From the NCBI RefSeq assembly GCF_963675165.1, contig NC_087385.1:3286501-3350500 (forward strand): DNA of 64,000 nt. The letters are read 5' to 3'. Origin of the DNA: Halichondria panicea. Its lineage: Eukaryota; Porifera; Demospongiae; Suberitida; Halichondriidae. The position numbers were made by a program, and so were the translations under genes. The notes under the pieces were generated by a model. It did not search any database and had not been told where the DNA came from. It was given only the letters and a program-made list of their open reading frames with translations. Shown here piece after piece: positions 1-64,000 of the stretch; within the stretch, counting starts at the first letter, position 1, and each line of letters begins with the position of its first letter.

Positions 1-2490
1 GGGGGTTCGACCTTGGATGTTCTTCAAGTTCTGGGAACTTATGAAGAATGTCATTCCCAGACTCAGCCATAACATGCAGCGTTGCAATATGGGTGTTGGG
101 TTGAATACCGTCAATCTTTCCACTAAGCACCCATCCAAATATAGTCTCGAAAGCTGTGGGTGTGCCTGGAGATCCAGTCCGCCGACCATGAAGATCTGCA
201 CCCAGTAGAACATCAATCTTGCCCTAGTTTTAAACTGGACAAATGTTTCCAGTTAAGGTCATGTGCTACCGGCTGTAGAGTGTGACTTTAGGAATGATAA
301 TTGCTGTGATTTCTGTCTCTCTTCCAGTACTGATAGGAGACACTTTAAAACTGGTTACAAACTGGATTGGTGTCCTGTGTTGGAGACCAGCAATTCCAGA
401 GACAGTGATATTCTGACTTGTTCGTGGAAGTCGAAGAGTTTGAGCTAAACGCTCAGAGACAAAGGACACCGAAGAGGCATTGTCCAGAAGTGCACGCGCT
501 TCTAGTGAGAAGCCATTGGGCGATGTGATCATGATCCGACATGTCATCAGAAAGAGTGTTTGACTTCAAAGGGATTGCTGTGGCCGAAATAGCTGGAGTA
601 ATCGCATCTGCATCAATGGGAGGGATGGCAGTAGATATGTGATTAGCACTCGCACTGCCAGTCTCGTTTTTGCGTTCCTCCAATTGCAATAGTGTATGGT
701 GGGATCTTTGACACTTCTTGCACCGATGAATCGATTTGCAGTTTTTGATAAAGTGACCGCTACTCAAACAATTCATGCATAATTTTTTCTCCTTTAGGAG
801 AGCATTTTACTATCATGGTTCATTGCCAGAGCGGATGCTTTTCGTTATTACATGAAATGCAGTTAGCACCAGACTCGTGGAAAACGTCTCGTAACAGAAC
901 TAGAGTTATCTAGCTTACCGTATATCTTCTAATTTATCGGACACTTCTAATTACCCCGGACACTCTTTTGGGCAATTTTTGTTGTTCTAATACAACGGAC
1001 ACTCCAGTACTTTAATATTACATTTGTTCTAAATATCCGGACAATACCTTGAAAAGTTGAGTTACCATTCATTGACGGCAAGTAAGACTTAGAGTGCTGC
1101 AGTTAGATAGCTTTGAGTAGCTAGTTTTAGATAGCTAGTGCAACTATTCAGTCGTACCCTGTTAATATTAAACTTAGCTAGCTCACATGCAGTGCTTGCT
1201 TGTTCTAATTATTCCGGACACTTCACATGCTCTATAAAAATCTGTTCCAATTATACCCGGACAATTTCCAAAATAATTATTTTTTGCTGTCCGATAAATT
1301 AGAAGATATACGGTATTAGTCTTTTTGACTTGCTGTTGAGAACGGGACTCTGAAGCTTGAGCTCTGAGATTAATGAAGTCCAACAGGTCTTGATAATGAG
1401 GTACTTTGCGCTGGGTTTGGCTATGTTTTTGCCATTCGAAAGTGGTAGTAGCATCTAATTTCAACTCAAGCACGGATGGCCCAGGATCGTATTTCATTGA
1501 CTTCAGAGCACGGAGATGCTGCTGTGCCAAGTCGTGAAGTTTTCGTAGCTCTCTGCCGGTCCCTTCTTTCAAGGACGGTGCATCAAGGATTACCTTCACG
1601 TGTGCTTGATGAATAAACCGGGGTCTTGCATGAAGGCATTCAATTGCTACTGTATAATTCTCCCCAGACTGCGAGAATTACTACATTCGCAGAACCATTC
1701 TTTAGAGCGTGCTGAAGATAAACAAGTTTCTCAGAACATGACAGACTGGACCTTTCGTGTACTGACACAGAGAACTGCTCCCAAAACCTCCTCCAGCTTA
1801 ATATGTTTCCGTCGAACATGGGAACCTCTATTTTAGGAAGTTTTACTCCATCGTGTTCACCAGATCTCGCAACTGGTGCAACTGGCTTAATATCATCACT
1901 CAGTCTGCTAACTGTCAGTGCACATTCAAATAACAATCTCCAGACCCCTGTGATTGGTGTGGAGTTCATCCCCATAGTCTAACTCTAGTGATAGCAGGTC
2001 ACTATGAGCACTATGCAGGTTAGCCTTAGTATCATTGAGTTGTTCTCTGTACTGTTTTATCAAATGTTTGTCAGGATCCAAAGCTGATACTGATTCTTCT
2101 ATTGAACGCAGGGTTCTCTCCAAATGAGTCTCCAAATGAGGCAATTTCCTTGTGGTTATTCTAAGCTCACGTTCATCAGGATCAGTGGTAGTAGTTGATT
2201 TAATTATTTGAGACAGTTGAAGTCTCATTGTGGCTATGTCCTCCTCCGTTTGGTCTAGGACTTCTTGTTGATTTAACAGTTCCTCCTCGTCGTCCAGGAA
2301 GTGGAAGTGTAGGGTCCCCTTCTAGAGAGTCTAACTTGATAAGTGCTTGTTGTGCACGATCTCGTTTAAGAGGGGACTCGCTGTCCTCCAAATCTCGTAC
2401 TTTGGTGATTAACTTGGTCAATGATGATCGAATAACACCGCGACGTTTCCGCATGTTGGAGATTGCGCGCAAGGTTTCCTCGCGAGACAT
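1..2490 (-). pseudogene. BEL/Pao LTR retrotransposon, gag and protease region (partial, disrupted)
   Basis: On the minus strand a retrotransposon polyprotein can be followed in pieces from a likely start at 2490 (begins MSREETLRA) to the left window edge. In order: a coiled N-terminal part (2490-1926); a segment with PMFDGNILSWRRFWEQF around 1830, typical of the Pao gag domain DUF1759; the gag continuation to about 1316; a zinc-binding stretch CISCNNEKHP near 870; a knuckle CMNCLSSGHFIKNC near 775-735; a Pao-type aspartic protease with LLDNASSVSFVS near 500-470, in which the usual D-S/T-G is D-N-A; then LLGADLHG and FGWVLSGKI near 220-110, a linker usual in Pao pol. Reverse transcriptase and integrase would lie left of the window. 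A MITE at 918-1313 splits gag, and frameshifts and stops are present, so it is dead. No LTR can be confirmed because the partner is outside the window. Confidence 0.85.
918..1313. mobile_element. TA-flanked MITE, CCGTATAT family, copy 1
   Basis: The 396-bp insert begins CCGTATATCTTCTAATTTAT and ends with its reverse complement, flanked by TA on both sides (916-917, 1314-1315). This is the signature of Tc1/mariner-type non-autonomous elements. It interrupts the BEL/Pao gag. A shorter relative lies at 41766-42068 inside SEH1. It carries no coding capacity of its own. Confidence 0.85.
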
Positions 2491-2499
2491 TGATTCGAC

Positions 2500-2700
2500 G
2501 ATGATACGAGCGATGCTACGTGGCCACGTGTACGTTTATTGCGTTGAGACCCGGGTCTTATAATTATACTCATATAATAATACACAATAATTATCAATAG
2601 AATTCAGTTCAATAATTGTAATGCACAATAATTGTTTACGACAAACGACAATATAATTATACGATTATATCCAACCCAACCCAACCCATAGAGGGGAGAT
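2500..2700. other. Non-coding stretch next to BEL/Pao start
   Basis: AT-rich DNA upstream (minus sense) of the BEL/Pao gag start. Retrotransposon leader or LTR sequence would be expected here, but no second LTR copy exists in the window to define it. Three AACCC-type units occur near 2671-2688. Confidence 0.4.
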
Positions 2701-2705
2701 GTTAC

Positions 2706-2905
2706 TTGAGAGTTGCTCACAAAGTAACCGCCGAATTCCATGATTGGGGATACTTGAGAACTGCTCAGGGAGTAGACACCACTTGGAGAGTTGCCCACAG
2801 AGTAGACACCACTTGGAGAGTCGCTCACAGAGTAGACACCGCTTGGAGAGTCGCTCACAGAGTAGACACCACTTGGAGAGTTGCTCAGAGAGTAGCCACC
2901 GAAGA
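2706..2905. repeat. 30-bp minisatellite
   Basis: About five to six tandem copies of a 30-bp unit containing CACTTGGAGAGTTGCCCACA followed by GAGTAGACAC. The central four copies are nearly identical and the outer ones are diverged. The unit length is a multiple of three, so open frames run through it on both strands (repeat peptide VDTTWRVAHR on +), which I regard as incidental. Confidence 0.9.
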
Positions 2906-2915
2906 CAATGATTAA

Positions 2916-4540
2916 GGATAGACTATCCGGTTCGAAGTACCTATAGAGCTACTCTAGGATTGAACAAGATTAGGCAGGCTAACAACTTTTTCAAACAGTA
3001 AAAGTGTACCATGAGGTGTGAACACTAAGTGTGATCAACAGACTAACGAATAAGACAAATACAGATATAAATTCCATACTAACCACAAACAGACACAATG
3101 CATGTTCAGACACTCAGTGATAAAAAATTTTCGTTTGCACCATCTGATCAAGCATGTGTTACTATGAATGTATGCAAAAAACTACTAAGGCTGAAAATGT
3201 GTCTGATAAACGCTAATGTCTGTAAGAACAGACAATCATCAGACACAACCTACTTGTAGGGGGATATATTGAGAGTCACATAGTAAACAAAACTCCGGAG
3301 TTGCAAAACGCCATGCAGCACCTATCAATGTCAAGCCCCACCCCTGACATACGGGCTGTATAGGGGCATTAGTAGGGCACTCACTTTCCCCGTATGGAGC
3401 GGTATCCGTGCCAGTATTGGCCGAGTTTTGGCCAGGCAGGCCGGGACAATAGGCAGGACACAATTTTTAATTTGCGCATGTGCAACTGCCATTTCCTGGG
3501 ACACAATTAAATCAAGAGAAGAGTTACTGTTTTATTCTATAAATATTAACACCAGTAACTGAGCGAGTTCCTGGGACACAATCTAGGGGACATGTACTTA
3601 ATATAAACCAGAAGAGTTGCTGATTTTTTCATTCCACCAAAGTGCTATAATTTAGAGGAGTGTTATGATGTGCAATCTACACTACCGAAAAATTCATTGA
3701 GTTATATAGCGATCTTTACCCACAAATTTTCTCAGCCGGTTCAGAAAGTTCTATAGCGATCTTTACCCACATGAATTTTAAAAGGAAATCTTCTCAGCAG
3801 GCCAAACAGTCCTGGCTCGGATTGTGTCCCAGCTGCACAACCCTGATGGTACAGCAGTGTTCTCTTTCAGACTCAACTTCGGTTTGGTCGGTTGGTCTGT
3901 CTATTGTGACCTCATGGAGCTCATCCAAAAACTTTACTGGAGGATTGTTACTGTAGCGAACTGAACAGGGATTGTGTATGGCCTTATTTATACACTTACC
4001 TTGAGCCTTGGTTTCATGTTTAAATCTGGTTACTGCTCTGGTTGCTAAGAAAAACCACCAGGAATGTCCCATGTGTGTATTATTTAGGTTGTTATTGTGT
4101 TTGAGTGTCTTCTGAGTTTGAGTGTCTTCTGAGCACTTTTGTGTAAGAGAACTCGTTACCAAGTAAATAATTTAGGGGTCAAAGGTCGCGCCCACGGCAG
4201 CTCTTTTTACACTCAAAACTCGCTCCGAGTTCCGGAAGTTGCTAATCTGGTACTGTTGATTTCAATTTGCTTCGAACGCGGTGCGTAGTAGATTACCATA
4301 CCAAAATTTGAATTTATTTTGCCGTTTTGCTCACCAAGACTGTGACATCAGCTGAATCAGCAAGAACAGTGGCTTACACCAAAGATATTGCTGTTAGTCG
4401 TCTGGCAGAGGCTAGGCATGAATATGCCTTTCGTCTATACAAGAGATTTATTGACACTGAAAGCTCGATGAATATCATGAGCTGTATATAATGTCTCTTT
4501 TAATAGGTAACCCGGAACCCAGGGCTGTATTTAAGTGAAA
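2916..4540. other. Gene-free stretch with a short dispersed repeat
   Basis: No convincing coding sequence. Around 3425-3515 is an 80-bp repeat with the core GGACACAATTTTTAATTTGC and a GCGCATGTGC near-palindrome; a second direct copy lies at about 6068-6145. Related GGGACACAAT fragments occur near 3570 and, inverted, near 3820. The rest shows nothing I can name. Confidence 0.5.
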
Positions 4541-4589
4541 TTTGCTTGGCGCGTAATTGTATCTGGATCAACTGTTTGCAGGGTGTTAC

Positions 4590-5040
4590 AGAGAAATGGC
4601 TACACAAGGAAGAAAATCAGGGCGATGTGTTGAATACAGGGGTGCCTTTATGGCTGAAATCATTGACTATCCAGGTGACTTTTTTGTGTGGTTCGATGAA
4701 ACAGGCATTCGATATCAGATTCGTGGCTTACCCCCTGTTTATCACCGTTATCTCAGTTCTGAAGGTCTTATAGCACATAAAATTATGTGATAAATTTTTG
4801 CAGGGTAACCTTATTCCATGTATGCAGTCCTTTCCAGCACCTCGATCCATCTGACAACTGTTCGATTCACCATGTACATCGATTCACCAATTCACCATGT
4901 ACAATGAAGGACCTTTTACATTACCACTTTATAGTTCTGACTATAACCCATGTGAGGAGTTACATCAAGTATTACTTAAAAGACCACGACGAATTGCTCA
5001 ATCCTACATCAAGTTGTTTAGACAAGTTCTGAACTCAGCA
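4590..5040 (+). pseudogene. Tc1/IS630-type transposase fragment (DDE domain)
   Basis: The + strand frame from about 4590 to 4790 encodes MAEIIDYPGDFFVWFDETG then IRGLPPVYHRYL, which matches the DDE_3 domain of IS630/Tc1 transposases around the first catalytic aspartate (the D of FDETG). After a gap and frame changes, about 4930-5030 encodes YSSDYNPCEEL and, in another frame, VRSYIKYYLKDHDELL, matching the third acidic position and the C-terminal helices. The middle of the domain is missing and at least two frameshifts are present. This is a decayed fragment without clear terminal repeats. Confidence 0.7.
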
Positions 5041-5164
5041 TTTTTAAGTGTCACAATGTAAACAATGGATTTCACATGCAGGATATGTTTAAATTAGAGT
5101 ACAACAATTATTATAAATTACCGTGTCAAAACCCATGATATTCAGCATCAGCCATCTTCTTTCA

Positions 5165-5700
5165 ATTTATGCCACTTGGTCAGCTGGTCAATACACTGTG
5201 TGCGTAATCAAATGCGTTTTCCAGGACTCGACACACTAACAGCAGGCTTCCCTTGCTTGCCGAAAAAAGGTTTGTTGGGAGGATTATCGTATGCGTCATG
5301 TCATGCTCAGGAGTTCCCTGGTGTACTTGCTTCCCAGGTTTTTCGCTTGAATTCAGTTCGTCCATCTTTTGAAGCCTCGCATCAGACAACTGGTCCATCA
5401 TCAGATGTGTCACTAGAACTTAAGGGTCTCTTTGCACGAGACAGCTTAATCCACAAATTAATCCCTTGTCTTCTGCGATGCTCTCTTTGATAGTTCTTCA
5501 TCACCTATTAGAGGAATTTGCTTCCCTTTAAAGCTGTGACCAGGTACAAAGTACCCAAGAGTGAATTCTTTACTGGCAAGGTGATCCTTTAAATCGGCCA
5601 GAAGTGCGCAAAACTGCGCAAAACATATTATCGAGTAATAAAAACTCCCATTCAACAACAGCATTGTTCCCATGAAGAGTGAAGCTTCCACCTTACCTAT
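5165..5700 (-). pseudogene. Degenerate copy of a multicopy invertebrate gene family
   Basis: Read on the minus strand with several frameshifts: DLKDHLASKEFTLGYFVPGH and KGKQIPLIGDEEL (about 5600-5490), an SSDTSDDG low-complexity linker (about 5410), YDNPPNKPFFGKQGKP (about 5285) and finally SPGKR..LRTQCIDQLTKWHKLKEDG (about 5230-5160). The order of a YFVPGHG-like N-terminal module, a Ser-rich linker, a D-PP-P patch and a C-terminal SPGKR-QL helical module is one I recall from many uncharacterised sponge and cnidarian proteins. Function unknown. It contains stops and is not expressed as it stands. The same family layout is seen at 15545-16152. Confidence 0.55.
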
Positions 5701-6390
5701 AATTATAATTACGCGTTATAATTATGTATTATATGCATGGATATATCCAATAACTGTGTGTGGTTGCAGGTTACTTACACTTGTCTGTTGAACATGAGAT
5801 CCAGACTGGTTGACGGTAACGATTTCGTTCCTGCCTGGACTGGATTTATGTTATGGTAGGATTTAATGGTGAATTAGATATGACCAATCTGGACGCAAAC
5901 GCCTCCAAACCACAGCTCGAGCCCACTTCAGCCATCTGTTTTCTCAAGTAGCTATAGCACGTGTTTGAGCCGGGGATGTTGCTCACCGGACGTTCCAAGT
6001 AAATTGAAATCAACAGCCATCTTTGCGTTTATTACACACACTTGATAAGAGGATTGGCCGCAAAAACCGGGCCGGGAAAATAGGCGGGACACAATTTTAA
6101 TTTGCGCATGCGCAACTGTAGCTGGGACACAATGCCAATCCTGGACGTTTCAGTGCATGACACTGCATATTGAAGGACAGTGACACTGCATTTATAAATC
6201 AATTTATTGAATTCGGGAAAACGTTGTTAATTAGTGGGCGTGCCGCTTTAAAAGGGGGCGTAGTCACTGCGCGCCGGCTCTATATAAGATGTTGACATTG
6301 AGTCCAGTCCATTGACTATCACTTGCCCACTGCCAAATTGTTTGAGAGTAAGTACCGTTACGTAGGTAGATCTGATGTCTTTGCTATAAA
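5701..6390. repeat. Gene-free stretch with dispersed repeat X
   Basis: No coding sequence found. About 6068-6145 is a second copy of the GGACACAAT repeat. About 6152-6280 (repeat X, GTGCATGACACTGCATATTG ... AATTAGTGGGCGTGCCGCTT) recurs at 50166-50300 in the same orientation, although the neighbouring blocks A and B are inverted with respect to each other. Confidence 0.6.
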
Positions 6391-6394
6391 CATT

Positions 6395-8895
6395 TAACCA
6401 GGTGTAAATCAATGCAGCCAGTAGCCAGCCCCACCCTCTTGTTATGCAGGGAGCCCACCCTTTTGTTATGTAGAGACCAACCCCACCCTGCAGAGAAAAC
6501 TTTGTCACAACAAACAATACTAGGTAGTTCGTACGAACCCAACGACTGGATCCACCCCTGATGTACGTATAAATCAATGTATAACTTACATGCTCTCTCG
6601 AATACATACACACATGTAGTGCAACATTTTCTAATGGCCTCTAAAAGCATTTCGTGTAGGATTGCAAATTAACCCACAAAAACTAAGTCTGTCACAATAT
6701 TCAAATTTGTATCTGGTGATCATCCCCTCGTGTTGAATTATCATTATAAGTAAGCTCAGAGGTCGGACAACACTTGAACTTTAATTCACTAATAATAATC
6801 CCAAATTGCTTTTCGTGCTTTTCGTGCTGTGTGTTGTCTCGAGGATAATGAAGTCAATGAAGTCATTCTGTTCTCTATTAATCCAATTTTATTTGCTAAA
6901 CCACACCCAAAATGTCATATCCGGCCGTAATACACTTACAAAATTACCTTGTTTGGGACAGCCAGCACTGGCCAGTAAACGAAATAGCGAGTGGCCGTAC
7001 TTCAGGGTGAGTTTTGTGTAATATTTATAGCTAGCATTCCGTGCCAAGCCGGTATATCGAGCCGGTATATCGAAGTGGCCGTACTTTAGAGAGCGAGACT
7101 CTACTGTTGTAGCCGAGTAGCTCTCTTTGTCAGAATATTTTCGTGAGACATTTTACGGGAAAAAAATCCAATAATGTTGTGCAGCAGGCTCACCTGAAAT
7201 GTCAAGTGATGTCCGACCTCTTCTGATATAAGCTCGTTACAAAGCCCCTCGAAAATGTTGCGCTATACGGTATAATATATGTCTGATAGTAACGATTACG
7301 CCCACCCTAAACATGCTGCAAAGCAGCTACAGGTGGGGTGGGCTTAATTTAAATGTGTAGATCTTAGGCTACTATTCTTAGCGGATAAGAAAACACAACA
7401 CACCACCAAAACACACCACCAATTTTCTCAATGAACATAATATTAATTGGCTGTGGATACTGAAGATTATCACGAGTCTGTGCTGCATGAGTGAGGCACG
7501 GACGAGTGATAATCATCAGTAATCTAGGGGATAATACAAATTGCTCTGCGCATGCAAAAGGATGCGTAGAAAAATGTTGACAACCCGTTTTGAACAGCGT
7601 TAGTCAGCCGCTCTGGGAGAGTCTGTCTGAGCACTGTAGTCTGACTTTTTTGGCCAGGCCGGAATCAGATCATAGATGAAACGAAAGTCTACAAAGAGGC
7701 CTTGAAAACTATCTGCATTTCGCAATTTTAATTTTTGCCAGGTAACGCGCTCAAAATAAGAAAGTTGTGTTTCTTTGAGATATCATAATATCCTAAGCAA
7801 TTTATAGTACGCCTATTCTGTGGGCCACATGTAGTCACGGCCTCTTGCACAAGGCCTCAGAAAGTGCTAATGACTGACCGACATGAAAGTATGTAAGTGT
7901 CCTGGTTTAAAAATAGGTACAGATCAGAAGTGAGTCACGCTAGAATAAGCACATTTGCGAGTGGTTTATTCTCCAGTGTGTAGAAATGTAAATGTTTTTT
8001 TGGCTACCTCGCAAACCACGCCCTTAGCCCCACAGGGAAGAGTGAATTTTCGTTTCCAATCCTCTTTCCTTCATCTCTGATCAGATCAAGGATTGACAAA
8101 ATGAAGAACAACAAGCAGTTGGACGCATTAATTTACAGCTACCTAGCTGTGGTTACGTCGTTCGCAACCGTGGGGAAAAGGGTCATTTGAATTTGTGGTC
8201 ACCCACCAACTTGTGACCACCAACTTAGTTTGATTTGCCCCCAATGAAGACTTGGCTTAGAAGATGGGCGTGGTTACGCACAGACACACTAACCAGCCTT
8301 GCTTTTTTAATTTTTAATTTTAAATTTGTGCAGAGGTCAACAAAAAATAGCTGTAAAATGTAATCTAATACTAATCTGAGACTATAATAATTTATACAGA
8401 CAGACAGTTAATACACGAAAGAGTACGTTAGAGAGATTACTTAAAAGTTTGTAGCGAAATCCCATCCACATTATTCCAGGCTGAGGTTGTATCTAAGAAA
8501 AAAGAAGACTGAAACTGATTTGTTTTGCTCACGTTGGATGTCGCGTTGTGTTATCTGGTCGGCAAAGATGACCCTTTAGGTTTATCAGAGGGGTGGTGAC
8601 CTTTATGGAAGTATTGAATTTGTCGTCCGAGCGGGAGGAGGCGTGTGGTATAAGATCACAAGAAAAAAGGAGTACAAAAAAAAGGAGTACAATGTCAATA
8701 GTGCCAATCCCTCTCCAATATCAACAATATTGACAAGTTGATAGCATGCTCCTTTGTTGTTGTAGTAAAGGCTATACGTTGACTAGCCTCGAGACCAGGC
8801 ACATGCGCGAACTATCGTAAACTAGTTTGTTTACTAGTTTCTTTCCGTATTAACTTCTGTGAAGCTTATGCTGCGTTGTCGAGAAGTGGCCCTTT
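6395..8895. repeat. Block A: long inverted duplicate of 45.9-50.1 kb
   Basis: Successive segments of this block are found in reverse complement and reverse order at 45885-50090 (block B). Examples: GTAAATCAATGCAGCCAGTA near 6405 against about 50075; AAAGCAGCTACAGGTGGGGT near 7321 against about 48910; TGAAGAACAACAAGCAGTTG near 8101 against about 47945; and the cluster ending TATACGTTGACTAGCCTCGA near 8775 against about 46710. Block A is shorter because it lacks the block-B pieces at about 46030-46673 and 47035-47460. It also contains part of the MITE with the ATTCCG-type end (about 6840-7106). No intact gene is present. Confidence 0.85.
7681..8079. mobile_element. GGATTGGAAAC-family TIR element (block A copy)
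   Basis: A 399-bp element bounded by CATAGATGA... and ...TTCATCTCTG, with the inner motif GTTTCCAATCC at the right end and a 7-bp target duplication ATCAGAT on both sides (7674-7680, 8080-8086). The left terminus has lost part of the inner motif. The orthologous insertion in block B is at 47978-48517 with the complementary duplication ATCTGAT. Confidence 0.8.
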
Positions 8896-9066
8896 ACAGT
8901 GGATTGCAGTGCACTTGCAACTCCAAAACCCAAAACAGCAAAACCACAAAATATGAATGTTGTTAATATGAAATTGTTAAACTTGTATTGGTAATGCCAC
9001 GTGGTTACTAGATCTGAATATTGATGCTTTCTTTCTAGACTCTATATAGCTAACTAACAGCTAGAT

Positions 9067-9202
9067 ATGGCCATGGATGGAGACTCTGGAATACCCTCTG
9101 AAGTAGTACAGCAGAATCACTTTGGGCATGGCCCCATGTACAGCTACAGTGGTCAAGGTTTACCTGCCCATATGATCATGAACTCCTGTCAATCACACCA
9201 AG
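9067..9202 (+). CDS. Candidate first coding exon of an unidentified host gene
   Basis: An ATG at 9067 opens 45 codons plus one base, ending at 9202 in a consensus donor (CACCAAG|GTAATT). The peptide begins MAMDGDSGIPSEVVQQNHFG and continues with a Gly/His/Tyr/Met-rich stretch. A TATATA-like motif lies about 20-25 bp before the ATG. Composition is protein-like, unlike the neighbouring non-coding DNA. The character (short, acidic then Tyr/Gly/His-rich) would suit the leader of a transcription factor, but this is inference and I do not recognise the gene. I could not find the next exon; the Gypsy element at 9899 may sit in the first intron. Confidence 0.45.
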
Positions 9203-9893
9203 GTAATTAAGCATACTGTATTTCCTGGTGTATATTAATGCATATTTCCCACCTACTACACTTTTGCCATGTAGTCTAGTGGGGTTTAACTGTCATAAAT
9301 TGGCACCTCAGGGCTACAAGGGAAAATATGGCTCATAAATTGGCACCTCAAGCATATGCAGCAAAAATAAAATTAACGGTATTTTCGATGAATGAAGATG
9401 AATGAAATGTCTTGCAAGAGAAACAAAATGTCATAAATGAAACACATAATTATAGAGTCGGGTGCAGTCTGTAAGACTAGTTCATCAAAATTCTGCTGTG
9501 TGCTTGCAGAAGGAACTGCTTTAGAGACACTCTGGGAGACTAGCTGGCTCAGGCAGACTTGCTCACTAGCACTAGTACTGCACGCACTGCACTAGGCCTG
9601 TTCAGCTTCTGTATTCAAAGAAAAAGAAGCCAGTTTAATAATAATATAGGAGTGGCTATTTTAAGCTTACCTTTGCTTGCTTACTAGCCTGGCATAGCCA
9701 AAGAGAGCTAGCTGTGTTGTTTTTTCTGGCTGGTTGAGTGCTGCAGTACTATAGGTGGAGGGAGAGGCTGACTAATTGCACAGAGAGGGGGAGTGGCTCT
9801 GTACCGGTCGCTTGGAGGGAGGGGCTGGCCGGCTGCTCATTATTCTGTCGCAAGGCTTTGAGTGTGGACTGGAGCCCTGCATGGTATGTGGTG
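9203..9893. other. Gene-free stretch before the Gypsy insertion
   Basis: AT-rich DNA with no convincing exon. A possible acceptor TGTGCTTGCAG near 9510 is followed by an open frame of fewer than 30 codons that I do not trust. Confidence 0.3.
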
Positions 9894-9898
9894 TGGAC

Positions 9899-10044
9899 TG
9901 TAGAATTAGGGATTAGACAGGTACCAATGTAGCTTTATCAACACGAGACAACATAAGACATGCGCACAAATCATAAGGTAAAGATCACAACACTAACAAA
10001 GGATAAATACAAACAGCATACATAGTAAATACAGTTATACCACA
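9899..10044 (-). repeat. 3' LTR of the Gypsy element
   Basis: 146 bp, identical to 15148-15293. The element reads on the minus strand, so this is its downstream LTR. It is preceded in that sense by the purine tract AAGGGGGAGA (about 10045-10054). Confidence 0.95.
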
Positions 10045-10061
10045 TCTCCCCCTTAAGTCAC

Positions 10062-11985
10062 TCAACAACGTAAATAGTCCGGGGGACCTGGGGCTGATCC
10101 AGTTTTTGATCGAGTGTTCCGTTCAGTTGGTACAGGAGGCACATCGGTTTCATTGGTCTCAGTTTCACCTCGAAGTCGTAACTGTACTCTGTTCCTGCGA
10201 ACTTCACCTGATGGTGTATCAACTTGGTAGGAGCGTGGTTGTGTAGAGGTTGTCACAATACTCCCTGGAACCTGTCCATGTGGAGTGTCTACCCATACGG
10301 GTGTATGTTCAGGTAGCGGCATTAGTGGTCGGGCACGGTGTCGTTGGTCGTAATCACGTTTTTGTTTATGCTTGTTCTTCTCATCGGTTTCTTTAAATTC
10401 TTTGAGATATGACCACTTTGGTACGAATGTACTCTGAATTTGTGGGACATCAGTACGAATTTTTCGTCCCATAAGGAGTTCAGCTGGACTAAAACCACAA
10501 GAAGGTAGGGGGGTTGCCCTGTAGCTCAGCAGAGCCTTGCATGGGTCTGGAGAGTCCTTCAAGAGTAGTTTAGCCGTCTTGACTGACCTTTCAGCTAGAC
10601 CGTTTGACTGTGGGTGGTAAGGGCTGCTGGTGATATGGCAAAAGTTATACTTGCCTGCGAATTCCCTCATTTCTTTGCAGTTATATTGAGGGCCATTGTC
10701 GCTGATCATAATTGAAGGAATTCCATGCCGTGCGAATATAGCTTTCAGTGCTGTAATCACTCCAGATGCTGTTGTGTTCGAAAGTTTCTGTACTTCGATA
10801 AATCGAGAAAAATAGTCGACCACGATTAAGTATGTAGTCTTATCGATTTCGAACAAATCTGTCCCCACTTTCTCCCAAGGATAGCTGGGTAGTTTTGATG
10901 GCATGAGGGGCTCTCTGTGGGGAGCTGTGTTCTTTTGGCATTCTGGACAGTGTGTGACAAATGTCTCCATGGTTTTTGAGGCACCTGGCCACCATACTGA
11001 TTGGGCGACTCGCAGTCTGCAACGAACGATTCCTTGGTGGCCACTGTGGATTTTTTCCATTGTTTCTTTTCTCAACTTTTCTGGGATTACAATTCTCGAC
11101 CCATAAAGTAGCAAATGTCGGGTGTAAGTGAGTGATGACCTGACTTGATAGTACTTGCTGACTTCTCCTTTGAGTTGGTTCCTGTTGGGCCAACCTGACT
11201 TACAGAACTCAATAATCTTGGAACATGTTGGGTCCTCTGACTGTGCATGACAATATGTCTCTAGGCTGGCTTCTTCTGCAGGTAGGCTAGTAATTACGGA
11301 ATCCACTAGATTTTCGGTTTCCTTCTCTGCGTCCATGTCACTCTTTTGGGGTAGAGTATTGATGGGTGCTCGCGAAAGTGTATCAGCCAAATATAGGGAT
11401 TTTCCTGGTGAGTGGTAGATAGTGTAGTCAAATCTCATCAGTCGGATCCTGAAACGAAGTACTCGAGGTGGTAAAGTATCAAGGCTCTTCTGTCCCAGTA
11501 TTGGCACCAAGGGTTTATGGTCTGTCTCCAGTTCGAACCTTTTCCCTAGAACATATTCGGCAAACTTTTCACATGCCCATGTGAGGGCGAGGGCCTCTTT
11601 TTCGATTTGTGCATATCTAGTTTCCGTTTCGGTGAGTGCACGCGAGGCAAACGCGACCGGACGCCATTCCTTGTCGTTTTGTTGTAAGAGTACAGCACCT
11701 AAACCGTAGGCAGATGCATCGGCACTGATTTTGGTAGGCTTTTCGAGGTCGTACAAGGCCAATACTCGATTTGAAGAGATTTCTTCCTGGAGCTTTTGAA
11801 AGGCGTCATCCTGGCTTGGTGTCCATGTGTAGGGCTGTTTTGGGCTGAGGAGTTTGCGCAATGGCTGAGACAATTCTGCAATTTTGGGAGAGAATTTGTT
11901 GAGTTGGTTGACAATTCCCATGAACCTTCTCAGTTCAGTGAGGGATGCTGGAGGAGGCATTTTTCTTATGGCCTCTGTCCTTTTA
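10062..11985 (-). CDS. Gypsy pol, C-terminal part: RNase H and integrase
   Basis: This part continues the polyprotein on the far side of the foldback insertion. It has the connection domain (FMGIVNQLNKFSP), RNase H (KISADASAYGLGAVLLQ, ETDHKPLVPILG, ADTLSRAP), the integrase HHCC zinc module (HSGHQG...HCPECQ), and the integrase core with acidic residues in GTDLFEID, ISDNGPQYNCKEM and HPQSNGLAERSVK. A C-terminal basic tail ends at 10062. No internal stop is seen. The coding lengths on the two sides of the insertion, keeping one TA, add up to a multiple of three, so the element was probably intact before the foldback inserted. Confidence 0.93.
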
Positions 11986-13225
11986 CAGTGCAACAACCAA
12001 AGAGAGTAGATTTTTTTTTATATTATTTTTTTTCACATTTTGTGGCATATCTTCTGAAGTAAAAGTGATATGATCTATTTGAGTGCAGGTACTGAAAGTT
12101 CAATTATTGGCGCTTCCATTGGACCACCACCTGTTACATCATATGACATCATCACTATGAAATGGCTGTCTGAAGATGTGTACCTCCGAAAATATGTTAG
12201 GAATAGAAGTAGCTTATTTGTTTGAGTTAAGATCTGAAATTTATTGTGTATGTACCTGAGTATATTGCTCATCTTTTGAGCTTCAACAGAAGTCTGGGCT
12301 GCTAGTAAGTTCTGAGAAATACTGAATTTTGTTGTTTTTTGGTGGCAAATATGTTAGGAATACAACTTTCGATTTTATGCTAGTTAAGGTCTGATTTTTG
12401 AGGAGCATGTACTACAATAGCATAGAATTCATCTGTACTAACTTACAGGAGCTAGACAAGTCTTATCTTTGCTAGAGCGGCCCTTCTTGTCAAAAATGGT
12501 GATTTTGCTCTGTTTTGCTACTTTTGCTGACGTATGCAATGATATTCATTGATTTGTGACATCACAAATCATCTTGTTGTTATTTGCTACATCCAAAGGT
12601 CATGTGATGTCTACCTGCAAATACACAGTTGGTGTTGGTCATTCTGTGTCACAGGGGCGTGGTAATTGAGCTTACTACGTAGCCAAATCACCCCAAAAGT
12701 CATAAAAAGCACTGTTTTTGACAAGATGGGCCGCTCTAGCAAAGAAGAGGCTAGCCTAACTCCTGTAAGTTAGTACAGATGAAAAGTACACTATTGTAGT
12801 ACATGCTGCTCAAAAATTAGACCTTAACTAATATAAAATCGAAAGTTGTATTCCTAACATATTTGCCACCAAAAAACAACAAAATGCAGTATTTCTCAGA
12901 ACTTACTAGTAGCCCAGACTTCCGTTGAAGCTCAAAAGATGAGCAATATACTCAGGTACATGCACAACAAATTTCAGATCTTAACTCAAACAAATAAGCT
13001 ACTTCTATTCCTAACATATTTTCGGAAGTACACATCTTCAGACAGCCATTTTATACTGATGATGTCATGTGATGTAACAGGTGGTGGTCCAATGGAAGCG
13101 CCAATAGTTGAACTTTCAGTACCTGCACTAAATAGATCATATCATTTTTACTTTAGAAGATATGCCACAAAATGTAAAAAATGTGTACCAAAAAAAAAAA
13201 TCTACTCTCTTTGGTTGTTGCACTG
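11986..13225. mobile_element. 1240-bp foldback TIR element inserted in Gypsy pol
   Basis: Starts CAGTGCAACAACCAAAGAGA and ends with the reverse complement, with TA on each side (11984-11985, 13226-13227). Almost the whole element is a long inverted repeat: about 11986-12520 pairs with about 12705-13225, with a central spacer of roughly 190 bp. The arms are nearly but not fully identical. Mirror ORFs on opposite strands (12075-12272 and 12939-13136) are a by-product of the palindrome. No transposase is encoded, so it must have been mobilised in trans, probably by a Tc1/mariner-like enzyme given the TA. Confidence 0.92.
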
Positions 13226-13227
13226 TA

Positions 13228-15116
13228 GGGTCAGGAGATATGCCCTCGCTATCGATGATGTGTCCTAGGTATTCGATCCTGGATTGGTGGAATTTACATT
13301 TGGCTTTGTTGAGGGTGAGCCCTTCGTTTTGTATCCGTTTAAGGACCTCGTGTAGTCTTTGGTCATGCACGTCCCTGGTGGCAGCAAATATCAGGATGTC
13401 GTCGACGTGGACAAGGACTCCTGGAATGTCAGCTAGAAGCTCGTTCATTTTCCGCTGGAAATGCTCTGGGGCACTGTTGATGCCGAAGGGTAGCTTATTG
13501 AAGCAAAATCGGCCAATTGGTGTAAGGAACGTAGTAAGGAGCCTGGACTCTTGTGACAATGGGACTTGCCAAAAACCGCTATTTGTGTCTAACTTGGTGA
13601 ACACTTTGGCCCCTGCCATTTGGGCAAGGGTGGAATCAACTTTAGGTAGTGGGTGTACTTCTCTCATCACGTTTTCATTTAATGGTTTTAGGTCGACACA
13701 TACACGGAGTTTTCCTGACGGCTTGGTAACAATGACCATTCCCGCACACCATGGTGTTGGCTCACTGACTTTAGAGATTACACCCAGTTGTTGCATTCGT
13801 TGTAGCTCCTTTTCGACTTCAGGGCGTTGTGGCAGTGCCACACGTCGTGGGACGTATATGGCAAACGGGGTGGCATCGGGTTTCAGGCGTATCGTACAGT
13901 CTGTTTTAAAAGTTCCAAGTCCTTTAAAGATCTCGGGATACTGCTGGACCACTGAATCATCTTGGATTTCTCCCACTTGTTCGAGTACTTGTAGTGCTCT
14001 AATCGCTGGGAGGCCGAGTAAGTTATTTCGGAGGTTTTCCACAACGAAAATTTTTTGAGTGCATTTTCTTTGCTGCACTTGAAGATGGACTTCTGTTTCT
14101 CCTAGCAGAGTGAGTGGTTTGCAATCTGGTCCGCAGAGTGTTTTCGTGGCTTTTTGGAGGGTAGGGGTCTGTGGCATTGATTTCCAGGTGTTTTCCGATA
14201 CTGCGGTGACTTCGGCACCTGTGTCCACCTTAAAAGTCACTGGTAGACTGTTAACTGTCACCTGGAGCTTCCATGCTTTTCCTGTTTCCCCTGTTTGTGC
14301 AGAATCTAGGTAGAACTCGTCGCTGTCGGGGTCGGGGTCTCGTACGCTCATGTTCTCTGTAATCTCGGCAACACCCTTAGAAAGGCATTGGGAGCCATAG
14401 TGTCCCTTTCGGTCACATTTGAAACATACAGCATCTCTAGCTGGACAGCGTTGAAATGAATGAGGACTTTTTCCACATCGTTGACACGTTTGTGCTTTGC
14501 TCTGTGGTTTAGTGAATCGTTTGTTCTTGGGTATGTAACGAGTTTTTACTTCTTCTAATCCAGATTGGTCACTGGCAGTGCCCTTTAGGTGGGCTGCTTG
14601 TTGTTTTACTGCTTCTCGCTGTCGCACAAGTTTCTTTGCTTTCTCCAATGTGAGGTCTGCCTCCATCTGTAGTCGCTCTGAAAGGGATTGGTCTTGAATA
14701 CCTACGACGAGGCGGTCCCGTATCATCTCATCTTTGATCGCGCCGTACTCGCAGTTGTCGGCGGCTTGGTGTAGGGAAGTAATAAAAAGTTCAATCGATT
14801 CTCCCTTTTCTTGTTGACGTCTGTTAAAACACGCTCTTTCGAAGATTACGTTCTTTCGAACCTTGAAATGGGCATCATATCTCGCGATGACGCTGTCGAA
14901 AACTTTTTTATCTTCATTGGATATTCCTGACATGTTCAGGATGTCTTCTGACGCTTCTCCCATACAGTAAAGTAGGGTACTGACCTGTCTTTCGCCTGAT
15001 TCCGTGGAAAGACCAGAGGCAATGCGATACTGTTGGAACCTTCCTTTCCAGCGACTCCATTCTTCTGGTTTATCGAAACTAAATGCATTTGGGGGTTGTA
15101 GTAAGCTTCCTGCCAT
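13228..15116 (-). CDS. Gypsy gag-pol, N-terminal part: gag, protease, reverse transcriptase
   Basis: The frame opens with ATG at 15116. Residues 1-200 are gag (helical, hydrophobic capsid-like). Two CCHC knuckles are at about 211-244 (CQRCGKSPHS..., CFKCDRKGHY...). The aspartic protease motif FKVDTGAEVTAV is at about 295-306. Reverse transcriptase occupies about 445-625, with FTKLDTNSGFWQVPL, LPFGINSAPEHFQ and the catalytic HVDDILIF near 570-577. Gag and pol are in one frame with no frameshift. The sequence stays open up to the foldback element, where translation continues into element sequence and stops after about 30 codons. The rest of pol resumes at 11985. Confidence 0.93.
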
Positions 15117-15147
15117 CTTTAGAGAGGGGATCCCACTTCTGACACCA

Positions 15148-15293
15148 TGTAGAATTAGGGATTAGACAGGTACCAATGTAGCTTTATCAACACGAGACAA
15201 CATAAGACATGCGCACAAATCATAAGGTAAAGATCACAACACTAACAAAGGATAAATACAAACAGCATACATAGTAAATACAGTTATACCACA
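15148..15293 (-). repeat. 5' LTR of the Gypsy element
   Basis: 146 bp, identical to 9899-10044, followed in the minus sense by the tRNA-Leu-type primer-binding site at about 15131-15147. The polyprotein start lies only about 30 bp further on, at 15116. Confidence 0.95.
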
Positions 15294-15298
15294 TGGAC

Positions 15299-15540
15299 GA
15301 GCTCTCTTTTTCCTAGTTGTCTTCTTGTTTAAATAGTGTTGCTATGTGGTAGCCGTGCAAGCTAATATAGCTGGATGCATTGCAACCAGTCAGCCAATCA
15401 GATGAGACATATATCAGTTAATGTACAGTGTCTCGGGGTTTATGACAGTAAACCACACCTCCCCCTCGTAGTCGGGAGGTTTACTGTATTAACTGATACT
15501 TAAACCATACTGCAGGAACTTCTATTGAATCATTTCGCTA
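15299..15540. other. Non-coding stretch with a hairpin (possible old LTR end)
   Basis: About 15446-15500 can form a hairpin, ACAGTAAACC...GGTTTACTGT, within an outer TATCAGTTAAT/ATTAACTGATA repeat. The string CCACACCTCCCCC resembles an LTR end next to a polypurine tract in minus orientation, so this could be a solo LTR of an older element. No second copy is available to prove it. Confidence 0.3.
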
Positions 15541-15544
15541 TATT

Positions 15545-16152
15545 ATGCGTATAATCAACCCTAAACGAAAGAGTGATGTTATCACTCGAACTTGGCATAA
15601 TGTTTACGAAAGATTTTCCTCTTGTGGTGTGCTTAAGCAGAAGATTATGGCAACTTTTTCCCAGGAAGTGCCCGAGAGCGATGCTTTTAGTGTGGGCTAC
15701 TATGAAAAACTCAATAACTCAATAACTCAAAACGCTGGATTGTTTCTCAAGATGATCTAGATGCAATGTACCGAAGCTATGGATCTGGTCTGAAGGGCGT
15801 GTAGAGGTGGAACATTCAAAGAAACGAGATCACAGTGATGATAGCAGCGGAGAACCAAGAAATAAGCGATCAAAGAAAGAGAAGGATATTGAAGATGCAG
15901 TCTTCAGGAAAAGCACAGTGAGCTAAGGCTGTGGGCTCGTATGTATGTAAATGGAATACATGCCGATCTTGAGACTCCACCGGATGTGCCGGCTATAACT
16001 GGTCATGTTGTCAAGCGCAAAGAATCAAACCGATCACTTGCTGAAGCTCTGGCAGGAGCAGCAACAGCTGTTACCAAGATGTTAGTCCCTCCTAAGAAGT
16101 TTACGGATGGGATATCACCCTACATGCTTCTAATTGTACTAATTGTAACATG
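15545..16152 (+). pseudogene. Second degenerate member of the multicopy gene family (5' portion)
   Basis: On + strand: VITRTWHNVYERFSSCGVLK and MATFSQEVPESDAFSVGYYE (15590-15710), then, one frame over, RWIVSQDDLDAMYRSYG (about 15735-15785), a charged linker SSGEPRNKRSKKEKDIEDAV, and an exon-like segment starting after CTTCAG near 15911 with KHSELRLWARMYVNGIHADL, ETPPDVPAITG, SLAEALAGAATAVTKML and GISPYM. The block order parallels 5165-5700 (-). Frameshifts and a stop show it is dead. The family's C-terminal helical module is missing on this strand; a matching module is found just downstream on the opposite strand. Confidence 0.55.
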
Positions 16153-16168
16153 AATTTGTGACAATTAA

Positions 16169-16288
16169 TTATTTTTTTGCATTTGCATTTAGACCTTTAA
16201 TGTTCCTCAAAAGCATGCTCTTTTGTTCCTGAAATTCTTCCTCTGTCAAAGTAGCATCTTCTCTAAGCTGTTGCAATGTACGTAATTG
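16169..16288 (-). pseudogene. Terminal-exon-like C-terminal helical module, opposite strand
   Basis: On the minus strand a TTTACAG acceptor is followed by 39 codons and a stop: QLRTLQQLREDATLTEEEFQ then EQKSMLLRNIKGLN. This L-x-x-L-x-x-L, LTEEEFQEQK pattern resembles a SHOCT-like helical tail and is the expected end of the family seen at 15545-16152, but on the other strand. Either a local inversion split one copy or two copies abut tail to tail. Upstream (minus sense) lies a transposase pseudogene rather than the rest of the gene. Confidence 0.5.
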
Positions 16289-16348
16289 CTGTAAATACTT
16301 AAGTTGGCTTTTTACATGTATAATTTATTACTTAACTATTATAATAGA

Positions 16349-17165
16349 TCAAAATAAATATCCTGAACGCTGACAACAATCATGAGGTGTAATACTCAGA
16401 AAAGCAGACAGAATGAAGTCTTCAAGTAGCTTCGTAGCTTTGTTTGCTTTAGAGAAGGCCTCCGGGCAATACGGTGGCAGAAAATGTAATAACACCCCAA
16501 TGCTTTGGAGTTGCTTAACAACCCCATCTGTGTGACGCATTATCAAGAATGACAACACTGTGAGGATTGGAACCATTAAAAGGCCGAATGAGGAATTTAT
16601 CAATGAAATCTTCAAATATGTCAGCGTTCACATTTTCGGTTGTAATGTATGTATCTAAAAGACACAAAATTCCAATTGCTGAAAATCTCTTGCCTTCGCA
16701 CCAACAGAGAATGTACACGAGCTGGCTTTCCAACAATCGAGTACCCGTAACACCAGATACTGTTCCTTCTGTCACTTCAATAAACAAAAGCATTTCTGGC
16801 TCATACACAGAGATATCAGACAGGAACTGAGCCCTACTGGCAGCATTCTGTTGAAGTGCCACAAGACTAAGTTTTTTTCTAGAGAAATTGTTCTTCTTCA
16901 AGAATGTTGATGCATCAATTTGTGTCCCAGTTGTTTTTTGCTGTATTTCATGTAGATACATGCTAGGCTTTTCAACAATGCTATCAATGATACAAAATTC
17001 ATCATACACACTAATCTTTGACTGAGCTCCTTTCTTTTTTATAGGTTCAACATCACCTGTAGTTTCAAATCTTGTAACAATTCGACTAACTGTAGATCGA
17101 TCAATATTCAGGTTTTTAGCAATTGTTCTGATGGGTAAGCCCATGCCTATACGTTGGAAAATCAT
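16349..17165 (-). pseudogene. Tc1/IS630-like transposase, degenerate
   Basis: The frame from 17165 begins with a helix-turn-helix (MGLPIRTIAKNLNIDRSTVS) and continues through the catalytic region: MLLFIEVTEG where a Tc1 enzyme normally has D in FID-E, then NPHSVVILDNAS with the second aspartate, then a frameshift near 16530 into GVLLHFLPPYCPEAFSKANK, the third acidic region, where the usual SPDFNPIEE is shortened to CPEAFSK. The family's usual length is about 330-350 residues; here about 270 can be read in two frames. The lost first acid, short third motif and frameshift show it is inactive. No flanking TIRs were recognised. Confidence 0.75.
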
Positions 17166-17344
17166 CCTCTAGCGCATATCACAAGAATAAGCAGTGGTTC
17201 TATAAGACTCAGCTGAATAACCGGTTGCCATTTCAAATACTGTAGTTTCTAATAGAAGTGCAATACTGAAGATAATGATATTCACAGTTGGTAATGTAAT
17301 TGTGGTTTAGCTGTTTGGCAATTCACTGTTGCAAGTGCACTGCA

Positions 17345-18790
17345 ATCCACTGTTGGTGTTGTCTTGTCAGAAGCCAGAATAAGCTGTAACAGAAACCAAG
17401 TTCAAAACATCACGACCATTCAATCATCATAGAGGTAGATGAGAGCCTCTTCTGGTTTCAGACTAGTGTGCAAGCCTACACCATAGAGGGCCACAGCTAG
17501 CTGTAAAGCATAATACATAGAATACATAGTAGTGGGCGTGTATGGACCACGCCTATGATTAAATGGGCCTGGATTCGAGTTGACTGGACTAGGCAATCTT
17601 TTCTTTTCTTATTATGCCTCGAGGCGTAGCCGCACGAGGGATACGGTAAAGCTAGACTCGCAAGCCACTCCCTTTTCTCTGAATGGACAGGGGCGGGAGA
17701 AGAGGGACTGGTGACTCTGGGCTATAGCTAGGGTAGAGATTATTCATTGATTTTTCCACGTGATCCAAAAATTGCATTGCATTAGAATTGCGTAGCCTGC
17801 AAAAGTGATCGCGGGCTTCTTAGCTACAGTTTCAGCATGGTTTGATGCTAGTGCTAGAAAAGAAAAGATGATGGAGTAAAGGCATTCAGCTAGGATATAG
17901 TCATCTAAGACACCAGCAGAGATTAGCTGTGTTTTAGTTTTACGTGATGAGAACTGGCAGCAGTGTGTTATTGGTTGCCTAAAGCTTTTAATAACCTGTA
18001 GAGAATTGAGAGTAGTATACAAGGATCTATGATATCAAAAGGCTGGCTAGATAGACCGAATTACCGGGACACAAAAAAATAATTACGGCTACGTTAAAGT
18101 CGAAGTGTCCCTTGTATTAGGGTGTCCCACAGTAATTAGAACGAATATTTCCCCATTTAAGGACGGCCGAGGCTAGCTCTGCAGTCTTTCGTGCAGCTGT
18201 GTACGCGGGTCTACAAAGGTGTCTTCAACCGTCAGTGATATATTACGGTGCCAGAGAGTAGAGAATCCAGAGATCGTTCTAATTAGATCGGGACGTGTAA
18301 AAATATTTACATTTCCTGTTGTTCCTTAATATAGAATGAAAAAAGTTACGTAAGTCCCTTAGAATAGAGTGTCCCGGTAATTTGGGTGAATACGGTACTT
18401 GTCTGCATCTGGATAATTTGCACGTGACATTAATATTTAATAGCATTTGTGATTTACATAAGCTGTAGCCCAGAGTCACCAGTTCCTTTTCTCCCGCCCC
18501 CCAATCAGAGAAAAGGGAGTGGCTTGCGAGTCTACGGTAAAGCTGACTGTGTGTGTGTGTGTGTGCTGATTCGTGGATTAGCAAACTAAAGCTTCTTACA
18601 TTGAAGGCTGTAGCAGTCTTTTCAGAATCGCATCATCTGTTTGCACAAACTTTCTATTCAACTTATGAGTTAGCCTTGCACTAAAGCGCAAGCTCGCTAC
18701 AAGAATCAGAAAAAGCTGCTAAAGAAGCTAGCTATTTTCAGTGGCTCAAATCCATTGGGCAGGCCAGAAGTCACTGAATAGCTTGAAATT
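17345..18790. repeat. Block C: inverted duplicate of 43.9-45.8 kb
   Basis: The segments AGGTAGATGAGAGCCTCTTC (near 17440), GTAGTGGGCGTGTATGGACC (near 17530), CTTTTCTCTGAATGGACAGG (near 17670) and GATTCGTGGATTAGCAAACT (near 18570) recur in reverse order and complement in 43897-45840 (block D). The two blocks share a MITE at the same position (18056-18395 / 44401-44913). Block C ends in a (TG)n tract at about 18547-18565, matched by a (CA)n tract in block D. No gene is present; the ORF at 17744-18022 (-) is not conserved as protein. Confidence 0.85.
18056..18395. mobile_element. TA-type MITE, CCGTATTC family (truncated left end)
   Basis: The right end reads GTCCCGGTAATTTGGGTGAATACGG followed by TA; the left end has lost its first ~10 bases (ACCGAATTACCGGGACAC remains). 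It is the block-C counterpart of the complete element at 44401-44913. Confidence 0.75.
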
Positions 18791-18967
18791 TTGCCTTAAA
18801 AAAAGTCATCACTTTTCATCAGCAGTAAGCATGCGCATGTAGATGGCCCTGCCCACAGCATTCTAATAACTACGCAGTGCAGAATAGATTGACAGATCAA
18901 GCTGAGTTGGAGTTGATGAAACACAAAAGGGGGGGGGCCCGTCAGCCCCCCTCTGCCTACGCCACTG
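18739..18967. mobile_element. CAGTGGCGTAG-type MITE, copy 1
   Basis: Begins CAGTGGCTCAAATCC (outer part deleted relative to other copies) and ends CTGCCTACGCCACTG. An internal poly-G tract is followed by GCCCGTCAGCCCCCCTCTGC. The CAGTGGCGTAG terminus is common among hAT-like non-autonomous elements of animals. Other copies: 54047-54317, 55732-55971 and a fragment at about 43897-43975. Confidence 0.7.
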
Positions 18968-19849
18968 ATTTTAGTAGCCATTTATATTCTAGTGATTCCA
19001 ACTGCTGAGATTCCAACTGCAATAATTATATGAATCAAATGGGGCGTGGTCTCAGTTTGGCCTGCCTTCTCTCGATCTCAATAATCAGTAGTGCTAATAG
19101 TGCACCCTCACCCAAGACACAAGACACAGTTAGACACAGTTATTTTGAGTTTATATATCTGTTGCCCATATCATTTGTGAACTGAATTTGAACGTTGTAT
19201 AAAAAAGTTATAAGAACAGCAAAACGAAAAAAATACTCCTTTTTGTTCATCTTCTCCTCAGTTTCTTCAGTGAGGGGAACTGTAGGACAGGCAGTCGCCT
19301 TGGGTAGTGCAGAAACTGATCTATTTCCTTCGCTAGGGTGGAAGCTACGCCCTCTTTACTGAGGTGAGGTCGCCATTGTTTACCTACTGAGCATGCTCAG
19401 ACATAGCCGAAAGCATGGCCACACCCCTCTTATCTTAGCAACCACTTAAGGTCTATAGCAACAGTAGTGTTTTGCACTGTCGATTCTTACCGCTGCTTGC
19501 CGCTGCTTGCAAGTATTATAATTATGTTGAAGCTCTTCATTGCATTGATAATAAATTGTTGCATGCATAAGACCAAAAAACTTCATGAAAATTACATAAA
19601 CTGCAACAGTGTAAATAAAAATTCAGTACAGTAGCTCTTTATCATAGTAAAGGTGGATTGCCACCATTTGATCTAGCTAGCACCATAGATAAATCTATGC
19701 TGAAAAATTGTAGGTACAAACAAGTGTAAAAAAAATTGTAAAAAAAATAATGGTAGGTTGCATGTTGGATGAGCCGCTGGCAAAAGGATGTAAACAAGAT
19801 GGGTAACCCTAAAAGGAACGCCCATTAGAATAGACACAAAAGTTTACAG
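18968..19849. other. Gene-free stretch
   Basis: No coding sequence or terminal repeat pair recognised. It holds short A/T runs and fragments such as GCCGCTGCTT repeated twice near 19487-19508. Confidence 0.4.
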
Positions 19850-20282
19850 TGCAAAAAACATTTTCTGAAAAAATGGAGAAGAGTAGGGTTGGAAGAGCAT
19901 GTTGGGGGTTGGTATAGTCTTGCATGCTCCAACGGGTGGGGCACGATCTTTAACAGTTGGGTCCAGCACTACTTCGAGTTTTGGGTGGGCAGGGCTAGAG
20001 TCTCAAATTTAATATTAATTTTACACCATGTGTTTCGGTGCTGTAACCGTTAATTTGAAAAAGCCTCATTCAAATGCGTCATTATGTAGAAACACATGCA
20101 AGTTGATGGTGATCAAGCGTCTCAAATAAGAGGTGTAACGAGAAGTAATGCTGTCGTGCCCCACCCCCAACTAGTTGGAGCATGCAAGACTATACCAACC
20201 CTGTTTCGAACTTTTTGTTACTTCAGTGCACATGCTCTTCCAACCCTACTCTTCCCCATTTTTTCAGAAAATGTTTTTTGCG
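19850..20282. mobile_element. TIR element of about 430 bp
   Basis: The left arm GCAAAAAACATTTTCTGAAA ... GAGTAGGGTTGGAAGAGCAT is repeated in reverse complement at the right (…ATGCTCTTCCAACCCTACTC…TTTCAGAAAATGTTTTTTGC). Further inward, GGTATAGTCTTGCATGCTCC also pairs. The arms are about 100 bp with a gap. The target duplication is unclear and no transposase is encoded. Confidence 0.75.
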
Positions 20283-20462
20283 CTAGCTAGCTAGCTGCGT
20301 GCATCCATATCCAGTCCTGGCGGCCCAGTTTAATTTATATTCTTCCCTCATCACACTCACCAAAATGTTTAATGCCAATTAAATGGCAACAGATTGATGT
20401 TATCTTACTACAGTACCAATCTGTCTCCGAGCGCTTAAGCTTGCCTATGTGAACACAGGACC

Positions 20463-20709
20463 TGTGGTATCCTTACGACATGGAACTAACATTAAGAAAA
20501 AGACTGTGATTCCGTAAATACTGTACTGTAAACCTGTGATTCCGTAAATTGATTCCGTAAATACTGTGTTGTGTTAGTTCTAGTGGTTTCATGTTCTTGT
20601 TTAGTCATTTCTGTACTAGTGTTCTAGAAGGTTCTTTCTAGTATTGTTTTTATATAAATAGCCTGTGTAGTTTGTATGTATCAGAGTTCTGATTTAATGA
20701 ATTATTGAA
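20463..20709 (+). repeat. 5' LTR of Gypsy element 2
   Basis: 247 bp, starts TGTGGTATCC and ends ATTATTGAA. It contains ATTCCGTAAATACTGT units and a TATATAAATAG promoter-like motif near 20651. It is longer than the 3' LTR because it keeps GGTTTCATGTTCTTGTTTAG and an extra GATTCCGTAAAT unit. GTTATCTCACTGGTGACGAG follows. Confidence 0.85.
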
Positions 20710-20899
20710 GTTATCTCACTGGTGACGAGGATTGTGGATCAAGTAGCCTACAGCCACACACTATCAAGAGTCTATCAAGACCTACCTGGATCAGGTAGAC
20801 CTCTACTTCACGGCGAATACAGATAAGCAAGTACCTATTCTCCTCAGCTCCATTGGTGCAACGACCTACAGTCTTCTATGTGACTTGCTTGCACCTGAG

Positions 20900-23800
20900 G
20901 CTCCCAAATCGAAGACAAAGGGAGAATGCACTATGGAAGCACTACGAACCGACACGAGCGGTGATCGCAGAACGTTCAAGTCCCTAACGAATCTTTAGCA
21001 GAATACGATGCAGCTCTACGATGCAGCTCTACGCAAGCTGGCAACACACTGCAATTTTGGGCCCGGTTCGTCCGAAGCGAAGCAATGCAAAGAAGACTAT
21101 TAGCCGAAACAGATGGAAATCGCACAGGGAATGGAAGCAGCAGAGAGCAACACCAGAGCCAGCAACCCCTCCATCAAGAGCAAAAGGAGACCGCAGCCAA
21201 ACCAACCTTGTTACCGCTGTGGAAAGTCGAATCACTCAGCAGCTGATTGCCTGCAGAGTGTCGCACCAGCCTGCCGCTCCAACCCACCCTCTCAGTTCAA
21301 GAAGACAGAGAAGAGAAGAAGACAGAGAAGAGAAGATTCAAAACTCACCTAGTGGAACCAGATGGGAACAGCTCGACCGACTCAGAAGCTGACACTTACC
21401 ACCTATACCGATTGACCGAGCCTTGCCGATCACAGTTACAGTCAAGATCGAGGATACTCCACTCACGATGGAAATCGATACCGGAGCTGCAATATCTATT
21501 ATCTCTGAGGCCACCAGAAAGGCCAAGTTCTCTAAATTCAAGCTGCGTAAGTCCAATATTTTGCTAAAGACATATGGTAACGGGTCAGATTAATGTGTGT
21601 CGGCTGGTGCTGGTGGTGGTTGCTGGAAGTGGACCAAGTCTTTTTGGACGCAATTGGCTGAAGTACCTCCAGTTGGACTGGAAATGTATTGCAACTGTCA
21701 AATCTCCCCCTGCAGGTACACTAAAGAATTTGTTACACGAATACGATTCATTGTTCAAGGATGAGTTAGGTACTGTGACCTCACACAAAGCCACTCTCAG
21801 AGTACGGCCGGATGCTAGTCCTCGGTTTTTCAAACCACGTCCTGTTCCTTATGCAACCAAAGAGGCTATTGGAGATGAATTGGACCGCATGGAGCAACAA
21901 GGTATCATCCAGAAAATACCTAGCAGTGGCTGGGCAGCACCGTTGGTCGCAGTTCCCAAGAAATACGGACGTTTTCGACTCTGTGGCGACTATAAAGTGA
22001 CTATCAACCAAGACCTTGAAGTTGATCAGCCTAAACCCGGAGACCTATTCGCAACACTAGCAAATGGCTCCCTTTTCACTAAGCTTGATTTGTCACAAGC
22101 GTATCTACAGGTCGAACTCGATAAGGACTCTACCAAATACGTGACTATCAACACCCATCAAGGGTTATACCAGTTCAGCCGACTTCCTTTTGGCGTGGCG
22201 TCAGCCCCAGCAATATTTCAAAGACTGATGGACACCGTGGAGTGCCTCACGTTATCTGCTACTTAGACGATCTGTTGATAACAGGAGTGGATGAAGAAGA
22301 CCACCTAATCTGGAGCAAGTCCTCAAACTTTTTACGGAACACGGGTTGCGATTGAAGAAGGAGAAATGTATCTTTTTGGCCAAGTCAGTAGAATATCTTG
22401 GTCATCAGATCAGCAAAGAGGGAATCCAAGCTCTTCCAAGTAAAGTTGATGCTATCGCACAGGCTCCAGAACCAAAGAATGTTCAAGAACTTCGCTCCTT
22501 CCTCGGGTTGCTGAACTACTACGGAAAGTTCATCAAGAATCTCCTTTACCCAATCAATCAACTTCTGGAAGCGAGTGAATGGACACAGGAATGTCAGGAA
22601 GCTTTCACAGAAGCAAAGAAACAACTTACGTCATCTGATGTGCTCACCCACTATGACCCGGACCTACCAATCAACATGGCTGCGGACGCGTTAGCCTACG
22701 GCATTGGAGCCCGAGGGACCAATCTGTTTTGCTTCACGCACACTAACGACAAGCGAACAAAACTATGCTGAACTCGAGAAAGAAGCACTGGCATTGAGTT
22801 TCACCAGTATTTGTATGGCAGAAAATTCACGTTAATCACTGATCACAAACCTCTGACAGCTATATTTGGCAGGAATACCGTCTCTCGTCTCCAACGTTGG
22901 GCAATTTTTCTCTCAGGTTATGACTACAATATCCAATTCAAGCCCACTCAAGCACACAGCAATGCTGATGCATTATCACGCCTCCCCTTGCCAGTACAAG
23001 ATTCGTACAAAACGGCTGACATTAATGCTATTCACACTTTCAAATCGAAGTAACATCTCAGCAGGTGCAGACGGCTACCCGACGTGACCCAACCTTAAGC
23101 AAGGTGTTAAAGTATGTCAAATCAGGATGGCCACAGAAAGTGGCACACCGGATCTACAATATCTACAACCATATTTCAACCGCCGTCTTGAAATGGCATC
23201 GAAAGTGGTTGCTTGATGTGGGGAATTCGCACAATCATTCCACAGAACCTGCATGCAAAGACCCTTCGTGCTCTCCATGAGAACCACCCTGGAATGAAGG
23301 CTATTGCCCGCAGTTACGTGTGGTTACGTGTGGTGGAGTGGACTCGATAAAGACATCCAAAACCAAGCAAAAGCATGCCTCTAAACCTGCAGTAGCACCA
23401 CTCCATCCTTGGGTTTGGCCAAAGCCCAGGTCCATTTTTGAACAAAATGTTTCTAGTCGCCCATTCCAAGTGGCCAGAAGTGATTCAGATGTCTTCCACC
23501 ACGTCTCAAAACACGATCAAGGCACTGCAAGCACTATTTGCTCGGTATGGACTACCAGAACAGATTGTTTCCGACAATGGTGCACAATTCACATCCCAAG
23601 AATTTAGCGATTTTGTCCAAGCCAATGGCATAAGACACATACGAAGTGCTCCATACGGCCAACCTGAACGATTTGTACAAACGTTCAAAAGAGCCATGAA
23701 AGCTGGAGAGACTGAGTTTGAAAACAAGATTGGCTCAGTTTTTACTGTCATACCGCTCAACTCCACATGCTACCACTAACGTCTCACCGAGTGAACTGTT

Positions 23801-24326
23801 CCTTCAAAGAAAAATACATACACGATTCGATCTCCTCAAACCAAACACAGAGGGAAAGGTATCTGACAAGCAGATGAAACAGAAACAGCAACATGACAAA
23901 TATGCTAAACCGAGGACGTTCTCTGTTGGTCAACAAGTAATGCTCAAAGATTTCCGAACAAATAGTACATGGCTTCCAGGAAGCATTGTACAACAGACAG
24001 GACCAGCATCTTACAAAGTGGAAATTGGTGATGGCAGGATACTACGTCGACATCTCGACCACATACGTGATAGAATTCATTCTTTTTCCACCACCGAGTC
24101 GTCACAAGACGATATAACAAATCCAAACGATTTCGACGATACGGCAGCTCACAACGATTTGCAAGATTTTGAAGTTTCGACCCCACCTGATGAGTCACCC
24201 TCGACTGGTGCATTAACAGCTCGACAATATCCGCAAAGAAATCGCAACAGGCCTGATCGATACGGTGGGTACACTAACATTTGGGAAATGTGGTATCCTT
24301 ACGACATGGAACTAACATTAAGATAA
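20900..24326 (+). pseudogene. Gypsy element 2 gag-pol, frameshifted
   Basis: Read piecewise on +. Knuckle CYRCGKSNHSAADC at about 21210. Protease MEIDTGAAISIIS at about 21468. RT from about 21700 with PVPYATKEAIGDELDRMEQQ, LFTKLDLSQAYLQV and LPFGVASAPAIFQ. The catalytic CYLDDLL is in another frame at about 22257. Connection and RNase H follow at 22346-23050 (SVEYLGHQISKEG, MAADALAYGIGA, LITDHKPLTAIFG, SNADALSRLP). The integrase core is at 23440-23700 (QIVSDNGAQFTSQEF), and the C-terminal part at 23718-24326 has QQVMLKDFRTNSTWLPG. At least four frameshifts or stops make it non-functional. Confidence 0.88.
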
Positions 24327-24488
24327 AGACTGTGATTCCGTAAATACTGTACTGTAAACCTGTGATTCCGTAAATACTGTGTTGTGTTAGTTCTAGTGTG
24401 TTCTAGAAGGTTCTTTCTAGTATTGTTTTTGTATAAATAGCCTGTGTATTTTGTATGTATCAGAGTTCTGATTTAATGAATTATTGAA
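24289..24488 (+). repeat. 3' LTR of Gypsy element 2
   Basis: 200 bp, starts TGTGGTATCC. The last codons of the integrase reading frame run into it and stop at 24326, so the polyprotein end overlaps the LTR by about 38 bp. Confidence 0.85.
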
Positions 24489-24493
24489 GGACC

Positions 24494-25144
24494 TACATGT
24501 GTAAAAGCCGGTAAGCAGTAGGAATTCAACTTCTCATCATTATGGCACCTAGGGGCTTGCCATTCATAGAAAGCTGCTTACCACAAGTATCGCACTAGCT
24601 TAGTCGTAACTCTTGGGCATGCTGCAACTGCTATATAAACTGTATTGTACTGTAAGAGCTTTATATTTTATGTGTTCAAACATCCCCAGAAAAAACTCAT
24701 GGGACAACCCTTTCATTCAGAAATTAGGTGAGAGGTATACGTACTTACGTTTATCTGCTTTTACTTTTCATATTAGAATATACAGCTGATGGACACACGA
24801 CAGAGTTTTGCTGACATTCATTTAGAGACTTTTCAAAGCATACACCATACAAAACTGGCAGTAAACGTGTACAGTGTGAGTCAGATGTTTGCAGTGTCTC
24901 ACTATCACTAATTATTTTCCATAAACCAGAGGTATAGAATACACTCTGTATCACAGAATTTGCAAAACATACCCATGTGATGTTCTGCAGCCCTCCTATG
25001 CATGGTGCCTATAGACATGATCACGAGTGCATGAATATTCATGCACTCTGATTAGTGGTTCAGGACTATTATGTGAGGGCGGCCATAACCTCAAAAGGGC
25101 TGACTCAGCAGTTGGAATCATTCCTGTGTTTAGCCGGCTCTTAA
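24494..25144. other. Gene-free stretch
   Basis: No gene recognised. A short inverted pair, AAGCCGGTAAGCAG / CTGCTTACC, near 24510-24580 is the only local structure I see. Confidence 0.35.
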
Positions 25145-25146
25145 TA

Positions 25147-25464
25147 CAGGGTTTTGCAGAATCTTTGAAATAGAGGGTGTAGAGCGTTCCTTATATGGAT
25201 ATCTAATCTTTACACATTGTGGTGTCATAAACACATTGTGGTGAAATGCCAAGTCTGCTTAGGAAGCAAAATTCAAAACAAAATGGCTTTTTCTTGTGAA
25301 AAAAAAGCGGCATTATTTGGGATATAAGATGAAGTTGATCCATCAACTGTTTGTAGAATAGTGCATTGTTGACATGCTGACTAAGATCTACAACTTTATG
25401 GTTGACCACAGATAACCTTATAAGGAACGCTCAACGCAAAACGCAAAGATTCTGCAAAACCCTG
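25147..25464. mobile_element. TA-flanked MITE, CAGGGTTTTGCAG family
   Basis: 318 bp with TIR CAGGGTTTTGCAGAATCTTT and TA on both sides (25145-25146, 25465-25466). A lone end of the same family starts at about 55524, touching a pogo-type MITE. Confidence 0.85.
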
Positions 25465-25764
25465 TAGCTGAAGCTCTCTTCTCTGAAGCTTAGAAAACAT
25501 TATTCTGAAGACTGAATAACAATATAAAGCTTTGTCAAGGTCAGATATTTTTGTGTAGGCTCTATGCTATCAAGTCTTGTTTATTATTAAAAGATCTAGG
25601 TAGACTATAGTATCATCATTAATATGGTGGATCAAGTGAAGAGTGTGAGCTAGAGAACTTGGTGCTGCCATCATCAGCTCGTCGACAATGACAATGACAC
25701 TATAACCTGTTTAATACGAGAAATTAGATCTACACGTATTTTGAATGTCTACTTCTCTGTACAG

Positions 25765-25975
25765 GAGCAATGGCTATTATCCAGCTATCCTCCTCTTGGC
25801 TATACTAACGGACAAGACTGGACAGTTAGAGGTAAGGGTTTAACCGTGTTTGGTTTCTTTTAATAATTATTGTCCTATACTTACAGGACTGGAGTATGAC
25901 CTGCTCGTTCGAGCGTTACTGGGTAGCTCAGAGGCATCAAGAGAATCTACGTTTTCTCAAGCAAAGTTTAACTGA
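25765..25975 (+). CDS. Candidate terminal exons of an unidentified host gene
   Basis: Two exon-like segments. 25765-25831 has acceptor CTGTACAG, 22 codons plus one base and donor GTAAGG; it encodes EQWLLSSYPPLGYTNGQDWT. 25887-25975 has acceptor CTTACAG and is phase-compatible; it encodes GLEYDLLVRALLGSSEASRE then STFSQAKFN and a stop. The 55-bp intron, matching phases and protein-like composition support a real gene end or an old fragment. A further open stretch at about 26033-26185 (LKAFNYLEVALGHCNRAAAQ, another frame) may be related. I recognise no family and found no upstream exon. Confidence 0.4.
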
Positions 25976-26580
25976 GTTTATACGAGTTGGGGCCTAGAAT
26001 CAGAGAAGTCCAGCAGCCTGCTAAATCGTTTTGAAACGTAATTTGAAGGCATTCAATTATCTTGAAGTTGCCCTGGGTCACTGTAATCGTGCTGCAGCAC
26101 AACTGGCAACTCCCCAGGCCCTTGTGAAGCAGCTCCCCATGTGCATCTTTTGTGTACTCACTCTGTGCATGTACAAATTTCGATTATAAATATTTTTTCC
26201 GACCACATAAACAATGAAAATTTGACGCATGCACAGACAACTAGTACCAGGCCTAGTTGTTCGCCTAACCGTTAGCTGTGGCTTATGCCGTCTATTGCGT
26301 TGGTCTAGAAGGCAGTTTTAAGGCTCTCATCTACGTCTAGGATCATTAGTAGTATTGCATACACTTTCTACATTGTTACAATGTGCATGTACAACAGTAC
26401 GTGTATAATTATATAATACAGCTAGATTTATGGGCCCCATAGTCTCCGTATAGCAAGTGTTTGGATCTGTGTTACAGCGAAGTTGAATAAAAGCGAAAAC
26501 TCGGCCTGGGATCAAGGCTATGACTTAATTAGCCTCGATTCCAGGCCGTTTAGGCTTTGTATTAGGAGGCTATGATATAA
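25976..26580. other. Mostly gene-free stretch
   Basis: Apart from the open stretch at about 26033-26185 noted with the preceding entry, no gene is seen. Near 26275-26340 are fragments (GTCTATTGCGTTGG, GGCTCTCATCTACGTCTA) related to the block-D repeat. Confidence 0.35.
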
Positions 26581-26992
26581 GGTTACGGTAAACAGTTTGC
26601 TCATGAATGTTCATGATTTTCTTATAATGATTTTTGTGAAACTATAAAAATGCCATGAGAGAAGTTTGAAGCACATACATGATAAATATATCGTTGTATC
26701 AATCTGTACTGTATGACAAGTATCAATCTTCAAAACATCTTTCAGTGGAAGCTCTGAGCGATCATCAAGTTACTAGAAACAACACAAAACTAGTAGTCAT
26801 TTTAAACTTCCAAAAACACTTCTAGCTCTGTGTTCTTGGTGTTATATGATGCTTCTTACCATTCTGGAGGGCGGGTCGAAGCGATTTTTTGCGATTTTTT
26901 CTTTCCAGGCCAACAAACTCTCACAAAATAATAATATGTAGACTAACTCCACTTAAAATGGCGGCCAGAGCCAAGGAAAACAGCCTCTTGCA

Positions 26993-27169
26993 CAGGGCCA
27001 GAAGTGGTAGTTTACAGCTTGTAAACTATGTTTGTACTTGCGAGTGTACATCATAGTTTACAATGTTGTTGAATTTTAGTTCATCTACAATACTTTCCTT
27101 CATAGTTTACAAAGAAAGTTGATAGTGTACAACGTTGTATACTACTGTGAATGAACTCTTTTGGCCCTG
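26993..27169. mobile_element. 177-bp nested MITE (CAGGGCCA ends)
   Basis: Ends CAGGGCCAGAAGTGGTAGTT and ...CTCTTTTGGCCCTG. Three or more GTTTACA/TGTAAAC units occur inside. The related element at 36129-36761 is uninterrupted at the same place (GCTCGCAAGAGGCTG near 36338), giving an empty site. Confidence 0.75.
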
Positions 27170-27271
27170 TGTTGTGAGCTTTCAGTAGCCTTTTTCAAAA
27201 TATCTCTTCGACCCTCCCTGCATAATTTTAGTGAAGCTACAGTAGACTGTACCTAAGCTTTGTATTAGTTA

Positions 27272-27398
27272 GACCATGTGTAAGTAGGTTTCTTAGCTGG
27301 ATAGTAAACCTGAGGGAGTGTAGTGACTTGCAGAAGCCACTAATCACTCCCGTCCCAAAGGGTTACTATCCAGCTAAGAAGCCGTACTACACATGGTC
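27272..27398. mobile_element. 127-bp TA-flanked TIR element
   Basis: TIR GACCATGTGTAAGTAGG with the inner TTCTTAGCTGGATAGTAA, mirrored at the right (TTACTATCCAGCTAAGAA, ACACATGGTC), with TA on each side. Confidence 0.7.
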
Positions 27399-27633
27399 TA
27401 TCTCACTTAGAAAAATGCATTTTTGTGGGTACTTAGTTAGAGCCCTGCTAGCAGGTCACTAACTCAGATAGTGACCTGTTTCTTAGTTGGATAGACACCT
27501 CATTAGCAGTGGCCACTTCAAAGCTTGAATATGCAAATTTTTTCTAAATAGTATTCGAGTCATGAAAATTAATGACTACTGCGTTTCAGCTGGACTTCCA
27601 GCTCATTCTAGCTGGAAAAGATCACTAGTCTGA

Positions 27634-28348
27634 CTAGCCTCGGTCCCAGGCCGATTTTTCTTTAATAGAACGAAGTTGAAAAATACGTGGTTGCGGTCTT
27701 CTGGGAAGTATTTCCTGCTGTATACTGCCCCAGAGGCTGTTCCACTGTTAGAGGATTCATTTTTTGTTGTACCACAGAGTCAATTTGTTTTATGTATTAA
27801 AAAACCACGCCCAGATCACGCCCAAATACAATCAATACCAGGCCTAAGTGCAGTTCTTTGCTGCCTCCAAGTTCATCACCTGACTGGACTTCTGCAATTT
27901 GATTGGTCAAGACGGAATTCCGTCTTGGCACATAAAACGATGACAAGAGTGCTCAGACTCATGAATCAGCCGCCGTTCTTTTGGAACCACCGTCTGAGCA
28001 CTCTTGTCATGAAGTCATTTCAAAATAGAATGTTGATTGCTCACAAAACCAATGGAATGTAATTAAATCGTGATCTTACGCCCACACATATTTCCTAATT
28101 GTTATACAAATCGCCAAGCGAAGGCATCTCTCTCTACGTACTTGTGTTTTGCTATGGTGCTAAATCTGTGCCCAAGGACCCCTGCCTTGCCTTGCTTATG
28201 CTTCGTAGCAGCTTCTATGTATGAAGTGTTTACCAAAAGAAGTGGTTCCAAAAGAACGGCGGCTGATTCATGAGACTAGCCTCTGATCTGCTCCAAAAAC
28301 TCTGCCTCTGCTTAGTCTGGCCACGCCCTCCCATACTTCGTATATGCA
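27634..28348. repeat. Gene-free stretch with palindromic repeats
   Basis: The motif CATGAATCAGCCGCCGTTCT at about 27960-27992 recurs inverted at about 28240-28275 (GAACGGCGGCTGATTCATGA), and GTGCTCAGAC / GTCTGAGCAC forms a small hairpin around it. The plus-sense copy occurs again at about 34212-34246, so this pair brackets the composite region 28349-34211. The long ORF at 27676-28062 has no recognisable domain. Confidence 0.5.
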
Positions 28349-28705
28349 TAGATGTAGGAGAGAGGGATTGGAAACGGAAGTAGATTTCAATGTACTTCAC
28401 ATATGACCTCGATAAACATCCGCGCCTCGCTTAATGAGGGCTAATCTATTCCCCAGGAACTTCGCGGGTAACTGAGATTATTGCAAATCTAGGATTTTAT
28501 GAGTTGTCACTAGTATTCTGTCAAGTTTTCCAGTATCCAGTACAACTGTGCTTTATATATTTATATTTATATATTTATTTATTTATTTATCTAGATAGTG
28601 AATAACCCGAGGGGCCGGCAACGAGGGAAATCTCGTACAGCCCAACTTGAAATCAATAGAAATCAATAGAAATCAAGCATAGAAATCTGAAATCTTCTAT
28701 GAAAT

Positions 28706-31330
28706 CATAGATAGTAGAGGAGAGGGATTGGAAACGCATACGTAAATGCCCGGCCCATGCGTGTCACGGTTAAATTTCTTCCTTTCCTGCCTCTGTCACT
28801 AGAAATTGACCTTTGTCCTATGATAATTTAGTATTTTAATCTTTAACAGCCAAAAGACAGGCAGGAAGGCTACTACTGACTAGCCAGAAAGAGACATGAG
28901 ACAGGCAGGAAGGCTACTAGGATCAAGTTAGGCTACTAGCTTCCATTCGTGTTTCAGAAGTTAGTATTAGAGGAGTTTTCGCCATTGTATGAAATAGTTT
29001 ACAGTGAGATCAGACACAGTGTTAATAGAAGTTCAAGAACATGTTAACTTCTCTTTTATAGATCTAGATCATAAACAATTCATTATACAAACAATTTAAC
29101 ATAATTATTGTATGTCTACTCGTGATGTAAAGACAGAAATAATGATGCAATTTTCTTGAACGTCCTCTTTGGTATATAGTGGTTCAGCGAACGTGCTACA
29201 GTCTGCCGATGTAAACTCTGAAGAAGCATCATCAGATGCACACAATCTGAGATTAAAAACAGTATCAGTTTGAGTACCTTGGGTCTTCCACAACTGACAC
29301 TTCCATCGTTTATTCTCTCATAACTCTTCCCCAAAAAACTTGCCGATCCATTCGTATAACTACAAATAAAGTGTACAATAGCATGTAGTAACATTAAAGG
29401 GTCACTTCTAGCATATATACATTTGCTACTTCAACACCTACACTTCCACAAAATCCCACAAGTGAAAGTCATGAGTGTGATAATAAATTTGTCAGCAAAT
29501 ACTACCATGGAGAGTCAATCACAAAGTTGCTACATTTAAAAAACACTTAACATACCACTGTACTTGTCTTCAATCTCAAACAGGCTGTACTTCTTTTTGG
29601 AGAGATAAAAAAATCCCACAATCCTCAGCCAGTCAAGGAAAGCTTAAAAAAACTCATGAAACTCCTTTAGTAGACACTTCTAGGTTAAGGTTACAACTAT
29701 ACTAGGTACTAAGAGCATAGTACTAACTGGCATAGCCCTGTGCAATATCCCTGAGGCCAAGGCACTTCTCTGTCCTTCTAAAAAGATGCCTTGCTTCAGT
29801 ACCGCTACAGCATTGCGTGGGCGTAGGCGAGACACAGATGGGCATAGTACAGCGGTTTTCAGAGTTCTTGCATGTCCAATGTCTAGAGAGGAAGTCACTT
29901 GTCACGTGATATTCCCAAACATTTAAGGTTGGACAACATCACGAGAGCACAAATATTGCTGAGTCAGGCAAGTTTTTGTACGTTGAGTTTTCAATATAAA
30001 TTTTATAGACAAAATTACTTGTTACTAGTTAATCAGAGAAGTCTGAAATAGGAGTGTAGCTTTCCAGTATTATAAGGAACTATTATAAGGAACTGGTTGA
30101 AGTGGCTTGCCCCGGGCCTGACTACTCATTTTGTGTTGCTGCAAGCTGATGAGTCATACAGACAGTAGAATCTCTCTTAGCTCCAGACATCCAGTCTTGT
30201 GTTGCTAATAGTAGCTCACAAAACTATTTGAACTGCTTACAATCTCAAAGATAGCTTCAGCGGGATGCAAAAGGCTTGCAAAGGCTATTTCCAAAGGTTG
30301 ATTTTCTCCTAAATCATGTATTGGAAAAAAATCGGTTTGGAATAGGTAGAAATTCAATCTTGTTACGTAATGGTTCACGTGACAAGTACTTCCGCTCTAG
30401 ACATTGCAAATGCAAGAACTCTGAAAACCGCTGTAGAGGAAGGGGATTGGAAACGGGATCACGTGAGCTTATGCTTGCAATGTAAGGCCTCTGGGACCGT
30501 GCGCGTGGCAACCTATGACACCTTGAGGTGTGATTTTACTGGTTTTGAGGTCAAGAGAAGAAGAAGCAAATGAGAGGATACTAGGTAAGTAAATGTATGA
30601 ATAGCCCTAAAATTTGTCTTGAGGCATGGCTAGGTACAAAATGAAACATTATTACTAGCTAGAAGTCATGTTCACTCTTGGTAGCACACAAAATTTGAAG
30701 ATTTTACAACACTTAGCTTCTTCTTTTTATTTGTGGGGTAAGAACTGACATATGAATTGCATCTATTGTAAATGAATGGTTACAGTAGTAGTACATGATG
30801 TTATTTTATTGCTTCAGCTATATATTGGAAGTGGGGATATCATACTTCTTGAGTTATTGACCGATTTGTTGATTTCCACTAGCCATCTTTGCGGGGTAGC
30901 ATCTCCATAACTAAGCTGAGTTTATATTTGAGACTCGGCAATATTAAAGATCAATGTCCATATTATTGCTTCCAATCCATTAGATTTTGAAATCACTATT
31001 CATGCTCTGATTTTGTCACCGCAGTGTCGATGTGTGGCAAGAACTTGGACTGAGAAATCACTGGAAGAACATTGATAATTCATGTATAATTATGTTTAGA
31101 CCATGCTTATACCTTATATTGATTGTTCATTGTTGTCTATGCATGATCATAAGCTTGCTTTAAGCTTTTAGTTTAGCATAAACTGCCATTAGTGCACAAA
31201 AGTTTATTGCAAGCTCAGCACTTCAAGTTGCATCCATGGTCGCGGCTATAATTGAGATTGTAGCAAGGACGGTCCGTGTGAAATAGTGCTAATTGCCTGT
31301 GTTTCCAATCCCCTTCCTCTACTATCTATG
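28706..31330. mobile_element. GGATTGGAAAC-family element nested in the ULP1-PHD element
   Basis: Left end CATAGATAGTAGAGGAGAGG-GATTGGAAACG, right end ...TTTCCAATCCCCTTCCTCTA-CTATCTATG. The flanking 7-mers ATGAAAT and CTGAAAC agree at 5 of 7 positions. The right 0.9 kb (about 30430-31330) matches the complement of 51725-52644. Between lies other repeat material, including inverted arms at about 29845-29920 and 30370-30434 (CAGCGGTTTTCAGAGTTCTT). No credible gene is present. Confidence 0.65.
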
Positions 31331-31479
31331 CTGAAACTCACCCTGAAGTCCTTCAAGGTGAGCTGGTCGAGGCTTTGGTAGCCCTCGATGCCATAAAAAT
31401 GTTGTTATAATGTAGTAAACATTTGTGTAATCATAAATATGAATACTCACAGATCTCAAGCTGCTTCCACTTTAAGAAG

Positions 31480-32508
31480 ATGTCTGAAGCTCAGTCTGAA
31501 GGATTATTGCAGGTATAGCTAGCCTAAACTAGCTAGATTCCTAGCTTTGTCAAGCATACACATTTTTGTTACTTGTAGGAATCTTCATTTTCCGAAGCTG
31601 AAAAGGAGGCACAGCAATTAATGAAGGATGCTCTTCCCCCGTACATAGTAAAGTGCTTTACAACTGCAGGATTTGATACAATGCAAGTCATTTTGAAAAT
31701 GGATGTAAGTGATGAGCCGGGAAATTCGATGGAACAAATAGAACAATTTATCTCTGATGAACACCCTGACCTTTTAACTTCGATAAGCAAAAAACCATCT
31801 GGGCACAGGATTAGAATACAGCAGTTTGTTAGTGAGCTATGTGCTAAGAAACAATCACTTGGAAAGAGAGGTCACAGTGGACATAAAAATAAAGCATCAA
31901 AGAGAACAAGATTAAGTGATACATCAGATAATACTTCAGATTTTAAGGACAGTGATCAAGTTAGTATTATAGGTATCATTCGACATTGCCATTGGGCAAC
32001 ATTGGCGATTGAAGACAACGATATTAATCTGTACGATTCCGCATACTCTTCTATTAGCAAAGAGACTATGAAAACGATCGCCAACTTGGTTCAGTGCAAG
32101 AATGACTCGTTTACTGTCAACTTAATGAACATTAAAAATCAAACAGGAATCGCGGATTGTGCTCTGTACGCAATGGCAGTGGCCACCTGCTTGATTCTTA
32201 AGGATGACCCAACTACTGTTGTGTTTCACCAAGATGACCTAAGAACACACGTTTGTCAGTGCCTAGAAAAAGGCACGATAACACTGTTCCCTATGAAGAA
32301 GAAGAGGAGGCATGTTAGCCGACTGTGTAGAACAGAGACTTTATCAGTGTACTGTTACTGTCGCATGCCAGATCATGGCCAACTAATGGTACATTGCAGC
32401 CAATGTGATGACTGGTTCCATCGTCAATGCTTACAAAAGATACCTGATGATGATATAGATTTTATTTGTAACATTTGTAGTAGCTATAATTATATTGATT
32501 ATCAGTAG
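31480..32508 (+). CDS. ULP1/C48-like cysteine protease fused to a PHD finger
   Basis: Two exons, 31480-31512 (11 codons, donor GCAG|GTATAG) and 31579-32508, joined in phase, give 320 residues. Residues about 29-80 are a small helical domain (PPYIVKCFTTAGFDTMQVIL ... GHRIRIQQFVSEL) that I recall from sponge and cnidarian proteins. A basic linker (GKRGHSGHKNKASKRTRLSD) resembles a nuclear signal. The ULP1-like core has His149 in HCHWATLAIE, Asp164 in NLYDSAYSS, Gln199 and Cys205 in NQTGIADCALYA, an arrangement consistent with a de-SUMOylase-type C48 protease, although its N-terminal part is short. The PHD finger at about 268-311 has CYCR, CSQCDDWFHRQC and CNIC ligands. This suggests a nuclear protein that reads histone tails and cleaves a ubiquitin-like conjugate. 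It is the only gene in the TIR element at 28607-32774. The frame is intact, so it may be expressed; the start rests on the spliced frame. Confidence 0.85.
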
Positions 32509-32532
32509 TCCATGTATACAAATGTTGTGTAT

Positions 32533-32745
32533 TGAAATCTAACTGAAATCTAACTGAAATCAAAAATCTATGTGAAATCTACGCTGAAAAACCATAAATC
32601 TACCGAAATCTCTATGAAATCCAGAAATCATTGCAGAGAACAAAAGAAATCTATTGAAATCATGAAATCTTAGACGAAACCATGAAATCACTTGGAAATC
32701 AGGAAATCCAGCTGGAAATCACGAAATCATTTTGAAATCTCGTAC
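32533..32745 (+). repeat. GAAATC subterminal array, right
   Basis: Sixteen GAAATC hexamers at irregular spacing of about 8-25 bp, all in the same orientation, between the stop codon of the ULP1-PHD gene and the right TIR. A shorter array of the same hexamer is at 28627-28706. Iterated subterminal motifs are typical binding sites for an element's own recombinase or a cofactor. Confidence 0.85.
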
Positions 32746-32780
32746 ACTAAAAACACCCGTTGCCGACCCCTCGGAATAAC

Positions 32781-33937
32781 CATTATTCAAGCTCTATTTA
32801 CCGTTGCAACTATCTTCTTCATTGAATTTAGGTAAGTTTAATCTTGTATTGTACACATTTATCCCTTTTTCTCTGAAATGATTAATGTTTAGGTCGTATA
32901 CTTCAATATGCTTGTTGGTAAATCATGTGGTATCACCCCAAGCCAAAGAAAATTAGTCATACATCAGCTGGTAGAATTTAGTGCTAGAAAAAAGTTGAAT
33001 TAAAGAGCACCACTAAAGATCCCTTTTTTGGGAATACGCTAAGCGTTACAGAAATTTTAATTTTAGGCATACATTCCCTTATGATTGGTGATCACCCCAA
33101 GAGCATTAGTTTTGGATCAGGTGGATGTATAGCTTTTGTGTGCATGAATGTGTAGTCACCTATTTTTACCTCATAATTGTTATTGGCCCGGTAGTAGATT
33201 GTGGTGAAGGGCCTGTAGGCCCGAGATATTTAACTACTACAAATGCTGTTTCATCTATATTTTATATAGCAATACCTCGCAAGCCATGAGTACGCTGAAG
33301 AAAAGAAGACAGAAGAATACCCCTCCTCTCTACACCCCTACACGTCACCGCCCTCGTAAATGTTATCGGCTGTTCCGGCTATATATACACCCTTGTATAC
33401 CTCACCAGCTTCTCTCCATCTAAGACTGTCTGATTAGAGTGCTAAACTAATCATAATTATAGCTGTAATAATCATTTTTATCGTGTAAGTTTTTGTTAAT
33501 GTTGTTCGGTTTGATCCCACTCGTTTTACACTTAGAAAGCAACTAGCAGTGCTGTGGAGTGTTTTGCTGTCTCCAAGTGTATGTAATTATACTTAATGAA
33601 TTGGAAATTGAAATGTATGCTCACCAGCCTAGTATATATAGAAACTTCGTACAATTGATTCATCAAAAGTGAAAACAATTATTAAGAAAGTTACATGGTG
33701 TATTATGTATCTTGTCGTGTGAATGATCATGGTTATTGCCTCAAACTAGTGGACTTCTTGATGGTTTTCTTTTTCGTTGGCAGCAAAAGAGAAGCCTCTG
33801 ACAGTCACAAATACATTCACAATTTCAGGGAACTAAGCATCCTCTGATGATTTTATATCTACTGGGAAACAAGTATCCAATACCACTAGCTCTGCACATT
33901 CTTCTTACTATTACCATGTACCGATGCACTGTTGATT
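32781..33937. other. Gene-free stretch
   Basis: No domain recognised. A small basic ORF at about 33286-33423 is not supported by splicing or homology. GGCCCGGTAGTAGATTGTGG near 33185 recurs near 51405, a dispersed repeat. Confidence 0.35.
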
Positions 33938-33939
33938 TA

Positions 33940-34083
33940 GTCTCGAATACCCGCCTCAACCTAAAAGCTTGAAGCTTTTAGGTAGTCTGGCCCCAGACCA
34001 CTCCCTTGCACGTGATCTGACATGTCCCCGGGAGGAGTCTGGCCTCGAGACTAGCTTTTAGGTTGAGGCGGGTATTCGAGACT
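33940..34083. mobile_element. 144-bp TA-flanked palindromic MITE
   Basis: TIR GTCTCGAATACCCGCCTCAA CCTAAAAGCT with a perfect mirror at the right end and TA at 33938-33939 and 34084-34085. The short centre contains CTGGCCCCAGACCACTCCC. Confidence 0.85.
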
Positions 34084-34371
34084 ACTGTTGATTGTGTCTC
34101 TTTCCCTCTTTATGCAATGTCATTTGAGGCAAGAAAAGAAGACAAGAAAGCGAGGCGCGGATGTTTTCCGAGGCCCACTTCCGTTTCCAATCCCTCTCTC
34201 CTACATCTATGGTGGTTCCAAAAGAACGGCGGCTGATTCATGAGACTAATCAGAGGCTAGGCAGAGCAGTCTCTGTGTCTCGGTTTAGAGTCAAGTCAGG
34301 TGTGGAAACCACTCCCGTTCTGAGTAAAAATAATTGATTGTCTATCGGCACAGCTTTGTATCAGTTTCAGG

Positions 34372-34482
34372 ATGTTCACAGCAAAACAGGTATCTGTGGA
34401 TCATAAAGATTTGATCCACGATGTCTCCTATGACTTCTATGGCAAGAGAATGGCAACGTGCTCTAGTGATCAAAGTGTAAAG
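34372..34482 (+). CDS. SEH1: SEH1 exon 1
   Basis: 37 codons from ATG to GVK-type end SDQSVK, phase 0, donor AAG|GTCAGC. It encodes the first WD40 strand set ([20 protein letters not shown]). A TTTCAG directly before G-ATG may be the acceptor of an untranslated first exon. Confidence 0.95.
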
Positions 34483-37400
34483 GTCAGCTAGCTATCTTAT
34501 TACAGCGCCACCCAATATACAAGCGCCAGGTAAATATTTTCCTGCCGCTTAAATCGAGGCTATACATCTAATTGATGCAGCTATGTATTACTTCTTTTAC
34601 GTTTTATCGCTAAGTACCACGTACCTTATTTGGGCGGAGTCCAACAAACACTGCGCTCATGGTTTGGTATCAGTTCATATAGCAGTTCTGTTCCACATTT
34701 GCGGCCCTATCAGATTGGTGGGAAACCTTACAGCTCAATTTACCTGACAAGGCGGGCTGGACTGTATTTCTCCAGAGAATGCAGAAACAGCTCCTGCTGG
34801 ATATCTAGGCTACTAGAAAAGAAGCATAATCTATCTAAGTAGCATCTATGAATGAAGCTTAAACAGTAGCATCTTTGTATTAATTTATTAATAGGACTTG
34901 TCTTTGTTTTAGTTTTGTTGTGCTACCAATAAGGACAAAACCTGTGTTATGTGTGACAGTGCCTTCTTTGGTCATCGAAAAGCTTGTAATCTTATAGCTG
35001 GTTGTACTTCTCCTTGTACTAGATGTCTAACTATTATGAAAAAGTTTATTTCTGCGACTGCCTGCACTAAATCTTGTATTACAGGCTATTTAAGGTTACG
35101 GTATACTGTTCCACCCACGCTCAAATTTGCGTGGGTGTTCAATGCAGTACACTAGTAAAATGGCTCTCATCTGGCAATGGTCACTTGGTGTCAATTCTAA
35201 GCACCAGGAAACCCCTCCTTACCGTATAGTCTGCTGTTTCTTATTATACAAATAAAGGGGCAGGGTGACTCGAAGAGTTTTTCCCAAGAGAGTAAGTTGA
35301 AACAAAGTTACGGCCATTTCTAGCTGTTTTTGTAGGCTAATATGGCGACTGTAGAGTAGTAACAAGGATATATTTTTTGCTGTAAGGTCTCTATGAACAA
35401 GATCTCTTCGAGTCGCCCTCCAGTAAGTCTTTAGGCATCAAATAGTGGTCAGAAAGACAACCTGGAAGCTATGCAGTCAACAAAACTTGACGCTAAATTT
35501 TCAGTTTTTTCTAGCTGACCTCAGACCTTTTCATTGATAATCATTGCTAGTTACAAAAATAATGTAGTGATGAGAAATAAAGAAAATAAATATCTTATGA
35601 ATTATTCATGAGCAATTAGTATACCGTAACCTTATAAGAGTTCTGAGGTCTTTCTTGAATTCCAAAACAACTAGACAATAGCATCCCAAAGAGTTAATTA
35701 TTTCTTTATGTAGCACCCTTGAGCCATGCGGTTGTCAGCCACTTGAGATTAAACAATATTCATACTCTGTCTCAAACCAGTGGAACGAAACTGCTACATG
35801 TACTGCTACACAACCCAGAGCGTAGCGTTGGTTGGACTCCGCCCAACTACACGTACCCGTGTTGCTGGAAAATCACATTACTTTTTGTGGCGCTGTATGG
35901 GTATGCAAAATTTATTAGCGCTAACTCGACATTAGAAAGAACGCCTGGTCAGGTTCCAATATAAAATTCGTGTATAATGTTCCTCAAATTTCGTCGACCG
36001 ATAATTACAGTATAGTACAGGATGTTCACTCCTGTAATAAGTCATGAATACATAATCACGTGAACCTACCATAATGAATGATACCGTGTATAGTAGTGGG
36101 TTAGTTTATTTCCGGGGTTCAAAACATTGGTTACGGTCAACCGTTTGCTCATTATTCATGAGCTAGATCTAGTGATATTTTCCAGCTAGAATGAGCTGGA
36201 AGTCCAGCTGTAACGCAGTAGTCATTTCATGGCTTGAATAGACATTTTTACTATAAAGCTTAGGTACAGTCTACTGTAGCTTCACTATATGCAGGGCGGG
36301 TCGAAGAGATATTTCGAAAAAAGGTTACTGAAAGCTCGCAAGAGGCTGTTTTCCTTGGCTCTGGCCGCCATTTTAAGTGGAGTTAGTTATAGTTGTGACA
36401 CATGTCTACATATTATTATTTTGTGAGAGTTTGTTGGCCTGGAAAGAAAAAACGCTTCGACCCGCCTTCCAGAACGGTAAGAAGCATCATATAAGAGCAA
36501 AAACACAGAGCTAGAAGTGTTTTTGGAAGTTTAAAATGACTGCTAGTTTTGTTATGTTTCTAGTAACTTGATGATCGCTCAGGGATTCCACTGGAAAATG
36601 TTTTGAAGACTGATACTTGTCATACAGGATGATACGTATAGTACACCAATATAATTATTTATCATGTGTGTGCTGCAAATTTTTATTATGGCATTTATAG
36701 TTTCACAAAAATAGTTATAATAAAATTATGTATATTCATGAGCAAACTGTTTACCGCAACCTTAAGAATCATTTTTAAGTCAGTTTGTGGGTGCGTGGTG
36801 CACTGCAGGGTCAAATCTTTGTGCGGTATTCTGCCACTAATAATCATATTCACTGCTGCTTTGGTCGTGTTGGTCATGTACATGTACCGTATAGCATTCG
36901 TGGTTGAGCACTCTCTAGTAGGCCTTGACCAATATTATTGTGCTAGTTGGTGCGGTGGAGCATTGAGCATTGTGCCAGCCTATACAATATGCCAGCCTAT
37001 AATAATAGGCAAAAATATTTTCGCGTGTATTAATTTCTGCTATTTCTGCGAATGAGAGTAAAATCGCAAAAATTAGTACTCGCAAATAATTGGCCGCCCT
37101 CTTGTTTAATGTGTCCAGATCGACATTTCACAAATATTATACCGTACTTAACCGTCGAACCGCCCATATCAAATAACTGCCCACCCCCTACTTTTGCCTG
37201 AAAGTCCTGTAGAGGCCCAGGGAGGTACGACATCCGCGTGTCTTTAACACACACATTCCGAACTTTGACCTAAGGAATGTGTGTCAAAACGTTTCCTTTG
37301 ACACACGGATGTCGTACCTCCTCTGGTAGAGGCCTATTTGCAATCGTAGACGCGCCCACTATTGCGCATGCCTATAATTGTGTAAAGGTCAACAGGATGC

Positions 37401-40400
37401 ATGATTTTTATTTGAGATAGCTAGCTAGAGATAGAGCTAGACTAATAAGAGTAGATAGAGCTAGATTGCTAGCTCAGAAACAATGACTTTAACTATATAG
37501 TTGTACAAGTTTGTTGGATCTATTCTAGAACAGACATCAAGCGTTCAAGATTACACTGTTTCCCTCTGAACACCAGATTAGAACACATGGTCTACAGCCC
37601 TATTCCTCTTGTGGCAGAGTGTCTTCTTTCTCATCATTCTTGCATACATGTATCCTTTTAAGTCTGTTATCTGTATGTACATATGTACGTGTTGTTGATC
37701 TACTGACAGTGTTAATTGAGTTAGGTGGGCGCTTGCAAGGTTCAGTGCCACATAATCAAATATCCGCCCACCCCTTGTTTAGCCTATCAAAACATAATAT
37801 TATGGGCGATTCGACGGTTAAGTATGGTACCAGCAAAATGTGCAAAACTGTAAAAACGCAAACAAATCTACGTGTGAAAATATGTCACCTTAAGGTATTA
37901 TAATAGGCAATAATTATTTTTACCAAATTTTGGTAGAAAGTATGATTTTATAGAAGCACTGTAACCTCAATAGCATGAGTAATGCTAATACTGAGTATAA
38001 TACGTATGGAAGGTGCTATAGTAGTACTACTAGATCAACTTTTTCTAAGATTTCTTTCACCAATAATATAGTTCCTTAGAAGATTATGTAAAAGCGTCTG
38101 TGATGTTGCAGTATAATGATTTTTATTGAGACTAACGGGTAATAATTAAGTACAATGCATGAGACTTGGAGACTAGACTAATAGGCAACATTTTGAGCAT
38201 AATTTTAATTGGGCAAGTCTTCTTCTCTAGTCACTTCGTGGATACTATTTTCGTTGCGGCTTGCACTGCAGTTAAAGGTAGGTCACGTGGGTAAAATATT
38301 CGTGATCAGACTGCCAACCACGAAAACCGCAAGTATTTTGTCCCCCGGAAATTACCAGCTATACGGTATGTCCTGTATACATGTGTGAACGTGACTACCG
38401 TATAGCATGTATATTTTGAGGGTATAAAATGTTTGCGGTTTTTGCTGATCAAATATGTACCGCGAACATTTATACCCATGAATTAATATCGCATGCACGC
38501 ATGTAGCCTCCTTCACAAGGCCTCAACAAGGAGGCCTGCTACTGACTGCTATATAGCGCATGCGCAAAATTATTGGACAATTTCCCCATAAAGTTTCCCA
38601 TTAAACAGAAATTAAGAGAATACCGTTAGACTAGTGATCCCTTCTAGTGGTGGCTATCTCAAGAACCGTTCACTTTCAGCCAAAAATTCTTTTACCATGT
38701 AATAGTAGACAGTTTGAAATGTCTTTGTAAAAGAACAAGACGTGTAGCATAGAAAAGATTGAAAGTGATGATTTCAAAATGCTGCTGGGCGAGGCCAGAT
38801 GAGACCCCAGATGTGATATCACAGTCAATTACCGTATTACTAGAATATTGTGCTGGTGAAAAACCTTTGCAAATGAGCCAAATCAACAGAAAATTTAACC
38901 CTTTGCGATCTAACTATTGCCTTCTGGCAAGGATCGTGTGTATATATATTTACTAGTTAAGTTTTGCTGATTTTATTGTTGCGAATTGATCGTCCATCGC
39001 AAACTTCGCAAATTAATGTTTGATGCTCGCAAAACATTCTAGTAATACGATAGTGCTTATTAAATTCCTTGCTGCTTTATAGGAAGGACTATTATATTGC
39101 AAAGCATGCAGAATAGCAAACCATTTAGTTGTAGACTGTTGAAGCTGACTGAAAATTTGTACCAGTGCACATCGTAATGTGCGTTGCTAGCTAGGATCAC
39201 ACAAAAAACAAAAACGGTTTAGCCTTTTGTTTAGAAAAACATTTGACCTATTTTTCAGCAAAATTTTCTGGTGATTAGCCTCGCTCCTGATAATGCACTG
39301 TGGTCATAATTATGACATACAGAAAGTTGTCCTCTGGAGAGAGGATAAATATACCAACTCATATTTACTGCCTCCTAATTGTTTATAGCACTCCTCATTA
39401 GTCCTTATTACTTCATTTAGCAGCAGCTTGCTCATTGAACAGCTGCGGATGATTTTCTAGTATCTAATGACTAGTTGTCCATGAGCCCTCAGACACTTGT
39501 AATACCCTCATCACATGCACAGTGCCTTTGAGCATCTAAACCCCATAGACACGTCTAATTAACTCACTTAGATATAGTGCACATGCACAAACCTTGCCCT
39601 AGAGGCTTGACTACAGTACAATTACTCGACAACGGGATAGTAGGTATACTAAGTAAATTGTAGGTATACAGTAGACTCTCGTTAATTCGGTCACCCTTGG
39701 GACATTGCAGCGGAATAGCATGGTGCACATGGTGTATTTCAGAAAATAGCCTCGGCTAAAAGAACGACCTTACCTCGAATCTAATGACGGTTCTGTCTCA
39801 AGATAATGAATCATTCTGCTCTCTATTTAAGTGTATGTTCCAAACCATACCCAAAACGTCATATCCGTCCGTTAAAATTACAACCTAGTTTGGAGCAGCC
39901 AGTACTGTCTAGTATACGGAATAGCGAGTAGCCGCATTTCAGGGTGAGTTTTATGCAGTAAACATCTAGCTAGCAATTCATGACAAACCAAATGGCCGAT
40001 ATATCGAGGTGGCCTTATTTCAGAGAGCCGGAATAGCGAGAGTCGATCTACTGTACTAACCGTTAGTATACCGTACAGCGAGAAAATTTCGCGTTTTTCG
40101 AGGGCAGACAGAAGACGTAAAAATTTAAACTGGGATAAACTCCCTCGCACCGGTATTTCACAGGCAAAGCTATTGGTGGGTGTGGTTTCCTGGCATTGAA
40201 ACGTGATTATTAGAAAATGTCTGCTGAGGGCTCTGCATGGAGCCAAATAGTGAACATTTCCACTATATACGGTACTTCCTTTGAGGCACGTTTCCCATGT
40301 ATTTCCCGTGTAGATCTGAGCATAGATTGAATAGGGAGAGGGATTGGAAACGGAAGTAGCGTCACGTGACATTTTACATTGAATTTGCAGCATGGCACCA

Positions 40401-43400
40401 GAGAGCCTTTGATGTCTTTTGTGAAGAGAGCTAGAGGTACAAAACACGCTATGAGATCTTTATGTACCTAGAATACTTCTAATAATAGCTAAGACTGTGC
40501 AACTCATCGGTGTACTCTGTCCCATAATGGTCTCAAGTGTCAGTTGGAAGTGCAAGTTTAGTACAAATGTAGTATAATCTAGCAGACAAGATTTTACCAA
40601 CGTTAGATACACAGCCTCGATTAAACCCCGGCGTAACGCGGATAATTCGAGGTAACTTCCGTTTCTAATCCCTATTCAATCTATGATCTGAGCAACTTGT
40701 GTAAGGTCCTATTAGGACATGCAAAAGTCAATTTGTAGTTTCTCAGGCTATTATAGCAAGCAGATTGAAGCTTTTGATAAATTATTAAGGATAATGATTT
40801 CAATTGAAAACACACCCCCAACTTTCTCAATAAGCGGAAGTGCATAATTAGTCATATTTTTATATTCATGACCAGAAAACCATACAAATATCTTTCTTTT
40901 ATTGCCTCTAATTTGAGGTCACGTGATATTTAAATTTTGTAAATCAGTAGCGCGAGGGCCTGAGAAACTACAAATTGACTTTGCATGGCCGTTAATAAAA
41001 TAAAACAATTACAGCTGTAATGAGATTTTTGTGAGTGGTCATGACTACTGAAAGCACGTTGGTCACTCATCATAATGTTTTATGGAGGAATGTGCATGCA
41101 CGGATAAAGAATAAAAGATATGCGGAAACTTACAGAGCTATCCTTGCTCTCCACACTCGGCTAGCCTAGTGACACTAGAAAGGAGAATGAGTCGAAGCAA
41201 TAAATGAGCCATAAACCTGATTCCTCTGTCTTGATGCAGCATGCATAGCGTTTAGCTACTACAACCCATAAATATCAGGAGATATTACACACAAGAAATA
41301 AACGCACAAGAATACAACAGGTAGATAAAAGTGCTGACTCAGCGGGTTGGATGTGTTTGAATATATATATATATATATACTGTAGATCACATAGGGGCAC
41401 GTGACCATGCGACCTCAGTTCTAACTAGAATTTGACTTGACTGCCACCATAATTATAATTATGTTTTTTCGTTCTTTCCAGCGAGACACTAGTCTCGCTG
41501 GAAAGAACGCATGTTAGTGTGCATCAAATTAAGCTTTTAATACAGGTTTTTGATCTTCATGAAGATGGTCAGTGGCAGTGCACAGCCACATGGAAGGTAG
41601 TAAATCACGTTCAACAATAATTATAAGTTAGTTGTGTAATCCCCTGCTACAGTGCCATTCAGGGTCAGTGTGGAAAGTGTCGTGGGCGCATCCTGAATTT
41701 GGCCAAGTGTTGGCCACGTGCTCCTTTGATCGCACTGTCGCTATCTGGGAAGAGCAAGGTTAGTACCGTATATGTTCTAATTTATCTGACAACAAAAAAT
41801 AATTATTTTGGAAATTGTCCTGGTATAACGTATAATTCAAACATATTTTTATAGAGCATGTGAAGTGTCCGGAATGATTAGAACAAGCATGCTGCATGCG
41901 AGCTAGATAAGTTTAATAGAACAGTGTGCGACTGAATAGTTGCACTATAGTAACTCAACTTTTCATTAATAATTATTAAAGCACCAGAGTGTCCGTTGTG
42001 TTATAACAACGAAAACTGCCCAGAAGAGTGAAGTGCTCCGATAAAATAATTAGAAGATAATTATACGGGGTGCAGCTGGCTCCTAGGAACAAGCTCTCAA
42101 CTTTCAATATATTTTACAGTTACAGAGAAAAAATCTCCACTAGCGACCTCATCTGACACTCATTGGGTAAGTAGCTCTGTTTTCAACTTGATTCATGTAT
42201 AGTTATTAATTCGTATAGGTTAAGCGGGCCAGCTTGGTGGACAGCAGAACTGAGGTCAATGATGTGAAATTTGCTCCCAGAAATTTAGGACTTCAACTGG
42301 TGAGAAATGCTGAGTTAATCTGTGTCTGAATGCTATTGTTGAAATATCAGGCTACATGCTCTACTGATGGGCAACTACGCATATATGAAGCTCCTGATGT
42401 CATGAACCTCAGCCAGTGGTCGTTAATGGTAATGTCATCTACACGGTGTTTTTCACTAGTACATGCATGTATACTTGTATGTATTACTTTCAGATTTAGT
42501 TTGAGAGCGTACACAGAGCGTACCCGCATGTTGTCAGTGTTCAGTGTAGCAGAGTGCTTTGAGCGGAATATTGCACATGTACGTTTTGACTTTAAAAAAG
42601 GTTGTCACACTTTTCTTCTGCTATTATTGTGCATGTTTCCTATTCTGATACACTGGAGCATAATAGAAGGCAAGCACACGCTGTTTCAGCCGCCTTTTCT
42701 AGGGAGAGTCCGTCTGAGCACATTAGTCCAGAGGTCATTGCACAATGGATGTTAATTGTCATTACGTCAGTATCAAATCAGAACGCATGCAAAAGGTCAA
42801 CAGCTATGAATTTTTGTTTGGCTTGCCTCCAAGAATGTTGCTAAAAGAATAAACGAGTGTTGCAAGCGTGTGCTTGATAGTGCATACTGATCGTCTTAAA
42901 TGGCCTGTAGCTGAACAGTAGCCTCGAGACCAGTCGTTCGTTATCTGAAAGAACGCCTGGTCAAGTTCTAATGTGCAACTTGTCTAGCTGAGTCAGCGTT
43001 TTATAGCATCATAATGATATTCATGGGTAATACACCTTGGGCGGACCTTGTGCGGGCAATTACCGGTCCAAGAAATTCCTGGACCATAGAACGAGTGCTA
43101 CATTAGAACTTGACCAGGCGTTCTTTCAGATAACGAACGGAGTTGAGTGATCGCTAGTTGAGTCTTCGATAGTTGACGACCTTTGACCTATGAGATGGGT
43201 GTGGTTTGTTGGTAACCGCAGCTAGCTACCTAGTCTAGCTAGCGAGACCATGTACCATAATGAGAAGCAGCTTGCAAGATCAAGAATAGCTAGCTGGCTA
43301 GCCACTGAAGTGAAGTAAGAAGAGTTTAACTATAGTGAACCTGTAGATCTATCTCACCTGGTATTCATTGTGCAACCTGTACACATCGTCATCAGTCAAA

Positions 43401-46400
43401 TCACTCGCTCTTTTGTTTATTGAATAGTTATTGAGTTGCACTCACGTACATTGTCATGAGTACTTCTTTGATTAATATTCTTCTTTGAGTAATATTCGTT
43501 CACTAACTTCACAAAACTGAACATGAAATAAACAATAGTATTTAATATGCCCAGGCCATAATTTATGGCCTGTATTTCTGTACAACTTGTCTTGTAGCCT
43601 ATATCTATATACTGTCATTGTAAAGCTTGGATCTTGCCACTTGCTGCATGTACGTACATGTACTTGCCTGCTGTACCTTAGGCCTTTAGTGCATCAAACC
43701 ACACCCATAGCCATAGGCATAGGTCAAAGGTCGTCAACTATCGAACACTCAACTAGCGAAGGCTCAACTAGCGATCACTCAACTAGCGAAGCTCAACTAG
43801 CGATCACTCAACTAGCGAAGGCTCAACTAGCGAAGCTCAACTGCAGAACACCAAGTTGAGAACACAACTGCTGAGTGACCTTCAGGGCCACCGTAGATGA
43901 TCTTTTTCAGCGACTTCTGGCCCTGCTCAATGGATTTGAGCCCTGCCCTTCCCAAAATCCTGGCTACGCCACTGAAATAGCTAGCTTCTTTAGCAGCTTT
44001 TTCTGGCCAACAAAAAGCTTGCGCTTTAGTGCAAGGCTAACTCATAAGTTGAATAGAAAGTTTGTGCGAACAGATGATGCTATGAAAGATTCTGAAGAGA
44101 CTGCTACAGCCTTCAATGTGAGTTAAACTAGCCATAACTTGAGAAAGAAGCTTTAGTTTGCTAATCCACGAATCAGTTACAGCTGGAAAAGACACACACA
44201 CACACACAGTCAGCTTTACCGTAGACTCGCAAGCCACTCCCTTTTCTCTGATTGGACGGGGGCGGGAGAAAAGGGACAGGGACTGGTGACTCTGGGCTAC
44301 AGCTTGTGTAAATCAGGAATGCTATTAAATGTCACGTGCAAATTATCCAGATGCGTCAAAAGCTAAAGACACATGCACAGAAGACAAGTACCGTATTCAC
44401 CCGAATTACCGGGACACTCTATTCTAAGGGACACTTCGGACTTACGTAAGTTTTTTCATTCTATATTAAGGAACAACAGGAAATGTAAATATTTTTACAC
44501 GTCCCGATCTAATTAGAACGAAAAGAGCATGTTAGCTCGATAGAGACTCAAAACTCTTAGAAACTCTCTGGATTCTACTTTCTGGCACCGTAATATGTCA
44601 CTGACGGTTGAAGACACCTTTGTAGACATGGAACCCGCGTACACAGCTTCTAAACTGCACGAAAGACATTTTAGCTGCAGAGCTAGCTGGAATCGAGGCC
44701 GTGTACATACCTTAAATGGGGAAATATTCGTTCTAATTACTACGGGACACCCTAATACAAGGGACACTTCGACTTTAACGTAATTTTCTCTCAAGACTCG
44801 AACCTGGTAGACCAGATTGTTGTACAACTCGGAGATGAAGATCTTGCTCTATTCCAAGGGACACTGCAAGCCGTAATTATTTTTTTGTGTCCCGGTAATT
44901 CGGGTGAATACGGTATACAGCTCTATCTAGCCAGCCTTTTGATATTATAGATCCTTGTACCAGTGTCTGTTGTGCCACAACTTGTGGAATCCTTAGCATG
45001 GAACAGCTGATGAACGTAGAAATCTTGGCAGTCCTTCTTTGAACCGAGGAGTGGCAGCGATTTAAGACAGCTTGTACAAGTCTGACTACTCTCAATTCAA
45101 CTGCTGCCCTCTGCCATTATCTGTCTTGTATTGTACAGGTTATTAAAAGCTTTAGGCAACCAATAACACACTGACTTTCGGCTGCCAGTTCTCATCACGT
45201 AAAACTAAAACACAGCTAATCTCTGCTGGTGTCTTAGATGACTATATCCTAGCTGAATGCCTGATGTCGTTATTACTCCATCATCTTCTCTTTTCTAGCA
45301 CTAGCATCCATTCTCAAACCATGCTGAAACTGTAGCTAAGAAGCCCGCGATCACTTTTGCAGGCTACGCAATTCTACTTAACCTTACGCAATTTTTGGAT
45401 CACGTGGAAAAGTCAATGAATAATCTCTACCCAAATTCTGGTAGAGACAGAAGCTATAGCCCAGAGTCACCAGTCCCTTTTCTCCCGCCCCCGTCCAATC
45501 AGAGAAAAGGGAGTGGCTTGCGAGTGTAGCTTTACCGTATCCCTCGTGCGGCTACGCCAAAGATTGCCTAGTCCAGTCAACCTATAGCCTCGAATCCAGG
45601 CCCATTTAATCATAGGCTTGGTCCATACACGCCCACTACTATGTATTATGCTTTATAGCTAGCTGTGGCCCTCTATGGTGTTGTCGAGAAGGCTTGCACA
45701 CTAGTCTGAAACCAGAAGAGGCTCTCATCTACCTCTATGATGATTTGATGGTCGTGATGTTTTGAACTTGGTTTCTGTTACAAATGGGAGCTTATTCTGG
45801 CTTCAGACAAGCCTTCTCGACAACACCATAGAGGGCCACAGCTAGCCAGCAAGTTTTCTCGACAACGCAATAGAGAGCATAAGCCACAGCTTCACAGAAG
45901 TTAATACGGAAAGAAACTAGTAAACAAACTAGTTTAGGATTTAATTTTACAAAAGTTTACTAAACTCACCCAGATTCTGGGTGACTCAGTTCGCGCATGT
46001 GCACTATCACCCATGCAATAGAGACCACTCAATGTAGTTAAGGCAGGCTACAGCAGTATTTTAAACTAAAAATGAGAAAGGTATATCCTAGTGATAGTTC
46101 ATTGTAAATTAATGAAACTTGAAAGCAATGTAGCCATACACACACACTACCTGCTGAACAGGTTTGGAGGTCACACGACATTTGGGGGTGGAGTTACAGC
46201 TCTTTAAACTTGTTTTCAAAAAGCGGAAAGCTTACAAGTGCAGCCACACCCCCCAAAATTTTTTCTCAAAAAGGTATCAATTTTACCTTTCTTGTGGTTG
46301 GTGGATATAAAGTCTACTACTTTTAGTTTAGCAGATATTCCTAATACGCATATTAATAAGGAGGGCATTAAATAGAAATGATATTCAATTCCTGATTTCA

Positions 46401-49400
46401 TCAACGAAACCCCAGTCAGCACCAGGAACATCACCATGAGTTCTTTCAGAAAAATATAATTGGGGGTGTGGCTGCACTTGTAAGCTTTCCGCTTTTTGAA
46501 AACAAGTTTAAACAGCTGTAACTCCACCCCCAAATGTCATGTGACCTCCAAACCTGTTCCGCAGGTAGTGTTTGTGTATGGCCACATTGCTTCCAAGTTT
46601 CATCAATAATTTATAACCAACTATCACAAGGATATATCATTTTCAAAATTTTAGTGCTGCCTTAACTACATTGAGCAGGCCGTATTTTAATCGGCCTGGT
46701 CTCGAGGCTAGTCAACGTATAGCTCCTTAACCCTTTACTGGTCAAATATTACAACAACAAAGGAGCATGCTATCAACTTGTCAATATTGTTGATATTGGA
46801 GAGTGTCATGAATGCGATTATCCTGCTGACTTGAAACTGGATTGGCTCTAAAGCACTATTGACATTGTACTCCTTTTTTTCTTGTGATCTTATACCACAC
46901 GCCTCCTCCCGCTCGGACGACGAATTCAATACTTCCATCAAGGTCACCACCCCTCTGATAAACCTAAAGGGTAGTAAAACCACCTACAAAGCCTTTGCCG
47001 ACCAGATAACTTCCAAACGCGACATCCAACGTGAGCACATGACAGAAGCTGCATCCACCCTACAAGAGGAAGTAACCCCTGAGCTCTCTAAAGCTATGGA
47101 CCTCGCAAGCCAACCAGGTACCTTGAGCTCACTGCCAATCAAGGAACATGGCTTAATTCTGTCTCCACAAAGGTGCCTTTGTTGATGCCATGGCCCTACG
47201 CTACGACTGAATACCCATCCAGACCCCCACACATTGTGCCTGTGGCGCCGTGTTTGTTGTGGATCATATACTCTCTTGCCCACGCAATGGGTTTCCTTCC
47301 CTGCGTTACAATGAAATAAGAGTTTTAACAGCAAGTCTTCTTAACTGAAGTATGCAATTATGTGCAAATTGAACCAGAGCTTCAGGAGATCACCACAGAG
47401 ACCATGTCCGGGAAAAGCGCAAATACCACCATAGCAACACCCAACAATTATCTGCCCAGTTTGCTAAAACAAATCAGTTTCAGTCTTCTTTTTTCTTAGA
47501 TACAACCTCAGCCTGGAATAACCTGAATTTTAATGTGGATGGGATTTTGCTACAAACTTTTAAGTAATCTCTCTAACGTACTCTTTCGTGTGTACTGTTC
47601 TCTGTCTGTATAAATATTATAGTATCAGGTCTCAGATTAGTATTAGATTACATTTTACAGCTATTTTTTGTTGACCTCTACACAAATTTGTTAATATATA
47701 AAATAAAAAAGCAAGGCATAATTGACTGGTTAGTGTGTCTGTGCGTAACCATTGACCCACGCCCATCTTCTAAGCCAAGTCTTCATTGGGGGCGGCGATC
47801 AAATCAAACTAAGTTGGTGGGTGACCACAAATTCAAATTAAAGTGATGACCCTTTTCCCCACGGTTGCGAACGACCTGTAATGGGTTAACTAGCGGCAGT
47901 ATAACCACAGCTAGGTAGCTGTAAATTAATGCGTCCAACTGCTTGTTGTTCTTCATTTTGTCAATCCTTGATCTGATCAGAGATGAAGGAAAGAGGATTG
48001 GAAACGGATGAACATTAATTCACTCTTCCCTGTGGTTCAATCGATGCATAGCACTAAGGTTGTAAGGGGCGTGGTTTGCGAGGTAGCCAAAAAAACATTT
48101 CTACACACTGTGGAGAATGAACCACTCGCAAATGTGCTTATCTAGCGCGACTCACTTCTATTTAATGATCTGTACCTATTTTTAGAAGTTATAACCAGGA
48201 CACTTACAGCAATCAAAGACACACTTTGAAGCGTATAACTTTACTTTCATGTCGGTCAGTCATTAGCTCTGACTACACTAGCCGCACTTTCTGAGGCCTT
48301 GTGCAAGAGGCCGTGACTACATGTGGCCCACAGAATAGGCGTACTATAAATTGCTTAGGATATGATATCTCAAAGAAACACAACTTTCTTATTTCGAGCG
48401 CGTTACCTTGCAAAAAATTGCGAAATGCAGATAGTTTTCGAGGCCTCTTTGTAGAATTAATGTTAAATGGTCACATGCACCACTTTCGTTTCCAATCCCT
48501 CTCTTCCTTTATCTATGATCTGATTCCGACCTGGCCAAAAAAGTCAGACTAAAGTGCTCAGACAGACTCTCCCAGGGCGGCTGACTAACGCTGTTCAAAA
48601 CGGGTTGCTGGTTGTCAACATTTTCTACGCATCCTTTTGGTTGACAAAGCAACCGCATGTTGCATATGCGCAGAGTAAATGTATTATCCCCTAGATTACT
48701 GATGATTATCACTCGTCCGTGCCTAGTAATTGTCACTCATGCAGTTACTGGCACAGACTCGTGATAATCTTCAGTATCCATAGCCAATTAATATTATGCA
48801 CTCTGTTCATTGAGAAAATTGGTGGTGTGTTTTCTTATTGCCTCATTCCGCTTGCTTTAATTAGGAATAGTAGCCTAAGATCTACACATTTAAATTAAGC
48901 CCACCCCACCTGTAGCTGCTTTGCAGCATGTTTAGGGTGGGCGTAATCTCGGTAGAATACGGTATTTGTTACTATCAGACATATAATTATACCCAGTTTA
49001 TATCAGAAGAGGTCGGACATCACTTGAATTTTCACTAACTAATGACATTTCAGGTCAAATTATAGCCTCCCCTGAAGAGAAGGCCTGCTACTGACTGCTT
49101 ACGCATGCACAACATTATTGGATTTTTTTCCCATAAAATGTCCTATAATACTGAATATATCACGAAAATATTCTGACAAAGTATTGAAAGTCATACACAG
49201 AGCTACAGTAGAGTCTCGGCTATTCCGGCTCTCTGAAGTACGGCCACCTCGATATACGGCTTGGCACGGAATGCTAGCTATAAATATTATGTTTACTGCA
49301 CAAAACTCACCCTGAAGTACGGCCACTCGCTATTCCGTTTACCGGCCAGTGCTGGCTGTCCCAAACAAGGTTTTCAATGTAATTTTGTACGTGTATTACG

Positions 49401-52400
49401 GATGTGGTTTAGCAAATAAAATTGGATTACACTTAAATAGAGAACAGAATGATTCATTATCCTTCATTATCCTCGAGACACACAGCAAAAACGACGAAAC
49501 GCAATTTGGCCTGTAATGTCATTAAAAGGTTATTATTATTGAATTAAAGTTCAAGTGTTGTCCAACCTCTGAGCTTACATTATAGTTCACTGCAACTAGC
49601 TAGTCAGTTTCACTTAGACAACAAGGTAATGATGATTCAACACGAGGGGATGATCACCAGATACAAATTTGAATATTGTGACAGGCTGGGTTAATTTGCA
49701 ATCCTACACGAAAATTACTACACGAAAATTATACTATAACGTAAAGGATTATGCAACGAAATGCTTTTAGAGGCCATTAGAAAATGTTGCACTACATGTG
49801 TGTACGGTAATTATGTATTCGAGATAGCGTGTAAGTTATAAATATGTTTTTGATTTATACGTACATCAGGGGCGGTAGTTCGTTGGGTTCGTACCAACTA
49901 CCCTTTCAGCTAGTATTGACCATTACTAGCTACCTAGCTAACTGTACTGTTGTGACAAAGTCGTACAAAGTTTTCTCTGCATAATAAAAGGGTGGGGCTG
50001 GTCTCTCTACATAACAAAAGGGTGGGGCTTGTTCTCCCTGCATAACAAGAGGGTGGGGCTGGCTACTGGCTGCATTGATTTACACCTGGTTAAGTGATAA
50101 TATTATTATAACTAGCCATGAATCCTTGACTCCTGGTTTAAGAAGAGGAATGTTTCAGGTAAGAGAGTGCATGACACTGCATATTGAACGACACTGCATT
50201 TATAAATCAATTATTAAATTTTATTGAATTCGAAGGGAAAACGTGGTTAATTAGTGGGCGTGCCGCTTTAAAAGTGGGCGTAGTCAAAAATTCGGCACTG
50301 CGCCGGGTGAACTTCTTGTCCGCGCGGACAAGATTGTACTTCCAAGTTCCAGGCCATGATTATTATATGTAATGCACACTGATTTCGTGCCCATTATTGT
50401 TCCGAAACTCTTCAACATTTTCCATGAAACTAGTGCACAATTCCCAACCCATTGAATATGCATGATCTTTTTCTGGTGCGTCAGTACCTGTTTTTATTAT
50501 TCAGTTTGCTCTGAGCTGTAAACCCGGAACCAGCTGCCTATCATGGAATCCTTCTAGGTACACATGACTGTTGTTTGTTATTATGCGTAATTATGCCCTT
50601 AACATTCACACATATTTAAATATCCTTGTCATGCAGTATGTACCTCTCTGACACACCCCAACATTATTGAATCAAAGTGAAGAATATTACTCTAGTGTCC
50701 CTATTTGTTGCAAGTGATTTCATGAGCCAAGGTGGTGCTTGCTTGCTTAGCTGCTGAAACTAGTTAGAATAATATCAAGGGCATACGTATAAAAGAAAAG
50801 CGGGCATGTAACTCCACTATCAGTACACGTAGCTAGCATAGTTCAAATGTGGGCGGAGAATGTGTGCATTTGCATGGAGTGCTAAAAATAGAAATTTCTA
50901 GTTTTAGCATTTAATGGACGTTTATCCGCCCACGCTTGAAATCTGCTCATTTGGAGTTGCATGCCCTCTCTTATTTTGATAATAATATAATATTAAATTA
51001 TTTTATATCTTTTAGCAGCAACAAATACGGTGGACAAGGTAAGAGTAGCTTTTTAGGCGCTCAAAAGATAGTACCGGTATATACACACCTTCACCTTCAC
51101 AAGGCCTCAGCAAGGACGCCTGGTACTGACTGCTTGCGCATGCGCAAAATAATTTTCACGTAGAAAATTTACCAGATATATATACAGACAAAGAATAAAA
51201 ACTCTTAAAGTCATACACAGCTAGAGACAGAGCTCTACGTTTGGTTGCAGCAGCTACTTTCTTCAATCCACTTCTGTACATTGGGACGTCATTGGTTTAC
51301 TAAGCATATACGAAACTAGGGAATAGGTGGCGCATGTGCCGATACCAGGCTCATCTTCAGTGCGGCCTGTAATCGAGGCTATGGTGCCACAAGCTGTTTA
51401 TTGGCCCTGTAGTAGATTGTGGTCAAGGGCCGCGAGATCATTATCTATCTAGCTGATTGTGGCACAAATTGCCGTGTAATAACTACTTTGTTGCCTTGAA
51501 ACCATTTTCTGCATATAGACCAGCGTAGATATGATAACAATAATTATTTGGTAGTTTTATTGTTCTGTTTTGGGTGGCTGGAATTACAATAGTAAATTAG
51601 CAACAGTATGTATGACAATCCGTTAGGTTTGTCTGTTTGTCTGTTTGTAATTTCTGGGTCTACTTACCTGGATGTCATACCACTGCGTTTATAGCATGGA
51701 TAGCCTTCACACAGTAAGTTAAACCATAGATAGTAGAGGAAGGGATTGGAAACACAGGCAATTAGCACTATTTCACACGGACCGTCCTTGCTACAACCTC
51801 AATTATAGCCGCGACCATGGATGCAACTTGAAGTGCTGAGCTTGCAATAAACTTTGTGTGCACTAATGGCAGTTTATGCTAAGCTAAAAGCTTAAAGCAA
51901 GCTTATGATCATGCATAGACAACAATGAACAATCAATATAAGGTATAAGCATGGTCTAACATAATTATACACGAATTATCATTGTTCTTCCAGTGATTTC
52001 TCGGTCCAAGTTCTTGCCACGCATCGACACTGCAGTGACAAAATCAGAGCATGAATAGTGATTTTCAAAATCTAATGGATTGGAAGCAATAATATGGACA
52101 TTGATCTTTAATATTGCTCAGTCTCGAATATAAACTCAGCTTAGTTATGGAGATGCTACCCCGCAAAGATGGCTAGTGGAAATCAACAAATCGGTCAATA
52201 ACTCAAGAAGTATGACATCCCCACTTCCAATATATAGCTGAAGCAATAAAATAACATCATGTACTAGATCTACTACTGTAACCATTCATTTACAATAGAT
52301 GCAATTCATATGTCAGTTCTTACCCCACAAATAAAAAGAAGAAGCTAAGTGTTGTAAAATCTTCAAATTTTGTGTGCTACCAAGAGTGAACATGACTTCT

Positions 52401-55400
52401 AGCTAGTAATAATGTTTCATTTTGTACCTAGCCATGCCTCAAGACAAATTTTAGGGCTATTTATACATTTACTTACCTAGTATCCTCTCATTTGCTTCTT
52501 TTCAAAAGCTTCTCTTGACCTCAAAACCAGTAAAATCACACCTCAAGGTGTCATAGGTTGCGACGCGCACGGTCCCAGATGCCTTACGTTGCAAGCATAA
52601 GCTCACGTGATCCCGTTTCCAATCCCCTTCCTCTACTATCTATGGTTAAACAATGGTAGATTTCGATGTTAGAGCTTTGTTGTCGAATAAAAAAAACTGG
52701 GAAGCTTGAACTTGCACATTGGCAGCTAGCTAGCGCGGCGAGGCACCCTCCGTAGTTACCCGAGGCGCGCATGGGCAGCCACGGGTATAGTAGTCGTTTG
52801 GTTTGTCTGTTTGTAATTTTTGGCTGCCACCACAGCACTGGCGCTTATAGCCTTCACACAATAACTAATAATGGTAGATTCCGATGATAGGGCTTTGTTG
52901 TCGAATAAAAGCGAGCAAAAACTAAGAAGCTTGAAGTTGCACGTTGGCAGCTAAAGTCTACGTACTTTGATACTTTAACTGAAATTCATATACCTTGTTA
53001 AAAAGCGCTTCTATCTATATGCTGTAGAGCTGGTAAGCTCCAACCAGCTAAAAGTTAGCATTTTCCATGTAGAAGTCCGAGGCACACTTGTCCACCACAT
53101 AAAGCATAAATGAAGCCATAATTGGCCACATAACTTCCGGGGTCAAAATCAACACAAATAGACTTTAGCTAGCTAGCTACACGCGGCCTTTATTCGAGGT
53201 ACGTATTTACAGCTGAAGTGATCCCGTACCAAAAACAGTGAAAAAGGGTCACTACAATAAAGCTAAAATTGTGACTTGGACTCCGGGATCCTACTTCAAG
53301 AGTCATACTTCTCTGAGACTCTAGGCTTCTTTGCTGTGATCCTAGACTAGGACCTAGTCCACGTGCATGCCCTGTTCTCAAATGTTTCAGTATTGCTCCT
53401 GAGTTGCTGTGCTAGACAGTCAATAGATCATACATCACTAATGCACCGTATTATATCACTCTTCTAGTTTCTTTATAATCATGTCACCAGCCGAGGGTTT
53501 GCACTTTAGTGCTCTAGTTACAGCTGAAGTGATCCCGTACCAAAAACAGTGGAAAAGGATCACTACAATAGAAAGTCTGAATTGTGACTTGGGATCCTAC
53601 TCCATCCAGGAGTCATACTTCTCTGAGACTCCAGGCTTCTTTGCTGTGATCCGTGATCCTAGACTAGGACCACTAAAACTCCGTTCTCAATGTTTCAGCA
53701 TGCCTCCAGTCTGGTTTAGTTGCTGTGATAGACACCTCAGTCATACATCACTACATGCACTGCATTTTATCACTCTTCTGGTTTCTTTATAGTCATGTCA
53801 CCAGCCGAGGGTTTGCACTTCAGTGCTCTAGTGCTTGCTGTTGTCATTGTTCATCCATAAATAGAAGGTAGCACCTGGTTTGGGAAATCGCAGGATCCAC
53901 AAGGTGAACGTGGGTGATATGTAGCCCACAATCGTGACGTAAGGTATTCTCAGACTATTGTACTGAGACACACTGGTACCAAGCTACTGTAAGTCTAGTC
54001 AGGGAACCAGCGTGGCCAGCTCTGGTGACAGCTAGTAGCTAGCTACCAGTGGCGTAGCTAGGATTTTGGGAAGGGAGGGTTCAAATCGGTTGAGCAGAGC
54101 CAGAGTATGCAAGCAAACGCTGAATAACATGACATTTTACCAGGTCATCACTTTTCCTCAGCAATCAACATGTGCATTACATGGCCCTGCCTACATTTCC
54201 ATTGAATGACATCATTAGAATATATTGACAGATCACAGTGATTCAAGCTAAGTTGGAGTTAATGGATCACAAAGGGGGGGGATCTATCCTCGTCAGCCCC
54301 CTCTGCCTATGCCACTGGCTACCTAGCTGCTAGATATGATAATGATGACTAAGCTCTTTCAAGATTGTATGGTATAGAATCTAAACACACGTCTAGACTA
54401 AGTCTATTTGTGTTGAGGTTGACTTTTAGCTGGTTGAAGCTTAGCTCTACAGCACATAATTATAGATAGAAGTGCTTTTAACAAGGAATTCATATGAAGT
54501 GTATGACCACATTATGAAGCATTTTCTATGTACAGTCAGAGATACAAAAGAAAGGGGATTGGAAACGACCGCCCACGCCCTATGTAAAAGGACTGACATC
54601 CGGTGAAGCACTCCGAATTATTGCGCTCACAAATAATTACATGGAGGACTGCGCTACGGTTTTGTATCCCTGGTTTCTAGCTCTCCTATCCACTAGAGAT
54701 CACTCAGGGCCTGGGAGATACTTGAGAGAAGTAAGCTTATACCACTGACAAGCTCTAAGTCCGTTGTCTTTACTCTGTTTCCAATTTTTTTGAGTTTAGC
54801 TTGAATTACTCTATGTCAACTTTTCTCTGTCCCTCCTATGAAGTCAAAACAGCAAAGGACATTGCTTGACTTGGTTATTATGTATCTAAGTGCTACATAG
54901 AATGGCTTCATGCTATAAATAAGCTGTACTGTTCATAAACGTTTGCAGTATAGTCCTTCAAACTGCTTTAGTATACTTTTAGACACACCACGGGCCTGTC
55001 CCTCCTACGACTTCATAGTAAAGGCTATTTCTTCTTGCATAGCATTTATTTGTCTAGTAATAGTGGCTGCGTGGCTTAGTCGACTTTTTAGAGCTAAATT
55101 CTCTTTACTTTTTAGAAAAATCAACATTAAAAATGATCAATTTCACTGTTTCTATGTACAGCACATTGTAGAGCAGTCAAGACATGCATGCTGACTATAA
55201 ATATAATCCTTTGTAGTTTTAGCCACGCCCTATAACGCGGAATGCTTCACGCAAAAATTTCGTAAAAATTTCGTTTCCAATCCCCTTTCTTTTGTATCTC
55301 TGGTACAGTAGAACCTCGCTAATCCGGACCCCTTTAATCCGAAACCTCGCAAATCCAGACAAACCGGCAAACTGAAAAAGAGGAGGAGCTGTCAGTAGAA

Positions 55401-58400
55401 TAGAGTACTGCGCATGCGCAATGTAAATTGCTTAGCTGAATCAGCAATAATTTTATTGATAAACTGCTCAAGCCACTGCAAAGAAAACGAAGAGAGAGCT
55501 CACTGTATTGGGGTTCTACTGTACAGGGTTTTGCAGAATCTTTGCAACAGCGCTGTCACACTTTGGTTCAGATGAGTAGCCTCAATCCTCAATACTATTA
55601 TGTAATGGACACTTAGGTGAGCATCATTATGCCTCGGTGCGCATGCGTAAGCGAGGTATACAGTTTGTGTGTCTGTGTGTGTGTAGACTGTTACAGCTGC
55701 TCAAGGATCAATGAAGTGCAAGTAAGAGTTTCAGTAGCGTAGGCAGAGGGGGCTGACGAGGCTAGAGCCCCCCCCCTTTTTGTACTCCTTGAATCACATG
55801 CAGTGATCTGTCGATCTATTCTGCACTAGAATGTTGTCATGCAATTGAAATGTGGGCAGGCCATCTGATGCCCATGCTTACTGCTGAGGAAAAGTGATGA
55901 CAGAAGATTCTCATTGCCTATGCTCAACTGATTTGAGCCCTGCCCTTCCCAAAATCCTGGCTACGCCACTGAGTTTCTGTAGGCTTCTAGTCATGTTTTC
56001 TTGGATTTGTATTCGTGGATTTGCAAAATAAAGTTTCGTTCTCGAGTTATGCCTCTAGAGTTGTTCTTACTTGGAATGCCTTTTCAGAAGAGTCTGTAGC
56101 AAAACTTGTTCACCGAGTGTTGCTACTCTACTTATTAGTTAGCTCTGCACTAGAATGCTAGCTATTGGTAGCTGTAAGAGTGAGAAGAGGCTCTGCTGAC
56201 TTGCAGCCATTAATTTTAGACTTGAACTTTTGGCATCGATGTTTTTAACAACAATCATTGTCGATCATTATCCACTCTTTGAGAGTTCCTGTGATTCTGG
56301 ATTCTGCATGCAGCAAAATTTAAAATGTTCGTCATGATAACTATAAGCAATGTGTGTATAAAAGCTAGCTAGTAGCTTTATGTTATATAGCTTGGCACCT
56401 ACACCGAGGCATCAGCACCCACGGTGCTTTCATTGTACGGTACCATGTATTTGTGTAATGAATGAAAGCACCGCGGGTGCTGACGCCGGGGTGCCAATAC
56501 TAAATAACCTAGCTTTTATACACACATTGATCATGATCAACATTTCTGCATGCAGAATCCAGAATCATAGAGAAACTCAAAGAGTGGGTAATGATCGACG
56601 ATGATTGTTGTTAAAACGATCGATGCCAAAAGTTCAAGTCTAAAATTAATGGCTACAAGTCTACCGAGCCTTGCGACTCTCTTCTCACTCTTGCAGCTAG
56701 CGTTTTAGTGCAGAGCTAACTACTAAGTAGAGTAGCAACACTCGGTGAACAAGTTTTGCAGCTCTGCAGCTACCAATAGCTAGCGTTCTAGTGCAGAGGT
56801 AACTGCTAAGTAGGACTCGGTGAACAAGTTTTGCTACGGACTCTTCTGAGAAGGCTGTAATATGGCATTCCAAGTAAGCAAACAAGTAAGAGAACGGTTA
56901 GCCAGGCAATTTAACCCTTTCGCAACCCGAGTCAGCATGAAAATTAGGAGGTGGAGCCAGAGGAGGTTGGCCATGCGTCATCAATCATGTGACATTCCTA
57001 AGGTCTCTGCTCACGTTACCATAGATACCGTAAAAAAATTATGGCTACTCTTGCTTTGCTGAGCTTATAACACACAGCTGTGTCTGTTGATTGGCTGGAC
57101 CAAATTAGCTAAAATAATATTATAGGGTAGAGTATAGTTTAGCAGTGCTGTATGCAGCTTGCACTATAGTGCCTGGCAAGAATCTAGTAAACACTGTATG
57201 CACGAGGGGATCGGGTTGGGTTTTATATCAAAAGAAGCCGGAGAGACACATAAAGTGTTCTTTCAGTCTCTAATGATCGTGCAACACCAGCTAGAAGTTT
57301 ACATAGAACTTATGGTCAATTTTTGTGCCAGCTCAGCAAAAAAAGTGGTGCACGTGATCGTGTCTAACCTCCTCTGAGGTGGGGCTGGACATTACTGCAC
57401 ACACATTGGCACATTGGCAGGTTATGCAAGTGAATTCTATGACTTGTGCAATTGTGTGTAAAAAGCTTGTGTAGGCAAGGGTGCAAAGACTTCTAGTGTT
57501 CTTCTTCGTCTATAGAGGTAGTTCTAGAGGTAGACTTCTACTTCTCCAACGTCAGCAGACTAAAAGGAATGGTGCAAAGACTTCTAGTGTTCTTCTTCGT
57601 CTATAGAGGTAGTTAGTTCTAGAGGTAGACTTCTACTTCTCCAACGTCAGCAGACTAAAAGGAATCCAGAATGCTGGAAATACTTATGCAAGCAGCGTGT
57701 TTCAGTGTTTAGTTAACCATGGGCATCAATTTTTATGAATACAGGGTGAGAGAAAAACAACTGTGCAATTCAGATAACACAATAATTAATTATAAGGACA
57801 TTATAATTAATTCTTAGCGGCTACAAATGTTTTGTTGTATAGCAGTGAATCCACATACAGTGCAGTAGAGCTTCTGAGTGACGTCGACAATGTGAGACAT
57901 GTTGTGTAAGCACTGTACTTACAGACATTAATATTTGCTTGTTGCTGGACGTCCTGACAATGCACTTGCTTTCTTTTTTATCAGAACTGATAATTTATAA
58001 GAACACAGTTTGTGCAGCACATAACGAAGGTAATAAGACTTACGTTACATATGAAAGTGTCCGATAATACTACGTCTTTTAGAGAAATGCTCAAGGAGTC
58101 TAATCTACTGACACACAATTTAAAACTTACTTCAATATAAATTTCAACAAAGATACAAGGGCTTAGCCTGTCCATACAGTCATAGACGACTAGCTGTTAG
58201 TGACAAGAGCAAGCTGACGTCTGGCTATCTCCTAGCTGAGCCCAGGGCTGAGACTATCTCCTCCACATGCACACGGCCACACAGAAACATGGTAGTGCTG
58301 ACTCAGCATTGAAAATTGCATTGTCTAACCGTTCTCTGGTTTGTGTAAGCAAAACTAGGCATAACTCGAGCTTTATTTTGCAAATCCATGAATTAAAATC

Positions 58401-61400
58401 CAAGAAAACATGGCTAGAAGCCTATAGAAACTCTTGCTTACTACTTATTGATCCTTGAGCAGCTATAGCAGCCTGACCACACACACAAACACGTACAGTA
58501 TCGTATATCTCGCTTGCGCATGCGCACTGAGGCATAATTATTGCTAGTATCACAGTTGACTGTGTTCTGCGTAGTATACTTACTGTAATGGATCAATACA
58601 GAGATTGTGTTCTACTTCTATTCTCACATGACTTACTCAAACCTTCCTATAATATCAATCTGCCATCTTGCTGAGCATACCTTACTGGCTCTGGCTCCCA
58701 AGACAATTTCCTCGCTTTTTTGTTGTAGAATACAGTGCATACAGTGTAACCGTATTACTACAATATTTTATGCGTGATTTAGAAGTTGCGTATGAGTGAC
58801 CCTTTGCGATCTAACTAGTGCGTTACGAGGGATCTACAGTACCAGTACTGGTGTTTGTGATTATAATATTATATTGCAAATTGATCAACACTCCAAAACT
58901 GCAAATGTTAGTTATATAGTGGAACCTCCATAAAACGGACACCATTGGGGAACATAATTATAGAGAGGTGGTCTTCCTTGAGAGGTTTCGATTGCCAGCT
59001 ATGTTTGCTCTATAAAGAGTCATTTTTTGTTGCAAATGAATTTTAAGCTTTGCCTTTTAAAAGGCTCTAGGGACAAGCTACAGCTTGTTTTTCAAAATAA
59101 TGCTATCTCAGCAATAATTTCCTGCTAATTATGGGTGTGGCTGTCTGTTCTGGGAGGTTATTTGCCATTGCCTAAGCTGATTGGGGACCAGAAAACTGCT
59201 CGTTATACGGAGTATAGAGGTGGCCGCTCCTGAGAGGTTGCTTTGCATTGAAGTTTCGATCTGGACCTGAGCTCTTGGCCATTATATAGCGTGTGGTTGC
59301 TCTTTGGAGGTGGTCGTTAATGGAGGTTCCACTGTAATACCGTATAGCGGGTAATTTTCGTGGTATAAAAAATGGTTCAACTAGAAAAACGGTGGTTTTC
59401 ATGAGTAAAAATTTCGTTTAGTCTCGTGGCTGCACTGCATTCCTACGTTCCGGTAAGCCACGCGTACGTAAAAATTTTGTGGAGGCCAGCTTGCCCATGA
59501 AAATAATGAATATTTTACCCCACGAAAATTACCCGCTATAAGGTAAGGATTGAGGGTAAACCACAGTGTACATAGGCACTTTAGCTACTGTTTCTGTAGC
59601 AGTTCCTGGCATACTTTGTCAACCACAAGAAACATAAAATTAATGAAGCCATAATTGACCACAACTTTCGAGGCCGAACTCAAAGCAAATAGACTTTCGT
59701 AGATGTAGCTAGGTATATACCTATATAGCTATATAGCTAGCTAACTAACTTGTATAAACAGCTTGCAAACTTCCAAGTCCATGTCCAGCCTAGCTTGCTG
59801 CAGGCGAAGTGTTATTAGCCATAGATCTCTACGTGGGCAGTCCAACATCTCTAGCACTGCATGCCCACGTTCATTTTTTCACCCTTCTACCCTCACGAGA
59901 CTTCCCGATACAGGCTCTCCTTTTTTCTAACTCTAGCTACCTCTATTTCTTTCTTTATTCCTCCAATTAATACCGTTATTGAACGATTACAGTATTGAAT
60001 GATTGTGATAAAGAACAGAAAAAGGAGAGCCAGAGGCAAACAAAGCCTACATGTATATGTACAGGCCACGCCCATCTAACACTAAAAGTCTACTACCAGT
60101 ATACTATACTGCTACACTAGCCTCGATCCCAGGCCACACTTCCGCAAGCAGTCGATAGCAGGCCTTCTTTTCTTTGAAGGCCAGTGAAGGAGGCTACTGC
60201 TATACTGACTCTATCCGAAAGAATATAGCTGTACAACAAACCTACAACTCTGTCTTCTTTATCTTTATTAGCTAGCTAGGTATAATTATGCACCTATCAA
60301 TGTGTTTCCCCACTGGGAATCAAGTGGGATTCATTGCATTTTCCAAGAATTAAACAATTGATCAAATAATGGGTAAAAAAAAAAGCAGGGCCTACTGCTG
60401 ACTACCTGCATGCATGCTCATACATACAACTGTATATCTCCTGCTTTCACATTCATGCATTTAATGTGTATACAACACTCCTCTACATTTGTAGTTGTGA
60501 GACGTCTATAGGTCTATAGGTATAGGTATACTACCACCGAGGTATTAATTGGCGCTTCAGTGTGTATGTAATTGTATAGTTACTAAGCTGTAGGTGTCGT
60601 CCTACTGATTCATTTTGAAATAAACTTGTTTGATTCTCCTCCTCAGGATACATCCTCCGATGATCGTAGTGGGCACCAATGACACAGGGTCCATGGCTTC
60701 TTCAAGACTCCAAATATTTGAGTACAGTGAAGATGCTAGGTGATTTTTCAATTTAACATCTATACTAATTTGTCCCCTCTCGTTTTGTGACAGAAAATGG
60801 CAGAAAATTCATAGCATTGTAGGAATTGTGTTCGATCCAGTACATGATGTAGCGTTTGCACCTAACCTTGGCAGGTATGTTATTTTCTGTGCTATTAATT
60901 ATAAAGGAGCTTCTGAACTTAAAACTCGTTAATTTTGTGTTTCCCTTTGTTACTACATGTACATGTATAAGAAAATCCATACAGTCATCAATAATGTGTA
61001 TACAAGTGCACTAAATTAATTTAGTATGTTCTTGAGACTACTCCTTCATGGTAGGTCTTATCACATGTTAGCAGTGGCATCAAAAGATGTTGACATAATT
61101 CATTTGGCTCCTTCAGGGTAAGTCTTAGTAATGCCAATTTAAAAATTTAGGTATTTTTGCAGCACTGATCCAAATGGATGTACGAAGCTTGATGTCCGCC
61201 ACCCTGCACACTTTGACCACCAAGGCGCTCAAGTTTGGAGGGTGGATTGGAATGTCACTGGCACTATTCTTGCTTCTTCTGGGGATGATGGCTGCGTGAG
61301 ACTGTGGAAAGGTCTGAACGATATTCATAGTACAGTTTTCATAATTTTATTATTATGATAATTATAATTATAATTATAGAGTTCATTCTACAATTATAAC

Positions 61401-62355
61401 TAGGCTCTTGTAATGAAATAGAAGCCCCACCACAGTACAAGATACCAGGTAGGGGCAGATTTTAAGTTAAAGATGAAGTGTACTAGTTATAAAAACACTC
61501 AGATTTCTTGATTAATTTCTTGACAATTGTACCTTTTTCCACCCAAAAATTAATATGTGGACACCAGAGGAGGTGGTACGACACACGTGCCTCTATTTAG
61601 TAATGATCCTCTGCAATAACGTTGAGCGTGGGAGGATCTGTCTGTCTGTGTGTCGGTACTAGCTGTAACTGTTGCAAACTAACAGCTTCTATATGCTGCT
61701 TGCCACGTTCTCTTAGATTTTGATTCGTGGATTTGCAAACTAAAACTTCTTTCTCTAGTTTGGCTCACAGTGAAGGAGTGAAGGCTGTTGAAGTCTCTTC
61801 AGAATCTTTCGTAGCTTTTGCACAAACTTTCTATTCAACGTACACATTATAATACACATTAGAAGGTCATCGACAGGAAATGTCAATTCACAAGTAACGC
61901 ACACAATATGGCGGTAACCATGGCAACGGTGTTTTCACTGATCATTTCTATTATTCAGAAGTAAAAACATACATTGATGAACAATGAAAGGTACTTAAAA
62001 ATTATAATTAATTTTATTATGCCGTAAGAGGCAGAAAATGTTCGCAGGTACTAATTTTCGATATTCGCGTTTCAATGCCAGGAAACCCCACCCACCAATA
62101 GTTTATGTGAAATACCAATGTGTAGGAGTTCATTCCAGTGTAGGAGTTCATTCCAGTTAAATTTTTCGCGTCTTTACTTTGATTAAGGTGACATAATAAT
62201 TATTAGTTCACTTCTGCTTAGTTGTGAAATTAATGTTATTCATAGGGTTTTTGTAAATACTCGCAAGGAGATTCTTTGCATTTCTCAACTGATCTGCAAC
62301 TACACTCTCATTCGCAGAAGTAGCAGAATACCTGCCAGAGCTAGCGCAAGACTGA
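34372..62355 (+). CDS. SEH1: SEH1, WD40 nucleoporin of the Y complex and GATOR2 (13-exon model)
   Basis: Exons: 34372-34482, 41546-41596, 41653-41758, 42120-42166, 42219-42299, 42351-42428, 50505-50557, 60647-60739, 60794-60874, 61055-61117, 61163-61311, and tentatively 61404-61448 and 62318-62355. All have AG/GT borders and compatible phases; total 996 nt, 331 residues plus stop. It starts [20 protein letters not shown] and includes [49 protein letters not shown] and [13 protein letters not shown], which identify SEH1 throughout. SEH1 is an open six-bladed propeller; NUP85 (pore) or MIOS (GATOR2) completes it in trans. It acts at the nuclear pore, the kinetochore and, in GATOR2, upstream of TORC1. 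Introns 1, 6 and 7 are 7063, 8076 and 10089 bp and full of repeats; the others are short. Vertebrate proteins are about 360 residues and end differently. Confidence 0.95.
34503..35895. mobile_element. TA-flanked TIR element in SEH1 intron 1
   Basis: Left CAGCGCCACCC, right GTGGCGCTG, with TA at 34501-34502 and 35896-35897. Internal inverted matches include GGGCGGAGTCCAACAAACAC near 34632 against GTTGGTTGGACTCCGCCCAA near 35830. It is 1393 bp, of which 35094-35631 is a nested element. It starts about 20 bp after the exon 1 donor. Confidence 0.7.
35094..35631. mobile_element. GGTTACGGTA-family element (nested)
   Basis: Ends GGTTACGGTATACTGTTCC and ...GCAATTAGTATACCGTAACC. The inner arms carry GGTGACTCGAAGAG and its complement CTCTTCGAGTCGCCC, like the GGGCGGGTCGAAG motif of the elements at 26581 and 36129. 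Confidence 0.75.
36129..36761. mobile_element. GGTTACGGTA-family element, complete copy in intron 1
   Basis: 633 bp with ends GGTTACGGTCAACCGTTTGC and GCAAACTGTTTACCGCAACC. The body is complementary to 26581-27633 without that copy's two insertions. Contains GGGCGGGTCGAAGAGAT and its near-mirror CGCTTCGACCCGCC. Confidence 0.8.
37142..37827. mobile_element. TA-flanked TIR element, CCGTACTTAACCGTCG ends
   Basis: TIR CCGTACTTAACCGTCGAACC with its mirror GATTCGACGGTTAAGTATGG, TA at 37140-37141 and 37828-37829; 686 bp. It contains the palindrome 37222-37320. Confidence 0.75.
37222..37320. repeat. 99-bp palindromic element
   Basis: GAGGTACGACATCCGCGTGT ... ACACACATTCC and its mirror GGAATGTGTGT...GGATGTCGTACCTC make a near-complete hairpin. 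Related GGAGGT(A/G)..ACGACAC ends occur near 61567 and 62576. Confidence 0.8.
38256..38575. repeat. MITE ends of the CCGTATAGC family and an AAGGCCT repeat
   Basis: TACCAGCTATACGGTA (about 38353-38368) is a right end and TACCGTATAGCATGTATATT (about 38396) a left end of the family also at 59340-59543 and 63520-63710. About 38500-38575 carries CACAAGGCCTCAACAAGGAG ... GCGCATGCGCAAAATTATTGG, a dispersed repeat also near 49070, 51090 and 60150. Confidence 0.6.
39669..40053. mobile_element. TA-flanked pogo-like MITE (CAGTAGA...TATTCCGGC)
   Basis: 385 bp. It begins CAGTAGACTCTCGTTAATTC and ends GGAATAGCGAGAGTCGATCTACTG, with TA at 39667-39668 and 40054-40055. Relatives: an end at about 49206 and its block-A counterpart ending at about 7106. 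Confidence 0.75.
40321..40685. mobile_element. GGATTGGAAAC-family TIR element, 365 bp
   Basis: Left CATAGATTGAATAGGGAGAG-GGATTGGAAACGGAAGT, right mirror ACTTCCGTTTCTAATCCCTA-TTCAATCTATG. Exact 7-bp duplication ATCTGAG (40314-40320, 40686-40692). No gene inside; the minus-strand ORF 39878-40447 crosses its border and has no domain. Confidence 0.88.
40716..40988. mobile_element. 273-bp TIR element
   Basis: Arms CATGCAAAAGTCAATTTGTA GTTTCTCAGGC and GCCTGAGAAACTACAAATTG ACTTTGCATG. The target duplication is not resolved. Confidence 0.75.
41470..41509. other. Perfect 18-bp hairpin just upstream of SEH1 exon 2
   Basis: CGTTCTTTCCAGCGAGAC, loop ACTA, then the exact reverse complement. It ends 36 bp before exon 2, between possible branch-point and upstream regions. 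It may be a minimal foldback element or a structure influencing exon 2 splicing. Confidence 0.85.
41546..41758 (+). CDS. SEH1: SEH1 exons 2 and 3
   Basis: Exon 2, 41546-41596, 17 codons ([17 protein letters not shown]). Intron of 56 bp. Exon 3, 41653-41758, 35 codons plus one base ([35 protein letters not shown]), donor GTTAGT. They cover propeller blades 1-2. Confidence 0.95.
41766..42068. mobile_element. CCGTATAT-family MITE filling SEH1 intron 3
   Basis: 303 bp, starting 7 bp after the exon 3 donor (TA at 41764-41765) and ending about 50 bp before exon 4. Ends CCGTATATGTTCTAATTTAT and ...TAGAAGATAATTATACGG. It is the complement-oriented relative of 918-1313 and makes up most of the 361-bp intron. 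Confidence 0.85.
42120..42428 (+). CDS. SEH1: SEH1 exons 4, 5 and 6
   Basis: 42120-42166 ([16 protein letters not shown]), 42219-42299 ([27 protein letters not shown]) and 42351-42428 ([26 protein letters not shown]). The introns are 52 and 51 bp. They cover blades 2-3. The 8-kb intron 6 follows. Confidence 0.95.
42935..43139. mobile_element. 205-bp TIR element
   Basis: Arms CGTTCGTTATCTGAAAGAAC GCCTGGTCAAGTTCTAATGT and the mirror image at the right end (ACATTAGAACTTGACCAGGC...). A lone half-arm, ACATTAGAAAGAACGCCTGG, sits near 35929. Confidence 0.8.
43141..43815. repeat. TIR element with an expanded CTAGCGA minisatellite arm
   Basis: The left arm GATCGCTAGTTGAGTCTTCG ATAGTTGACGACCTTTGACC pairs with the right arm near 43690-43765. 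In the right arm the unit CAACTAGCGA(AG/TCA)CT is repeated about eight times (43736-43842), whereas the left arm has one to two units. Confidence 0.7.
43897..45840. repeat. Block D: inverted duplicate of 17.3-18.8 kb
   Basis: Reverse-complement counterpart of block C. It begins with a CAGTGGCGTAG-type MITE fragment (43897-43975), a (CA)n tract near 44190 and the MITE 44401-44913. It then contains repeats of CTTTTCTCTGATTGGACGGG near 44240 and near 45500, and runs into block B at about 45885. Confidence 0.85.
44401..44913. mobile_element. TA-flanked MITE, CCGTATTC family, complete
   Basis: 513 bp, TIR CCGTATTCACCCGAATTACC GGGACAC, with TA at 44399-44400 and 44914-44915. Several GGGACAC units occur inside. 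The ORFs within it are not conserved in the block-C copy. Confidence 0.88.
46030..46673. mobile_element. 644-bp foldback element
   Basis: Arms of about 300 bp: CAATGTAGTTAAGGCAG ... GGTTTGGAGGTCACACGACA ... TTTTCAAAAAGCGGAAAGCT at the left, mirrored at the right. It is absent from the corresponding place in block A (near 8795), which serves as an empty site. ORF 46216-46533 (-) is a palindrome by-product. Confidence 0.85.
46930..47567 (+). pseudogene. Retroelement (LINE-like) C-terminal remnants
   Basis: On + in several frames: [20 protein letters not shown] and [17 protein letters not shown], then about 47180-47325 with [20 protein letters not shown] (a CxCG...HxLSCP zinc-like motif found after reverse transcriptases in invertebrate retroelements), [20 protein letters not shown] near 47345, then near 47450-47567 [20 protein letters not shown] ending in a stop, which resembles the tail of CR1/Jockey-type LINE proteins. 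Stops and frameshifts occur between pieces. Block A keeps only the outer pieces. Confidence 0.6.
47978..48517. mobile_element. GGATTGGAAAC-family TIR element (block B copy), 540 bp
   Basis: Left CAGAGATGAAGGAAAGAGGA-TTGGAAACG, right ...CGTTTCCAATCCCTCTCTTC-CTTTATCTATG, with exact 7-bp duplication ATCTGAT (47971-47977, 48518-48524). Confidence 0.88.
50505..50557 (+). CDS. SEH1: SEH1 exon 7
   Basis: 53 nt, [17 protein letters not shown] plus AG, acceptor TATTCAG, donor GTACAC. It is isolated between two introns of 8.1 and 10.1 kb; identification rests on SEH1 homology (SC...SC-SWNPS) and exact phase fit (0 in, 2 out). Confidence 0.92.
51725..52644. mobile_element. GGATTGGAAAC-family TIR element, 920 bp
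   Basis: Left CATAGATAGTAGAGGAAGGG-ATTGGAAAC, right mirror ending CTACTATCTATG, with exact 7-bp duplication GTTAAAC (51718-51724, 52645-52651). Complement of the right part of 28706-31330. The host sequence around it is repeated near 52800-52960 without the element. Confidence 0.9.
53208..53832. repeat. Two-copy tandem duplication, unit about 310 bp
   Basis: Both copies start ACAGCTGAAGTGATCCCGTA and end CCGAGGGTTTGCACTT(T/C)AGTGCTCTAG; junction at about 53518. They differ by small indels. Confidence 0.88.
54047..54317. mobile_element. CAGTGGCGTAG-type MITE, copy 2
   Basis: 271 bp, begins CAGTGGCGTAGCTAGGATTT and ends CTGCCTATGCCACTG; contains GGGAAGGGAGGG and a poly-G run. The target duplication is not clean. 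Confidence 0.8.
54537..55302. mobile_element. GGATTGGAAAC-family TIR element, 766 bp
   Basis: Left CAGAGATACAAAAGAAAGGG-GATTGGAAACG, right perfect mirror ending GTATCTCTG, with exact 7-bp duplication GTACAGT (54530-54536, 55303-55309). The right duplication overlaps the start of the pogo-type MITE at 55306, so the target was that MITE's edge. Confidence 0.9.
55306..55521. mobile_element. Pogo/Tigger-type MITE, 216 bp
   Basis: CAGTAGAACCTCGCTAATCC ... GGGGTTCTACTG with TA on both sides (55304-55305, 55522-55523). The terminus is typical of pogo-like elements. Confidence 0.88.
55732..55971. mobile_element. CAGTGGCGTAG-type MITE, copy 3
   Basis: CAGTAGCGTAGGCAGAGGGG ... GGCTACGCCACTG, flanked by AGTTT on both sides. 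The opposite arm of the host element (near 58420-58435) shows the uninterrupted sequence, confirming the boundaries and a short duplication. Confidence 0.85.
57478..57666. repeat. Two-copy tandem repeat, unit about 92-96 bp
   Basis: GTGCAAAGACTTCTAGTGTT ... CAGCAGACTAAAAGGAAT occurs twice in succession, the second with an extra TAGT. Confidence 0.9.
58917..59334. mobile_element. Pogo/Tigger-type MITE, 418 bp
   Basis: TAGTGGAACCTCCATAAAAC ... GTTAATGGAGGTTCCACTG with flanking TA. It is immediately followed, 5 bp later, by another TA-type element. Confidence 0.82.
59340..59543. mobile_element. CCGTATAGC-family MITE, 204 bp
   Basis: CCGTATAGCGGGTAATTTTC ... GAAAATTACCCGCTATAAGG, TA at 59338-59339 and 59544-59545. 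Confidence 0.82.
60647..61311 (+). CDS. SEH1: SEH1 exons 8 to 11
   Basis: 60647-60739 ([20 protein letters not shown]), 60794-60874 ([20 protein letters not shown]), 61055-61117 ([20 protein letters not shown]) and 61163-61311 ([33 protein letters not shown]). The introns are 54, 180 and 45 bp. These cover the last blades of the propeller. The exon 11 donor, GTCTGA, is weak. Confidence 0.95.
61404..62355 (+). CDS. SEH1: SEH1 tentative exons 12 and 13 (C-terminus)
   Basis: 61404-61448 ([15 protein letters not shown]; acceptor ACTAG, donor GTAGGG) and 62318-62355 ([12 protein letters not shown], stop; acceptor TTCGCAG). Phases fit exactly and the complete frame closes with a stop, but neither resembles the usual SEH1 end, where a strand with NW-C follows the last WD repeat. 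If exon 11 is read through instead, a stop comes after about 17 codons. Confidence 0.4.
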
Positions 62356-63264
62356 TCTGGGAGCCTTAATTGGCACTGTCTGAATCTAGCTCTGTAGGTA
62401 CGGGTGGTTTTAGCTGTTTGTGTGGCTTTAGTCTTAGAGGAGCGGGGCTTAGAGTGTCAGCTAAATCATGACAATGTGGCTATATAGTTAGAGCAAGCTC
62501 TGCTACTTTCTGATAGTTTGAAAGTGAGTCCGCAACATATATAGCCAATTTCAGGATATAATTTATAACACCGAAGGAGGTAGGACACGCATCACGCGTG
62601 CCTCAGTAATTATAACCACGTTTCACTGTATACAAATTGTGATTTATAGGAGAGCAGTCGAGGGGCAGGTTAGTTGCCGTCTTCCATAACACTTTACAAT
62701 AATTATTCGAAAGTGATGTGAGCTTGCTAGATTAGATAGCACAACAGTTGATAGCTACCACAGGCACCATAGCTACACTGGAAAGGTTAAAAGTCAAGAG
62801 CATACTGTAAACATTGTACGCCACACGTTCCTGGTGACGCATGTCCTGCCTCCTCTGATACTATGAATCTATGGCAACCTTAAACCACCTCGCCCTCGTT
62901 TTTGGTGCATGGGTTTACTGCCCTAGAATCATAAACTTTAAATAAGGTGACATATGCGTAATTGGAGAGGCTTGGGCGAAATTCATCAGGAATTCAAAGA
63001 TTTCATTTGTGCCCTTGTGTGGATCTCATTCATCCGAGTGTTTTTTTGCCAATTTTGTTCAGCAGCAGAGATACAAGTCTTGAGGCCAGCTGTGCTGTGC
63101 GTTGACCTCAATCACAAGCTCCCCCCCTATGGTTGAGGCTAACATGCACAAGAGCACTGTATCTCTGCTTCTGAGCAAAATTTGATTTGACTCCCCCCCC
63201 CCCCCCCCCCCCCCCTGCAAAATAACATTTAAGCTTTCATACACTGGCTTGTAGGCTTGTAGTA
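62356..63264. other. Stretch downstream of SEH1 with one TIR element
   Basis: About 62574-62855 is a TIR element (GGAGGTAGGACACGCATCAC ... GCATGTCCTGCCTCC). A poly-C tract of about 24 bases lies at about 63191-63215. No gene recognised. Confidence 0.5.
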
Positions 63265-63895
63265 TAGTGTAGATGGATTGGAAACGGAAGGGATTCACGA
63301 GATCCTTTACAATGAAGTGTACTCTTGGACCATCATTGTATCTCTTCATAACTCCCACGAAAGCTGGGAACTTATTGTGTCCAATACATACATCTCAGAG
63401 CTACCCGCCCCCTGATGGTAGGTATCGATTGTCGTGAAGTAGCTAGAGGTACACAGAGAACTTAACAGAGAACTTAACTTGTTCATGCTTGTGTTCCTAT
63501 GATACCTAGCTATGATATACCGTATAGCGGGTATATTTTGAGGGTATAAATGTTCGTGGTTTTCGCGGAATCTGCATGTACCACGAATATTTATAACCGC
63601 GAATTTAATATCGCATGCGCATGCATGCTGCAAAACGGCACTATTCCATGAAAATTAAATCTGCAAAACCTTTCTAAAGCGTACCACCTCAAAATATACC
63701 TGCTATACGGTGATGAAAGAAAGTATGAGATGAAAGTTGATGTTTTGTAGCAGAAGAACTGCTCGTGGACCTTTTACAGACAGCAAAACAATTCTCATGG
63801 ATTATTCATGTTTAGCCCTTGTGTTACTCAATTAAAACCGCGGAGATACACGGCTTCCGTTTCCAATCCCTCTTCTTTCTAGAGCGAAAGTTTAT
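63265..63895. mobile_element. Probable GGATTGGAAAC-family element with a nested MITE
   Basis: Left GGATTGGAAACGGAAGG (63276), right CTTCCGTTTCCAATCCCTCT (about 63860). The outermost bases do not match well, so the borders are approximate. Nested inside is the CCGTATAGC-family MITE 63520-63710. Confidence 0.55.
63520..63710. mobile_element. CCGTATAGC-family MITE, 191 bp
   Basis: CCGTATAGCGGGTATATTTT ... AAAATATACCTGCTATACGG, with TA at the left; the right flank is TG. Confidence 0.78.
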
Positions 63896-64000
63896 ACCCT
63901 CAAAATATACCCGCTATACGGTGATGAAAGTTGATGTTTAGCTGAAGAACTGCTCGTGGATTTTTACAGACAGCAAAACAATTCTCGTGAATTATTCATG
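63680..64000. repeat. Direct repeat at the window end
   Basis: CTCAAAATATACC(T/C)GCTATACGG TGATGAAAG ... GAATTATTCATG occurs at about 63688-63810 and again at about 63899-64000. The second copy lacks a short segment. Confidence 0.85.

Follow-up and report, generated by a model that had tools for sequence, protein, structure and literature searches.

Organization of the Element and Its Copies

The window analysed here, the whole 64,000-nucleotide stretch of Halichondria panicea DNA, contains a true mobile element, with terminal inverted repeats at both ends and a copy number that excludes chance. Its features are as follows:

28600..28607, no strand: left copy of the 8-bp target-site duplication GAATAACC
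28608..28623, + strand: left terminal inverted repeat CGAGGGGCCGGCAACG
28627..28706, + strand: left subterminal array, seven GAAATC in gene-sense orientation
28707..31330, no strand: nested foreign DNA, missing from the sister copy L001
31331..31479, + strand: 5' non-coding region, common to sister copies L001, L002 and L005
31480..31512, + strand: putative exon 1 (11 aa)
31579..31959, + strand: putative exon 2, first part, with the transposase N-terminal domain and an acidic linker, matching the long relatives L022, L023, L027 and L028
31960..32250, + strand: Ulp1/C48 domain, truncated, with His, Asp, Gln and Cys kept and the N-terminal part gone (3' limit approximate)
32353..32478, + strand: PHD finger
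32534..32739, + strand: right subterminal array, 16 GAAATC, oriented as in the left array
32758..32773, - strand: right terminal inverted repeat, reading CGAGGGGTCGGCAACG on this strand
32774..32781, no strand: right copy of the 8-bp duplication GAATAACC

The preliminary description placed an inverted repeat at both ends, where it is indeed present, but its length is 16 bp with one mismatch rather than 19 bp (CGAGGGGYCGGCAACG; 15 of 16 positions paired between 28608-28623 and 32758-32773). The outermost C/G is assigned to target DNA because sister copies show other bases at that position. The 6-bp duplication AATAAC proposed earlier is ruled out in favour of one of 8 bp, which is exact, with varying outer bases, in seven of the nine two-ended short copies, a count made without the loci that have one end only (L009-L015), the end in L008 that has no partner, and the end-match sites not retrieved.

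Near-matching ends (at most two mismatches) occur at 42 sites in the 131-Mb genome, compared to two for a reversed-pattern control. The element does not stand alone: other copies with such ends exist, and it is indeed a multi-copy transposon without its own transposase. One of the copies, L001, is near-identical to the window element, and positions 28607-28706 are identical in the window element, L001 and L002. The directly oriented GAAATC arrays noticed previously are equally real, with seven motifs in the left 100 bp and 16 in 32521-32774, against a density of 0.55 per kb in the rest of the window (both strands counted). The unit is not compact at this locus, contrary to the first impression: L001 holds 154 other bases in place of the nested DNA, of which about 30433-31330 is repeated at window positions 51725-52636 (96%).

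The open frame at 31621-32508 matches the Pfam families Peptidase_C48 (E 1.9e-6) and PHD (E 1.5e-5), both above the cut-off. Removal of a putative GT..AG intron (31513-31578), found also in L001 with one base different, joins 31480-31512 in frame to 31579-32508. The C48-type catalytic set and the PHD finger were correctly recognised at the outset, but the Ulp1 domain is incomplete N-terminally: its first element is the strand that immediately precedes the catalytic His, and the 'WLNDNH' part seen in L022, L023 and L027 is missing. The N-terminal domain of the protein had no Pfam match in any of four members, and the SAM-containing ARAP2, at E 0.83, was one of 12 equally weak, non-significant hits; we take the matched ARAP2 chain to be its SAM domain. 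Structure prediction for the window protein alone was uninformative (mean pLDDT 34).

Long Relatives Encode a Probable P-like Transposase

Four longer transposons in the genome, L022 (7482 bp), L027 (6132 bp), L028 (6032 bp) and L023 (8378 bp), start and finish with CGAGGGGTC[CA]G[AC]CACT, and carry one-direction AAATC arrays similar to those of the short element. Three of the four are flanked by exact duplications, of 9, 9 and 10 bp. These longer relatives do encode a transposase, though their ends resemble those of the window element without being the same. The first approximately 120 residues of the window protein match the N-terminus of the long transposase and its end matches the C-terminus; the window protein aligns with residues 19-150 of the 1392-aa frame of L022 (39%) and with the Ulp1-PHD end of the 1148-aa frame of L027 (34%), and both parts lie in unchanged order in all four long relatives.

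The P-type helix-turn-helix (HTH) model Tnp_P_element (PF12017) scored above cut-off in all three long transposase frames scanned (L022, L027 and L028), covering model positions 26-72 of 73 in L027, while a shorter piece of L023, without the HTH region, gave no profile match. Five of the seven PF12017 matches in the genome fall within the family formed by the long relatives and the window element; the window copy itself has lost the region concerned. In the putative RNase-H-like core, residues D526, D693 and E871 are invariant in alignment A1 and, judging by known motifs, are presumably the catalytic D, D and E. A Cys/His cluster was also seen by eye in the long transposases. The L022 frame, searched at E up to 10, matched P-type models only, with no match to the THAP domain.

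Both gene ends are thus common to the short and long elements and the middle is gone. Because the two ends of the window protein match one long transposase, and because the terminal repeats and AAATC arrays are similar, the window element is very probably a cut-and-paste DNA transposon of the P-element-like kind that has suffered an internal deletion and is not autonomous. What was initially taken for an independent Ulp1-PHD gene appears to be what such a deletion left of a P-like transposase gene, namely its 5' and 3' ends. A further link between an end close to that of the window element and the P-like transposase is provided by L015, for which one end was found: this end, TCCGCAACG, is one base off that of the window element, and the locus keeps transposase pieces of the long-relative kind.

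Several observations count against the derivation from a P-like element. Among the matches listed, searches by both ends, gene DNA and transposase did not reveal a full-length parent whose ends are exactly those of the window element, nor, apart from the L015 locus, any transposase match that lies 10 kb or less from an end match. The duplications are 8 bp in short and 9-10 bp in long copies. No P transposase was found among solved structures by single transposase sequence or by profile, the RNaseH_N model (PF21787) remained below cut-off in the long transposases (E 0.001-0.009), and none of the 49 genomic matches to the P GTP-binding domain (PF21788) belongs to the family. Finally, the long copies share a PHD finger, 9-bp duplications and a minisatellite that precedes the 3' repeat with Rehavkus, as portrayed in the relevant parts of PMC6446971, which also fits a Mutator-related lineage of that type in place of a P-like one and would leave the internal-deletion history unchanged. 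We regard this affiliation as very unlikely, as a search of the L022 frame with E values up to 10 gave no Mutator model, whereas true Mutator frames of this genome do match PF20700; by its description, Rehavkus is set apart by a Mutator-related catalytic domain.

In our preferred reading the single large transposase of the long relatives comprises, in order, the N-terminal domain, Cys/His cluster, P-type HTH, RNase-H-like DDE core, Ulp1 and PHD finger. The ancestor of the window element probably lost the middle, possibly during repair of an excision gap, so that the N-terminal domain was joined to the last part of Ulp1 and the PHD finger. The element is presumably mobilised by a relative, whose transposase would act in trans, recognising the ends and the AAATC arrays, and insert the element with an 8-bp stagger. 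The leftover protein would then be largely a side product that might, at the most, regulate the transposase in the manner of KP.

Fate of the Gene in the Short Copies

In the window copy and in L001 the frame is still open and none of the four catalytic residues has been lost; the two genes differ in length at two places, by 9 and 3 bases, both in frame. This preservation also counts against a simple deletion derivative. Frame shifts affect the gene in the other five copies in which both of its ends are retained (L002, L005 and L009-L011). One common 350-bp deletion has removed all four catalytic residues from L002, L009, L010 and L011, and a separate deletion has removed His and Asp from L005. 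As the form without catalytic residues occupies two different insertion sites, the protease is dispensable in cis.

These data bear on the original proposal of an independent satellite that took up a Ulp1-PHD gene for a SUMO- or chromatin-directed function in transposition. That two copies retain the catalytic His, Asp, Gln and Cys as well as the PHD finger agrees with it, as does the frequency of Ulp1-PHD, a common module of transposons here with at least 133 matches in the genome. Nevertheless, both protein ends match one transposase gene, the N-terminal part of Ulp1 is gone, and a form without catalytic residues is found at two insertion sites; we consider such an origin highly improbable, and the service function found no support among our results.

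A regulatory role is possible, albeit unlikely: with the same origin by internal deletion, and hence overlapping with our preferred explanation, the fusion protein may have been selected for dimerising or competing with the full-length transposase. In Drosophila, the small P elements that are not autonomous can often code for repressors, among them the KP protein of 207 aa, according to the pertinent section of PMC7776569. The two open frames with the transposase N-terminal domain and their in-frame length differences accord with this role, but the loss of the Cys/His cluster makes DNA binding uncertain and the five other copies with both gene ends are frame-shifted. No clear purifying selection is seen on the two intact copies, in which dN/dS is 0.74 over 12 differing codons (8 non-synonymous and 4 synonymous, two of the latter adjoining gaps). 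A wider version, in which a distinct P-related clade with its own Ulp1 protease and a PHD finger that reads chromatin, lacking THAP and GTP-binding domains, is accompanied by short satellites whose two-end protein regulates transposition in trans, appears rather improbable.

The description that suits the window element best is that of a crippled passenger in a P-like family, not of a wholly new system. An apparently new gene-bearing transposon thereby becomes a clear example of how internal deletion makes a seemingly novel fusion gene.

The Ulp1-PHD Module in Different Transposons

The unusual feature is the parent lineage, in which a P-like transposase is fused to Ulp1-PHD and no THAP or GTP-binding domains were detected. 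The Drosophila P element with its internally deleted KP derivatives and the zebrafish P-like (THAP9) elements resemble the present lineage in a transposase with P-type HTH and a probable RNase-H-like core, in 8-bp duplications (here in the short copies), in subterminal sites and in many internally deleted non-autonomous copies, as outlined in parts of PMC7776569 and PMC12393704. The present lineage differs from them in the C-terminal Ulp1 and PHD, the 9-10-bp duplications of long copies, and ends of 16 bp accompanied by extended AAATC arrays in direct orientation. A literature search that included portions of PMC2836005, PMC3212892 and PMC6446971, with Repbase outside its scope, yielded no P-like transposase with Ulp1 or C48.

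The module itself was earlier reported for Ginger1 and Mutator. Ginger1 transposases (Ginger1-9_HM) bear Ulp1 and PHD at the C-terminus, as here, but the relevant text and Table 1 of PMC2836005 describe a Gypsy-type integrase, 4-bp CCGG/CCGT duplications and TGTNR ends, in contrast to duplications of 8-10 bp. The only sign of Ginger1 in this genome was an SH3 match below threshold, next to the Ulp1-PHD frame of L036/L042. No Pfam family matched the 730-aa frame that lies upstream of Ulp1-PHD in L045.

Zisupton/KDZ elements also make 8-bp duplications. A Ulp1-PHD match lies within 3 kb of KDZ, in convergent orientation and not fused with the KDZ gene, at 4 of 27 KDZ loci (rows merged by eye), which might point to a KDZ derivative. 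This origin is extremely unlikely: L016-L021 (six of the 27) have no inverted repeats flanked by an 8-bp duplication, L016-L020 have no CGAGGGG-type end, and among the loci retrieved the window's N-terminal domain matched only the family of the long relatives and the window element.

Ulp1 and PHD of Mutator transposases are aligned in Figure 1 of PMC2836005, as stated in its legend. The Mutator-like L032 and L033 of this genome likewise carry Ulp1-PHD C-terminal to a transposase that is Mutator (PF20700) and not P-like, with Mutator above cut-off, and Ulp1 and PHD below it but aligned by tblastn. The association of the module with at least three kinds of transposase in one genome (P-like, Mutator and KDZ-linked) suggests that a useful accessory has been exchanged repeatedly, and comparing these systems offers a way to test what it does in transposition.

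Element ends, target duplication and copies

The element at 28608-32773 is a genuine transposon present in multiple copies, non-autonomous and derived from a P-like lineage. Its 16-bp ends, CGAGGGG[C/T]CGGCAACG, differ by a single mismatch between left and right, and an exact 8-bp duplication, GAATAACC, lies on both sides. The preliminary description had given a 6-bp duplication, AATAAC, a misreading in which one target C/G per side was assigned to the repeat; the length is 8 bp because the outer bases vary among sister copies that keep an exact 8-bp duplication. Exact duplications flank seven of the nine two-ended copies, the window copy included, and none was found at L007 or at the 1660-bp copy in L008.

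Exact 8-bp duplications at sister copies
L001: CTTCTACC
L002: TGGCAGCC
L003: GCAAATAC
L004: AGTCCAAT
L005: AACAGTAT
L006: ATGATACC

The genome search by terminal repeat that had been proposed returned 42 end sites genome-wide with up to 2 mismatches allowed, compared with 2 when the pattern was reversed, and thus bore out the existence of further copies. The main end types are two, ..[C/T]CGGCAACG and ..TCCGCAACG. MITE-like short relatives are represented by L007 (114 bp) and by two end-match pairs on contig C4 with about 0.4 kb between the ends. On contig C13 (3762184-3858572) the left-end subterminal array occurs in five similar copies spaced about 17-43 kb apart, perhaps a tandem duplication.

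Long relatives and their transposase

The suggestion that longer elements might encode a transposase held for relatives with similar, though not identical, ends. The four long relatives share the ends CGAGGGGTC[CA]G[AC]CACT, and the P-element HTH model is matched by frames of L022, L027 and L028 with scores that pass its cut-off (E 1.7e-6, 1.5e-5 and 5.2e-7, respectively).

Long relatives
L022: 7482 bp, exact 9-bp duplication
L027: 6132 bp, exact 9-bp duplication
L028: 6032 bp, exact 10-bp duplication
L023: 8378 bp, no exact duplication

The same three frames also match the P-type RNase-H model, though with scores short of the cut-off. The transposase probably works like those of P elements and is related to them. 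It differs from canonical P elements in two features, the GTP-binding domain (49 matches genome-wide, none in this family) and THAP (no match in the L022 frame up to E 10); sequence searches from it found no solved P transposase structure. Five of the seven genome-wide HTH matches fall within the family, to which the decayed transposase genes of L030 (one end at the threshold used) and L031 (no end) also belong. At the two other HTH loci, C11:3033538 and C1:2802743, the GTP-binding domain is matched at a distance of about 1 kb, which indicates that P elements of a more canonical kind are present in this genome as well. A Rehavkus-type origin was also considered, as these Mutator-related elements combine 9-bp duplications with a PHD finger and a minisatellite, according to PMC6446971; it is disfavoured because L022 matches no Mutator model.

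An uninterrupted 1148-aa frame in L027 takes in the greater part of the HTH, the RNase-H-like core, Ulp1 and PHD; the Ulp1 match passes its cut-off, the PHD match (E 4e-4) narrowly misses its own, and the N-terminal part lies upstream in other frames. The 1392-aa frame of L022 spans the N-terminus to the Ulp1 start, and the remaining Ulp1-PHD lies further on.

Origin of the window gene

Pfam Peptidase_C48 and PHD both match frame 31621-32508. The N-terminal part of the gene shows 39% identity to residues 19-150 of the L022 frame, and alignment with L022, L023 and L028 gives 27 invariant columns. From this domain the gene passes to the strand preceding the Ulp1 catalytic His and then to PHD. 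It thus appears to join the two ends of a long transposase gene, most likely as a deletion product. In L022 and L027 the Ulp1 domain starts with a stretch that includes WLNDNHVNCAQ, and the window gene has lost this stretch. In Ulp1/SENP structures this region helps to bind substrate, and protease activity of the truncated domain is therefore doubtful. The putative fusion protein may possibly act as a repressor like KP, the 207-aa protein of internally deleted Drosophila P elements.

Nested DNA, deleted copies and selection

The compactness first ascribed to the element does not hold, since 28707-31330 is missing from L001, whose match to the window copy is otherwise 98% in the gene and 100% in the leftmost 100 bp. 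Without inserts the element would measure about 1.7 kb, summing shared blocks. Part of the insert recurs at 51725-52636; this segment and 30433-31330, which is nested in the window element, match at 96% and represent a further repeat element whose ends resemble inverted repeats. In L024, Helitron-like replicase/helicase frames with an OTU-like part, judged by eye, separate the gene remnant of one window-type copy from its left end, which is in L025.

L002, L009, L010 and L011 have one 350-bp deletion in common (window 31821-32170); it causes a frameshift and takes out all four catalytic residues. The last three have the same right flank and appear to have arisen by duplication of a single insertion, the left end of which was not found; L002 has a different flank and its own exact 8-bp duplication. 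An identical deletion at two insertion sites implies that the deleted form itself moved, and therefore that movement does not depend on the protease in cis. This argument rests on the 350-bp form; L005 has a separate frameshifting deletion, in which His and Asp are lost and Gln and Cys kept, and which may have come before or after the insertion. The SUMO- or chromatin-directed satellite of the preliminary description is disfavoured. Between the intact copies, window and L001, 12 of 319 aligned codons differ (8 non-synonymous, 4 synonymous), and the dN/dS of 0.74 comes from one pair, too small a sample to decide, with two of the four synonymous codons beside gaps. Both length differences (9 and 3 bases) are in frame, which mildly favours a maintained frame.

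Subterminal arrays and the mobiliser

In short and long elements alike, the 300 bp next to each end contain AAATC-type arrays that run in the same direction and are gene-sense.

Subterminal arrays
Window copy: GAAATC array
L022, L027, L028: GATTT on the + strand, genes on the - strand
L023: AAATC array
L003, L004 and the L008 copy (TCCGCAACG group): GGAATC/GAATCT-type arrays

Subterminal sites of P elements bind transposase, as PMC7776569 describes, and the arrays are putative binding sites of this kind. Among the matches listed, no transposase lies within 10 kb of any window-type end; the direct parent is therefore absent, too diverged or outside those matches. L015, a TCCGCAACG-type copy (one base different from the window type) with one end found, contains P-like transposase pieces.

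Ulp1-PHD in other transposons

Ulp1-PHD has at least 133 matches in the genome. It shares one frame with a Mutator-like transposase in L032 and L033 and lies downstream of one in L044; at four of 27 KDZ loci (L016, L017, L018, L019; matches merged by eye) it is convergent and within 3 kb. No description of Ulp1-PHD on a P-like transposase was found in the literature, which is weak evidence from a search without Repbase and most subscription papers. Ulp1 and PHD at the transposase C-terminus have already been reported for a Ginger1 transposase, aligned with Mutator transposases, in PMC2836005. Near KDZ remnants, L020 (C4:4758500-4767500) holds a separate frame:

2773-3780, - strand: 336-aa frame matching the Pfam RAG1 importin-binding domain (PF12560, E 5.3e-12)
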